This document shows, in pieces, positions 1 through 41,501 of a stretch of 41,501 nt of DNA. The position numbers and the translations under genes are program-made. How positions within the stretch are numbered: the stretch's first letter is position 1; every line of letters begins with the position of its first letter. Under the pieces are notes generated by a model. The model was not told the DNA's origin. It did not search any database and saw only the letters and a program-made list of their open reading frames with translations. The DNA is from a virus. The stretch spans positions 1 to 41,501 of the IMG/VR virus record IMGVR_UViG_3300007038_000001; one strand, written 5' to 3'.

Positions 1-113
1 AACAGTTACCGCTGTACCATAGTAAAGGCAAGAAGGAGACTGCAACATGGTACAGCTAAGACAGCACTGCAACAGCATAACTGTTACAAGGTAACCTTTG
101 CTACTCCGCTCCA

Positions 114-141
114 CTATACCAACGGTGTGTTACACCTTAAA
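114..141 (-). promoter_or_regulatory. Viral-regulon promoter P0, reading left
   Basis: Read on the - strand this is CGAAAG, then TTTAAG (141-136), then CACCGTTGGTATAG (127-114). The distance from the first T of the TATA box to the start of the CACC motif is 14 nt, the same as in the other copies at 1135, 1532, 6363 and 24857. Transcription should begin near position 113 and run off the left edge of the window. No - strand gene lies to its left here, so its target is outside the window, or is the late operon if the sequence is circular. Confidence 0.6.
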
Positions 142-165
142 GCTTTCGATTTCAGGTACCCCAAC

Positions 166-173
166 CTTTATGG
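166..173 (+). promoter_or_regulatory. TATA-like box for a leaderless start
   Basis: CTTTATGG begins about 30 nt before the ATG at 197. No Shine-Dalgarno sequence precedes that ATG. The arrangement fits a leaderless archaeal transcript whose first base is at or next to the start codon. Confidence 0.35.
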
Positions 174-196
174 TGTTGGCCAATGTAACTGTTAGT

Positions 197-514
197 ATGG
201 ACGACAAGAAACTCGCAGCTTACGTTGCCGGAGCATTTGATTGGGGTAGTGCGTTCCGACTCCGGGTTCGGAAATCGGACCAGTATGCTATTGGCTACAC
301 AGTAGAACCGCAGATACAGTTTCGCAAGAAAGATGAATCAGTTCTGTACCCAGCATACTGTGCGGCACTCTGTCAGCCAAGAGAACAACAGCGGGGTGTG
401 GAAGCTAACCATCTCGTCCTTGTCGATGAAGCCCGAGAACATACGGACCGAGACAAAGTAAAATACGACCGGGATTGTTTTGACCAATTGTGGTATGACG
501 GTGATTTGAAATGA
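197..514 (+). CDS. LAGLIDADG-like (diverged) protein
   Basis: This encodes 105 aa. The N-terminal motif LAAYVAGAFDWGSAFRLRVR resembles the first block of LAGLIDADG homing endonucleases (helix, then an acidic residue before a glycine), followed by a beta-strand segment (IGYTVEPQIQFRKKD). Only one such motif is visible, so the protein would have to work as a dimer or has lost nuclease activity. The open frame extends upstream, but this ATG fits the leaderless TATA-like box 30 nt before it. It overlaps the next ORF by ATGA. It may be a free-standing homing endonuclease or a DNA-binding protein derived from one. The family assignment comes from the motif only. Confidence 0.5.
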   Translation: MDDKKLAAYVAGAFDWGSAFRLRVRKSDQYAIGYTVEPQIQFRKKDESVLYPAYCAALCQPREQQRGVEANHLVLVDEAREHTDRDKVKYDRDCFDQLWYDGDLK

Positions 515-615
515 AACAAACATGGCTCAGTGATAACGTAGTAGTATTGAAAACAAGTACCGAGCTGAATATTTATGATGCTCGCATCGGTAGTAAAACT
601 AATGGCATTATTTAA
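511..615 (+). CDS. Small hypothetical protein
   Basis: A 34-aa ORF whose ATG overlaps the stop of the preceding gene (ATGA) and whose end overlaps the start of the next by 14 nt. This is the coupled arrangement seen along the whole early region. No domain is recognisable. It is supported by gene packing rather than by sequence similarity. Confidence 0.4.
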   Translation: MKQTWLSDNVVVLKTSTELNIYDARIGSKTNGII

Positions 616-850
616 AAGGCCCGATAAATGGACAAAGGCACTGGCTTATGCAAAATCAACCGACGGAGACGTCCACCATATCAATGGACACGTAGTTAAA
701 CTGACAAACTTTATAAAAGGCGGAATCCACAAACGCCGCTGGTCTGAGTGGGCTTGTTGGAGGTGTGAAGAAACCCATTCAGATAAACTGGCGTTTGAAG
801 AAACTGATTGTCATAGTTGTAACTGTGGATTTTGCCCAAAAGAAAAATGA
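602..850 (+). CDS. Cys-rich zinc-binding protein
   Basis: This encodes 82 aa from the ATG at 602. An in-frame ATG at 575 would add nine residues, but it lies deep inside the previous ORF. The C-terminal half carries CWRC, then CHSCNCGFC, seven cysteines that fit a zinc-binding fold. The N-terminal half is basic (KRPDKWTKALAYAK), so nucleic-acid binding is possible. Function is unknown. It is convergent with the - strand gene ending at 853, with only two bases between the stops. Confidence 0.6.
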   Translation: MALFKRPDKWTKALAYAKSTDGDVHHINGHVVKLTNFIKGGIHKRRWSEWACWRCEETHSDKLAFEETDCHSCNCGFCPKEK

Positions 851-852
851 GG

Positions 853-1029
853 CTATGAGTGGCGAGCGATGACAGCCTCAACTTCTTCCCCGGCGTCCTC
901 GTATGCTTCACCACGACCGCTGAACCGCTCCTGTAGCTCGCGGAGAACTTCGACGGGCACCTTCCCGCCTGTGACAGGAAGAGTCTTCTGCTCCTGTTCA
1001 GATTCTATCTCACGGCGTTCGATTTCCAT
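853..1029 (-). CDS. Small acidic protein, possible regulator
   Basis: A 58-aa ORF on the - strand, the only one among the early genes. It has an N-terminal charged helix (MEIERREIESEQEQK), a short segment LPVTGGKVPVEVLRELQERF that could be a strand-helix DNA-binding unit, and an acidic C-terminal helix. It has its own promoter (TATA at 1110-1115) divergent from promoter P1, and its leader folds into a hairpin ending at the start codon. Position and size would suit a transcription regulator of the neighbouring divergent promoter. That role is inference, with no family recognised. Confidence 0.55.
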   Translation of the reverse strand: MEIERREIESEQEQKTLPVTGGKVPVEVLRELQERFSGRGEAYEDAGEEVEAVIARHS

Positions 1030-1086
1030 AATCCCCGTGGGGTTCAGCTTGACTATTCATGACGTGTGCGTACAGCCCACGGGATT
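1030..1086 (-). promoter_or_regulatory. Leader hairpin abutting the start codon
   Basis: On the - strand, the bases at 1086-1076 pair with 1041-1030 (AATCCCGTGGG with CCCACGGGGATT, 11 bp and one bulged base). The stem ends directly before the ATG at 1029. The predicted transcription start (about 29 nt after TATA at 1115-1110) falls at the 5' foot of the stem, so nearly the whole leader is this hairpin. It could gate translation. Confidence 0.45.
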
Positions 1087-1104
1087 CAACAGCATCCTCG
1101 TTAC

Positions 1105-1116
1105 AAGTACTTAAAC
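1105..1116 (-). promoter_or_regulatory. Promoter of the 58-aa - strand gene
   Basis: The - strand reads GTTTAAGTACTT, with TTTAAG at 1115-1110. It is divergent from, and about 20 bp away from, the + strand P1 TATA box, so one bound regulator could affect both. Confidence 0.45.
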
Positions 1117-1134
1117 CCCCAACAAACCCAAAGG

Positions 1135-1162
1135 TTTATAATGTTATACACCGTTGGTATAG
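1135..1162 (+). promoter_or_regulatory. Viral-regulon promoter P1
   Basis: CCAAAGG is followed by TTTATAAT (1135-1142) and CACCGTTGGTATAG (1149-1162), with the regulon's 14-nt spacing. The motif lies between TATA box and expected start, and TATAC/GTATA arms flank its centre. No long ORF follows for more than 400 nt, so this promoter appears to transcribe the structured region downstream. Confidence 0.6.
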
Positions 1163-1525
1163 AGGGGGCGTTGCCTCCCCGCCTTTGGTATGGGCATAGT
1201 TGGTTGAAGGTGGGGTTCGACCCCTCACCCTGTCATTACGCACCTAGGGCGGGAAGTGAGAGACATGGAGATTCCTGACATTTCACCACAAGTTCCAAGC
1301 ATCCGCAGACACCGCACGTCTCTCGCTTCTTGCCTATAACATGGTATTCCTGTCGGCGTGATTAGCCACGCTCAGGGCGGTCCCGCTTAATCAACGGGGC
1401 CGAAAAGCTCCCAATGGCGGTAAGTGATAACAATGAGCCGAAGGGCGGCGGAAACCACTGCTCGGCAGGGCCTCGCAGTTATCGCGGGGGCTTGCCTTGA
1501 AACCTGACCCCGAGGCACAACAACC
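1163..1525 (+). ncRNA. Candidate structured noncoding RNA
   Basis: No protein-like ORF is seen between 1030 and 1604. The RNA from P1 can form a GGGGGC/GCCTCC hairpin (1164-1169/1173-1178). An 8-bp stem (1178-1185/1246-1253) encloses a hairpin resembling a tRNA T-arm (GGTG-GGG-TTCGAC-CCC-T-CACC, 1209-1229). Then come GCGTG/CACGC (1356-1360/1367-1371) and GGTCCCG/CGGGGCC (1379-1385/1395-1401). A long stem pairs 1405-1412 plus 1424-1431 with 1478-1493, capped by 1437-1441/1462-1466 and 1445-1448/1458-1461. The last hairpin is GCCTTG/CGAGGC (1494-1499/1511-1516), followed by ACAACA. A few stems use G-U pairs. Function is unknown; it may be one RNA or several. Confidence 0.5.
1316..1335 (-). repeat. 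Dispersed element, copy B
   Basis: The + strand reads ACGTCTCTCGCTTCTTGCCT, the exact reverse complement of 16512-16531. RNA from P1 therefore carries 20 nt perfectly complementary to the RNA upstream of thyX. It belongs to the same family as the copies at 26-40, 24931-24955 and 41403-41427. Confidence 0.6.
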
Positions 1526-1531
1526 AAAAAC

Positions 1532-1559
1532 TTTAAGGTGCAATGCACCGTTGGTACAG
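1532..1559 (+). promoter_or_regulatory. Viral-regulon promoter P2
   Basis: CCAAAAAC, TTTAAG (1532-1537) and CACCGTTGGTACAG (1546-1559) show the regulon's 14-nt spacing. Transcription should start near 1560, giving a leader of about 45 nt that begins with GAGGAG and ends GACAGATACT before the ATG at 1605. It should drive the 344-aa acidic protein. Confidence 0.65.
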
Positions 1560-1604
1560 TGAGGAGAAGAGCGGCAAACAAGAAATTCGCAAGAGACAGA
1601 TACT

Positions 1605-2639
1605 ATGTCAATCTATACCCAAAAACAGAACAACGACAGTTCGCAGAATGATTCCCAGAGCGGCAGCGATGGGGACTACGAAGAAGACACCAAGATAAAG
1701 ACAACCCCGGACGCTGGTTTCACGGGCGAGCTACGCACCGTGTTCGGTAACGAGAACCAGTGGGGTCAGTCTCTTGGTATCGGTTGGGAGAACGCCAAAA
1801 TCGAAGACGGTGTTCTCTATAAGCACTCTGAGAAAGACGAGTACAAGCTGTTCTCATGGGCGGAAATTATCGGGGCGCACCCCTCGCAGTACGACCGTCA
1901 GGTGAGCGCAGACGAACCTAACCAGTATTACACCAAGGACTACAACGTAACGCAGGTCCAGTACGAGTTCGTTGGCGCTCGTATCGCAGAGACGCCGGAG
2001 CTTGACGACGAGGGTAACTCCACCGGGGAAATCCTGTGCGAAGAAAGCACGGCGGGTGGCTGGGAAATCGGAAACGCAATCATCTGGGCGTCCGGTAACA
2101 CGACCCCAAACCCCGCGTCAAAGACGCTTGCCAAGCTTCTGACGAAGTACGGCAACGGTGCGGTGATTGAGGAAGAGGAAGCCGAGGCACGGGGTAACGC
2201 GGGTTACAACGACGACGGCGAGTTCCAGCACGTCTACGACTGGCTCACCGACACGTCCAATGAAAACGTGGCCCGCGAAGACCTTGTTGGGCGAGAGCTT
2301 CGATTCTACAAGGAGAACCGCAAGTCTGACCAATCTGATAACTTCTTCCACCACCCGATTGTGGAAGACGTGAAGACGGGTAAGTCCATCCGGGTGCAGA
2401 GTAGTTCCGACGACGGGCAGGAAGGAGAGAGCGAAGCAGAAGGCGAGCTGGATGGTACCCCAGAGCCGATTCAGGATTACCTGAACACAGTTGGGGGCAT
2501 GGAAGCCAACGAGACGCTGGCCCGGTCCCTGCTTGACGACATGGTTGAAGAGGCAGACAACAACCTGACCGCTGCCATGGTCGAAGACTACGGCGGCGAG
2601 CAGGCGCTTATTAACGAGGTTGTCGGGCAGACGGCGTAA
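1605..2639 (+). CDS. Large acidic early protein, unknown
   Basis: This encodes 344 aa with acidic, Ser/Gln-rich, probably disordered ends and a folded middle (about residues 30-230) containing GELRTVFGNENQWGQSLGIG and GGWEIGNAIIWASGN. The C-terminal 60 residues form acidic helices (NETLARSLLDDMVEEADNN). No catalytic motif was found. It is the first long gene after the strong P2 promoter and lies ahead of the replication ATPase and primase. A role such as a single-strand DNA-binding or scaffold protein is possible, but that is inference from position and acidity. The GACAGATACT-ATG start context recurs at the next gene. Confidence 0.75.
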   Translation: MSIYTQKQNNDSSQNDSQSGSDGDYEEDTKIKTTPDAGFTGELRTVFGNENQWGQSLGIGWENAKIEDGVLYKHSEKDEYKLFSWAEIIGAHPSQYDRQVSADEPNQYYTKDYNVTQVQYEFVGARIAETPELDDEGNSTGEILCEESTAGGWEIGNAIIWASGNTTPNPASKTLAKLLTKYGNGAVIEEEEAEARGNAGYNDDGEFQHVYDWLTDTSNENVAREDLVGRELRFYKENRKSDQSDNFFHHPIVEDVKTGKSIRVQSSSDDGQEGESEAEGELDGTPEPIQDYLNTVGGMEANETLARSLLDDMVEEADNNLTAAMVEDYGGEQALINEVVGQTA

Positions 2640-2656
2640 GGTAGCTGACTGAATCC

Positions 2657-2695
2657 CTCAATAGTTTGAAATATACATGAAATATTTGAGGCGAA
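2657..2695 (+). repeat. Intergenic repeat, possible promoter
   Basis: CTCAATAGTTTGAAA followed by TATACATGAAAT is nearly repeated at 9002-9037, also between two + strand genes. The AT-rich core could serve as a second class of viral promoter. CTCAA (2657-2661) and TTGAG (2686-2690) form an inverted pair around it, and TGAAATAT occurs twice. Confidence 0.45.
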
Positions 2696-2722
2696 CCAAC
2701 GCAGTTAAGAGTGACAGATACT

Positions 2723-2911
2723 ATGCCATACCACGGTAACACCAAGCAGCAGACAGAGGATTCAGAAATGCCCGAATACAAGACCTACTTCGACAGTGAA
2801 GAAGGAGCCGGTACTCAGAACGTCCGTGCGCTGAATAAGCTCGCGGCAGAGAAAATCGTAGAAGACCAAGGGCGAAACGTTGTTGTCTCAACGGTGGAGC
2901 GCCTGACGTAG
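2723..2911 (+). CDS. Small hypothetical protein
   Basis: This encodes 62 aa from the ATG at 2723, chosen because GACAGATACT precedes it exactly as at 1605. A GTG at 2711 and an ATG at 2769 are in-frame alternatives. The C-terminal 47 residues (MPEYKTYFDSEEGAGTQN then helix NKLAAEKIVEDQGRN and strand VVVSTVERLT) look like a small alpha/beta fold and may be the only folded part. No family is recognised. Confidence 0.55.
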   Translation: MPYHGNTKQQTEDSEMPEYKTYFDSEEGAGTQNVRALNKLAAEKIVEDQGRNVVVSTVERLT

Positions 2912-2918
2912 TAAAACA

Positions 2919-3039
2919 ATGCCTCGCTTTCGGGTAACAACGAAGCCCGGGAACAAAAAAGAGAGCGGAACTTGATGCGCTTGTCAAGTTTCACAACGCA
3001 GAACACGCGACAGCAGAGGAAATAGACGATGCCAACTGA
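2919..3039 (+). CDS. Microgene needing a +1 frameshift
   Basis: Frame 0 starts MPRFRVTTKPGNKK and stops after 18 residues (2975). The +1 frame from the A6 run (2955-2960) continues as a plausible helical peptide (RAELDALVKFHNAEHATAEE) to a stop at 3037-3039, overlapping the next start. With one fewer A, or a +1 slip from AAA to AAG, the product is about 39 aa. This is either programmed frameshifting, a broken gene, or a single-base error in the sequence. Confidence 0.35.
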
Positions 3040-3268
3040 AGAAAATTTAACCATCGACGTTAACCGTAAAGTGCAGCTTGAACAGTTTGAGCCGATTCAG
3101 TTCGGTGCTACCCTTGAGGTGAGCCTTGAGGAAGGCGACGACAAGAGCGAAGTGTATGAAAAGAAAGCCAGCGAGCTTGCCGAGCTTGTTGACAAAGAGC
3201 TTACCCGACGCATCGTAGATATTCGGACGCTCGCTGAGTATGAGGCGGCGGCTGAAAGCGAAGAGTGA
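3029..3268 (+). CDS. Conserved-looking small phage protein
   Basis: This encodes 79 aa. The N-terminal strand pattern VNRKVQLEQFEPIQFGATLEVSLEEGDD is followed by one long helix (KSEVYEKKASELAELVDKELTRRI). The motif FEPIxxGxxxEVxLEEGD is one I associate from memory with small conserved proteins of phages and archaea of unknown function. It precedes the Cys/His microprotein and the replication ATPase, so it probably belongs to the replication module. Confidence 0.65.
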   Translation: MPTEENLTIDVNRKVQLEQFEPIQFGATLEVSLEEGDDKSEVYEKKASELAELVDKELTRRIVDIRTLAEYEAAAESEE

Positions 3269-3269
3269 T

Positions 3270-3440
3270 ATGACACAGTATGAACTACCACCGGGGAGCG
3301 ATGAAGCACTTGACGAAGGGTGCGAGTGCCCCATCTTCGACAACAATCATGGCAAAGGCAACCGCTTCGGAAGCTACACCATCAACATGGATTGCCCCAT
3401 CCACGGACAAGAGGACTCGTCACCCTCTTCTCGCCAGTAA
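3270..3440 (+). CDS. Small Cys/His phage protein
   Basis: This encodes 56 aa, with ATG at 3270 two bases after the previous stop. It carries GCECPIFDNNHGKG and, 12 residues on, MDCPIHGQ. The pattern CxCP-x3-DNxHGxG...CPxHG is common in small proteins of tailed phages and probably binds one metal ion. Function is unknown. Its place directly upstream of the ATPase gene is typical of early clusters. Confidence 0.65.
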   Translation: MTQYELPPGSDEALDEGCECPIFDNNHGKGNRFGSYTINMDCPIHGQEDSSPSSRQ

Positions 3441-3461
3441 ACGGGTACTCATAGGATAATA

Positions 3462-5012
3462 ATGACTGACATAGAAGTTGAGACGCCATCGCTTTATGAG
3501 ATACAACAGATGACGAGGGATGCAGATTTAGTGGGAGAAGAAGATACCGCGCTGACAATCGTACTGTCCATGCTTCGCGGCGGGCTTGTCATCATGACAG
3601 GCATGAGCCGTGGGGGGAAGGACATGGTGGTTGATTCCGCCGAGTACTGTTTCCCCGACGACCGAGTACACCAGTGGCCAAGTAGTAGCTCGCCTACGGC
3701 TCCCTTTGAAAAGGCCGACGAGCTTAACAGCAAGCCGGTCCACCGGTTCCCGGACCTTGCATCGCTTGACAAGCACATTGAGATTACCCTGAAAGCGTTC
3801 GGAGAAGGCAATTCAGTTGACCATGAGTATACAGACGTTAGTAAGCGGGGCGGGGAAGAACCAGCCCTGAGCGGGGCTACACTGCAACCGCCGAAGTGTC
3901 AGATTGCCTTTATCGCAAGCGACAATCAAGACCTGAATCTCAATGATTACCCCGAGGTTCGTAATCGTGGCCTTGTGGTCCCGGTTGACTCGTCAGAGCG
4001 ACTGACTCGGATGGTTACCGAGCGACAGGCAGAAAGGCGAGCAGGCGTGGCGGAGCGCCACGTTGACCCGCTTCGCACGGCACAGATTCGCCAATATCTT
4101 TCTGACGTTCCGGTTGACCAGTGGACGGAAGACCCGAACCACAAGATTCTGAACCCGGCAACAATCCCGATTCAGAGACAAGAGCCTATCCCGTACAAGT
4201 TCACCGAAGCGCGGCAGGACTTCGACCGAGTGCTTGAAATGATGGAGACTGTGGGACTGTATCACCACGCCGACCGGATGAAAGTCGAGCAGGGGTCCAA
4301 CAATGCGCTGCTGGTTACCCCGGCAGACTGTTGGTATGCCATGCGAGTGTTCGGTCAGCGGATGATTATGAGTACCCTGAATCTGCGCCGGGAAGACCGG
4401 GCGATTCTTGAGTACCTACGTGATACCCCAGCGCGGTCCTTCGACGTGTCCACCATTCAGCAAGACCTGCGTGACGCTGGATTCAATATCAGTACTCCGG
4501 CAGTTCGGCAGGCGTGTGAAGACATGGGCGAGCGGGGTTATGTTCAGCGGAACGATACCTCACCCATCACCTACTCGGCGTCCGACTTTGCTTCCCACGT
4601 CCGGTATGATGCTGGTATTGACTGGGACGTAGTTATCAATGGCGGCGACGTTGAGTACTGGAACGACGACGGTGAAAGAGAGCTTATGTATCAGCCCGGC
4701 ATGAAGGAAATCATCTACAACATGGTAGATGAAGAAACCGCTGACGAGTATGTTAGTCGCTACGCGACTGGCGACGGGCTGATTGTCACTGACCCCATTA
4801 CGGGAGAGCAGTTCGACATTACAGAGAACCCGCTGCGCGAAGAGATTCAGGAAGCCGACGACCAGATTGCAGAGCTTCTGAGTCAGAACCCTTACGACGA
4901 CACAGACGAAGACCAAGACGACCTCGGTGTGTTTGACGACGGGCAGGAAGAGGGAGACCTTCCGGGGCTTGACGAGCTTGAGGGTGAAGCACAGGGAACT
5001 CTGTCAGATTAA
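3462..5012 (+). CDS. P-loop ATPase with winged helix, candidate helicase
   Basis: This encodes 516 aa. The Walker A-like motif GMSRGGKD (G47-D54) is odd because Asp replaces the usual Ser/Thr after the lysine. A Walker B/sensor-like strand CQIAFIASDNQDLN (about residues 146-159) and RNRGLVVPVDSSERLTR follow, reminiscent of AAA+ proteins. Residues about 310-370 (AILEYLRDTPARSFDVSTIQ...RGYVQR) form a predicted winged helix. The C-terminal 80 residues are very acidic. Directly upstream of the primase, it is the best candidate for the replicative helicase or loader, as no MCM or DnaB-like gene is present. That role is inference. Confidence 0.65.
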   Translation: MTDIEVETPSLYEIQQMTRDADLVGEEDTALTIVLSMLRGGLVIMTGMSRGGKDMVVDSAEYCFPDDRVHQWPSSSSPTAPFEKADELNSKPVHRFPDLASLDKHIEITLKAFGEGNSVDHEYTDVSKRGGEEPALSGATLQPPKCQIAFIASDNQDLNLNDYPEVRNRGLVVPVDSSERLTRMVTERQAERRAGVAERHVDPLRTAQIRQYLSDVPVDQWTEDPNHKILNPATIPIQRQEPIPYKFTEARQDFDRVLEMMETVGLYHHADRMKVEQGSNNALLVTPADCWYAMRVFGQRMIMSTLNLRREDRAILEYLRDTPARSFDVSTIQQDLRDAGFNISTPAVRQACEDMGERGYVQRNDTSPITYSASDFASHVRYDAGIDWDVVINGGDVEYWNDDGERELMYQPGMKEIIYNMVDEETADEYVSRYATGDGLIVTDPITGEQFDITENPLREEIQEADDQIAELLSQNPYDDTDEDQDDLGVFDDGQEEGDLPGLDELEGEAQGTLSD

Positions 5013-5015
5013 AAA

Positions 5016-5121
5016 ATGAGACGCATGAGATGCATAGAGTGTGGGTGCCTAATTAGACAAATACCCGCGGCGATGTGCCAACTGCGACCCCGAGTGGGTA
5101 CCAAGGGATTATGGCATATGA
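5016..5121 (+). CDS. Split zinc-ribbon microgene (+1 shift)
   Basis: Frame 0 (ATG 5016) gives RCIECGCLIRQI, then continues as unlikely peptide to 5132. The +1 frame gives RCANCDPEWVPRDYGI and stops at 5119-5121. Joined at CCC-G (5064-5067, Pro tRNA slipping to CCG or one fewer C), the product is a 34-aa CxxC...CxxC zinc ribbon. It is a frameshift candidate, a pseudogene, or has a one-base error. It lies between the ATPase and the primase. Confidence 0.4.
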
Positions 5122-5157
5122 GTAAAGATTAAATGCGAGCGGCGCGAGCATTAAATC

Positions 5158-6354
5158 ATGGTAGATGAAAATACACATGAAGCAGCAGCAATATGGACAG
5201 ACGCGTATCCCCGGAGAGTTACTAAACGCCAAGTTTGGGCTTATTCCCCGCAAGAGCTTCTTGCCGAGATAAGCAAGGTAGAGGGTGCTGAGCCGGGTTA
5301 CGTTAGTCTCTACTCGTTTCCGAACGGGCACACAAAAGACAACGCAATCCCACGGATAGACACGCTGTTCCTTGACTTTGATATTCCTGACGGTGCAGAG
5401 GAATCAGACGACTGGGAACACGAATTAAGTAAGCTTCTGGTACGGGCAAGAAGGCTCGCCCAAATTATTATTCAAGAGGGTAATCCAGAACATTGGCGTG
5501 TTACCTTGTCTGGCAACAAAGGGATACACCTGTTTCATGATTTCCCAGAGATAAGTAAGAAGCAAGGCACTTTCGGGCAGTTCTTGAATGGCGTAAACAA
5601 GTATGCCAACAGCCTTACGTCCCGGTTCACGGAGCTAACTGGTATCGGTGACCTTGACAGTTACATCGACGCCAGCGTTACCGGTGACCTTGGACGGCTG
5701 ACGCGGTTGCCAAATACTATCCATGAAAAAGCAACAGAAGCCCACGGAGAAACACGATACTGTGTCCCAGCGACCATCGAAGAGCTTGCAGAGTTGCGAG
5801 TTGGTGATTACATCCGACTCACCCGGTCAACCCGACCGGTCCCGGATTCCTGTAAAAGGAATCCAAATCAAGCGGCGCACGATGCACTTGTCCAGTACAT
5901 CCGAAACGCGCCAGTTGAACGCTCTCCCACTTCTCGCCAGCCGACAGTATACGATAACACTAGGATTCAAGACTACAAAAAGTATGCCAACGAAGAAATA
6001 GATGTAGAAGACCTTGATTTCGTCATGCAGAAACGTCCCTGTGTCAAGCGGTTTCTTCGGGATGAAGAAAGATTTAATCATGGGGGTCAGAGTCATGTGA
6101 TGGAGATGAAGGTCATCACAGAGCTACTTGCAGAGCAGGTACCGATAGATACCATCGTTGATGCATTTGACGAAGCGAGCATTGACGACAGTTTCAGTAG
6201 ACAGAAGACGTATAGTACAATAGAACGATATATCTCTGGCGACTTTCAGAACCCGTCCCCCGTCAACTGCAAGAAGGTATGGGACGAGCTTCCCTTTTTC
6301 AAGGATAGATACTGTGTTGGGGAAGACTGCGAGGTCTATAACAGAGAGCATTAA
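5158..6354 (+). CDS. AEP-type DNA primase with Fe-S-like tail
   Basis: This encodes 398 aa and should make primers for the viral replisome. It has the archaeo-eukaryotic primase signature: FLDFDIPD with metal-binding D73 and D75, SGNKGIHLF with H124, and GRLTRLPNTIHEKA, where an Arg/His pair contacts nucleotide. The C-terminal part has four spaced cysteines (C295 in PCVKRFL, C371, C386, C391 in YCVGEDC), as in the 4Fe-4S domain of the archaeal large subunit PriL. One chain therefore seems to combine PriS and PriL functions. It follows the ATPase gene. An AT-rich box precedes the ATG, with no Shine-Dalgarno. Confidence 0.85.
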   Translation: MVDENTHEAAAIWTDAYPRRVTKRQVWAYSPQELLAEISKVEGAEPGYVSLYSFPNGHTKDNAIPRIDTLFLDFDIPDGAEESDDWEHELSKLLVRARRLAQIIIQEGNPEHWRVTLSGNKGIHLFHDFPEISKKQGTFGQFLNGVNKYANSLTSRFTELTGIGDLDSYIDASVTGDLGRLTRLPNTIHEKATEAHGETRYCVPATIEELAELRVGDYIRLTRSTRPVPDSCKRNPNQAAHDALVQYIRNAPVERSPTSRQPTVYDNTRIQDYKKYANEEIDVEDLDFVMQKRPCVKRFLRDEERFNHGGQSHVMEMKVITELLAEQVPIDTIVDAFDEASIDDSFSRQKTYSTIERYISGDFQNPSPVNCKKVWDELPFFKDRYCVGEDCEVYNREH

Positions 6355-6362
6355 CCAAAACC

Positions 6363-6390
6363 TTTAAGTTATACCACACCGTTGGTATAG
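6363..6390 (+). promoter_or_regulatory. Viral-regulon promoter P3 with operator
   Basis: CCAAAACC, TTTAAG (6363-6368) and CACCGTTGGTATAG (6377-6390) have the 14-nt spacing. Here the motif is part of a perfect 7-bp inverted repeat, TATACCA-CACCGT-TGGTATA (6371-6390 region), which sits between TATA box and start and looks like an operator. GAGGAGG follows, then the ATG at 6417. Confidence 0.7.
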
Positions 6391-6416
6391 AGGAGGCGGC
6401 GCTTCTCCCGTTTCAT

Positions 6417-7616
6417 ATGGAACAAGATAATATTACGCCCCGACAGTCTGAGGTACTTGAATATCTCTCTCGTGTCGGGCGAAGTTCTGCTGGTGAGATA
6501 GCGACTGAGCTATCAATTCCAACAAAAAGCACAGTTTATGACCATATCAGTGCGCTGAATAGTGCAGGGTTCACCATTGCTAACACCGACGGCGAGTACC
6601 TGTACGTTGACGAGTCTCAGGACGACGGCGTAGCTAACCCCGTTAGTCGCGTCCCGGACCAAGTAGCACAGCAGACTATTACTAAGAAGGCAAACAAGTC
6701 TCTGGCTCAGATAAAAGAAGAAATTATGTCTGAGCTAGACAGCAAAGAGCAGCCCGTAGCAGACGGTGGGATGACTTACAATGCTGGTAATCAAGACATG
6801 GTTATCCCGTGTCACGACGACCACTTCGGGGAGGTTGTTAACGACGAATTTGGTAACGAAGAATTCAATTCTCACATAGCTGAAACGCGAGTTTACGAGC
6901 GTTTCGATGAAGTTGTCCGTCAGAAAAACGGTCGTGAGGCCATGGGCGATGAAATCGACACACTACACATCCCCCTCAACGGGGACATTGTAACGAACGA
7001 AGCTATTTATCGTTCCCAGCCTCACCACATTGACGCCAAGGTTCGTGACCAAGTTCGTCAGGCCGCTGAAGTTTACCTTGATAACATCAAGCGCATGAGC
7101 AATGTGTTCCCCTCCGTGCAGGTTATCTGCCAGCACGGTAACCACGGCGAGTTCCGTGTTGATGGGGCCAGCGGGCAGGCTAATGCCGACGACCTGCTTT
7201 ACGCGATGCTCGATATGCTAATCCGTGAGAATCAGGAGCATGGTGACCTTAGCAACGTTACCCTCAAGTACTCCGACGAAACGGATTACATGAACTTCAC
7301 GATGCGAAATGGGAATATTAAGGCCCATATGCGCCACGGAGACAATGCCCGAAATCATATTGGCACTTCCAGCCCGCAGTCTGATTGGCTGTTCTGGCTT
7401 GCCAAGCACGATTTCGACATTGCGTACCGTGGTCACTATCACGAATACCGGCTAGAGCCACTGCCGGACGGCACGCCCGTTCTTGAAGGTGGCAGTATCA
7501 AAGAACCGGGCCAGTACGAAGAAGAGCTTGGTGTTGGAGGTAACCCCACCAACATCATCCACGGTGTATCAGACAACAATCCAATAACATGGCAGGAACG
7601 AGTTCTTTTCCGATGA
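6417..7616 (+). CDS. HTH-metallophosphoesterase fusion
   Basis: This encodes 399 aa. Residues 1-65 form a winged helix (TPRQSEVLEYLSRVGRSSAG...STVYDHISAL). Residues about 125-399 form a calcineurin-type metallophosphoesterase with all metal motifs: D134xH136 in HDDHFGE, GD190, GN242H243, HGDN and GHYHEYR. Related enzymes include Mre11/SbcD nucleases and phosphodiesterases, but the Mre11 partner Rad50 is absent. It may process DNA ends or act as a DNA-targeted phosphatase. Driven by its own regulon promoter P3, it heads a new transcription unit between primase and nuclease. Confidence 0.8.
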   Translation: MEQDNITPRQSEVLEYLSRVGRSSAGEIATELSIPTKSTVYDHISALNSAGFTIANTDGEYLYVDESQDDGVANPVSRVPDQVAQQTITKKANKSLAQIKEEIMSELDSKEQPVADGGMTYNAGNQDMVIPCHDDHFGEVVNDEFGNEEFNSHIAETRVYERFDEVVRQKNGREAMGDEIDTLHIPLNGDIVTNEAIYRSQPHHIDAKVRDQVRQAAEVYLDNIKRMSNVFPSVQVICQHGNHGEFRVDGASGQANADDLLYAMLDMLIRENQEHGDLSNVTLKYSDETDYMNFTMRNGNIKAHMRHGDNARNHIGTSSPQSDWLFWLAKHDFDIAYRGHYHEYRLEPLPDGTPVLEGGSIKEPGQYEEELGVGGNPTNIIHGVSDNNPITWQERVLFR

Positions 7617-7792
7617 AAAACAACGACAAATTCTTTGTAGCGGTAGCTGCATTAGCTGTCATAATCACCCTATACCTCTTGTTCTTCCACGGAGTTAAGG
7701 CAATGGGTATTTTCACGGGTGGCCTGTTTGTTGGTGAAACAATAGGCAGGTTCAACACCGATTCCCTTCACATTCGGCACTACAGCGAGTAA
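7613..7792 (+). CDS. Small membrane protein
   Basis: This encodes 59 aa from the ATG overlapping the previous stop (ATGA). A lysine-led N-terminus is followed by a clear transmembrane helix (FFVAVAALAVIITLYLLFF) and a second weakly hydrophobic, glycine-rich segment. It probably sits in the host membrane. Function is unknown. Confidence 0.6.
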   Translation: MKNNDKFFVAVAALAVIITLYLLFFHGVKAMGIFTGGLFVGETIGRFNTDSLHIRHYSE

Positions 7793-7884
7793 TGTACTTG
7801 TTAACAGGCGGGAAGCCACCGCCGCAAGTACTTGCGAAAGACTTAGTACAGAACGCCAGAAAGCTAAACCACATCTTACCTTAA
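7792..7884 (+). CDS. Microprotein, unknown
   Basis: A 30-aa ORF overlapping the previous stop by TAATG and ending one base before the next ATG. The sequence (MYLLTGGKPPPQVLAKDLVQ...) is basic and amphipathic. Evidence is gene packing only. Confidence 0.4.
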   Translation: MYLLTGGKPPPQVLAKDLVQNARKLNHILP

Positions 7885-7885
7885 A

Positions 7886-8263
7886 ATGACTAACGATTAC
7901 AACAAACGGGCCGACAAGTACTCTGTTGAAAACGGCGGCGAAATTCGGCGGGACGGGACGCCAGTACTTGTCTCTGCTCCCAACGGGCAGGTCGTAGAGA
8001 AGAACGTAGAGCATTACACAATTGAATGTCCTGAGTGTGGCTCAGTTGGACGGACAAAAGAGAAGGGCGAAATTATCTGCGAAGACCCGGAGTGCGCGGT
8101 AGTTATTAGCGACGACCCACCGCTCGCTTACGAAGAGTACAACCAGCAGACCCACAACGAAGCGGCAACGATGGGCGCTAGTATCGGGGGTAAGTCCGAA
8201 AGCAAGGCGGCCCCCCGACCCGACGCAGGAACAGCAAGCAGCGGCGAAGCGGAGTCAGTATAA
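7886..8263 (+). CDS. TFIIB-type zinc-ribbon protein
   Basis: This encodes 125 aa. Residues about 46-75 read IECPECGSVG, then GEIICEDPECAVVIS. That is the CPECGS...GExxC...C.xVI pattern of the zinc ribbon by which archaeal TFB (TFIIB) contacts RNA polymerase, with two extra residues in the second knuckle. The cyclin folds that bind TATA-TBP are absent, and the C-terminal 45 residues are low-complexity. It may be a small viral transcription modulator, but other zinc ribbons can look alike. Confidence 0.6.
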   Translation: MTNDYNKRADKYSVENGGEIRRDGTPVLVSAPNGQVVEKNVEHYTIECPECGSVGRTKEKGEIICEDPECAVVISDDPPLAYEEYNQQTHNEAATMGASIGGKSESKAAPRPDAGTASSGEAESV

Positions 8264-8265
8264 TC

Positions 8266-8535
8266 ATGACAGAAGAGGTTAACGAACAGATGGATGAATC
8301 GGAGCAGGACCCCGAAGCGGTTCTTCGGGAAGTTGAACAGCAGGTCGAAGCACTGCACGACCAGCTTGACCAGATTAAGCAGGCCGGGCAGAGCATACCC
8401 CGGGAAATTGAAGAAACGCTCCCAGAAGACCCCGACCAAGAAACAGTCATGGAATATCAGCAGGTCCTCAATGCGGCTAACCTACTCTACCGACGTGTAG
8501 AATCCGGGGACAAGAATATCGTGCGAGGCGAGTAA
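8266..8535 (+). CDS. Acidic coiled-coil protein
   Basis: This encodes 89 aa. Most of the chain is a predicted coiled coil (EAVLREVEQQVEALHDQLDQ), with a second helix near the C-terminus (VMEYQQVLNAANLLYRRVES). No family is recognised. It is tightly spaced on both sides, so it is part of the same operon as the zinc-ribbon protein. Confidence 0.65.
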   Translation: MTEEVNEQMDESEQDPEAVLREVEQQVEALHDQLDQIKQAGQSIPREIEETLPEDPDQETVMEYQQVLNAANLLYRRVESGDKNIVRGE

Positions 8536-8536
8536 C

Positions 8537-8833
8537 ATGGCACATTACGAGTGGCAGCAGATTCACCATGAACGGGGATACGGAAATGAAATCGAAATCG
8601 AAGGAGAGATTGTACCGGGCACAGTTTCCAACGCTGACCCTAATAGCACGCTGTTTACGGCGCTCGTCCGGCTCCCGGAACCCACGACAACTTTCGTTAC
8701 TGATACCGAAGGAGTAACAGAGAGTGTCGCTTCTGGCCAGTCCCCAGAAGACCCGGAGTGTGGTGTCAATGGTTGCTCCCGGCCCGTTGATACCCCCGAA
8801 GACACTTGCTGGCAACACGACGAAGATGATTGA
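8537..8833 (+). CDS. Protein with C-terminal Cys/His motif
   Basis: This encodes 98 aa. The N-terminal 65 residues are beta-rich (YGNEIEIEGEIVPGTVSN). The last 25 carry CGVNGCSRPVDTPEDTCWQH, a likely single zinc site (CxxxxC...CxxH). It overlaps the next gene by eight bases. Function is unknown. Confidence 0.6.
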   Translation: MAHYEWQQIHHERGYGNEIEIEGEIVPGTVSNADPNSTLFTALVRLPEPTTTFVTDTEGVTESVASGQSPEDPECGVNGCSRPVDTPEDTCWQHDEDD

Positions 8834-8999
8834 ACTTGAAAACGAACGGCGTATTGAGACGGAAGTAACGCATAGTCAGTGGCCGAACTACGTCAAGCTC
8901 AAGGTTAACCTTGTAGAAGATATAGACACAGGCCCCGACGACGAACGACAAGCATCGTGGCAATGGAACATTGAAGACCAGTGGATACGGTTGAGCTAA
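8826..8999 (+). CDS. Small beta-rich protein
   Basis: This encodes 57 aa from the ATG at 8826 inside the end of the previous gene. A longer frame exists upstream but overlaps heavily. Alternating strands (RRIETEVTHSQWPNYVKLKV, SWQWNIEDQWIRLS) suggest a small barrel. No family is recognised. Confidence 0.5.
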   Translation: MIELENERRIETEVTHSQWPNYVKLKVNLVEDIDTGPDDERQASWQWNIEDQWIRLS

Positions 9000-9001
9000 C
9001 G

Positions 9002-9040
9002 CTCAATAGTTTGAAAATATATGAAATGTCGAGCGAAGCG
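9002..9040 (+). repeat. Intergenic repeat, possible promoter (second copy)
   Basis: CTCAATAGTTTGAAA followed by ATATATGAAATG resembles 2657-2690. Directly after it, GAGCGAAGCGAGAC shares GAAGCGAGAC with the other dispersed element family. It lies between the stop at 8999 and the ATG at 9048, so it may start a new transcript. Confidence 0.45.
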
Positions 9041-9047
9041 AGACATT

Positions 9048-9365
9048 ATGACAGACGACCCATACCAGAGAGTCTACATCAAAAGCGGAGAATCGGGCAT
9101 TGAAAGATACGAAGGCATTACTGACGCAATTGCAATAAGCGAGAGTACCATACGGGTAGAACTTGATTCAGGACAGAAGGCCAAGAAAGACGGCGTTCTG
9201 TTCGGTGCTGAAGGGGGAACCCATGATGTAATGGTTAACAACAAGGTGTACGAAGACGTTAACTTTGTTAGTACCTTCCCGCCGGGTAAAATCAAGCTCA
9301 GGCAAGAAGGAGACGGTAACGTGAGGTACGCTGGAAACACAATAAAAAGGATACAAAAAGTATGA
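9048..9365 (+). CDS. Hypothetical beta-rich protein
   Basis: This encodes 105 aa from the ATG at 9048. An ATG at 9021 is in frame but lies inside the repeat. Many short strands (STIRVELDSGQKAKKDGVLF, GKIKLRQEGDGNVRYAGNT) suggest a beta barrel. No motif is known. Its stop overlaps the next start by ATGA. Confidence 0.6.
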   Translation: MTDDPYQRVYIKSGESGIERYEGITDAIAISESTIRVELDSGQKAKKDGVLFGAEGGTHDVMVNNKVYEDVNFVSTFPPGKIKLRQEGDGNVRYAGNTIKRIQKV

Positions 9366-9520
9366 CTGTAAAAACTTGCACACACCGTTGCGAGGCTTGT
9401 GGAGAAGGGCATTACGCTGAACACACCAATAACTTTCGTAGCCGGTGCCGGTCGTGTGATACGCTGGTCCGGCTAATTTACGACCCCGAGATTGAGCAAG
9501 AGGTTAAGCTGTTGGGATGA
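9362..9520 (+). CDS. Zinc-ribbon microprotein
   Basis: This encodes 52 aa: MTVKTCTHRCEACGEGHYAE, then CRSCDTLVRLIYDPE. CEAC and CRSC, 15 residues apart, form a classic four-cysteine ribbon. Both ends overlap neighbours by ATGA, so it is translationally coupled. Nucleic-acid or protein binding is likely, target unknown. Confidence 0.65.
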   Translation: MTVKTCTHRCEACGEGHYAEHTNNFRSRCRSCDTLVRLIYDPEIEQEVKLLG

Positions 9521-9747
9521 TTAATACTTGGACAGAAGCTTTTTCAGAGCTAGAGATAGACCCCAACGACCCGGACACATGGCCGGTTGATTATATGGAA
9601 GAGGAAATAGTGAACCGTCTAGACAACTGGCCCGACGTAGAGAGGTCTCTTAATGCTGAGTACCATCCCGAAGACAGAGAAGCAACGGTTCGGTATATTG
9701 ACGACGACGGGTTCCCCGAGAACAGGACGATAAACATTAACTGGTAA
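9517..9747 (+). CDS. Small acidic protein
   Basis: This encodes 76 aa, very acidic, with helix EEEIVNRLDNWPDVERSLNA and a terminal strand pair (EATVRYIDDDGFPENRTINI). No family is recognised. It is coupled to the zinc-ribbon ORF upstream. A 67-base gap follows without a supported gene. Confidence 0.6.
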   Translation: MINTWTEAFSELEIDPNDPDTWPVDYMEEEIVNRLDNWPDVERSLNAEYHPEDREATVRYIDDDGFPENRTININW

Positions 9748-9814
9748 TGATGCAAGATACTTAGGGTTCAGAGCCGGAAACCACCGACACGCAAGAAATG
9801 TTGCAGGAGGGAGT

Positions 9815-9988
9815 ATGACAGAATACAACGTAAGCGAACAAGAGGCACAGATTCTTGCTGCTGCCGAGCAGCGGGCACAAGACGAGGGCGTGTGTTACCT
9901 TCGGTTCACGGCCCGGGATGGTGGCGGCGTCAGTGTGACCGAAGAAACGGACCACGTTGAAAAACTTGAAGAGTTAGCCAACGAGTAA
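9815..9988 (+). CDS. Small helical protein
   Basis: This encodes 57 aa, with a good ribosome site AGGAGGGA five bases upstream, one of the few strong ones in the early arm. An alanine-rich helix (EQEAQILAAAEQRAQDEG) is followed by CYLRFTARDGGGVSVTEE. It overlaps the nuclease start by TAATG, so it is probably co-translated with it. Confidence 0.6.
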   Translation: MTEYNVSEQEAQILAAAEQRAQDEGVCYLRFTARDGGGVSVTEETDHVEKLEELANE

Positions 9989-10968
9989 TGCCAGCACAAA
10001 CAGACAGAGTTAAACAGTTACGCAGCGAAGCCGGACCGAACCAGATACCATACATTAGCAAGTCGCGCATCAAGAAATTCGTGACTTGCCCACGGAAGTT
10101 CTACTACAGTTACATCCAAGGGGTTCCGACGAAAGAGACAGATGCAATGCGCCGTGGTACTGCGGTCCACGAAGCATTTGAAACATACTACGAGAACGCA
10201 GTACGTTACGTCAGGCGAGAAGGAGAGACGCCCGAGGATTTGGTAGAGCTACTGCCGGAAGACACAGCGACGTGGGCGCGGTACCTTGACCCGTACATCA
10301 CCAACTTCATCCAGTGGGAAGAAGAGCGCCTTGAAGCAGCAGACAGCGCCGCAGAGTGGCTACCGGTCGCCATTGAAGCAGAAGAGTGGCTGGAAGACCC
10401 GCTCGACCGAGGTGCAGATGCAATCCCGTGGATGGGATATGCTGACGTAATCCTCAATGCTGCTTCGCTTCCTGCCTGTGAAGAGGATAGTGGCGTGGTC
10501 ATTATTGATTTCAAAACCAGCGACGAAACACCCAAGGAACAGTACCGAGACGAAGGTATCTACCTTGAGGGAGAGTATTACGCGATGCTCTTTGAGTCGG
10601 AGTACGACGTGGCAGCAGTCGCCGGGATGTACCCAGCGCCCGGTGAGATGGTCATTTCGCCGCTCAAGGAATCGCGGCGAGAACGCATCCGCGAAGTTGT
10701 CAACCACATTCAAGATTTCCGAGACAGAGATGATTACGAAGCCGACGAACAGCCGCTCTGCCAGTACGGTGTCGGGGAAGGGTGTGACTTCTACGGTATC
10801 TGCTCGTCCACATGGGGCGAGGCTATCAAAAACGAGGGTAACTATGAGAAGCTAAAAGAGATACTAAGCGACCCCAGTGCGGGAGCAACCGAGATTGTTC
10901 GGGAGTTTGGTTGCTCGTATGGCGCGGCTAATTACGTCAAAATGAAACATGAGCGTGGCCAACTGTAA
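9988..10968 (+). CDS. Cas4/RecB-type PD-(D/E)XK nuclease
   Basis: This encodes 326 aa. The family motifs occur in order: SKSRIKKFVTCPRKFYY with C34, GTAVHEAFE with H61, GYADVIL with D153, VIIDFKTS with D174 and K176, then a distal cysteine trio (C258, C266, C272 in LCQYGVGEGCDFYGIC). C34 plus these three can hold a 4Fe-4S cluster, as in Cas4 and AddB. About 45 extra C-terminal residues (ATEIVREFGCSYGAANYVK) look like a small HTH. It probably trims DNA ends in recombination or replication. It ends inside the next gene. Confidence 0.85.
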   Translation: MPAQTDRVKQLRSEAGPNQIPYISKSRIKKFVTCPRKFYYSYIQGVPTKETDAMRRGTAVHEAFETYYENAVRYVRREGETPEDLVELLPEDTATWARYLDPYITNFIQWEEERLEAADSAAEWLPVAIEAEEWLEDPLDRGADAIPWMGYADVILNAASLPACEEDSGVVIIDFKTSDETPKEQYRDEGIYLEGEYYAMLFESEYDVAAVAGMYPAPGEMVISPLKESRRERIREVVNHIQDFRDRDDYEADEQPLCQYGVGEGCDFYGICSSTWGEAIKNEGNYEKLKEILSDPSAGATEIVREFGCSYGAANYVKMKHERGQL

Positions 10969-11170
10969 TCTGACGACCATAACATTTATTGCAAAGGCAT
11001 ATCAACTGCCGGAAGAGATGGTGGACGACCTCATAAGTTTCCTTCGACGGGAGATTGCGAGGGCCGAGGTGTTGGGAGAACAGGAACGCAAGGAAAAGCT
11101 ACTTACAGACCTAGGGACGCTTGAAGCACAGCGCAAAGAGGCTCCCTTGGTTGAGTACCGAAAAGAATAA
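10949..11170 (+). CDS. Small helical protein
   Basis: This encodes 73 aa, overlapping the nuclease by 20 nt. Two helices dominate (EEMVDDLISFLRREIARAEV and EQERKEKLLTDLGTLEAQRK). No family is recognised. The overlap suggests coupled synthesis with the nuclease. Confidence 0.55.
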   Translation: MSVANCNLTTITFIAKAYQLPEEMVDDLISFLRREIARAEVLGEQERKEKLLTDLGTLEAQRKEAPLVEYRKE

Positions 11171-11193
11171 GTAGCCATACCCCCTTGGTATAG
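11166..11193 (+). promoter_or_regulatory. Viral-regulon site P4 (weaker copy)
   Basis: CCCCCTTGGTATAG (11180-11193) matches the regulon motif at 12 of 14 positions, within ATACC-CCCTT-GGTAT. The box 14 nt upstream is only AATAAG, so the promoter may be weak. GAGGAGG follows 12 nt before the ATG at 11207. Confidence 0.45.
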
Positions 11194-11206
11194 AGGAGGA
11201 GTTTTC

Positions 11207-11614
11207 ATGAGCGAGTCATTATACGATTTCATAGATATAGATGAGCCGTTTGTCGAACCATTGGCAAACGTCCCCCACCCAACGAAAGAAAAGAGCGTAG
11301 GCATTGTTGGAAACGTCCAACCGAGAAACAACAAGCGGGGTTATGTTAGCCACCGTCGCAGACACGGCCCCGAAAAGGGCTTCTTTGAGAAAGGTAACGG
11401 ATATTCCATTTCTGACGAGGTTCTGCGGAAGCTTATGCGGTTTGATGTTAAATTTGTATACATTGCAGAGACAGACACCGGAAAGGTACATGAATTTAAC
11501 ATAAATTCATTTATCAACGGACAGCGATTTGACGAAGGCGACCCACAGCATTGTGCAGAGATTAACAGCGCAATCAAGACGTGGGAAGACCATGAAAGTG
11601 AGTTAATAGTGTAA
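11207..11614 (+). CDS. Hypothetical early protein
   Basis: This encodes 135 aa with ribosome site GAGGAGG. A basic, probably flexible stretch (PRNNKRGYVSHRRRHGPEKG) precedes a compact domain with helix SDEVLRKLMRFDVKFVYIAE and the TGKVHEFNINSFIN strand pair. The basic arm could bind nucleic acid. It sits under the P4 site and heads a short coupled run leading to PolB. Confidence 0.6.
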   Translation: MSESLYDFIDIDEPFVEPLANVPHPTKEKSVGIVGNVQPRNNKRGYVSHRRRHGPEKGFFEKGNGYSISDEVLRKLMRFDVKFVYIAETDTGKVHEFNINSFINGQRFDEGDPQHCAEINSAIKTWEDHESELIV

Positions 11615-11823
11615 TGGAAGACCGAAACAGAAGAACGAACAGCACGGACTACGACCTTCCCGCCCTGTGGGGTAGGATGGACCAGAAGCAAAAAAGCGAC
11701 TGGTATACTCTGTGGAGGGTTAGGCGACAGGCAACCCGGCAGGATACTACAGTCGGGCGAGAACTGGCACGACAAAAAGAACAGCTTGAACAGAGTTATA
11801 AAATAGAGGAAGACTTAGAATGA
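11614..11823 (+). CDS. Small charged protein
   Basis: This encodes 69 aa, basic in the middle and acidic at the end (MDQKQKSDWYTLWRVRRQAT, then a helix). The start overlaps the preceding stop (TAATG) and the end overlaps the next start (ATGA). No family is recognised. Confidence 0.55.
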   Translation: MEDRNRRTNSTDYDLPALWGRMDQKQKSDWYTLWRVRRQATRQDTTVGRELARQKEQLEQSYKIEEDLE

Positions 11824-11981
11824 TTGAAGAAAGAATACTACTTGCAGCAGCATGGGCAGTGTTTGCGTGGTTCAATGGGTTCGTCATGATGTACTTTTTC
11901 AAGGACTTCATGATTGAGTTCTACAACAACCATGCGAAAGACAGGATGGGGTTCTTGTGCCCCCACCTCTATTTCAAATAG
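11820..11981 (+). CDS. Small membrane protein
   Basis: This encodes 53 aa with one hydrophobic helix (ILLAAAWAVFAWFNGFVMMY) near the N-terminus and a short charged tail. Its start is coupled by ATGA to the gene before. It may anchor viral replication proteins to the membrane, but nothing in the sequence shows this. Confidence 0.55.
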   Translation: MIEERILLAAAWAVFAWFNGFVMMYFFKDFMIEFYNNHAKDRMGFLCPHLYFK

Positions 11982-12030
11982 AGTAGCAGAACAAACCACC
12001 ATGGCAAAATACGACAACAACAAAAAGTAA

Positions 12031-15000
12031 ATGATAACCATTAATGTTACCAACATGGAAACTGTTGGAGACGGCGATGTAAAGCTATATGGAAGAACCG
12101 AGTCCGGGGAGCATGACACGATAACAGTGACAGGCTTCGACCCATACTTCTACGCCCCGGCACTTGAATATTCCAAGAACAAAGATGAACTATCCGCAGA
12201 CGAGCGGGTTCTGAACATTGAGGCCACCGACAAGACGCCTCAGCTTGGCGACGACACGCTTGTTAAAGTTGTTGTTGACAAGCCGTGGGAAGTGAGCAAG
12301 GTTGCGAACCAGCACTTCAGCGACCATTTTGAAGCCGACGTGTGGATTGATAACCGACTCCGTATCGACCACGGAATATACACTGGCGTCAAGGCACCGC
12401 AGCGAGAAGTGACCGCAGAACAGCTTGAACCGGTCACGATGGAGGTTGAACCCCGGGTTGTAACCTTCGACATTGAAGTTGACGAACGGGGACTTGACTT
12501 TAGCAACCTTGGCACCAACAGAATCCTGAGCATCGTTGCTCACGATAGCCAAGAAGACGAATACATTGGGTTCATCGACTCCGGTGGGAGAGAAGTGGAC
12601 GAGATGTTCCCAGATGGGTGTCCAGATAACCTTGATACCCTGTTCGTTGACAACGGAGAGCGACCGACCCTTATTCGGTTCGCGTCGTGGATAGACGAAA
12701 AGAACCCAGACCTAATCACGGGCTGGAACAGCACCGGGTTCGACGTACCGTATCTCGTAGAGCGAATGGAGCGAGTGTGTGGCACCGCTTCTCGCCTGTC
12801 CAGAGAAGGCTACGCTGAGGTAGGCGACTACGGAGACGTTACCATCAAGGGCCGGACGACGTATGACTTGATGGACGTTTACAAGAAAAACCGCTTCTCT
12901 GAACTACGGAGTTATTCGCTTGATTTCGTCGCCCAAGAAGAGCTTGGGGAAGAAAAGATTACCCACGACCTCGGGTTCTACGAGATGTATGAGCAGGACC
13001 CAACTTCGTTGATGGAATACAACGCCATGGACGTTCGCTTGACTGTGGGTATCAATGAAGAGACGGACGCAATTTCGTTCCGGGATTCCATTCGGCAGGA
13101 AATCGGCACCAACTTTGAGGAAACGCTGAACAGCAGCGACTTCATTGAAATGATGGCCCGCCGCAAGCTCCACGAAAACGGACTTGTCGGCAGGACTACT
13201 GACTACGGGCGAGAAGAGTCAGACTACGAGGGCGGGTATGTGTTCGACCCATACGACGGCGTAGCCAAGAACGTGGTCGGCATCGACCTTGCTTCGCTGT
13301 ACCCGAACACGATGGCGATGATTAACGCTGGCCCAGAGGCTCGGGTCGAGAGCGGCGGCGCGTTAATGGAAAACGGTATGACCGACTTGGGGACTGACCC
13401 CCGGGGTAACACTGTTACAACCCGGGCAGCACACGCCCCGAACGGGGCTGTGTTTGACCTTTCTGAGCCGACCATCCTAACGTCTCTTGTCAACGACGCA
13501 CTCGGCCTCAAAGCTGAGTATGGCAAGAAAAAGAAAGAGGCACCCGGGGGTTCTGCTGAAGAAGCAGCACTTGAGGAACGGTATAATGTCAGCAAGACGA
13601 TAGTTAACAGCCTTTACGGAGTGGTTGGTTGGGAAAAGTTCTTCATGTACGACGAAGCTACTGCCGAAGCAGTTACCCTTATGGGGCAGGCAGTTATCAA
13701 ACGTACCGCAGAATACATCGAGGAAGACACGGAAGCTACAGTTGCCTACGGAGACACCGACTCCGTGCCCGCTGAAGAACCAGTTCTTGTTCGTGATATG
13801 AATGGTAACGTTCAATATCGTGAAATTCAAGAACTTGTGGGTAGAGAAGATGAGTTTGAAGCGTGGACTGAAGGTGGGTTTACTGGAATAAAGAAAGTTT
13901 GGGAAAAGCCAAATAGGAAAACAAATTATACTGTTAGGACAAAGACTGGTCTTGTGCATTGTACGGAAGACCATTCCCTTGTTCACGCAGATGGGTCTGA
14001 AATAAAACCCGGAGAACTAACAGACGGCACTCGCTTGCTTCATAGAGATGTTTCTGAAGCCATCGGTGATGGTGAAGAAACCATTTCCACAGACCGGGCG
14101 TGGTTGTATGGATTCTTCGCCGCTGACGGTAGTGCAGGAATAGTGGAGAAGCATGGGTTTTCAATTAGTAAGAACAATCTTGACTTACTTGAACGCGCTT
14201 CAGAAATTCTGTCGTCAGAGTTTGGAATTAACTCCAAAATCCATGATTATCGAGAATCGTCAGGTGTTCACAAACTTCAATTAACCAACAACGGAGACGT
14301 TGAGTGGGGTGGTGTCAATGATGCTATCGACCACTTCGTTGATGTATCGTATACCAAAAGCCGAGAGAAGTGTGTCCCATCTGAAGTAATCAATGGAACG
14401 GAAGAAATTGTTGAAGCATTTCTTGATGGATACATGGGTGGCGACGGTTACGTTGGTGAACGATACGACAAGCGATTCCATGAAGCTGACACAAAGGATA
14501 TTCACCTTGCGTCGGGTCTGACAATGTTGCTTCAACGGCTTGGTTACACATTCAACATCAACTATCGTCGTAATTATGGTAACGAATATTACAAAATCCG
14601 TTGCCAGAAGTGGCATCGTGGCAATCCAGAGGAAGTTGTTAAAGTGGAAGAATACGACTACGACGGTGAATATGTGTATGACATTGAAACCGAAAACCAC
14701 CACTTCCAAGCTGGCGCTGGGAACATGATTGTTCACAACAGCAACTACATCAAGTTCCCCGACGACTACACGCAAGAGAAGTGTCTTCGTCGCACATCGG
14801 AGATATGTGAGGAACTTAACAACGTTGTCTACCCGGAGCTTGCCGAAGAACACGGTATCCCGGCAGAAGACAACCGTTGGGAAATTGAGATTGAGAAGTA
14901 CTTTGAACGCTTCTTTCAATACGGACGTAAGAAGCGTTATGCATACAAGGCTACATGGAAAGAGGGTATGGAACAATACAGCGATACGTTAGATTCGCCA

Positions 15001-15522
15001 GAATATGACATGACCGGCATGAACAATCAGCGGTCGGACGTGTCCCTTCTTACGAAAGACTTGGAAAAAGATGTTGTGCGGGCCATTCTCGACGGTAAAG
15101 ATAAGACTACTATCGGGAGCATCGTCCACGACTATGCGACCGAGATTGACCCCGTTGACCCCGACTGGGAACGCATCGGTATCCCGGGCGGTTTCGGGCA
15201 AACGTGGTCGGAATACGACAGCGAAACAGCCCACCTTCGGGCAGCACGTAATGCTAATGAGATACTTGGCACCAACTTCGACGGCAGTAGCAAACCCATG
15301 CGCTGTTACCTGCAAGAAGGCGGGAAGCATGACATAGACGTTATCGCATACGACAACAACGAAGACCTGAGCGAAGCTGAGAGCGAGCTACGGATGAACG
15401 CCAGCAGAATGTCAGAGACGGCAATCATCAATCCGATGGAAGGGATACTTGACTCGGCGGGTATCGACGTTCAGGCGGCCATGAAAGGCCAGCTACAGAG
15501 CGGGCTAGAGGCGTTCATGTGA
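12031..15522 (+). CDS. polB: Family B DNA polymerase with intein
   Basis: The precursor is 1163 aa. The N-terminal part has the 3'-5' exonuclease motifs FDIEV (D147, E149), ITGWNSTGFDVPYL and YNAMDV. The polymerase part has motif A GIDLASLYPN (D419), motif B KTIVNSLYG (K522) and motif C YGDTDS (D575, D577), then KKRYAYK. An intein interrupts motif C (residues 578-903). After splicing, the enzyme is 837 aa and reads YGDTDSNYIKF. It should replicate the viral genome with the primase and ATPase encoded upstream. The start directly follows a 9-codon ORF stop. Confidence 0.95.
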   Translation: MITINVTNMETVGDGDVKLYGRTESGEHDTITVTGFDPYFYAPALEYSKNKDELSADERVLNIEATDKTPQLGDDTLVKVVVDKPWEVSKVANQHFSDHFEADVWIDNRLRIDHGIYTGVKAPQREVTAEQLEPVTMEVEPRVVTFDIEVDERGLDFSNLGTNRILSIVAHDSQEDEYIGFIDSGGREVDEMFPDGCPDNLDTLFVDNGERPTLIRFASWIDEKNPDLITGWNSTGFDVPYLVERMERVCGTASRLSREGYAEVGDYGDVTIKGRTTYDLMDVYKKNRFSELRSYSLDFVAQEELGEEKITHDLGFYEMYEQDPTSLMEYNAMDVRLTVGINEETDAISFRDSIRQEIGTNFEETLNSSDFIEMMARRKLHENGLVGRTTDYGREESDYEGGYVFDPYDGVAKNVVGIDLASLYPNTMAMINAGPEARVESGGALMENGMTDLGTDPRGNTVTTRAAHAPNGAVFDLSEPTILTSLVNDALGLKAEYGKKKKEAPGGSAEEAALEERYNVSKTIVNSLYGVVGWEKFFMYDEATAEAVTLMGQAVIKRTAEYIEEDTEATVAYGDTDSVPAEEPVLVRDMNGNVQYREIQELVGREDEFEAWTEGGFTGIKKVWEKPNRKTNYTVRTKTGLVHCTEDHSLVHADGSEIKPGELTDGTRLLHRDVSEAIGDGEETISTDRAWLYGFFAADGSAGIVEKHGFSISKNNLDLLERASEILSSEFGINSKIHDYRESSGVHKLQLTNNGDVEWGGVNDAIDHFVDVSYTKSREKCVPSEVINGTEEIVEAFLDGYMGGDGYVGERYDKRFHEADTKDIHLASGLTMLLQRLGYTFNINYRRNYGNEYYKIRCQKWHRGNPEEVVKVEEYDYDGEYVYDIETENHHFQAGAGNMIVHNSNYIKFPDDYTQEKCLRRTSEICEELNNVVYPELAEEHGIPAEDNRWEIEIEKYFERFFQYGRKKRYAYKATWKEGMEQYSDTLDSPEYDMTGMNNQRSDVSLLTKDLEKDVVRAILDGKDKTTIGSIVHDYATEIDPVDPDWERIGIPGGFGQTWSEYDSETAHLRAARNANEILGTNFDGSSKPMRCYLQEGGKHDIDVIAYDNNEDLSEAESELRMNASRMSETAIINPMEGILDSAGIDVQAAMKGQLQSGLEAFM
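13762..14739 (+). mobile_element. Intein with DOD homing endonuclease in polB
   Basis: This 326-aa insert runs from Ser578 to Asn903 of the precursor. Splicing features are the Ser1 nucleophile, T645-x2-H648 in block B, the terminal HN pair (H902, N903) and Ser904 as +1 residue. The two LAGLIDADG motifs are LYGFFAADGS (D699) and FLDGYMGGDGY (D805). The DNA is visibly more AT-rich than the flanking polymerase, which suggests later acquisition. Insertion at the polymerase active site YGDTD/S is a favoured intein position. Confidence 0.93.
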
Positions 15523-15656
15523 GCGCCGTAGCAATGGCCTTGGTTTTTTCTGTTCTTTATTTAGTATTCATATTTTTGTGGTCTGTGTTTTCTTTGTTAT
15601 TCATGCACAGACTGATTAGAAAAGAGTGGAAATTCAAAGAGATTAAATTACTATGA
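15519..15656 (+). CDS. Small membrane protein
   Basis: This encodes 45 aa from a GTG overlapping the polB stop (or 40 aa from ATG at 15534). A single long hydrophobic helix (VFSVLYLVFIFLWSVFSLLF) is followed by a basic tail (HRLIRKEWKFKEIK), predicting a cytoplasmic C-terminus. The DNA is AT-rich compared with neighbours. Confidence 0.55.
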   Translation: MSAVAMALVFSVLYLVFIFLWSVFSLLFMHRLIRKEWKFKEIKLL

Positions 15657-15716
15657 ACGTAGAAAGTATCGCAAGAGGAATGGATTGACGCAGTTTCGGA
15701 ATTACGAAAGCAATGA
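15653..15716 (+). CDS. Microgene needing a +1 frameshift
   Basis: Frame 0 from the ATG (overlapping the previous stop) gives only MNVESIARGMD. The +1 frame gives VSQEEWIDAVSELRKQ and stops at 15714-15716, overlapping the next ATG. Dropping one A of GAAAG (15662-15666) would give a 20-aa peptide. This is the weakest of the frameshift candidates, since the slip GAA to AAA is not favourable. Confidence 0.25.
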
Positions 15717-15766
15717 CCAAGACAATAATTGTACCACCCGGCGAAAAGGGCGATGAATCGTTCTAA
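15713..15766 (+). CDS. Microprotein, unknown
   Basis: A 17-aa ORF (MTKTIIVPPGEKGDESF), coupled by overlap on both sides to neighbouring ORFs. Only its packing supports it. Confidence 0.3.
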   Translation: MTKTIIVPPGEKGDESF

Positions 15767-15947
15767 CAGACCCAAGCTCGGGATGGCGGCGGCGCTACTA
15801 GTCTTCGGTGTTGGCATGGCAGCAGCAGCCATCTCCACCGCAGGACTTATCATAACAAGACATTACGGGTTTGCAGTCGCCGCAGTGTCTGTCATCCTTC
15901 TTGCCTGTGCATTGCTATACGCAACAGCAGACAACAATTACCAATGA
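15753..15947 (+). CDS. Two-helix membrane protein
   Basis: This encodes 64 aa from the ATG at 15753, with two transmembrane helices (MAAALLVFGVGMAAAAISTA and FAVAAVSVILLACALLYATA) joined by a short basic turn. The size and two helices would also suit a holin-like protein, but the early location argues against a lysis role. It overlaps the dCTP deaminase start. Confidence 0.6.
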   Translation: MNRSNRPKLGMAAALLVFGVGMAAAAISTAGLIITRHYGFAVAAVSVILLACALLYATADNNYQ

Positions 15948-16477
15948 CCCTTTCAAACGAAAACATCAAAGAAGAGTTGTATGGCGGCGGTATTGACGTA
16001 CAGTACGATGGGTCGTATTACATTGGTCCATCGTCTATGGACTTTCATCTGTGGCCAAATCTGCTTGTCTCTGAGACAGGCGGGAAGGTGAAGGTAGATG
16101 AAGAAGGCACATATCCCAACTATAGTTATAAAAAGGGGTTAACCATCGGTCCGGGGGAATTTGTTTTGGCCACCACAGAAGAAAATGTTTCCCTCTCTGA
16201 AGAGTTTGTTGGTTATGTCCAAGGCCGGTCGTCGGTTGGTCGGCTTGGGTTACAGGTGGAAAACGCCGGGCTTGTTGACGCTGGCTTCAACGGGCAGATA
16301 ACCTTGGAACTAAAGAATCAAGAGGATTACTGGATAGAGCTTGTCCCCGGGATGCGTATTTGCCAAATGACGTTCCACCGGCACGAAAATGTCCCCGACG
16401 TAGGATACAGCAATCAAGGTAAGTACCAAGGCCAAGAAGGTCCGACTCCGAGCAAGCTGTATGAGGATTTCCAATGA
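15944..16477 (+). CDS. dcd: dCTP deaminase / dUTPase family protein
   Basis: This encodes 177 aa. The signature GRSSVGRLGLQ (R95-S97) and GLVDAGFNGQITLELKN fit the trimeric dCTP deaminase/dUTPase fold. E122 aligns with the catalytic Glu of dCTP deaminases, and the C-terminal GKYQGQEGPTPSKLYEDF with their nucleotide lid. It should produce dUMP for the ThyX encoded just downstream and keep dUTP out of viral DNA. Whether it deaminates, hydrolyses or does both cannot be told from sequence. It starts 4 bases before the previous stop. Confidence 0.88.
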   Translation: MTLSNENIKEELYGGGIDVQYDGSYYIGPSSMDFHLWPNLLVSETGGKVKVDEEGTYPNYSYKKGLTIGPGEFVLATTEENVSLSEEFVGYVQGRSSVGRLGLQVENAGLVDAGFNGQITLELKNQEDYWIELVPGMRICQMTFHRHENVPDVGYSNQGKYQGQEGPTPSKLYEDFQ

Positions 16478-16624
16478 CGTGGCGTTGTATTAATTGCAAG
16501 AACCAGAATAAAGGCAAGAAGCGAGAGACGTATGGAATATTGTGATGATTGCGGTAGGTTGAAAACGGAGTATGAAGTTGCGGGAACTGCCGGTCCGTTT
16601 ATCGAACGGAGTGAGATAACATGA
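16474..16624 (+). CDS. Split zinc-ribbon microgene (+1 shift)
   Basis: Frame 0 (16474-16545) reads MTWRCINCKNQNKGKKRETY and stops. An overlapping +1 ORF (ATG 16532, stop 16622-16624) reads MEYCDDCGRLKTEYEV. Joined by a slip at AAA-G (16510-16513), they make a 49-aa CINC...CDDC zinc ribbon filling the gap between dcd and thyX, with ATGA overlaps at both ends. The slip site abuts the 20-nt element at 16512-16531. Alternatives are two separate peptides, a pseudogene, or a base error. Confidence 0.45.
16512..16531 (+). repeat. Dispersed element, copy C
   Basis: AGGCAAGAAGCGAGAGACGT is the exact reverse complement of 1316-1335. Unlike the other copies it lies inside a small reading frame, upstream of thyX. 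Confidence 0.6.
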
Positions 16625-17307
16625 ATGTAGAACTTAACTACGAGCAGAGTACAGAGAATCCAGACGACGCGGTTATCATGGCGGCGCGAGGCGATTACAT
16701 GGACGATTCCCTCATCGGAGCTACCATCGAAGAGGTGATGGAAGGCACCGAAAAGAACCGCGAAGAATACATTGCTTCGCTGCTACGGAGTGGTCACTTC
16801 GGTCCCTTTGAACACCCACAGGCCGTGTTTCATGTTGAAGGGGTTAGCCGGACGGCCATGGCCCAGATTACCCGACACCGGCACATGAGCTTCGACGTGC
16901 AGAGCCAGCGATACGTGGAGTTTGGTGACCAAGAACCGGTCGCCCCACCAAGCTTTAAAGAACATATCTGGGTGGAAGAAAACATAGCAGGAGAAACACT
17001 AACCTTTGAAGATGCGCTTGAGTACCACTGGGATAAATCAGTTAAAAAATACGACGCGGCGATTGAATCTGGCATACCGAAAGAGGATGCTCGCTTCTTC
17101 TTGCCTGAAGCCACGCCAGTCAACCTAACCTTCTCAGCGAACCCCCGAAGCCTAATGCACTTCTTCGACTTGCGGAACTCTGGTTCTGCACAGTGGGAAG
17201 CAAGGGAATTTGCCAAGATGGTTTTGGATGAATGTATTGAATGGGCACCGCTAATTTTCGAGGGATATGAAGAATATATCAACCATAATAGCCTGAGGGC
17301 ACCATAA
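16621..17307 (+). CDS. thyX: Flavin-dependent thymidylate synthase
   Basis: This encodes 228 aa. It carries the ThyX signature RHRxxSxxxxSxR as RHRHMSFDVQSQR (R85-R97), followed by Y98. The N-terminal part includes the HFGPFEHPQAVFHVEG substrate region, and the C-terminal part has SLMHFFDLRNSGSAQWEARE. The enzyme methylates dUMP to dTMP using FAD, folate and NADPH, and pairs with the upstream dCTP deaminase/dUTPase to supply dTTP. The start overlaps the stop of the split microgene. Length is normal for the family. Confidence 0.95.
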   Translation: MNVELNYEQSTENPDDAVIMAARGDYMDDSLIGATIEEVMEGTEKNREEYIASLLRSGHFGPFEHPQAVFHVEGVSRTAMAQITRHRHMSFDVQSQRYVEFGDQEPVAPPSFKEHIWVEENIAGETLTFEDALEYHWDKSVKKYDAAIESGIPKEDARFFLPEATPVNLTFSANPRSLMHFFDLRNSGSAQWEAREFAKMVLDECIEWAPLIFEGYEEYINHNSLRAP

Positions 17308-17309
17308 AG

Positions 17310-17447
17310 ATGGTAGAAACTTGTCCAATCTGTCAGAAAGAACACCAACTAAAAATTTCACCAAGTCAAAGGCTGAGTCTTGAATCAGAAGAGGGATTAG
17401 AAATTTGTAACGGTGACCCATACACTTATGTTCATTTCACCCTCTAA
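17310..17447 (+). CDS. Small Cys-containing protein
   Basis: This encodes 45 aa, beginning MVETCPICQKEHQLKISPSQ, with one further Cys in LEICNGDPY. CPIC plus a His and this Cys could bind zinc. It starts two bases after thyX, so it is the last member of that operon. Function is unknown. Confidence 0.55.
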   Translation: MVETCPICQKEHQLKISPSQRLSLESEEGLEICNGDPYTYVHFTL

Positions 17448-17531
17448 GAAACCCTTTGCAACCATGTTTGCAGACCAAAACCCCCACCCCTCGGGTACCG
17501 AAGAAGGGGTTGCAGATAGCTGTATTTAACA
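17448..17531 (+). terminator. Inverted repeat in short gap
   Basis: TGCAACC (17457-17463) and GGTTGCA (17508-17514) pair across a 44-nt loop containing a C-run. It follows the thyX operon and precedes another gene, so it may act as a terminator or regulatory hairpin. Support is the 7-bp arms only. Confidence 0.3.
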
Positions 17532-17894
17532 ATGTTACAAGAAGTAACCATTAACGGGCAAGAAGTGGAGTGTAGTAGCGTAGACATTGACATTGACATT
17601 GACAGAGACCTAAAACTTTCGTCAATGGACTCAGACGAAGTTATTGTGACAGAAACACGGACCAAGACGGTGGACATAGATACTGAAGACGTATCTGGCT
17701 TGCCTTCAATCATGGACGGCGGGGTTACCGTGACTGTCAATGGCAAAGAGCATGAACTTGATGCGATGTATATACAGAATACGTATATGAAAGCAGAAGA
17801 AGGCGACCTTCAGCATTACGAAAATCTTGTTGGAACCAAGAAAACCCAAGAAACGTATGTCAAAGACAAGTCAGAAGAGTACGGGTTTCTGTAG
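17532..17894 (+). CDS. Hypothetical protein, end of early arm
   Basis: This encodes 120 aa, beta-rich and acidic (EVTINGQEVECSSVDIDIDI, GGVTVTVNGKEHELDAM). The DIDIDIDRD run shows direct repetition of GACATT codons. No family is recognised. It is the last + strand gene before the convergent junction with the late arm. Confidence 0.6.
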   Translation: MLQEVTINGQEVECSSVDIDIDIDRDLKLSSMDSDEVIVTETRTKTVDIDTEDVSGLPSIMDGGVTVTVNGKEHELDAMYIQNTYMKAEEGDLQHYENLVGTKKTQETYVKDKSEEYGFL

Positions 17895-17940
17895 TGTTGC
17901 CACTATCTATGTAGTATCATAAAAAAGAAACCATGAGTGA

Positions 17941-17964
17941 GGCGGTCCCTGTCGGATTTGAACC
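17941..17964 (-). other. Fragment resembling a tRNA 3' end
   Basis: On the - strand the bases read GGTTCAAATCCGAC, then AGGGACCG and CC. That is a T-loop (TTCAAAT), the 3' side of the T-stem and a 7-nt acceptor strand. The 5' side of the T-stem upstream (GCGCGG) does not pair fully, and no matching acceptor 5' strand (GGTCCCT) is nearby, so this is not a whole tRNA gene. Such fragments are typical of attachment sites for tRNA-targeting integrases, but no integrase is seen. It sits exactly in the convergent gap between the arms. Confidence 0.45.
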
Positions 17965-17983
17965 GCGCAGGAACCGTGTTTGT

Positions 17984-18619
17984 CTACAGAACGTTGTGGA
18001 AGGCGAGAAGGCGGGTTGCCATGTCTGCCTCCCACCGAGTCCGTGTCTCTATATCAGTCTCTTTTCTCGTCGTCTCAATGAGGTATGTCGGTATGCCCCA
18101 TTCGGACGATAGCTTGTGGTAGAGCATCGGGCTATTGGCCCGCGTTCGACCACGAAGGAAGTTGTAATTTCTTCCGTATTCTGACGTAAGGATGTTTTCT
18201 GTGTTGAATTTTTCAATGATATTGGCAAGACTAATCGAGTAATCGGTTGGCGTGTGGAATACTGCCTGACCAATCCCGTCGTCGCCAGTCCCGAGGATTC
18301 CCTTGGAGCTGTGTAGGTCGATGAACACGTCGGGGTTAACCTCTTCGACGTGGTGCCACAGTTCCCTTGCGAGAGGACTTGCGGGCATCTCGTTGATGGG
18401 GAAGTGCCGGTTAAGGTTACCGCCACTATAGTTGTGGCTGCCTTTTTCAATGGCTTCCTTGTTCACCTCGGGGATGATGTGGAGCCTTCCGGCCTGAACA
18501 TCGAAGTTCGTAAGATGGTGTGCGGCGTGCCAACCAGCAGGTTCGTCGCCGTGAACACCGCCAGTGACAAGAGCGACTGGCCCACCCGCATTACCTTCTA
18601 TTTCATAGGATTCAAGCAT
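17984..18619 (-). CDS. M14/AstE-AspA type zinc hydrolase
   Basis: This encodes 211 aa. The fold's motifs are complete: GGVHGDE (zinc ligands H23, E26), GGNLNRHFP (substrate binding N70, R71), DLHSS (third ligand H103) and YLIETTR (catalytic E182). This is the family of succinylglutamate desuccinylase, aspartoacylase and M14 carboxypeptidases. It should cleave an acyl or C-terminal peptide-like bond, substrate unknown. It is the last gene of the late arm with its own TATA box upstream, so it may be expressed separately. It may be an accessory gene acting on host metabolites or the cell surface. Confidence 0.8.
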   Translation of the reverse strand: MLESYEIEGNAGGPVALVTGGVHGDEPAGWHAAHHLTNFDVQAGRLHIIPEVNKEAIEKGSHNYSGGNLNRHFPINEMPASPLARELWHHVEEVNPDVFIDLHSSKGILGTGDDGIGQAVFHTPTDYSISLANIIEKFNTENILTSEYGRNYNFLRGRTRANSPMLYHKLSSEWGIPTYLIETTRKETDIETRTRWEADMATRLLAFHNVL

Positions 18620-18647
18620 GACACCTGTAATTAGGTTGCCATGCTAC

Positions 18648-18653
18648 TTAAAC
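18648..18653 (-). promoter_or_regulatory. TATA box of the hydrolase gene
   Basis: The - strand reads AGTTTAAGTAGC, with TTTAAG at 18653-18648, 29-34 nt before the ATG at 18619. It predicts a nearly leaderless transcript. It lacks the CACCGTTGG regulon motif. Confidence 0.45.
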
Positions 18654-18664
18654 TTTTGCCAAGT

Positions 18665-18778
18665 TTATCCGCATTTAGACCATCCGCAAACCTCGCAGAC
18701 CGGGCACCCGCCGCCCATAAACACCTGCCCGCTACAATTGGGTTCGTCCGGGTTCGGACACTGAACGAACTCGCCCAT
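18665..18778 (-). CDS. Zinc-ribbon microprotein
   Basis: This encodes 37 aa, overlapping the upstream stop by TAATG. Cysteines are arranged CPNPDEPNC, then CPVCEVCGWSKC, six in total. Function is unknown. It is the last member of the late operon before the independently promoted hydrolase. Confidence 0.55.
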   Translation of the reverse strand: MGEFVQCPNPDEPNCSGQVFMGGGCPVCEVCGWSKCG

Positions 18779-19056
18779 TACTTGTCTTCGGAGCGATACT
18801 TCTCAATCTGCTCCTCTGCTTCTTGCCCGACTTCAGTACCAACTCGGGTAAGTAGCTCTTCGTCAACACCGACGGGAAGAGTTGGATTACCCTTTGCTTG
18901 GTCGTCAAGGTAGTCGTACAAAACAAACAAGACCGAAGAAATGCCTATGAGAGCAACCCCCGGCCCGGTCTGTCCTCGGACTAGTAGTGTAATGCCTGTC
19001 GCTGCTACCGATGGCGCAATGCCTAGAATCGTTTTCTTTTTCTTGCTGTTTTTCAT
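18778..19056 (-). CDS. Membrane protein with helical tail
   Basis: This encodes 92 aa. A lysine-rich N-terminus (MKNSKKKK) is followed by two hydrophobic segments (ILGIAPSVAATGITLLV and GVALIGISSVLFVLYDYL), then an acidic helix. It overlaps its neighbours on both sides. At the end of a virion operon, a role in host exit or membrane association is possible, but no lysis family is recognised. Confidence 0.6.
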   Translation of the reverse strand: MKNSKKKKTILGIAPSVAATGITLLVRGQTGPGVALIGISSVLFVLYDYLDDQAKGNPTLPVGVDEELLTRVGTEVGQEAEEQIEKYRSEDK

Positions 19057-19535
19057 CGTTTAACAACTCCTAGTATATCTGCTGTAGTATCTATCTCAAA
19101 CTTGCTGCGAACCCACGACGCCCCGGCTTCGGGGTCCCACTCTTCACCATTGTAATGGCGAGAAGGAGAGTGCCATGGGTTTAATTCGTAATGTGCCCAC
19201 ACTGCTGTGCCCTGCTCGTGCGGCCACAGTCGGACGTGGTACTGATATTTTCCAAAGAAGCCCTCTGGTACGTATGCGTAGCTCGCCCGCTCGTAGGCCC
19301 GCTCACCGTCGCGTGTGGGCCGCCACTTGAGCGCGGCGAGGTTGCGGCTGTAAACGTTGTCCATCGACTGTAGTTCTGAAACTATGTCTTGGACAGAACG
19401 CTCTTTGATAACGCCAACGTAAGAACCCCTTTGTCCGAGCTTTGAAAACATAATATCCCGACCGAACCACTTGCTTTCGTTACGTTCAAACACAGGAACA
19501 ACGGCCCTGCGGAACGTGTTAAGGTCTGGCCACAT
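19053..19535 (-). CDS. Hypothetical late protein
   Basis: This encodes 160 aa, rich in aromatic residues (YAYVPEGFFGKYQYHVRLWP, AVWAHYELNPWHSPSRHYNG). No motif is recognised. It starts right at the stop of the 267-aa gene and belongs to a block of unknown genes between the fibres and the hydrolase, a place where viruses often keep host-interaction or exit genes. Confidence 0.65.
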   Translation of the reverse strand: MWPDLNTFRRAVVPVFERNESKWFGRDIMFSKLGQRGSYVGVIKERSVQDIVSELQSMDNVYSRNLAALKWRPTRDGERAYERASYAYVPEGFFGKYQYHVRLWPHEQGTAVWAHYELNPWHSPSRHYNGEEWDPEAGASWVRSKFEIDTTADILGVVKR

Positions 19536-20338
19536 TAGTCCTCACCAAACCCAAGAGGACACGACGGTTCTTTTGTGGCCTTTGGTTCCCATAGTTCTTT
19601 CTTGTAGTGTCCTCGGTTAGAGTCAAGCTGGTTCTTCTGACGCTTGCGTTCAATCATTTTTTCTTCATCCATTTCATTAACTTCTGCGTCGTCAATGTAG
19701 TCGTCTCTTTTAAATGGAATAATTTGTGCGTAGGGGGTTCCCTGCTTGATTATTCCTTCTGAGCCGGGTGGCGCTTTCCAGATAGCCCCACCATTAACTC
19801 GCTCAGAATACTTGTCTGTCTCAACCACACCGGAAAGATGGTAGAACCTACGGTCTGGTCGGTTCATCGGATGGGTGAACAGAGTAGAATATCCTTCCGG
19901 GGTTTTTATCGTCCACGGATTTTTGAACTTAACAATAGGACCGTTCATCGGGAAATCGCCATCTGGTTGGGTCCCCAACTGTTCCGGGAGGTGGGTATTC
20001 ATGACTGGGAAATCAACCTCAGTCTCATACTCAAACTTCGGAACCTCGTTCTCGCGCTGCTTGTTTGGGACTTTCCAATGTATGTCTGCCGGAACTTTCA
20101 AAATCCAGCCGAGAGACATAGCATCAAGGAACGCCATGCACGCCCCGGCTGTTTTACCAGCAGTCATTGGAACGTCGTCAGGCGACCGCGTATCAAGGTT
20201 CTTGTACCAGTCTGGCATAACCTTTGATGCGGGCGTCGGCTTAGGCACAACTCCCTTTAGCTCGGGGTCGATGTTAAATTCGATTTTGTCAGAAGCCTCA
20301 TCCTCTCCGCCGGTCAAATTGTTAAGTAATCCTAGCAT
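19535..20338 (-). CDS. Conserved-type phage protein, unknown
   Basis: This encodes 267 aa. The pattern MPDWYKNL...ACMAFLDAMSLGWIL...KFKNPWTIKTPEGYSTLF...HPMNRPDRRF...LSGVVETDKY...GTPYAQIIPFKRD matches, from memory, a family met in marine phages near tail genes, with no agreed function. The beta-rich pattern would fit a jelly-roll. The C-terminal 60 residues are charged and flexible. It lies directly downstream of the fibre genes. Confidence 0.65.
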   Translation of the reverse strand: MLGLLNNLTGGEDEASDKIEFNIDPELKGVVPKPTPASKVMPDWYKNLDTRSPDDVPMTAGKTAGACMAFLDAMSLGWILKVPADIHWKVPNKQRENEVPKFEYETEVDFPVMNTHLPEQLGTQPDGDFPMNGPIVKFKNPWTIKTPEGYSTLFTHPMNRPDRRFYHLSGVVETDKYSERVNGGAIWKAPPGSEGIIKQGTPYAQIIPFKRDDYIDDAEVNEMDEEKMIERKRQKNQLDSNRGHYKKELWEPKATKEPSCPLGFGED

Positions 20339-20883
20339 TATTCTTCTATTCCAGAACCAGCCCAGTTAATTTCGTCTCGCTCTTCTAGACAGCCTTCGCA
20401 AATGATGATATTCTGACTCCCATCAATCTGAGCAGAGTCACCGATAACCTTTAACACATCATCATCGAGCCGTGCTATCTCTGGGTCTACTCCCTTTTCC
20501 CGCCTGTATTCAGACTTCTGAACACTGACAGGAAGTTCGTCGCCCGTGTCAAAGTTAACTGATTTCCAAGAGTCTGGGATTTCAAGGTCGTCAGGTAGTT
20601 CTGAAGGTTTCGGCATCATGTTAGTGTTACCAGTAATCATGATAGCGTTAGCCCGCTCAACATCGACGCCCATCTTTTCCACAACAGAATCTCGGATTAC
20701 CTTAGTTCGTTCTGTGTGCTTGACAGCAACACCGCTGTCTACAATGTATGGGCTGCTTTCATCGGGAACCGTGACGTAATACACAGCGTTCTGTTCGACC
20801 GGCTCTCCGCTTTCGTTAAGAATCTTCTGACACCGGGAACAATCATGAATAATGTTATCGGTGTCGGGGTGTTTTTCTACCAT
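20338..20883 (-). CDS. Hypothetical late protein with zinc motif
   Basis: This encodes 181 aa with two CxxC pairs far apart: CSRC at about residue 15-18 and CEGC at about 161-164, which could close on one zinc ion. The centre contains ITGNTNMMPKPSELPDDLEI. No family is recognised. It sits between the collar fibre and the 267-aa conserved-type gene. Confidence 0.6.
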   Translation of the reverse strand: MVEKHPDTDNIIHDCSRCQKILNESGEPVEQNAVYYVTVPDESSPYIVDSGVAVKHTERTKVIRDSVVEKMGVDVERANAIMITGNTNMMPKPSELPDDLEIPDSWKSVNFDTGDELPVSVQKSEYRREKGVDPEIARLDDDVLKVIGDSAQIDGSQNIIICEGCLEERDEINWAGSGIEE

Positions 20884-20885
20884 TG

Positions 20886-21329
20886 TTATGTTTTCATAAT
20901 GTACCGCAGTTCCATGTATGCCGGTTCGTTCGGGTGAGCGCCGTCGCCGCCAGCGTTCTGGACGTTAGTAGTGTGGTCTGCCGACGTAATGTTGCTGTCA
21001 CCAGCAGCAGGCGCACCAGTACCGCCGTGGTTCGAGTCGGAGTACACGTCGTCAAGTTCGTAATTGTGGTTGTGAGACGGCATCTCGGACTCGCTTAGGG
21101 TAACGGTGTTACTACCACCAATATTACCTTCATCACCAATTCCAGATGCTCCCTTGACGTACTTACCGCGCAAGTCGGGCGTTCCGTTGTTTCCGTCACA
21201 AAGCACAAACCCGGGCGGAATAGACCCACCATCGTTTGTGTTCATGATAATCGCACCGCTTGGAACAGCAACGTTGGTGTTTGCCCAGTCTTTTACTTCT
21301 TGGAACGTCGGAACTTTTTCAAGTGACAT
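20886..21329 (-). CDS. Tail-collar domain fibre protein
   Basis: This encodes 147 aa. Residues about 18-60 fit the phage tail-collar domain (SGAIIMNTNDGGSIPPGFVL, CDG, PDLRGKYVKGA), and SEMPSHNHNYE plus the terminal NEPAYMELRYIMKT complete the pattern. The His pair of the SHNH motif binds metal in related fibre tips. It is probably the receptor-binding tip that assembles on the long fibre encoded just upstream, whose stop it overlaps. Confidence 0.85.
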   Translation of the reverse strand: MSLEKVPTFQEVKDWANTNVAVPSGAIIMNTNDGGSIPPGFVLCDGNNGTPDLRGKYVKGASGIGDEGNIGGSNTVTLSESEMPSHNHNYELDDVYSDSNHGGTGAPAAGDSNITSADHTTNVQNAGGDGAHPNEPAYMELRYIMKT

Positions 21330-22639
21330 TATGTACCATCCTCCACGTATAACCCATCGCCATTGACATATACCGTCTCTCCTTCATTGAGAGCCGGAAC
21401 ACCTCCGGTTGAAGAGTATGTCGGGAATCCAATGTTTCCACTTTGAACATCAAGTTGACCATTTGGAATAACAACTCTCCCGTCACCGTGCAAATCTAAT
21501 GTATATGAAACGTTGCTTCTTACTGTATTACCAAAGCCAAACCTAATGCTACCAGAAGAACTATTAACTAAATTGTATAGCGAAGATTCGCTAGATATAT
21601 TTGCATTTGCTGATAGCAGTATGTCTTCGTCTGTGGAAGCTGTATTAACTCCCACATCAAGTCGATTCGCTACTTTTAAATTGCCCTTGGGAACATCAAC
21701 ATTACCTTCTTTATTTACTTCTAAATAACTTTCAGTTGAAGACCCACTTCGAACCGCGAATTTTTCTGAACCAGAATCATCGTAATCAAAGTCTACATAC
21801 GCCCCAGAATCACTTCTGAGGGCCGTTGTAGATGAAGAAGTAATAACTCCTTGAAGAGACAAATCACCGCTAGGTATTTTGACATTTCCTCCTTCTTCAA
21901 AGGTAGCTATATCTTGATTGTTGGCCTCGTCACGGATAGCCCACTTCCCGGAACCGCTACCACCAGTTCCTAGTTTTGCATAATCATATGTACTACGGAG
22001 CGCGTTACTAGTTAATTGTAAATCCCCACCTACTGTTAAGAAACCGTTTGGAATATTAACATTACCAGAATCATAAACCGAAAGGCTGTTTCCATAGGTT
22101 TTCGTTCCTATTTCTATTCTACCACCTGTTTCATTTCTAAGATTAAAGGTTGTATTAGCTCCACCAAACCCTAAGTACCCGGACCTAGATTCTGGGCTAT
22201 CTCCGTCGGTGTAATAACCTATGTATTTTGCAGAATATCCAGATTGAGAATCATCAACTGAAATATTAAATTGTTCATTTGTTCCACTACTTATAGTTAA
22301 TCCTCCACTAGGAATTTCAACATTACCCGACTGGTCTTCGTGGATAAGCTTATTCCAAGAGCCTTCACTGGGGTTCCACGTCTTCAGAACTTCGTTGTCG
22401 GTTTCATAGAACAGCTCTCCTTGCTCCGGGCTAGAAGGCTCCGAGCCGGTTGCACCGCTTGCGCTTTCTATTCTCTTGTTCGTAAGGTCTATAAGGTGGT
22501 TGAGGTCCTTGACAATGTTATCTGTGACATAGTTATCCCACTCGTCAACGGGGGCTTCCCCTTCGGCGTAGTAGTAGTTGTCAGGTTGGACAAGGCCAGT
22601 ACTACCCCAGTCTTTAAGACCTGTGCTGTAATCACTCAT
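21329..22639 (-). CDS. Tail fibre with repeated beta units
   Basis: This encodes 436 aa. The N-terminal 110 residues (helical, with TDNIVKDLNHLIDLTNKRIE) probably attach to the baseplate. The shaft contains five units of the form GNVxIPxGxLxV (for example GNVEIPSGGLTI, GNVNIPNGFLTV), each followed by a long variable beta stretch. The DNA is visibly more AT-rich than the rest of the late arm, as expected for an exchanged host-range gene. The collar protein follows with overlapping stop and start. Confidence 0.85.
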   Translation of the reverse strand: MSDYSTGLKDWGSTGLVQPDNYYYAEGEAPVDEWDNYVTDNIVKDLNHLIDLTNKRIESASGATGSEPSSPEQGELFYETDNEVLKTWNPSEGSWNKLIHEDQSGNVEIPSGGLTISSGTNEQFNISVDDSQSGYSAKYIGYYTDGDSPESRSGYLGFGGANTTFNLRNETGGRIEIGTKTYGNSLSVYDSGNVNIPNGFLTVGGDLQLTSNALRSTYDYAKLGTGGSGSGKWAIRDEANNQDIATFEEGGNVKIPSGDLSLQGVITSSSTTALRSDSGAYVDFDYDDSGSEKFAVRSGSSTESYLEVNKEGNVDVPKGNLKVANRLDVGVNTASTDEDILLSANANISSESSLYNLVNSSSGSIRFGFGNTVRSNVSYTLDLHGDGRVVIPNGQLDVQSGNIGFPTYSSTGGVPALNEGETVYVNGDGLYVEDGT

Positions 22640-22642
22640 GGT

Positions 22643-23290
22643 TTAGTTTAGTACTCCCGCATAATCGCCGCCGCCTCCTTTCGGGTCGTCATTTGAATCA
22701 AGGCCGTCATAGCCAAGATAGTTACTCCACGAATCTGAGCCACCTTCACAAGCATCGTAAGTAGCCGGGGAAACGTACTCGAAAGTCCCCCTCGTTCTTG
22801 CCTCTACCCTGCCTCCGGCAACAGATAAATCGTCTATAATATCTGCTACTTCGGATTCAGTAAGCTCTATTTGGTCAAGCTTTGCTTTGGGTATTAACAG
22901 GCGGAAGGTTAGGTCTTCATCAAATTCACTATAGCCAATATTTGTAGGTGAAGTATTAAGGACAACAGCCATCCCGTTTATCACGTCTCCTATCGTAGCT
23001 TCCCCAGTAACAAGCTGGTGTTTGGCTATAACCCGAGAACGGTAAGATTCTCGGCCTTCTCCTTCCTTAGATTGAATGTCAACAAGTTTACCAAGCTCTT
23101 CAATCTGTTCTATTGTATCCGCTTCTTGGACAGTTGTTGCTCTGTCAACTGCTTCCAAGTCTTCTTCTGCGTCGTCTAACCCATGACCGACGACCTGAAA
23201 CAGCTTGTAGTTGTCGCTGTCGTCGTCTCTTGGGAATATTGCTGGGAGCTTGGATACAATATCCGCGCCCCGCCCAGAATCATAGGTCAT
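22643..23290 (-). CDS. Baseplate wedge protein, P2 gpI-like
   Basis: This encodes 215 aa. It has an N-terminal KLPAIFPRDDDSDNYKLFQV segment and a region resembling P2 gpI/YmfQ proteins (ESYRSRVIAKHQLVTGEATI, GDVINGMAVVLN). It would link the baseplate J ring to the tail fibres. Order J, I, fibre is as in P2-like phages. The start overlaps the end of gpJ by 11 bases. Confidence 0.78.
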   Translation of the reverse strand: MTYDSGRGADIVSKLPAIFPRDDDSDNYKLFQVVGHGLDDAEEDLEAVDRATTVQEADTIEQIEELGKLVDIQSKEGEGRESYRSRVIAKHQLVTGEATIGDVINGMAVVLNTSPTNIGYSEFDEDLTFRLLIPKAKLDQIELTESEVADIIDDLSVAGGRVEARTRGTFEYVSPATYDACEGGSDSWSNYLGYDGLDSNDDPKGGGGDYAGVLN

Positions 23291-24521
23291 TCTTGGTTAT
23301 AGTAATGCTTCCGTCTGTGGCATCTGAAATAGCCACTTCTCCTGCTCCAATGGTAATGTTTCCTGTACCACTTGGAAAGCTAGAAGTGCCTATATATAGG
23401 GAATTTAAATCGTGAACGCCTTGCGTTCCCATTATCTTTTGTTCAACTTGTCTGTAAATAACGTCTTCGTTCACTCCAACCCCATCGGTCCCGTTGCCAG
23501 TTGGTAGAACCCCACCAATGTAGTCAACAACATGCGAAAGAAGCTTGTCGTCTCCGGCGTAGTTGTCTTTTTTGATAAGGTCCACGCCGATGTAAATCTG
23601 AGTTTCTGTCGGCTCAGAGTATGAAATACCGTGGGTTTGTCCGTTTGGCAAGTCGCCGGTTATTGAAACGTCTGTGCCGTTGTATCCGGCAGCAGAGTTA
23701 TCACCGGCAGCTTTTGTGTCAAGGATTGCTTGACCAACTTCTTGCTGTGCTTCGGTGCTGTCTGTGAGGACAACAAGCTCAAAAGAGTGCGACGGAAGCC
23801 CGTTGCCATAATTATTATCAATAGAAGTGTCATTGATAAATATGGTAACGTCACGGACGCCTTCGACCCCACGGCACGCAGAGATAAGCGCCGCTGGTGT
23901 TGCGGCACTCCCCTCGGCAAGTTCTTCTTTGGCTCTAGAACGCAGGTCTTCGTCGCCCTCAACGTCTTTACCACCGCTTGTCTGTTCCGGGTTGGTAACA
24001 GAGTAAATGCCCGTTGGAGCGCTTGGCATAACCGTTAGCGTGTTAGCCCCAAGATTTGATTCTTTGCCGCCAGTTGCAGCCTCAACTGAAACATTACTTA
24101 CAGAAGTTTCTCCGGACTGCAAAATTGCGGCTTCAGTGGTATAGAACCTGACGGGTTCAAGTGAATCAGTCTGAACCGCAGTGTTCTTGGGAATCGTATA
24201 ATCTTTACTTGCTGCCGAGCTTCTCGAAAATGTGACCTCGCCAGTGGCTTTCTGTGCGCTCCTCCGAGGAACACCAATCAAAGACGTAAGCAGGTCAAGA
24301 GACTGTCCGGTGGCATTATCAACCTGAGAACCAGACAAAACTAGACCAATATCGTTTTGAAGTTTTTCAAGCTCCTGAGCTATTGGCCGGATGAATAAGC
24401 GAATAACAGCAAGTTGGTCGTCGTTAAGGTCGTCACCAAATTGTTCTTTTGCAGTAGCAAGCATCGCCTCTTCAATAGAAGCGGCTGTATCTGCAACAAA
24501 CTCTCCTTCTTCAATGGTCAT
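23280..24521 (-). CDS. Baseplate protein J
   Basis: This encodes 413 aa. Typical gpJ features are SLDLLTSLIGVPRRSAQKAT, GEVTF...TIPKNTAVQTDS, GKESNLGANTLTVMPSAP, then GGKDVEGDEDLRSRAKEELA and CRGVEGVRDVTIFIND. The protein forms the baseplate wedge ring around the hub and triggers sheath contraction. Its presence, with sheath and gp25, marks a contractile tail. Confidence 0.92.
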   Translation of the reverse strand: MTIEEGEFVADTAASIEEAMLATAKEQFGDDLNDDQLAVIRLFIRPIAQELEKLQNDIGLVLSGSQVDNATGQSLDLLTSLIGVPRRSAQKATGEVTFSRSSAASKDYTIPKNTAVQTDSLEPVRFYTTEAAILQSGETSVSNVSVEAATGGKESNLGANTLTVMPSAPTGIYSVTNPEQTSGGKDVEGDEDLRSRAKEELAEGSAATPAALISACRGVEGVRDVTIFINDTSIDNNYGNGLPSHSFELVVLTDSTEAQQEVGQAILDTKAAGDNSAAGYNGTDVSITGDLPNGQTHGISYSEPTETQIYIGVDLIKKDNYAGDDKLLSHVVDYIGGVLPTGNGTDGVGVNEDVIYRQVEQKIMGTQGVHDLNSLYIGTSSFPSGTGNITIGAGEVAISDATDGSITITKNDL

Positions 24522-24523
24522 TA

Positions 24524-24847
24524 TTATGATACCCCAAATGAGAAATCCTCTGTCTGGTCGTAGGAAATGGTAACGTTGTATGTATCTTTCTCTTCTATAC
24601 TTCGTTCAACAACAATAGATTGAATTGAATCAATCCGGTCGTTTTCCCTCGCCGCTCGGCGCGTCTTTAGTTTCAATTGCTCTTCAACTTTAGAGTAGTT
24701 TGTCTCTCCTATCTCGGAAAAGAAGTACAAGCTAACCTGAAGAGCAATCGACTGTTCCACTTCGGCACGTCCTTCTACTGTGCCAAGGTCGTTTCGGTCA
24801 TCTATGAAAACGTCAAAGTCTTCATCTAATGCTATGTCTTGAGCCAT
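24524..24847 (-). CDS. Baseplate wedge protein, gp25/gpW-like
   Basis: This encodes 107 aa from the ATG at 24847. A longer frame to 24916 would translate the upstream promoter-like region and is unlikely. LVTGE-like processing is absent, but GRAEVEQSIALQVSLYFFSE, GETNYSKVEEQ and YNVTISYDQTEDF fit the gp25-like wedge family. It joins the sheath to gpJ. The 105-base gap upstream carries an opposing promoter and a dispersed element. Confidence 0.85.
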   Translation of the reverse strand: MAQDIALDEDFDVFIDDRNDLGTVEGRAEVEQSIALQVSLYFFSEIGETNYSKVEEQLKLKTRRAARENDRIDSIQSIVVERSIEEKDTYNVTISYDQTEDFSFGVS

Positions 24848-24856
24848 ATCGGTAGT

Positions 24857-24884
24857 TTTAAGTTGTAGTATACCGTTGGTAGTG
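24857..24884 (+). promoter_or_regulatory. Viral-regulon promoter P5, antisense to the late operon
   Basis: TTTAAG (24857-24862) and TACCGTTGGTAGTG (24871-24884) show the same 14-nt spacing as P0-P3. It points along the + strand, against every gene nearby. Transcription would start near 24886 and pass through the element at 24931-24955 into the antisense strand of the spike gene. The BRE-like A-run of the other copies is missing. Confidence 0.5.
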
Positions 24885-24925
24885 TGAGAAGAACGTCGGA
24901 ACAGGTAATGTAACAAAGGTTCTCT

Positions 24926-24956
24926 GTAACAGGCAAGAAGCGAGACACACTGTTAC
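24926..24956 (+). repeat. Dispersed element, copy D, in an inverted repeat
   Basis: GTAACAG (24926-24932) and CTGTTAC (24950-24956) form a 7-bp stem around the element core GGCAAGAAGCGAGAC. The 25 bases 24931-24955 match 41403-41427 at 24 positions. On the - strand the repeat begins at the stop codon of the spike gene. It may end the short RNA from P5. Confidence 0.6.
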
Positions 24957-25441
24957 TCTATATGTACCTTGTTGCTTCTAACAAGGGTTATATCTGTTAT
25001 GTGTCCGTCTGCGTCAGTTGAGGTTTCTATGTCTGTGATAGCTCCTTGTCCTCCTTGTCCTATGTCCACGGAACTGCCGGAGCTGACATTTATCGTAACG
25101 TTGTTATCTGCTTTCAGGGTAACGTCGTAAGTGTCGTCGCCGTTTTTGATGGCACTAATTTCGGTGCCATCATTGAACTTGTGAACAAACGAATCTTCCG
25201 GCAGGTCGGGCATCGTATATTCCGGGTAACTGTGAACGTGCTGGGCATGGTACCCGTCGTCTGTCTTATACACTTCCACAAGGTCGCCCTCTGCCGGGGT
25301 AATCATCTGGCCCGCAGAACTTGTTCCAAACGGTATCTCTGGAAAGTCTCTGCCAGCAAAGCCCGGCTCAGTATCAACCCACACTCTTCCGCCATTAGTC
25401 CTAACAGAACCAACGCGGGCTATTGAGGCAATCTCTTTCAT
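24953..25441 (-). CDS. Baseplate spike protein, gpV-like
   Basis: This encodes 162 aa. The N-terminal OB-like part (IASIARVGSVRTNGGRVWVD, EGDLVEVYKTDDGYH) is followed by a repetitive beta region (VTLKADNNVTINVSSGSSVD) like the trimeric beta-helix of phage spikes. It would sit on the hub as the membrane-piercing tip. The C-terminus lacks the metal-binding HxH tip of some spikes. Gene order hub, spike, gp25, J is canonical. Confidence 0.8.
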   Translation of the reverse strand: MKEIASIARVGSVRTNGGRVWVDTEPGFAGRDFPEIPFGTSSAGQMITPAEGDLVEVYKTDDGYHAQHVHSYPEYTMPDLPEDSFVHKFNDGTEISAIKNGDDTYDVTLKADNNVTINVSSGSSVDIGQGGQGAITDIETSTDADGHITDITLVRSNKVHIE

Positions 25442-25483
25442 GAGTCCTTCACCCTAAACAATGGTAAAGGGTTTATTACCCCC

Positions 25484-26917
25484 CTACTGGGCACCGCCAT
25501 ACCCCGCCTGTTTGTCGATAGGTCCAACGCCATGTCGGTAATAGAGGTCGTTCGCGTCCACAACCTCGTTCTCGTCTGGCTTGTAGTAGAAGAACCGAGA
25601 GCTTATTTCTTGGTCTGGGACGTGGGCCGTTTCAAGCGTGATTTCCCAACCTCGGTCACCTTTCATATCGTGGTGGATGCTGTTGACAATAAACTCCCCG
25701 TTTTCTTCAACGGTTTCACAGGCATCCAAGTTTTTATATCCGTTAACCATGAGGTAGTCCCCAAGATTAATCTCGTTCGGTTTGGAGAAATCGGTGTATC
25801 CAGAAAAGTCTGGATTAAGCTTAACGTTGCCACTCTTGGCTTTGCTAAGTTCTTGGATTAGACGGCGCTCTGCTGCATTTTTAAGCGCCTCTCCTTCTTG
25901 TAGTTCTTTGTTCTGAACAGTTATCGTTCTGCCATTTTCAACGCCTCCTACTCTGGCTTGGCCGTAGGTCATAACACCACGGTTAGCCACTTCCGCAACC
26001 CCATCCTGCTCTCCGTCGTCGTTCCTGTCGTACCCAAGACGGGTTTTACCACCACGAACAACAACTTCTGCAACGGGAATTGCTTGAGTAGTGACGTTGT
26101 ATTCAGCAACAGTAAGCGTTTCTGGGCTAGGACTTGCAACGTGTACTTTAGGACTCGCCTCCTTCTTGCCCATCCACAGAATACCAACTTGGTCTACCCA
26201 GAAATCAAGTTCCCACTCTTCGGCTACTATCTTCAGAGCTTCGTGGGGGGTTTTCTCGTCAAAGTCAAGTTTTCCTGTGTCTCCCCATATTCCGGTGTGC
26301 TTATTAATGAGTCGGTTGGTCCAAAGCATTGAGTCACCGACAGCACCGAAAGCGTCTGCAAGGCCGCCCTGTATAGAGTTACCAACGTCTCCGAATATAC
26401 CGTCTTCTTTGGTTCCTTCGCGGTTGTAGTCTTCAGCCTGCTCGAAAAGCGAAGCCTCTCGGAAATCTTGGTAATTGGGCTGAATGTCATCGCTGTACTG
26501 GGGGTCAGTAATGTCAAACCCTTGAATGACCCCGTTGGGGTCCGACACGTTTGACATAATGTAACCCATAACGTCAGAAAGGGTAACCCCCTGACTGTAT
26601 GTTTTGTTACAAATCCCGTTTGTAGTCAGATGAAGTGGGTCATAAAAAGTCAACCACGCTTTTTCTTGGGAAATTTCAACACCCGTGTCGGGGATATACA
26701 TCCTTCGCAACTTCTTGCCTTCAGACGAGTAAATAGTGACCGGTTCGTTTGGACTTTCGGCTATCTGGTCGGCCACCATTTTACCAGCTTCCCTATCTAC
26801 TTTCGCTCTACAATGGTCAAACTTTCCCCGGTCAATACGCAAGTCTACTTGATAGGGAGCAAGTTCAATGCCGCTATTTTCAAACTTGACTCGGGCATCG
26901 CTTATTCCACAACTCAT
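25484..26917 (-). CDS. Baseplate hub protein, gpD-like
   Basis: This encodes 477 aa. It resembles late-control D/hub proteins: N-terminal VKFENSGIELAPYQVDLRID, YDPLHLTTNGI, a middle HEALKIVAEEWELDFWVDQV and C-terminal INLGDYLMVNGYKNLDACET. It forms the central trimer that carries the spike and connects to the tube. It overlaps the tail protein upstream by four bases. Confidence 0.8.
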   Translation of the reverse strand: MSCGISDARVKFENSGIELAPYQVDLRIDRGKFDHCRAKVDREAGKMVADQIAESPNEPVTIYSSEGKKLRRMYIPDTGVEISQEKAWLTFYDPLHLTTNGICNKTYSQGVTLSDVMGYIMSNVSDPNGVIQGFDITDPQYSDDIQPNYQDFREASLFEQAEDYNREGTKEDGIFGDVGNSIQGGLADAFGAVGDSMLWTNRLINKHTGIWGDTGKLDFDEKTPHEALKIVAEEWELDFWVDQVGILWMGKKEASPKVHVASPSPETLTVAEYNVTTQAIPVAEVVVRGGKTRLGYDRNDDGEQDGVAEVANRGVMTYGQARVGGVENGRTITVQNKELQEGEALKNAAERRLIQELSKAKSGNVKLNPDFSGYTDFSKPNEINLGDYLMVNGYKNLDACETVEENGEFIVNSIHHDMKGDRGWEITLETAHVPDQEISSRFFYYKPDENEVVDANDLYYRHGVGPIDKQAGYGGAQ

Positions 26918-27417
26918 TCGTAATCAGAAGTTTGGGGCACCGAGTAGTCATATCCGAACGATTCATTATCTGGCCCAGAAACAATAGTTTGGGCCTTATC
27001 TTCGTCGTCTCTGCCCGTACTTACAAAGTCAACAGTATATTTATACATCCACTCTTTGTGTTCGGGGTCCCAAGTAGTTGGTCCTTCAAAGTCTCCCTTT
27101 CTAACATGAACTTCTCCCTGAAAACCAACTGTAATAAGGTCAAGGGCTTCATCTTCGTCAATAAGATTATTGAAAGCAGAGACTTCCGATTTGCGTATAA
27201 CACCAGAAACGTGAATCTCGCGGTTTTTAGAGCCGTTATCAGTAACGTCTTCTCCGCCGCACATTGAAGATTCTCGTTTAAGGTCTCTTTCTTTTTCTAT
27301 CTGTATTCTATCCGGTGGATAAAAGGGGCCAAAAGATGTTTCTCCATTGACCAGAAACGGCATTTGTTCAAAAGAACTGCCGCCACCATCTGCGTCAAAG
27401 AAAACGTTACCAATCAT
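26914..27417 (-). CDS. Tail protein between tape measure and hub
   Basis: This encodes 167 aa. Strands and short loops dominate (GETSFGPFYPPDRIQIEKER, REIHVSGVIRKSEVSAFNNL, YKYTVDFVSTGRDD). The position right after the tape measure is where myoviruses encode a LysM-type or distal tail adaptor that links tube and hub. The exact family is not recognised. Confidence 0.65.
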   Translation of the reverse strand: MIGNVFFDADGGGSSFEQMPFLVNGETSFGPFYPPDRIQIEKERDLKRESSMCGGEDVTDNGSKNREIHVSGVIRKSEVSAFNNLIDEDEALDLITVGFQGEVHVRKGDFEGPTTWDPEHKEWMYKYTVDFVSTGRDDEDKAQTIVSGPDNESFGYDYSVPQTSDYE

Positions 27418-29384
27418 TAGCTAGTATCTCTTGTTTCTTCTCGACCGCTGTATGTGTCCCACTTGTCGTCAAATGCTTGATTCATCTTGTTCAGCGCGTC
27501 CTTGTCTGCGTTGCCCTCAATGTTGATGTAAGTGTCTCCACTGCCACCATTGGCCGAGCCAGAAGGTGAACCTCCCATTGGCCCGCCCATACCGCCGGTA
27601 CTGGGTCCGGGGGTCTGGTTTTTCATCTGTTCCATTGCTGCAATGCCTGCAAGCGCAGCAAGGCCAGCAGTAGCAGCGGCAATACCCGCTGCAAGGGACC
27701 ACGATATGCCTGCTGCAACAGACAGCGTGGTGATTAGGTTGTAAAGCCCCGCAAGGGCCTTACCTATCGAGGCAATCAGGCTCCCGCTCATAATCCACAC
27801 AATCGCTTGCAGGATTTTGTAGAACGCGAAGCCGGTTGCAATAGCCGTCAGCAGTCCGACAACAAACTTGTTACTCAGAGCTGCCGATACTTTTGCTAGC
27901 GCCGCAAACAGCCAGTCAAAGTTCGCAATGGCGAACGAAACAACCTTGGAAACGTTAAAGATAATCGCAACAATGTTACCAAGGACCGACGCCAGCCGGA
28001 GGAACTGAACCCGATTTTCAGCAGTCGTTTCGACAAGGAACTGCATGAAGTTAATAATCGAGTCACCGAACGCAGACCCAACTATGCCAAGTATGTCAGA
28101 AATCTCCCGGCGGAAATTAGACATACGGGTTATCGCCTTGGAAACCCAGTTGACAAGCCCGACGAAGGAATCTGAAATAAGACCCTCAAAGCCACTTAGA
28201 CTAGTAAACGCATCAACAAGTGGTTTCATCCGGCTTGGAGCAAGGTCCATGAACCTGTCTACGAACGGCGCGAACATCTCTTTGACAGGCTCAAAGAGGC
28301 CGCTAAGGTCACTTTTGAGGTCGTTTAGTTTTGCTTGGAAGTCGTCAAGGCCCCATGCACCAAAGGCAAAGGCCGCTGCGCCAGCGATGGCTAGACCACC
28401 AAACGCGGCAATCAGCCCACCGACTGCGGCTGCCAGAGTAATAATCATCGGCAGCAGCATGGCCAGCAGGTTGGTCCACTTACGCATGGACGGCTTAACC
28501 TTCTTCATTAAGCCCTCTAGGAAACCGCCGGAACCACCCTTCGCCTTCCCGCCTTTAGTAGAGTCAAATCCGTCAAGGAATCCGAACAAACCGTCTCCGC
28601 TGCCCCCGTTCGGAACGTCTCTGTTCCGAAGGTCGGCTTGGTCCATCGGGGTTCCTTCAAACCCAAGTGACTCCATCAAGTCGCCAGAGTTGCTCGGGAA
28701 ATCCATCCCAGAACCAGACTTGTAATTAGCAAATGGATTTTTGCTAAGTCCTGCTCCGGGGCTTTTTATCCGTGGGTCTTCAAGGGTAAGGTCTGCTCCT
28801 TTGAACGTGTCTCGGAACGCCTGCATTGCATCGTTTTCAGCAAGCCCGAAGAAGCTTTTACGACCAACTCGGTCATTAGAGAATGGTAGGCCCATGTTTT
28901 TGAACCTACCCTCGTCCATCATCCGTCGGTCAATGCTGATTCCGAGGTCTTGTGGAGTAACGTTAGAAACGAGTTGACCCGGACTAGAAACCGGACCAGT
29001 TTTGGTCTGAGATTTCATTACGTCTGCTCCGGGAAGGTCGTCCCCGAAGTTCATTCCTTTGCCTAATGTCGGTGGGTCAAACTGGTCACCATCACGATGA
29101 ACGTCAACATTGTGGCGAGAGCTTGTAACTGTATTATCAAGAAGCTCAAGTTCTGCCTTGGTTTTCTTAATATCAGACGTATTTATATCAAGTAGAACTT
29201 CTATAATATCGTCAAGTTTTTCAAGCTCTGCTTTCGCCCAATCAATGTCTCCGTCGTCGTCAATATCGAGGGTGACCCCAACATCTTTTTCAAGAGATTC
29301 AAGCTCTCCTTTAAGTCTTGCAATGTCGTCGCTGAAATTGTCAACAATTTCAACCGTGACACTTACGGGGTCAGTATCAGCCAT
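27417..29384 (-). CDS. Tape measure protein
   Basis: This encodes 655 aa. The N-terminal 100 residues are helical and acidic (VEIVDNFSDDIARLKGELES). A glycine-rich region follows, then two hydrophobic blocks (about residues 310-350 with LAMLLPMIITLAAAVGGLIA, and 455-610), as in tape measures that insert into the host membrane. At about 1.5 angstrom per residue, the tail would be near 100 nm (inference). It follows the chaperone pair, as expected. Confidence 0.88.
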   Translation of the reverse strand: MADTDPVSVTVEIVDNFSDDIARLKGELESLEKDVGVTLDIDDDGDIDWAKAELEKLDDIIEVLLDINTSDIKKTKAELELLDNTVTSSRHNVDVHRDGDQFDPPTLGKGMNFGDDLPGADVMKSQTKTGPVSSPGQLVSNVTPQDLGISIDRRMMDEGRFKNMGLPFSNDRVGRKSFFGLAENDAMQAFRDTFKGADLTLEDPRIKSPGAGLSKNPFANYKSGSGMDFPSNSGDLMESLGFEGTPMDQADLRNRDVPNGGSGDGLFGFLDGFDSTKGGKAKGGSGGFLEGLMKKVKPSMRKWTNLLAMLLPMIITLAAAVGGLIAAFGGLAIAGAAAFAFGAWGLDDFQAKLNDLKSDLSGLFEPVKEMFAPFVDRFMDLAPSRMKPLVDAFTSLSGFEGLISDSFVGLVNWVSKAITRMSNFRREISDILGIVGSAFGDSIINFMQFLVETTAENRVQFLRLASVLGNIVAIIFNVSKVVSFAIANFDWLFAALAKVSAALSNKFVVGLLTAIATGFAFYKILQAIVWIMSGSLIASIGKALAGLYNLITTLSVAAGISWSLAAGIAAATAGLAALAGIAAMEQMKNQTPGPSTGGMGGPMGGSPSGSANGGSGDTYINIEGNADKDALNKMNQAFDDKWDTYSGREETRDTS

Positions 29385-29387
29385 ATA

Positions 29388-29636
29388 TTATTCGTAGTTT
29401 TTGTTAGTGTATGTAGTTGTCTGGCCAGAACCGCCGCCGTGGGGCTGGCGCATCGAATTAACAGGCCGACCGCCGCTACCGCCGCCCTGTTGTTTTTGTT
29501 TCTTTTGCTGTTGTTTCTGTAACGTGAGTACGGTTACGTGTCGTTGTAATGGAGTCAAGTCTTGCTGCGTTTCTGCAAGCGGAACACCCGCCTTGTCAGA
29601 AAGCGCAAGTACTTGGTTACTGTGACCCTCGCCCAC
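29388..29636 (-). CDS. Tail assembly chaperone, T-type extension
   Basis: This 82-aa frame overlaps the end of the first chaperone and lies in the +1 frame relative to it. It could start at a GTG (29636) or be reached by a +1 slip at TTT-C (29640-29637), where Phe tRNA can re-pair with TTC, giving a G-T fusion. The product is rich in Gln, Gly and Lys (LQKQQQKKQKQQGGGSGGRP). Such fusions recruit tape measure during tail assembly. Confidence 0.65.
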   Translation of the reverse strand: MGEGHSNQVLALSDKAGVPLAETQQDLTPLQRHVTVLTLQKQQQKKQKQQGGGSGGRPVNSMRQPHGGGSGQTTTYTNKNYE

Positions 29637-30078
29637 GAAACTTCTCTGCGTCTCGGACGTTGCCAGAGGTTTCTAGCACCTTACCCCCAAGTTCAACAGA
29701 GTAGCCACCAATCATGGACGAGACAAGCTCGTCTACTTGTTCCTGAGCCAGTCCCTTGCCGTCTGGCCCTTCCATCTCGTCACCGACAATACCGCGCTTG
29801 GCAGCCTTCTGGACAAGCTCAACAAACTCTTCGTCCATGTCGGAAACGTCAACGCCGCCATCTTCTTCTTTGGCGTCTTCAATCTCTTCAACGGCCTCTT
29901 CTTCGTCAATGTCGAACTTAGCTTGCAGTGCCCCTGCAATAGGCAAGAACTCGCCATCTTTGAGAGGCCGCAGGACGGCAAGGGTTTCCTCGCCAAACAT
30001 TTCAAACTCGTACTCTTCTCGGTAGTCGTCGCCGCGAACTACCATCTCGTACAGCGTACTAATATCTTTATCACTCAT
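29617..30078 (-). CDS. Tail assembly chaperone, G-type
   Basis: This encodes 153 aa, acidic and helical (FDIDEEEAVEEIEDAKEEDG, FVELVQKAAKRGIVGDEMEG). It lies between the tube and tape measure genes, which is diagnostic for the gpG-like chaperone. It ends AEKFRGRGSQ, with an overlapping +1 ORF downstream. Confidence 0.82.
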   Translation of the reverse strand: MSDKDISTLYEMVVRGDDYREEYEFEMFGEETLAVLRPLKDGEFLPIAGALQAKFDIDEEEAVEEIEDAKEEDGGVDVSDMDEEFVELVQKAAKRGIVGDEMEGPDGKGLAQEQVDELVSSMIGGYSVELGGKVLETSGNVRDAEKFRGRGSQ

Positions 30079-30095
30079 GGTTTATGTTAAATTAG

Positions 30096-30497
30096 TTACT
30101 CCGTAGGTTCGGTGTCGTTGCCCTTCGACATTGCAAGGAACTCGTAAGAGGTTTCAGTAACCTCTCCGTCGTTCATTTCGTAACCTTCGCTGGTCACAAG
30201 AACGTCGTTAAACGTAGTAGAGTTGCCGCCCCGATGCGTAATAGTAATCGTGGCACCGGTTTCGGGAACCCCGTCAGAATCGAAGAACGTGTCTTCCAGT
30301 TCTAGCCGGTCGCCGGGTACTGTAAAGTCACCAGAATAAGAAATCTGGTTAATGGCGTACCCCGCAGGCATCATATTGCCCGCGCCATAAATCTCTTCAA
30401 CGCCAATATCCTTGGTAACAGACAACTGGGTTACGTCCAGTCGCTCGCTACCAACCTGAATCTTAATGTCAGCCGCGCTTTCTTTTCGTTCAGCCAT
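30096..30497 (-). CDS. Tail tube protein
   Basis: This encodes 133 aa of the FII/gp19-like size and strand content (DIKIQVGSERLDVTQLSVTK, YSGDFTVPGDRLELEDTFFD, SYEFLAMSKG). Hexameric rings of it form the inner tube. It follows the sheath gene with an 8-base gap, the standard order. Confidence 0.85.
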   Translation of the reverse strand: MAERKESAADIKIQVGSERLDVTQLSVTKDIGVEEIYGAGNMMPAGYAINQISYSGDFTVPGDRLELEDTFFDSDGVPETGATITITHRGGNSTTFNDVLVTSEGYEMNDGEVTETSYEFLAMSKGNDTEPTE

Positions 30498-30504
30498 TTA
30501 TGTA

Positions 30505-31806
30505 TTATTCTCCAATCCCACCGCTAACCTCACCAGCGGTAATATTTGCAACAATGTTGCGGAGCGGGTCAATCGTGTTAATACCAACATCAACACTTGC
30601 AGTCATTGCGTCAACTTCATCCACGGTGACTGTGAATCCAGTAATTGCCTGAAGACCAAGTAGACGCTTCAGGACAGTGACAATATCTCCCCGGAGGGAG
30701 TTGCGAGCAGACTGGGTGTTAAGCTCTCCAACATATCCCTGACTGATTTCGTGAACAGATTCGGTCACAAAGTCAGTAACAAGCCGAGAGATTCCCTGAT
30801 TAAAGCTGGATTCTTCGGTGTTACCGCTGGTTACTGCCGTCATGTCATCAACAAGGCGAGAACCAGCCCCAACGTCGGAGACCGGGTTAATTCGTGCATC
30901 AACAAGATTCTCCTGCTCGGAGCGACTCAGGGTGACTCGGAGGTCGTTCTGAGACGAAAGATTCTTGTTCATGGCGCTGGCGCTGATACCCAGCGAAGCC
31001 TTCTTGCCAAGAATAGAGCCGATGATGCTTTCTCCGTCCGAGTTGCGAGCGGGGTAATACTCCTGAAGCCGCGAGTCGTCTGCTTCCGCTTCTACAGAAG
31101 TGAAGTCGTCAATATAGGACTCGGCACCAGCAATAACAACCGCGAATTCGTACTGAGTCTCTAGACGATTAACTGCCGAAAGCTCATAGGAGGTAACCGT
31201 GTTGTTTTCTGAGAGAGAACCAACAAAGTCAACAATATCAGCATAAGAGGCCTCAATCTCATCAATTGCCGATTCGTAGTCATGATACTCGTAGTCAACG
31301 TCTCCGCTGGAACTAGGAGCGGCATCAAGCTCAAACTCTCCGGTGACGGGATTTACGTAAACCTCGTCAGCTCCGGGGTTCTTGTTTGCGGGATTGTCGT
31401 AGGTTATTACTGCGCTTTTACTCGTTAAGTCAACTGTAAACGAATATGCGTCTGCGTCTTCCTCTCCGGGGGAATTAGCCAGCGTGCCGCTCGTAGAACC
31501 GATTCCCGAAATGTCTTCTCCTGTGACAGAGGTTTTCTCAACTCCAACAGCATACACGGGGTATGCGCCTTCGCTTAGTGCGTCGATACAATTCTGCGTA
31601 ACGGGACTTTCATCCCCAAACTTCTTTCGAGCTTTAACCGGCGTTGTAATGCTTTCAACGGAGTTAGCGGTTGCAGTACCATTGGACAGGTCCGCCTGAC
31701 CAACAATAGCAACATTGGCGGGAGCGCCAACGTTAACCCCAACAGAAGCAGAACTTTCAACAGTAGTCTGAACGCCGGGAAGCTTAGTGTTACCAATCTG
31801 AACCAT
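30505..31806 (-). CDS. Tail sheath protein
   Basis: This encodes 433 aa. Sheath features are the N-terminal LPGVQTTVESSASVGVNVGA, then FGDESPVTQNCIDALSEGAY and PVYAVGVE, and a conserved C-terminal domain (RLVTDFVTESVHEISQGYVG, NSLRGDIVTVLKRL, ITGFTVTVDEVDAMTASVDV). The C-terminal arm contacts the tube. It proves a contractile tail. The start lies inside the end of the tail terminator gene. Confidence 0.92.
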   Translation of the reverse strand: MVQIGNTKLPGVQTTVESSASVGVNVGAPANVAIVGQADLSNGTATANSVESITTPVKARKKFGDESPVTQNCIDALSEGAYPVYAVGVEKTSVTGEDISGIGSTSGTLANSPGEEDADAYSFTVDLTSKSAVITYDNPANKNPGADEVYVNPVTGEFELDAAPSSSGDVDYEYHDYESAIDEIEASYADIVDFVGSLSENNTVTSYELSAVNRLETQYEFAVVIAGAESYIDDFTSVEAEADDSRLQEYYPARNSDGESIIGSILGKKASLGISASAMNKNLSSQNDLRVTLSRSEQENLVDARINPVSDVGAGSRLVDDMTAVTSGNTEESSFNQGISRLVTDFVTESVHEISQGYVGELNTQSARNSLRGDIVTVLKRLLGLQAITGFTVTVDEVDAMTASVDVGINTIDPLRNIVANITAGEVSGGIGE

Positions 31807-32353
31807 AGTTTTCTGTAATTATTGAAGCGTCACTGTCTAAATTTTCTTCTACATTTTCGACAGATTCCGTGATAGCTTCCATGCCATCGGCATCTTTTAC
31901 AACTTCTTTAACAAAGTTGAATGTCACAACCAGACCCGCTTCATACCAATCTGGTTCAATGACAGGATTATTTCTCGGAGATACTTCTCCAACAACCCAT
32001 TCAAAAGTGTCTTGATGGAAATCGTCTGGTTTCCACTCGTATTCTATGAATTTCGTTTGAATATCATTGAGTGTATTATCTCTCAGACCTTCATCGTATG
32101 ACTGTATCTCAAAGTCAATTTCAATCTGATAATAATGATTTAGGTAAACCTGAGTTACATTACCATCAGAATCTCTGGTATACCCGGACAGAATATCGTG
32201 TCCACCTATATCTGGCCGACGTTGTGAAGACCAAGACACGTTAATGGCAGGAAGTGAAGCATCGCCGCCCCCACCTTCTGTCTGAACATCAAAGTCTGAG
32301 AAATTCGTTTCAAGAATATCTATAACTTTGAATATAATGTCTTGCTCTTTCAT
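31790..32353 (-). CDS. Tail terminator / completion protein
   Basis: This encodes 187 aa. An N-terminal helix (EQDIIFKVIDILETNFSDFD) and strands with YYQIEIDFEIQSYDEGLRDN fit the tail terminator family that caps the tail and joins it to the head. Position between the gp10-like connector and the sheath supports this. The C-terminal 40 residues are acidic. Confidence 0.72.
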   Translation of the reverse strand: MKEQDIIFKVIDILETNFSDFDVQTEGGGGDASLPAINVSWSSQRRPDIGGHDILSGYTRDSDGNVTQVYLNHYYQIEIDFEIQSYDEGLRDNTLNDIQTKFIEYEWKPDDFHQDTFEWVVGEVSPRNNPVIEPDWYEAGLVVTFNFVKEVVKDADGMEAITESVENVEENLDSDASIITENYGSDW

Positions 32354-32919
32354 AGCCTACTCCGCAACTTTTTATCTATTTCATGCCCAACTATTCTGTC
32401 GGCGTTTTGCTCAAGATACTTTTTCATGGCTTCCATGAACTCTCGGGCATCTAAGCCCTGTTTCTTGATTTTCTGCTGTAGCCAAAACGCCTTAGCATAA
32501 ACTTCTTTATTGGCCTGAAACTGACTTGGGTGAAATCCCAACGCCCGCCTTGCCCGATAAATCCAATAGTCGCTCACTTGCCATTGGCTAAGTTCCGTCT
32601 CAACCCATGGTATAAGTGCCGACAGCGGCGGTCCCTCTTCTTCGTATTCCGCGCCCTCTTCCATTGGGCGGGCGTGGTCTGCCGTGTTTTCAATCTTAAC
32701 TAGTCTAACCTTGCCGCCGGGAGTAGTCCGAAAGGTAAAGCTGTTAATAAGCTCGCCCTTCCAGATGGCTCCTTCTTGCCTGAGTTTAGACTTAGCTACT
32801 TTGGTACCTTCATCATACAATTCGGTGCTACTGTGCCGTATACCAGATTTGATAGCACTTTTTATCTTCTTGTCAACGCCATTAAGGTCAACGTCAACGT
32901 CGATTTTACCTTTGCCCAT
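32350..32919 (-). CDS. HK97 gp10-like neck/tail connector
   Basis: This encodes 189 aa. It begins with GKIDVDVDLNGVDKKIKSAI, a long basic helix, then TGSLxxS-like GELINSFTFRTTPGGKVRLV and HARPMEEGAEY. The pattern 'pairing helix, TGxLxNS, A-x-x-x-E-x-G' is that of HK97 gp10-like neck proteins. It is coupled to its neighbours by ATGA or one-base overlaps. Confidence 0.78.
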   Translation of the reverse strand: MGKGKIDVDVDLNGVDKKIKSAIKSGIRHSSTELYDEGTKVAKSKLRQEGAIWKGELINSFTFRTTPGGKVRLVKIENTADHARPMEEGAEYEEEGPPLSALIPWVETELSQWQVSDYWIYRARRALGFHPSQFQANKEVYAKAFWLQQKIKKQGLDAREFMEAMKKYLEQNADRIVGHEIDKKLRSRL

Positions 32920-33290
32920 TACCCTTCAACCTTCTGAGTCTTTACTTCGTAATGAGTGGTATATTCGACGGGTGCTGACGTTACCTGATAATCTGTTCCA
33001 AGTTGTCTGATTCTATCACCATCTTGGACACTTGCGCTGGCAGGAAGGATGAAGACAGGTTGGCTTTCGTCCCGCTCCCCGCCGCCGGTAAACTCACGCG
33101 ACGGCCTTCTTGAAGAACTTGATGTACTTTTAAAAGCATACCAAGTTCCTAGAGAAGTGGGAGAAGTCCACTTTCCATCTTCTTTCCCATAACCGTTTGT
33201 AGTACCCGAGGATGGGCGTAAAACGGTAACTTCTTTTCCAATCTTTTGTAGCTTAGATTGTACTTTCTTGTCTGCGTTTCCAAGAACCAC
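32919..33290 (-). CDS. Head-closure protein
   Basis: This encodes 123 aa. The size and beta-rich sequence (VTVLRPSSGTTNGYGKEDGK, PVFILPASASVQDGDRIRQL, TDYQVTSAPVEY) fit the SPP1 gp16/HK97 gp7-like head-closure family, as do its position between adaptor and gp10-like protein. The assignment relies on order more than motifs. Confidence 0.65.
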   Translation of the reverse strand: MVLGNADKKVQSKLQKIGKEVTVLRPSSGTTNGYGKEDGKWTSPTSLGTWYAFKSTSSSSRRPSREFTGGGERDESQPVFILPASASVQDGDRIRQLGTDYQVTSAPVEYTTHYEVKTQKVEG

Positions 33291-33292
33291 GA

Positions 33293-33700
33293 TTATTCAC
33301 CGTAGCTTCTGTTGGTCCTGCTTAAAGTAGCTGAAAAGGTTTTCTGTGGGACTTTTGCTTGGTCAAGTCGCTTGTTGAACTGTGAGAGCCACATACCCAT
33401 GCCTTCAGATGAAGCACCACTTGTGACAACTTCAACTTCGGATATGCTAAACTCGTCATTGTCATACTCTCCCATGTTAATCCGGGAGAACAAGCAAGTG
33501 AGCCAGAACAACGCCCTTTCCCTTGGTTTTGTAGCGTAGAAATCAAGCGTGGTTTCTGCTCCATCAAGCTTAATTTCAGTGCGAATCTCTTCTTTCGCAA
33601 TTTTAAGCAAAGTGTTTAACTTTGAATCAGGCAACAGGTCCGCGCCGTACTCTGTAAGTACACGAACCTCATTTTTCAATTCTGTATCGTCTGCTGCCAT
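33293..33700 (-). CDS. Head-tail adaptor protein
   Basis: This encodes 135 aa, mostly helical (ELKNEVRVLTEYGADLLPDS, NTLLKIAKEEIRTEIKL, ERALFWLTCLFSRINMGEYD). It resembles the gp6/gp15-like adaptor that binds under the portal. It sits third after the capsid gene, as usual, and shares its start with the stop of the gene before. Confidence 0.62.
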   Translation of the reverse strand: MAADDTELKNEVRVLTEYGADLLPDSKLNTLLKIAKEEIRTEIKLDGAETTLDFYATKPRERALFWLTCLFSRINMGEYDNDEFSISEVEVVTSGASSEGMGMWLSQFNKRLDQAKVPQKTFSATLSRTNRSYGE

Positions 33701-34047
33701 TATTCAAACACTTCCCCCATATAGTGGTTTGCTTTCGATGCCTGCTCCGCAACGTCAGGATTAGAAAACCCGCTGGGCCGCGCAGATGAAAATGTCTGGG
33801 GCACCTTCTCGCCTTTACTATGGGCCATAAGCCGTAGTGCGACGAAGTGTTCTAATGCCTTAACTGCGGATTCATTATCGTAAAAATTAATTGTTTCACC
33901 GTTGTTAAGACGGGCTTCAATCTCCTTGCTTAGTTCTTCTTTCCCAGTTTGGACCTCTGATTCAATAAACTCTTCAGACCACTTGGCTGAATTTTTTAGA
34001 CCAGAAAGACCGCGTGCCCGGGCTAGAACGCTGCGGTCAGACCCCAT
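33700..34047 (-). CDS. Hypothetical connector-region protein
   Basis: This encodes 115 aa, helical and charged (KWSEEFIESEVQTGKEELSK, NESAVKALEHFVALRLMAHS). It lies directly after the major capsid gene, behind a hairpin. It could be part of the head-tail connector or a capsid accessory protein. No family is recognised. Confidence 0.58.
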   Translation of the reverse strand: MGSDRSVLARARGLSGLKNSAKWSEEFIESEVQTGKEELSKEIEARLNNGETINFYDNESAVKALEHFVALRLMAHSKGEKVPQTFSSARPSGFSNPDVAEQASKANHYMGEVFE

Positions 34048-34067
34048 GCGCTAAAACCCTCTAGCGC
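34048..34067 (-). terminator. Hairpin at the end of the capsid gene
   Basis: GCGCTA (34048-34053) and TAGCGC (34062-34067) form a perfect 6-bp stem with an 8-base loop. On the - strand the stem contains the capsid stop codon and ends one base before the next ATG at 34047. It may stabilise the capsid mRNA or cut read-through, letting capsid exceed connector levels. Confidence 0.5.
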
Positions 34068-35041
34068 GTGGTAAGCTGCGTGGCGGTTACCTTGACCATC
34101 GCAAGCGGGTCAACGACCTTTGCGCCCATCCGCATGGAACCGTAGGCCCCAATCAGGCTGGCAGGGTCGGCCTCGCCAACCGAGTTGTTGGAAACCGGGG
34201 CACCGCTGGACTGCGTAAGCTCAACAGGCCGGACGGTGTGCGTCTTGACCGGATTCTCGCTGGAAGCAACAGTGTAGAACGTGTCGCCCGACAGCCACGC
34301 CGTCTGGAGCAGGCGGGAACCGTCAACAACGAGCGTCTGGTCCGGCAGCGCGGTGCTACGCATACCCTCGGCTTCGGGGATGTGGTACTGCGCGTCCTGC
34401 GTCAGCTCCTTAACGAAGCCTGCCGCAAGGTCCGAGGACATAAGGGTAATGTCCGGGGTCTTGCCGTGGTGTCGCAGGTCTTTGTTCGCCTCTCGGATGT
34501 GGTCCGAGGGGTCATACGCCGTGTCGTCGATGCCGTCGTCGTCAAACAGCTCGTCGGTGTCGGCGTAGGTGTGGTCGTGGGTGTCGCTGAAAGTGTACGC
34601 ACCGTAGTCGTCGGGCGTGTACCAAAGCTGGGTACCGTCAGCAACACCGTTCTTCATCGCGTCAAAGACAATCTCGAACTGCTTGTCCTGAGCGGCTTCG
34701 ACCATAGCCTGAAAGTCTTCTCGGAACTGGGTCGAACCGCGGTCTTCGATGTGTTCGCGGCTGTAAGCGAGCGAGTGGTTGTAAGACTTGACCGAGAACG
34801 CCATCTGATGAGTATCAAGCTCACCGGTACGGGCGTGTTCCATCTCGGCCACTTCTCGCCACTGCATATCGCCAGTGCGAGTCATGAAAGTCCGAGAGTC
34901 AACCTCGGTCGCAACAACGTCAACGAACCCACGGGGGGCGTCGTTGTACGTCTCAATCAGTTCAAAAGCGTAGCCAAGAATGTCCCGAAGGGGAACGTCG
35001 TCCTTGGTCGTCAGTTCTCGTTCTCGTGCAGGGTTTGCCAT
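34061..35041 (-). CDS. Major capsid protein, HK97 fold
   Basis: This encodes 326 aa. Length, position after the scaffold and decoration genes, and features such as the N-terminal helix (VPLRDILGYAFELIETYNDA), SVKSYNHSLAYSREHIEDRG (E-loop/spine region) and the P-domain with TLMSSDLAAGFVKEL and a C-terminal AYGSMRMGAKVVDPLAMVKV strand fit HK97-type capsids of haloarchaeal viruses. It is visibly more GC-rich than its neighbours, with preferred codons, as expected for high expression. Confidence 0.88.
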   Translation of the reverse strand: MANPARERELTTKDDVPLRDILGYAFELIETYNDAPRGFVDVVATEVDSRTFMTRTGDMQWREVAEMEHARTGELDTHQMAFSVKSYNHSLAYSREHIEDRGSTQFREDFQAMVEAAQDKQFEIVFDAMKNGVADGTQLWYTPDDYGAYTFSDTHDHTYADTDELFDDDGIDDTAYDPSDHIREANKDLRHHGKTPDITLMSSDLAAGFVKELTQDAQYHIPEAEGMRSTALPDQTLVVDGSRLLQTAWLSGDTFYTVASSENPVKTHTVRPVELTQSSGAPVSNNSVGEADPASLIGAYGSMRMGAKVVDPLAMVKVTATQLTTR

Positions 35042-35061
35042 TTAAAATTACCTCGTTATGT

Positions 35062-35076
35062 TAAATTTTACTCAGT
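35062..35076 (-). repeat. 15-base repeat upstream of the capsid gene
   Basis: On the - strand the sequence is ACTGAGTAAAATTTA. It is identical to 35579-35565, ahead of the decoration gene. Both copies lie in the gap directly before the most abundant virion genes, so they may be internal AT-rich promoters or RNA processing signals. Confidence 0.4.
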
Positions 35077-35550
35077 TTACGCCAGAGTCTCGTAGTCAAT
35101 GTCAACGTTAAGCCAGACGGCTTCTCCGTCGTCAGTAGCCTCTCCGACAACCTGAACAAGGTCGCCAGAACCAGCCGGTTCGGTCTGAGTGTAACCGCCG
35201 CCAGTGTCAAGATAGACAGGCTCTCCGGGGTCAAAGCCCCAGTCTTCGTCAGAGTTTTCGAGAATGGCACCGTACTTGGCGAACGCAATGCGCTCTCCGT
35301 TCTGAAGAGTAACCTTCTCGATGTGCATAACGTTCTGCACAGTCTCGGCAGTGTAGTTGCTTTCGTCCTCAACCGGGGCCATAGCAACGCCAACGGCCTT
35401 GATAGCAGTAGCCGAGTCAGCGTCGGCTGCTACAAGTTCTTCGTTGCCGTCATACCCAACAAGGTCGCCCTCATGAACGACCTCGCCGGGCTTTCGGCCA
35501 TCGCGGTTGATAGGCTGTTCTGCGCCAGTCGCAAATCCAATGTTAACCAT
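35077..35550 (-). CDS. Capsid decoration protein
   Basis: This encodes 157 aa, with a beta-rich fold typical of DUF2190-like capsid accessory proteins (GEVVHEGDLVGYDGNEELVA, AVGVAMAPVEDESNYTAETV, AFAKYGAILENSDEDWGFDP, GDLVQVVGEATDDGEAVWLN). It would bind the outer capsid surface and stabilise it. Order scaffold, decoration, capsid is common. The 15-base repeat precedes it. Confidence 0.78.
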   Translation of the reverse strand: MVNIGFATGAEQPINRDGRKPGEVVHEGDLVGYDGNEELVAADADSATAIKAVGVAMAPVEDESNYTAETVQNVMHIEKVTLQNGERIAFAKYGAILENSDEDWGFDPGEPVYLDTGGGYTQTEPAGSGDLVQVVGEATDDGEAVWLNVDIDYETLA

Positions 35551-35564
35551 TATTAATATACCTC

Positions 35565-35579
35565 TAAATTTTACTCAGT
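35565..35579 (-). repeat. 15-base repeat upstream of the decoration gene
   Basis: The - strand reads ACTGAGTAAAATTTA, the same as before the capsid gene. It includes the stop codon of the scaffold gene and is followed by GAGGTATATTAATA and the ATG at 35550. Confidence 0.4.
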
Positions 35580-36023
35580 ATCGAACCCGAGTCGCTGAAG
35601 GTCCTGCCGGGCCTTCTGTGCAAACTCGCTCGGTTCATTGCCGCTCTTGCCGCCCTCGGTGCGCGACTTCTGCTCTCGCTCGGAGAACTCAGAGTCAGTC
35701 TCTTCGCTCTCTTCCTGTTCCATCTGGAACTCAGCAGCGTCCTGAGCCTTCTCCATAAGCGTCTCGCCGTCATACTTTTCAGCAACCTCGTCTGCCGAGA
35801 ACATCGGAGCGGTCTCCGCGACCTTTTCGGCAAAGTAGGTCTTCATGGTATCGACGGTGGCTTCTGCGTCTTCGGCTTCTTGCTCGAACTGAGAAGCCTG
35901 CTCTTCAAGCTCGCCATACTCTTCGACGTTCTCTTCATGCCGCTGCATAAATTCGGTCAGAGTAGAACGAAGCTCTTCCTCGTCCATCTCGTCTGCGTCC
36001 TTGTTAAGTTCAAATTCGTTCAT
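35571..36023 (-). CDS. Scaffold protein
   Basis: This encodes 150 aa, acidic and largely coiled coil (NVEEYGELEEQASQFEQEAE) with a disordered Glu/Ser-rich stretch and a C-terminal helix (EFAQKARQDLQRLGFD) that would bind the capsid protein. It overlaps the protease gene (ATGA) and precedes decoration and capsid genes, as usual. It is probably removed by the protease. Confidence 0.78.
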   Translation of the reverse strand: MNEFELNKDADEMDEEELRSTLTEFMQRHEENVEEYGELEEQASQFEQEAEDAEATVDTMKTYFAEKVAETAPMFSADEVAEKYDGETLMEKAQDAAEFQMEQEESEETDSEFSEREQKSRTEGGKSGNEPSEFAQKARQDLQRLGFDTE

Positions 36024-36853
36024 TGTTTGATTGTTAGTTGACTTTTTAAAGTCTTAAGCTGGCTCTTTGAGAACTGTGAGCCTTCAGTGTCTTTGTCGAA
36101 CGGAACAAGGTCGTCAACCCCGGCAGTAATCGTATTTCCGGTGTCAACAAGCTCGCCGCCGTCCATTTCATGCAGTGATACCATAACCGTATTCGTTTCT
36201 TCGGGGTTATATTCGACCATGCCGAACAACTCCGGCACAACCTGCCACTGCACTATATCGCCTTCATCCGGTCCTTCTCGAACAATGCTGAACTGCCCAT
36301 CTTCCGAGAACTGGGGGGTAATACCCCCATTATCGTACCCACTTGGGAACGGTGTCAGCGAGAACTCTATAAAATCGGCCTTCTTGAAGCGAGGTTCTCC
36401 ATCATCCGTGCGTTCCACTTTAAGCGTGCTTGGGTCAAAACCCATGCTTCCGTCCGTGATAGCGGGCGGGTCGTGGGTAAAGTCAGCAATGACGTTCGAC
36501 CGGACCTCGCTACCCGTGTTCGGCACGTGGAACTTGACCCGGAGGAAGCCATCGCTGAACTTAACCTCCTTGGTCCAACCAACATTATCCATCTGGTCGA
36601 AACTATGGTTCATCTGGATGGGCACCTTCTCGCCCGAGGTCTGGGCTACATCCCGAAGAAAACTCTCCGTGATTTCAATGCCCTTCCAAGTGCCCGGCTC
36701 CATCGCTTTGAAAATAACGTCGATGGAACCGTCTTCATGCTCTTTAACCCCGTGTCGGTTAAACCCGGATTCTGGGAGTGCTGCGTCTTCGGGATACGAA
36801 AACGTAACGTTAACTCCAACTTCTGTCTGTTTGTCGTTCTTTGCGTCAGTCAT
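36020..36853 (-). CDS. Prohead maturation protease
   Basis: This encodes 277 aa. The catalytic His/Ser pair of the herpesvirus/HK97 (S78/U35-like) protease fold is visible as MNHS (H83) and DGSMGFDP (S136), with E163 in FIEFSLTPFPSG in the conserved third block. It should cleave scaffold and capsid N-termini during head maturation. The C-terminal 100 residues (FGMVEYNPEETNTVMVSLHE) extend beyond the protease core. It sits between a small membrane protein and the scaffold. Confidence 0.85.
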   Translation of the reverse strand: MTDAKNDKQTEVGVNVTFSYPEDAALPESGFNRHGVKEHEDGSIDVIFKAMEPGTWKGIEITESFLRDVAQTSGEKVPIQMNHSFDQMDNVGWTKEVKFSDGFLRVKFHVPNTGSEVRSNVIADFTHDPPAITDGSMGFDPSTLKVERTDDGEPRFKKADFIEFSLTPFPSGYDNGGITPQFSEDGQFSIVREGPDEGDIVQWQVVPELFGMVEYNPEETNTVMVSLHEMDGGELVDTGNTITAGVDDLVPFDKDTEGSQFSKSQLKTLKSQLTIKQ

Positions 36854-36854
36854 T

Positions 36855-37112
36855 TTAAATAAAGGGAACTACCCAACCGTGTAACCCGGCAAGGAGAGTC
36901 GCAAGAAGGGCGAGAAAGCCCCCGATAGCTTTAATCCGTGCTATTTCGTGCTCATTTGCAGAAATTGACTCTTTGTTATCCGATATATCTTCCGAGTTTT
37001 CCGTAATTAGCCGGTCTTTATAAGCAATTTTTTGGTTTAGGTTTTCAACCTTTTCCCTCGTAACGGCGGTATTTTCCCGTATTTCTGTGATTGTTTCGTT
37101 GTCCACGTCCAT
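36855..37112 (-). CDS. Coiled-coil protein with C-terminal membrane helix
   Basis: This encodes 85 aa. Residues 5-60 form a long coiled coil (REKVENLNQKIAYKDRLITE), followed by a transmembrane helix (IGGFLALLATLLAGLHGWVV). The layout resembles XhlA-like phage proteins linked to host lysis, yet it lies between portal and protease. It may be a membrane factor for head assembly or for exit. It is the only lysis-like candidate in the late arm's head section. Confidence 0.65.
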   Translation of the reverse strand: MDVDNETITEIRENTAVTREKVENLNQKIAYKDRLITENSEDISDNKESISANEHEIARIKAIGGFLALLATLLAGLHGWVVPFI

Positions 37113-37121
37113 AATCTAAAG

Positions 37122-38558
37122 TTATTCCTCAGTGGCGCTCTGCTGATTTCTGCTATCTGACCCGGAGTTGTCATCGGCTGGGTTCTGGCGAGTTGTCGCT
37201 TCGCCGCCCGCCGAATCTGCTCCGCCACCAGTGTCGGTAGGCGCTCCACCGTCTGGGTTCTGCACGTTATCTCCATTGCCACCAAGTACTTGAAGAAGCT
37301 GTAACTGCTCTTCACCGGAAATGTCTTGAACATTATCCGGCAACTCAGTTTCGGGGTCAAGGCCAATCCGCTTCGCGGCGGCCTTGAACGTGAGAAGATT
37401 GTTGTTGACGAGCTTGATTGCCATGTCAGCTTCAAGCCGCTCTTCCTCTGAAGAATGTTGTCCAAATTCAAATTCAGGCGGAAGCTCGTCGTAGTTCTCC
37501 GGCGCAGACTCGCCTAGAATTGAGACGAAAACCTGATACCGGACAACCTGCCGAATAATCATCCGATACCGCTGGATTCGGCGGTCGAACTTCGGCATAA
37601 TTACTTGGCCAAGTGCGCCGTTAACCTCGCTGTCAACGTCCATCAAGAACGATGGAACGCCAATAGCAGAGGCAATGCGGCGATGTAGGTGCTTGAAGTG
37701 CCCCTCAAGCTTCATGTGGCCTTGGTCGCTGGAAGTTGAACTGACGCCGACAACATCGTGTCCAACGTCGTGTCCAACTGCCAGCATCGACTCTGGTTCA
37801 ATATTCTGAACAGAGTTGAGGAAGCCGTCAATTTCATCTTCCGTCCACGGGCGGTCTTCGTCGCCCAGTTTCCACATGATAGGCGGATATGCCTTCGTCG
37901 CAATGAACCGGGCCATGTCAATCTCCATGTCCCGAATCATATCGGCCTGCTCTTGGCACCGTTCAATCAACGAGTGGCCAAAGTCTTCGTCAGGATGCTT
38001 GTGGAAACGTAGGACGGCAATGTCGTAGGGGTCAAACTCAATTGTCCCGCTAGCACTTCCACCCTGCATCTCATACCCAACAGTTCTTCCGAACTCGTCG
38101 GTCTGGATGCTCATTTCCTCCGTCGGAAGGACTTTTGGCTTAAACTGCTCGTCTTCAACAACAATTTCAAGGAAACCGGTCCCGTCTACGAGAGCGTGCC
38201 AAACCCAGTCGGAGAGAACAGTCTCGAAGGAGGAGGTTTCAATAAGTGTTTTAAAATTGGCAATGTCTTCATCGGTTTGCTCAGTTTCAGTGCCCGGTAT
38301 GTTTGCCGGTTCAATATTAAAACCGCTGCCGATGAGGTAATCCACCATCGTGTCGATGGCTTCAGAAACGTGCGGGTCAGTATCAGCAATGGCCCGGAAT
38401 TCTTGAATTTGGGCCTCAGGAGCGTCCGTCGGGCGAGGGTTACCACCACCACCAGAAGCTGTCTGCTTAACTACACCTTTGGGCGAGTCAAGAGCGAACT
38501 CCGTGTCGTAGTCACCCTGTTCGACTTTTTCTCTGATTTGGTCTGCTACACGTCCCAT
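37122..38558 (-). CDS. Portal protein
   Basis: This encodes 478 aa. Portal features include VSEAIDTMVDYLIGSGFNIE, WHALVDGTGFLEIVVEDEQF, DIAVLRFHKHPDEDFGHSL and the long-helix region RRIASAIGVPSFLMDVDSEV with GQVIMPKFDRRIQRYRMIIR. The C-terminal 60 residues are low-complexity (Asn, Gly, Asp). It forms the dodecameric DNA channel to which terminase docks. It follows the large terminase gene with a 19-base gap. Confidence 0.9.
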   Translation of the reverse strand: MGRVADQIREKVEQGDYDTEFALDSPKGVVKQTASGGGGNPRPTDAPEAQIQEFRAIADTDPHVSEAIDTMVDYLIGSGFNIEPANIPGTETEQTDEDIANFKTLIETSSFETVLSDWVWHALVDGTGFLEIVVEDEQFKPKVLPTEEMSIQTDEFGRTVGYEMQGGSASGTIEFDPYDIAVLRFHKHPDEDFGHSLIERCQEQADMIRDMEIDMARFIATKAYPPIMWKLGDEDRPWTEDEIDGFLNSVQNIEPESMLAVGHDVGHDVVGVSSTSSDQGHMKLEGHFKHLHRRIASAIGVPSFLMDVDSEVNGALGQVIMPKFDRRIQRYRMIIRQVVRYQVFVSILGESAPENYDELPPEFEFGQHSSEEERLEADMAIKLVNNNLLTFKAAAKRIGLDPETELPDNVQDISGEEQLQLLQVLGGNGDNVQNPDGGAPTDTGGGADSAGGEATTRQNPADDNSGSDSRNQQSATEE

Positions 38559-38577
38559 TATAGATTACCTTAGTTGT

Positions 38578-40275
38578 TCAGCGGGCGTGACGGCCACTGT
38601 AGCTCTTTCGAGAGCCGCCACGACGTGTGGCCCTCGCAGAAGAATACGCGCCCGTGCTACCCCGCTGTTGCTCCTCTCTGTCTGCTGTGGTGTGGGTCCG
38701 ACGAGAGAAAATTTCGGACTCACTTGTTACGTCGCGCTGCTTCTGGCTTGCCGAAGTACCTTTGTCGGCAGCAAATTCGGGCGGATAGGCACCGAGAATA
38801 GTGGCCATTGCCGCGTCGTCTTTACCGTCTTCCGAATACTCCTTCCCGGTGAACTTAGGTTTCTGCCAGTCTTCTTTCTGCTCTTTAACAATCGACCGCA
38901 AATGGTCATACAAAAGGTCGTTATCTTTTAAGGTAACATTGCCTTCCCGAAGGTTGGCGTTTAGGTCACCCATCATCTGCCGCACAGCGTCTTTATCGGA
39001 GAAATTAAACCCAATAACGCCACGACCAAGCTTTCGTTCTATGATTCGCTGGAATGTTTCGCCCGGACCAGTCTTGTCAAGCACAACGTGGTCTACGTCG
39101 TACTGTTTCTTGACTTGAGCAATGCGTGCTGCAATGTCATTTGCATTACCCCGGTCTGGGTTCTGTATTCCGGCGACATTTTGTAGTAATTCGTTCGTAA
39201 CAACCTCAAAGTGCCGCATATACCGTTTTCCGCCTTCTCTATGCTCAAAAACCGTAATAACGGTGTCGTCATGGTCAATACCAATGTCAACACCCATAAC
39301 CCGGTGTCCATGCTCTGAACCCGGGGGTTTCCGTGACATAGCCTGTTCAATCGACGTTTCGGAGAAGAATTTGTACGTATCGTCTACCGGACGGCACAAA
39401 TACTCCTGACCGAAGCCGATTGGGTCACGTTTCCGCTGATTTTCAATCTGAGCAATGTTCATGTCCGGTCGAACCGGCTCAAGTTCTTGCTCTTGCAACG
39501 GAACGTTAACGTTTATTCCGTCGGCGTTATAAAACGAGGGCTGCTTGATTGAAATTGTGCCCGACCACTCAGCGTGTTCGTGGTCGGGGCCTACAGCCTC
39601 TCCAGTTTCCGCATGAATATATCCAGATTTCGACCCCTCTCGGTGAGACTGCATGAAGAGGTCGTTCGGAGCGTTCGGAGTAGAGACTTGCACCATTGTT
39701 CGGTGCGAACCAAGTGCCACGAAAGACCCGAACGCACGGTCTGCCGCAACTTGGTCTTCAATGAAGGCCATCTCGTCCATCATGACCGCACGCGCTGAGT
39801 CTGCACCACGCGAACCGTCACTATCCCCAGAGTAAGCGAGGAACGAGCTACCGTTCCAAAGCACAATCTCGTCTTGATTGTCTTTCTCTTGAGGAATGTC
39901 GATTTTAGCCTTGTCAATAAGAGTCTGAATATCAGAAATACGGTCTTCTGCCTGACCTTTCTGCCGAGAAACGAAAGCATAGTTGCTCTCGGGCTTCATA
40001 AGACCTTCAAGCAAAAAACAAAGAGAAATGACATACGAATAACCAATCCGACGTCCCTTATAAAGATTCAAGGTGTCGGCGTTGCCGAAAAAGTATGCCT
40101 GCATGACCTTTTTCTGCACGTTGAAAAGCTCAAGGTCACGATATTCGCCAGTGTCCATGTCTTCGACCCGAAACAGGTCTTCAGCCATGTTCTCCGGCTT
40201 GCCATCCCACCGCTCAATAAGTTTTTCGAGTGGAATTTCAAGCCGTTCAGCGAATTTCTGTGCAATTTCTTCCAT
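38578..40275 (-). CDS. terL: Large terminase subunit
   Basis: This encodes 565 aa. The ATPase domain has a Walker A variant KGRRIGYSYV (about 73-82) and Walker B VMMDEMAF (D167, E168). The nuclease domain has D330 in VMGVDIGIDHDD, D400 in VVLDKTG and D486/D487 in GKDDAAMA, the RNase H-like metal set. It pumps and cuts viral DNA at the portal. The last 50 residues are basic and Ser/Arg-rich. A 6-bp hairpin and AT-rich stretch precede the start. Confidence 0.92.
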   Translation of the reverse strand: MEEIAQKFAERLEIPLEKLIERWDGKPENMAEDLFRVEDMDTGEYRDLELFNVQKKVMQAYFFGNADTLNLYKGRRIGYSYVISLCFLLEGLMKPESNYAFVSRQKGQAEDRISDIQTLIDKAKIDIPQEKDNQDEIVLWNGSSFLAYSGDSDGSRGADSARAVMMDEMAFIEDQVAADRAFGSFVALGSHRTMVQVSTPNAPNDLFMQSHREGSKSGYIHAETGEAVGPDHEHAEWSGTISIKQPSFYNADGINVNVPLQEQELEPVRPDMNIAQIENQRKRDPIGFGQEYLCRPVDDTYKFFSETSIEQAMSRKPPGSEHGHRVMGVDIGIDHDDTVITVFEHREGGKRYMRHFEVVTNELLQNVAGIQNPDRGNANDIAARIAQVKKQYDVDHVVLDKTGPGETFQRIIERKLGRGVIGFNFSDKDAVRQMMGDLNANLREGNVTLKDNDLLYDHLRSIVKEQKEDWQKPKFTGKEYSEDGKDDAAMATILGAYPPEFAADKGTSASQKQRDVTSESEIFSRRTHTTADREEQQRGSTGAYSSARATRRGGSRKSYSGRHAR

Positions 40276-40296
40276 ATATGAATATTTTATCTATGT

Positions 40297-40316
40297 GCTG
40301 GCAGGAAGTGGCCAGC
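40297..40316 (-). terminator. Hairpin upstream of the large terminase gene
   Basis: GCTGGC (40297-40302) and GCCAGC (40311-40316) form a 6-bp stem with an 8-base loop in the 52-base gap before terL, followed on the - strand by AT-rich sequence (ATAGATAAAATATTC). It may be an attenuator or part of an internal promoter region. Confidence 0.4.
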
Positions 40317-40327
40317 AAAGTAGAAAA

Positions 40328-40633
40328 TCAGTCAATCTGCCCGTTGAGAAACATATCAACTGTCTCTGGCTTGGCCACAAGAACGTTTTCGTCGCGCTGC
40401 ATTTCAGGGTTATCCGGCACCGCAATCACGTCAGTGGGGACCGAAGCCTCGATTTTCGGGTAATAGTGCCGACTGTTGGCCTTTATTACAATGGGGTTAT
40501 CCTCATAAGAAAGCCGCTCGGCCATCTCAAAAGACATTACAGGGTAATCCTTGTCCCAATCGACAAGTCGGACCTGCTCAGTCGTAATGAAATACCCCGC
40601 AGACCAGTCGTTAAGCGAATTCGTCGGCGTCAT
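40328..40633 (-). CDS. Hypothetical protein between terminase subunits
   Basis: This encodes 101 aa from the ATG at 40633, which overlaps the small terminase end by 23 bases. A longer frame to 40678 is less likely. It is beta-rich (DWSAGYFITTEQVRLVDWDK, NPIVIKANSRHYYPKIEASV) and ends VLVAKPETVDMFLNGQID. No family is recognised. It may modulate packaging. Confidence 0.6.
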   Translation of the reverse strand: MTPTNSLNDWSAGYFITTEQVRLVDWDKDYPVMSFEMAERLSYEDNPIVIKANSRHYYPKIEASVPTDVIAVPDNPEMQRDENVLVAKPETVDMFLNGQID

Positions 40634-41372
40634 AGCTGTGATTATCCGGGTCAAGCATTGCTTTCCCCATTTCCGCAAAGTCCTTGATTACGTCGTTGGC
40701 ATCCGAAGCCGTTTCTTGCTTCAGCCGCTCTTTCCGCGAGATACCGAGCTGATTTTCCAGTCGCATGATAAGTTTGCGCTGGCGCTGCATCATATCAGAA
40801 AGATAATGCTCTGTATCCTCATACCCAACGGAACCGTCGGGTCGCACAACCTCTTTCTCGTGCTTCTCGCCTTCACGCAGAATATAGCCCTCGCCATGCT
40901 CTGCACGGACAATTTCTACAGCAAGCGCGTGAAAGTCATATGCAGATGCGGGGTCTTCCTCAAGGTCAATGCCGTATGCCTTGGGCCAGTCCTCCACAAT
41001 CCAGTCGTACATCTGCTTCATCCATTCTGCTTGGGCGTTCTGGTTATCGGGGTTCGCCGCGCCCTTTTCGATGTACTCGTAGAAGTTATCTCGCGTTGCT
41101 GTTAGTCCGTGGGTCATGTTACCAAATTTGTCTTTAAGATTTTCTGGTGTTGGGCTACTTCCGCTTCCTTCTGCGCCGCCATGGTAGTAACACCGGTTTG
41201 ACTCGCCGCGAGTATACTGCGAACAGAGTCTCGGTGGTCCGTCGTAGTCTTCCGGCTGGTTATTAATTTCTGCAAGGCAAAACGTTTCTTCAAACTGGCC
41301 ATCCCCTGTCCACTCTTCTTTCCAATTCTGTACCTGTCGTGGGGACTTGCCAGTTATTTCTTGTTTTGCCAT
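40611..41372 (-). CDS. terS: Putative small terminase subunit
   Basis: This encodes 253 aa. It begins with a Lys/Arg helix, followed by a Cys/His cluster (FCLAEINNQ...RLCSQYTRGESNRCYYHGG) that probably binds zinc. Then come GNMTHGLTATRDNFYEYIE and a long helical region (YLSDMMQRQRKLIMRLENQL). The zinc motif plus 'MTHGLxA' is familiar from haloviral and archaeal terminase-associated proteins. First gene of the late arm and directly upstream of terL, it should recognise the packaging site. Confidence 0.75.
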   Translation of the reverse strand: MAKQEITGKSPRQVQNWKEEWTGDGQFEETFCLAEINNQPEDYDGPPRLCSQYTRGESNRCYYHGGAEGSGSSPTPENLKDKFGNMTHGLTATRDNFYEYIEKGAANPDNQNAQAEWMKQMYDWIVEDWPKAYGIDLEEDPASAYDFHALAVEIVRAEHGEGYILREGEKHEKEVVRPDGSVGYEDTEHYLSDMMQRQRKLIMRLENQLGISRKERLKQETASDANDVIKDFAEMGKAMLDPDNHSYDADEFA

Positions 41373-41501
41373 AGTTACTATTGTTCAATATTACCCTGTT
41401 ACAGGCAAGAAGCGAGACGCACTGTTAAAACGTTTATTGTACCAAGGTAAGAACGTTACCTTAGTCTGTACCAACTAACAATAATACATTGGAACAAGGT
41501 A
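41373..41501 (-). promoter_or_regulatory. Right-end control region upstream of terS
   Basis: This gene-free region carries the dispersed element E (41403-41427) and an inverted repeat AAGGTAA-GAACG-TTACCTT (41444-41462), which echoes the AAGGTAACCTT palindrome at 88-98. No regulon promoter with the 14-nt spacing is found here, so the late operon's promoter is either a different AT-rich box or lies beyond the edge. AT-rich boxes such as AATAAACG (- strand) are possible. Confidence 0.5.
41403..41427 (+). repeat. Dispersed element, copy E
   Basis: It begins AGGCAAGAAGCGAGACGCAC and matches 24931-24955 at 24 of 25 positions. In the late transcript (- strand) it would appear as the complement, in the leader about 30 nt before the terS start codon. 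Confidence 0.65.

What the first reader, a model, noticed from the sequence alone, without database searches (positions are those of the whole stretch)
6361..6390. A viral regulon: the same operator-like motif at a fixed distance in six promoters
CACCGTTGGTATAG or a close variant follows a TATA box with exactly 14 nt from the first T to the motif start at 141 (- strand), 1135, 1532, 6363 and 24857, with a weaker copy at 11166-11193. In the best copy it is part of the inverted repeat TATACCA-CACCGT-TGGTATA between TATA box and start site. Fixed spacing in otherwise different sequence implies a shared regulator or initiation element. The regulator is not identified; candidates are the 58-aa divergent gene (853-1029), the TFIIB-like ribbon (7886-8263) and the HTH-phosphoesterase (6417-7616).
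Basis: partly seen in the sequence, partly recalled or inferred. Interest (0 to 1): 0.7.

Follow-up and report, generated by a model that had tools for sequence, protein, structure and literature searches.

The report
Shared promoter family of a halovirus
A virus of salt-loving archaea carries the same promoter sequence in at least five places; it is a new version of a known promoter set from halovirus HF2, and related viruses keep such promoters at the same genome positions with the same spacing but with a different shared sequence in each lineage.

Summary
TTTA[A/T][A/G] followed after exactly 14 nt by CACCGTTGGTATAG (up to 3 mismatches) occurs five times in 41.5 kb, against 0.003 expected by shuffling; a sixth, weaker copy (11166) lacks a good TATA box. 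The combination is absent from 292 haloarchaeal genomes and occurs only as single, chance-level hits in IMG/VR. The window is a member of, or close to, the haloarchaeal myovirus family Hafunaviridae. [quoted passage not shown] Published work shows these are promoters: TATA at -26, start site inside the conserved gamma block, active without viral proteins. A model trained only on HF2-type repeats ranks four window copies as the top four of about 83,000 positions. So the motif is most likely a core promoter block (proximal element plus start site) read by host TBP/TFB/RNA polymerase, probably modulated by a viral factor. 'Operator' remains a hypothesis. What appears new is that Haloferacalesvirus, Mincapvirus, Laminvirus and the window each carry their own shared element at overlapping syntenic sites. 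One site, conserved between the window and HRTV-25, points antisense into the tail genes. Start sites and regulator are inferred.

The parts
114..141 (-). class I-like promoter: TATA box TTTAAG (141-136) and element CACCGTTGGTATAG (127-114), reading leftwards off the contig; equivalent of HF2 IR1c
   Evidence: next to the homologue of HF2_220 (206-514; phrog_12980), as IR1c is in HF2
1135..1162 (+). class I-like promoter: TATA TTTATA (1135-1140), element CACCGTTGGTATAG (1149-1162); equivalent of HF2 IR2 by position
   Evidence: scores only 2.6 with the HF2-type model, its TATA box being TTTATA
1532..1559 (+). class I-like promoter: TATA TTTAAG (1532-1537), element CACCGTTGGTACAG (1546-1559), upstream of ORF 1605-2639; equivalent of HF2 IR3 by position
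   Evidence: 22.8 bits with the HF2-type model; ORF 1605-2639 is a distant homologue of HF2_270
6363..6390 (+). class I-like promoter: TATA TTTAAG (6363-6368), element CACCGTTGGTATAG (6377-6390) with inverted repeat TATACCA/TGGTATA; start site inferred at about 6390; upstream of ORF 6417-7616
   Evidence: 17.7 bits; HRTV-25 has its own class element at the same place (L124 20744)
11166..11193 (+). weak copy: AATAAG in place of TATA (overlaps the stop codon of the upstream ORF), element CCCCCTTGGTATAG, upstream of ORF 11207-11614
   Evidence: 30.2 on the profile of the four core copies; next non-family site 12.3, the reverse of the 1135 copy; not among the top sites of the HF2-type model
24857..24884 (+). 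class I-like promoter in the tail-gene region, pointing antisense to the late operon: TATA TTTAAG, element TACCGTTGGTAGTG
   Evidence: top site of the HF2-type model, 27.5 bits; HRTV-25 has its own class element in the homologous gap in the same orientation (record 24811-24838)
24923..24952 (-). candidate class II-like (late) promoter repeat, copy 1, in the gap upstream of the gp25-like gene 24524-24841
   Evidence: 28/30 identical to the copy at 41395-41424; same gap as HF2 class II repeat at 54918-54965
41395..41424 (-). candidate class II-like (late) promoter repeat, copy 2, right end, upstream of ORF 40611-41372
   Evidence: same relative place as HF2 class II repeat at 76604-76651

Best explanation
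[quoted passage not shown] Host TBP binds TTTAAG, TFB contacts the A-rich stretch just upstream (CCAAAA/TCGAAA), and RNA polymerase starts at or next to the G of TATAG, about 26-27 nt after the first T of the box. This gives transcripts that begin with a purine-rich leader (GAGGAGG-like) before the start codon. The promoters drive the leftward nuclease module, the genes after it, and the replication genes; one fires rightwards, antisense to the tail genes. Because all copies within one virus share the element while related genera have a different one in all copies, a virus-encoded factor that recognises the element and sets its timing or strength is likely, but not required for basal activity. 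Shown: the repeat, the spacing, the similarity to HF2 class I promoters, the synteny. Inferred: start sites, timing, existence and identity of the viral factor.
For: Significance of the combination. Cross-genus homology: a two-block model trained on HF2-type promoters (Haloferacalesvirus isolates plus one related IMG/VR contig) puts 24857, 1532, 6363 and 141(-) first to fourth in the window at 15.8-27.5 bits, next site 8.1; 0.07 sites above 15 bits are expected in random sequence, and of 17 TTTAAG sites in the window only these four score above 3.2. The distance from TATA to CCGT is identical in HF2 and the window, and an intermediate exists in L161. HF2 class I repeats are proven promoters with the start site in the gamma block, and mutating TATA or the start region abolishes or severely diminishes activity (PMC8707807). 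Positions match HF2 IR1c, IR2 and IR3. HRTV-25 carries its own TATA-anchored element (TTA-N14-AATAAGTGGGT, 5 exact copies, control 0) at four of the same sites in the same orientation, and HSTV-2 has three copies of another (GTTAAGTC-N9-CGTTTAGTTTAGTGA, control 0). The window combination is absent from 292 haloarchaeal genomes, so it is viral, not a host regulon.
Against: No transcription data for this virus. Copy 1135 scores low with the HF2-type model (2.6 bits) and copy 11166 has no real TATA box. Without the TATA block the HF2-type model still ranks 24857 first and 1532 third, but 6363 and 141(-) fall out of the top ten, so much of the cross-genus signal comes from TATA plus spacing. No close relative of the window was found in which conservation of the exact motif could be tested (best relatives about 42% protein identity for ORF 3462-5012). 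A viral reader protein is not identified.
Confidence: 0.85

Rival explanations
1. The motif is the operator of a virus-encoded repressor or activator (a true regulon), with a dyad ACC-N3-GGT or TATACC...GGTATA overlapping the start region so that binding blocks or recruits RNA polymerase.
For: Inverted repeats ending in the motif exceed chance across the six copies (P = 0.002); HF2 IR4.5 replaces the gamma block by a dyad ATAGTACC-GTCT-GGTACTAT, and in eight haloferacalesviruses the arms are kept while the loop changes between GTCT and GTATC; all copies in a lineage share the element while other lineages have another in all copies.
Against: Two of six copies have no extended dyad, and arm and loop lengths vary; the homologous HF2 block is needed for basal activity in a host without viral proteins; no regulator identified; the left part of the genome, where HF2's candidate regulators lie, is not in the contig.
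Confidence: 0.4
2. The copies are remnants of a dispersed repeat or of recombination between promoters (gene conversion), conserved by recent copying and not by function.
For: Core copies are nearly identical over 14 nt; HF2-type viruses are known to recombine (PMC8707807).
Against: Similarity stops at functional boundaries: the 8 nt between TATA and motif, and the flanks, differ freely; copies sit upstream of genes at positions where other genera have their own promoter elements.
Confidence: 0.05
3. A host (haloarchaeal) promoter or regulator motif borrowed by the virus.
For: Archaeal viruses use host TBP/TFB, and the TATA box and upstream A-rich stretch are of host type.
Against: The combination was not found in any of 292 genomes drawn from the class of Halorubrum; the element differs between virus genera that infect overlapping host genera.
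Confidence: 0.05

Closest known systems
Class I intergenic repeats (IR1c, 2, 3, 4, 4.5, 5c, 6) of halovirus HF2 and other haloferacalesviruses (Russ et al. 2021, PMC8707807)
   Same: Multi-copy promoters of early/middle genes; CTTTAAG TATA box; same distance from TATA to the CCGT block; start-site block ending in TAGAG/TATAG followed by GAGG; same positions relative to homologous genes for IR1c, IR2, IR3
   Different: Block reads CACCGTTGGTATAG instead of CCCGTCTATTAGAG; no alpha and beta blocks (TATA not followed by TC); additional copies upstream of the phosphoesterase gene (6363) and inside the late region pointing antisense (24857); no experimental data
Repeated promoter-like element of Halorubrum tailed virus 25 (Laminvirus), recognised here
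   Same: TATA-anchored element at fixed spacing (TTA-N14-AATAAGTGGGT, five copies); four copies at sites syntenic to 141(-), the 1135/1532 group, 6363 and 24857, same orientation
   Different: Different sequence; not described as promoters in the papers read here
Class II intergenic repeats of HF2 (late promoters, active in both directions)
   Same: The window has a near-identical 30-bp pair at the two syntenic places (24923-24952, 41395-41424)
   Different: Unrelated sequence; promoter function in the window untested

Membership tests
HF2 class I intergenic repeat promoters | several copies per genome, located between genes of the early/middle (replication) half | tested here: met
   141(-), 1135, 1532 and 6363 (and weakly 11166) lie in the replication half; 24857 lies in the late half, an exception
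HF2 class I intergenic repeat promoters | beta block: 12-nt sequence with TATA box CTTTAAGTC | tested here: not met
   CTTTAAG is present in three core copies, but the following TC and the rest of beta are not
HF2 class I intergenic repeat promoters | gamma block CGTCTNNTAGAG spanning the start site | tested here: not met
   Replaced by CCGTTGGTATAG[A/T]G at the same distance from TATA; related by a model scan but not the same sequence
HF2 class I intergenic repeat promoters | alpha block (CTAAAGACTTAGAA-like) upstream of the BRE | tested here: not met
   Not seen upstream of the window copies; A-rich CCAAAA/TCGAAA instead
HF2 class I intergenic repeat promoters | promoter activity with start at G about 26 nt after the TATA start | not testable with these tools
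   Needs primer extension or reporter assay; the G of TATAG lies at +27 from the first T
Viral regulon under one regulator (operator) | a protein that binds the shared element | not testable with these tools
   No candidate singled out; the named candidates are conserved in relatives with other elements or match nothing
Hafunaviridae (host virus of the window) | homologous core genes in the conserved order (primase, phosphoesterase, Cas4-like nuclease, PolB; tail, capsid, portal, terminase on the other strand) | tested here: met
   portal 65% identical to HRTV-25; the 53 phage records with a match in each of the three protein searches (ORF 3462-5012, primase, portal) are all HF1/HF2-type haloviruses

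The most novel reading that the evidence does not exclude
In Hafunaviridae the promoter set is conserved in position, spacing and orientation, but its start-site element has been exchanged in concert at all sites between genera (window: ACCGTTGGTATAG; Haloferacalesvirus: CCGTCTATTAGAG; Mincapvirus: CGTTTAGTTTAGTG; Laminvirus: GAATAAGTGGG). This would mean each genus encodes its own cognate initiation-region factor, an archaeal-virus counterpart of phage middle/late promoter switching that works at the initiator rather than through a new polymerase or sigma factor. One conserved site fires antisense into the tail genes as a brake on late expression.
Probability: 0.25. Interest if true: 0.75.

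Novelty: new variant of a known kind. Interest (0 to 1): 0.5.

Why it matters
How tailed archaeal viruses time their genes with only the host RNA polymerase is open; for HF2, virus-encoded factors acting on class I/II repeats were proposed but not found. A third sequence version of the repeats, with others recognised in HRTV-25 and HSTV-2 at matching positions, turns that into a comparative problem: the factor should co-vary with the element, and swapping elements between genera in a reporter is a direct test. The conserved antisense-pointing copy offers a concrete source for the long counter-transcripts reported in HF2.

Tried and rejected
TATA plus motif in IMG/VR: 89 stretches, each with one match, about what chance predicts for a collection of that size (my estimate); no other contig shows a repeated family. 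Single-protein search for close relatives found none; alignments gave only relatives around 30-44% identity. Relatives of a virus record cannot be drawn. tRNA or Rfam element at the motif: none. RNA hairpin as the conserved unit: rejected because the dyad lies mostly upstream of the inferred start. Host regulon: rejected. The plain HF2 pattern with TAGAGTG is absent from the window; only the two-block profile links them. A first HSTV-2 pattern failed because I counted the spacer one base too long, corrected.

Full report
WHAT THE WINDOW IS. The contig is a fragment (41.5 kb; named relatives are 57-78 kb) of a haloarchaeal contractile-tailed virus related to Hafunaviridae. ORF 3462-5012 and the primase ORF 5158-6354 each match 53 records of the phage collection, all of them HF1/HF2-type haloviruses. 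The portal protein is 65% identical to Halorubrum tailed virus 25 (HRTV-25, Laminvirus) and about 50% to most others. Gene order (nuclease module, ORF 3462, primase, phosphoesterase, PDDEXK/Cas4-like nuclease, PolB, dCTP deaminase, thymidylate synthase; then tail-to-head genes on the other strand) matches HF2 and HRTV-25 in outline.

THE OBSERVATION. All six sites exist as described. Five have TTTAAG or TTTATA with its first T exactly 14 nt before the motif. Dinucleotide shuffles give 0.003 such combinations; the window has five. A profile of the four core copies ranks 11166 and 24857 next (30.2 and 28.5; the next site, 12.3, is the reverse strand of the 1135 copy), so both weaker copies are probably genuine. 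For 11166 the TATA box is degenerate and overlaps the preceding stop codon, so I keep it as weak. Upstream of the box there is a shared A-rich stretch (CCAAAA, TCGAAA, CCGAAAA) where a BRE would lie.

HOMOLOGY TO HF2 CLASS I PROMOTERS. HF2 has repeated AT-rich intergenic sequences that drive a reporter, start at a G in the conserved gamma block with TATA beginning at -26, lose activity when TATA or the start region is mutated, and work in Hfx. volcanii without other viral genes (PMC8707807). Aligned on the TATA box, HF2 reads CTTTAAGTCcTTAGtTCCCGTCTATTAGAGTGAGGAG and the window CTTTAAGTTATACCACACCGTTGGTATAGAGGAGGC: the CCG lies at the same distance, and both end in TAG[A]G plus purines. L161 (CTTTAAGTCATTGGCTACCGTCTATAGAGTG) is intermediate. 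As a test, a two-block profile trained on 13 haloferacalesvirus sites and 3 L161 sites was run over the window: 24857 (27.5 bits), 1532 (22.8), 6363 (17.7) and 141- (15.8) come first, next 8.1. Random sequence of the same dinucleotide make-up gives 0.07 sites above 15; of 17 TTTAAG sites in the window only these four exceed 3.2. Caveat: with the TATA block removed only 24857 and 1532 remain near the top. The window elements therefore work like HF2 class I repeats and are probably homologous, but do not meet the literal HF2 sequence definition (alpha, beta and gamma blocks differ).

SYNTENY. 141(-) stands beside the homologue of HF2_220, as IR1c does; 1135 and 1532 lie between that gene and the HF2_270 homologue, as IR2 and IR3 do. 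HRTV-25 lacks the window motif, but a search for TATA-anchored repeated words revealed its own element, TTA-N14-AATAAGTGGGT: five exact copies, none with the pattern reversed. They lie at the IR1c-equivalent, after the LAGLIDADG gene (IR2/3-equivalent), upstream of the phosphoesterase (equivalent to 6363), near the left end, and in the gap between the gp25-like gene and the next tail gene, pointing rightwards as 24857 does. HSTV-2 (Mincapvirus) has GTTAAGTC-N9-CGTTTAGTTTAGTGA three times, two of them at the IR1c/IR2-equivalent places. Positions and spacing are thus kept while the shared element differs by lineage. This is the most interesting result; it rests on one genome for Laminvirus, one for Mincapvirus and one for the window.

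THE ANTISENSE COPY. 24857 points against the late operon, in the gap upstream of the gp25-like gene (24524-24841; homologue of HF2_510). In HF2 the same gap holds a class II repeat that drives a reporter in both directions. The window has in that gap, and at its right end, a near-identical 30-bp pair (24923-24952, 41395-41424) at the two places where HF2 has its two class II repeats; the sequence is unrelated to HF2's. HF2 makes long counter-transcripts; a conserved rightward promoter here could make one. This is inference.

OPERATOR OR INITIATOR? Four of six copies have an inverted repeat ending in the motif (arms 4-7 bp; P = 0.002 post hoc). In HF2-type viruses IR4.5 has a dyad at the same place whose arms are kept in eight viruses while the loop changes. 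So a dyad-binding protein is plausible, but the homologous HF2 block is needed for basal activity without viral proteins, so the primary role is core promoter.

HOW COMMON. TATA plus motif: 0 of 292 genomes from the class of Halorubrum; 89 IMG/VR stretches with one match each, which is about chance by my estimate; 119 or more occurrences of the bare motif in IMG/VR, one with TATA by a loose test.

VERDICT. A real, functional-looking promoter family; a new variant of the HF2 class I repeats, with evidence for concerted divergence between genera. Start sites, timing and any regulator remain to be shown by experiment.

Noticed in passing
window 2655-2692 and 8998-9023; L124 around 17335, 17740 and 26340: A second shared element, roughly AGT.TGAAA(A)T..ATGAAA, between short complementary arms (CCTCAA/TTGAGG, CCGCCC/GGGCGG) in front of genes in both the window and HRTV-25. 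In several copies the arms differ but stay complementary while the loop is kept: perhaps an RNA hairpin or another promoter class. The 2655-2700 stretch folds better than shuffles (z -3.2).
   Followed up: partly
window 24923-24952 and 41395-41424: Near-identical 30-bp pair GT[A/T]ACAGGCAAGAAGCGAGAC[A/G]CACTGTTA at the two positions where HF2 has its class II late promoters; shorter matches to GGCAAGAAG(C)GAGA at 27 and 16513.
   Followed up: partly
window about 1205-1240: tRNA T-arm-like sequence GGTGGGGTTCGACCCCTCACC just after the 1135 promoter; ARAGORN and Rfam find no tRNA. HF2 has tRNA-Arg after IR2, and HRTV-25 has a tRNA-like sequence at L124 about 16163-16245: possibly a decaying viral tRNA.
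   Followed up: partly
window 12031-15522: PolB gene of 1163 aa carries an intein with LAGLIDADG endonuclease (Pfam Intein_splicing 598-903, LAGLIDADG_3); HRTV-25 and HF2 PolB genes are about 830-855 codons long, too short to hold it.
   Followed up: no
L262 (CP071306.1 1944386-1965795): Relative of window ORF 3462-5012 (42% identity) in the chromosome record titled Actinarchaeum halophilum YIM 93972: probably a Hafunaviridae-like provirus; no copy of the class I element found there.
   Followed up: no
window 17984-18619 (-): Predicted succinylglutamate desuccinylase/aspartoacylase-like protein (Pfam PF24827, E 1.4e-10) at the junction of early and late halves.
   Followed up: no
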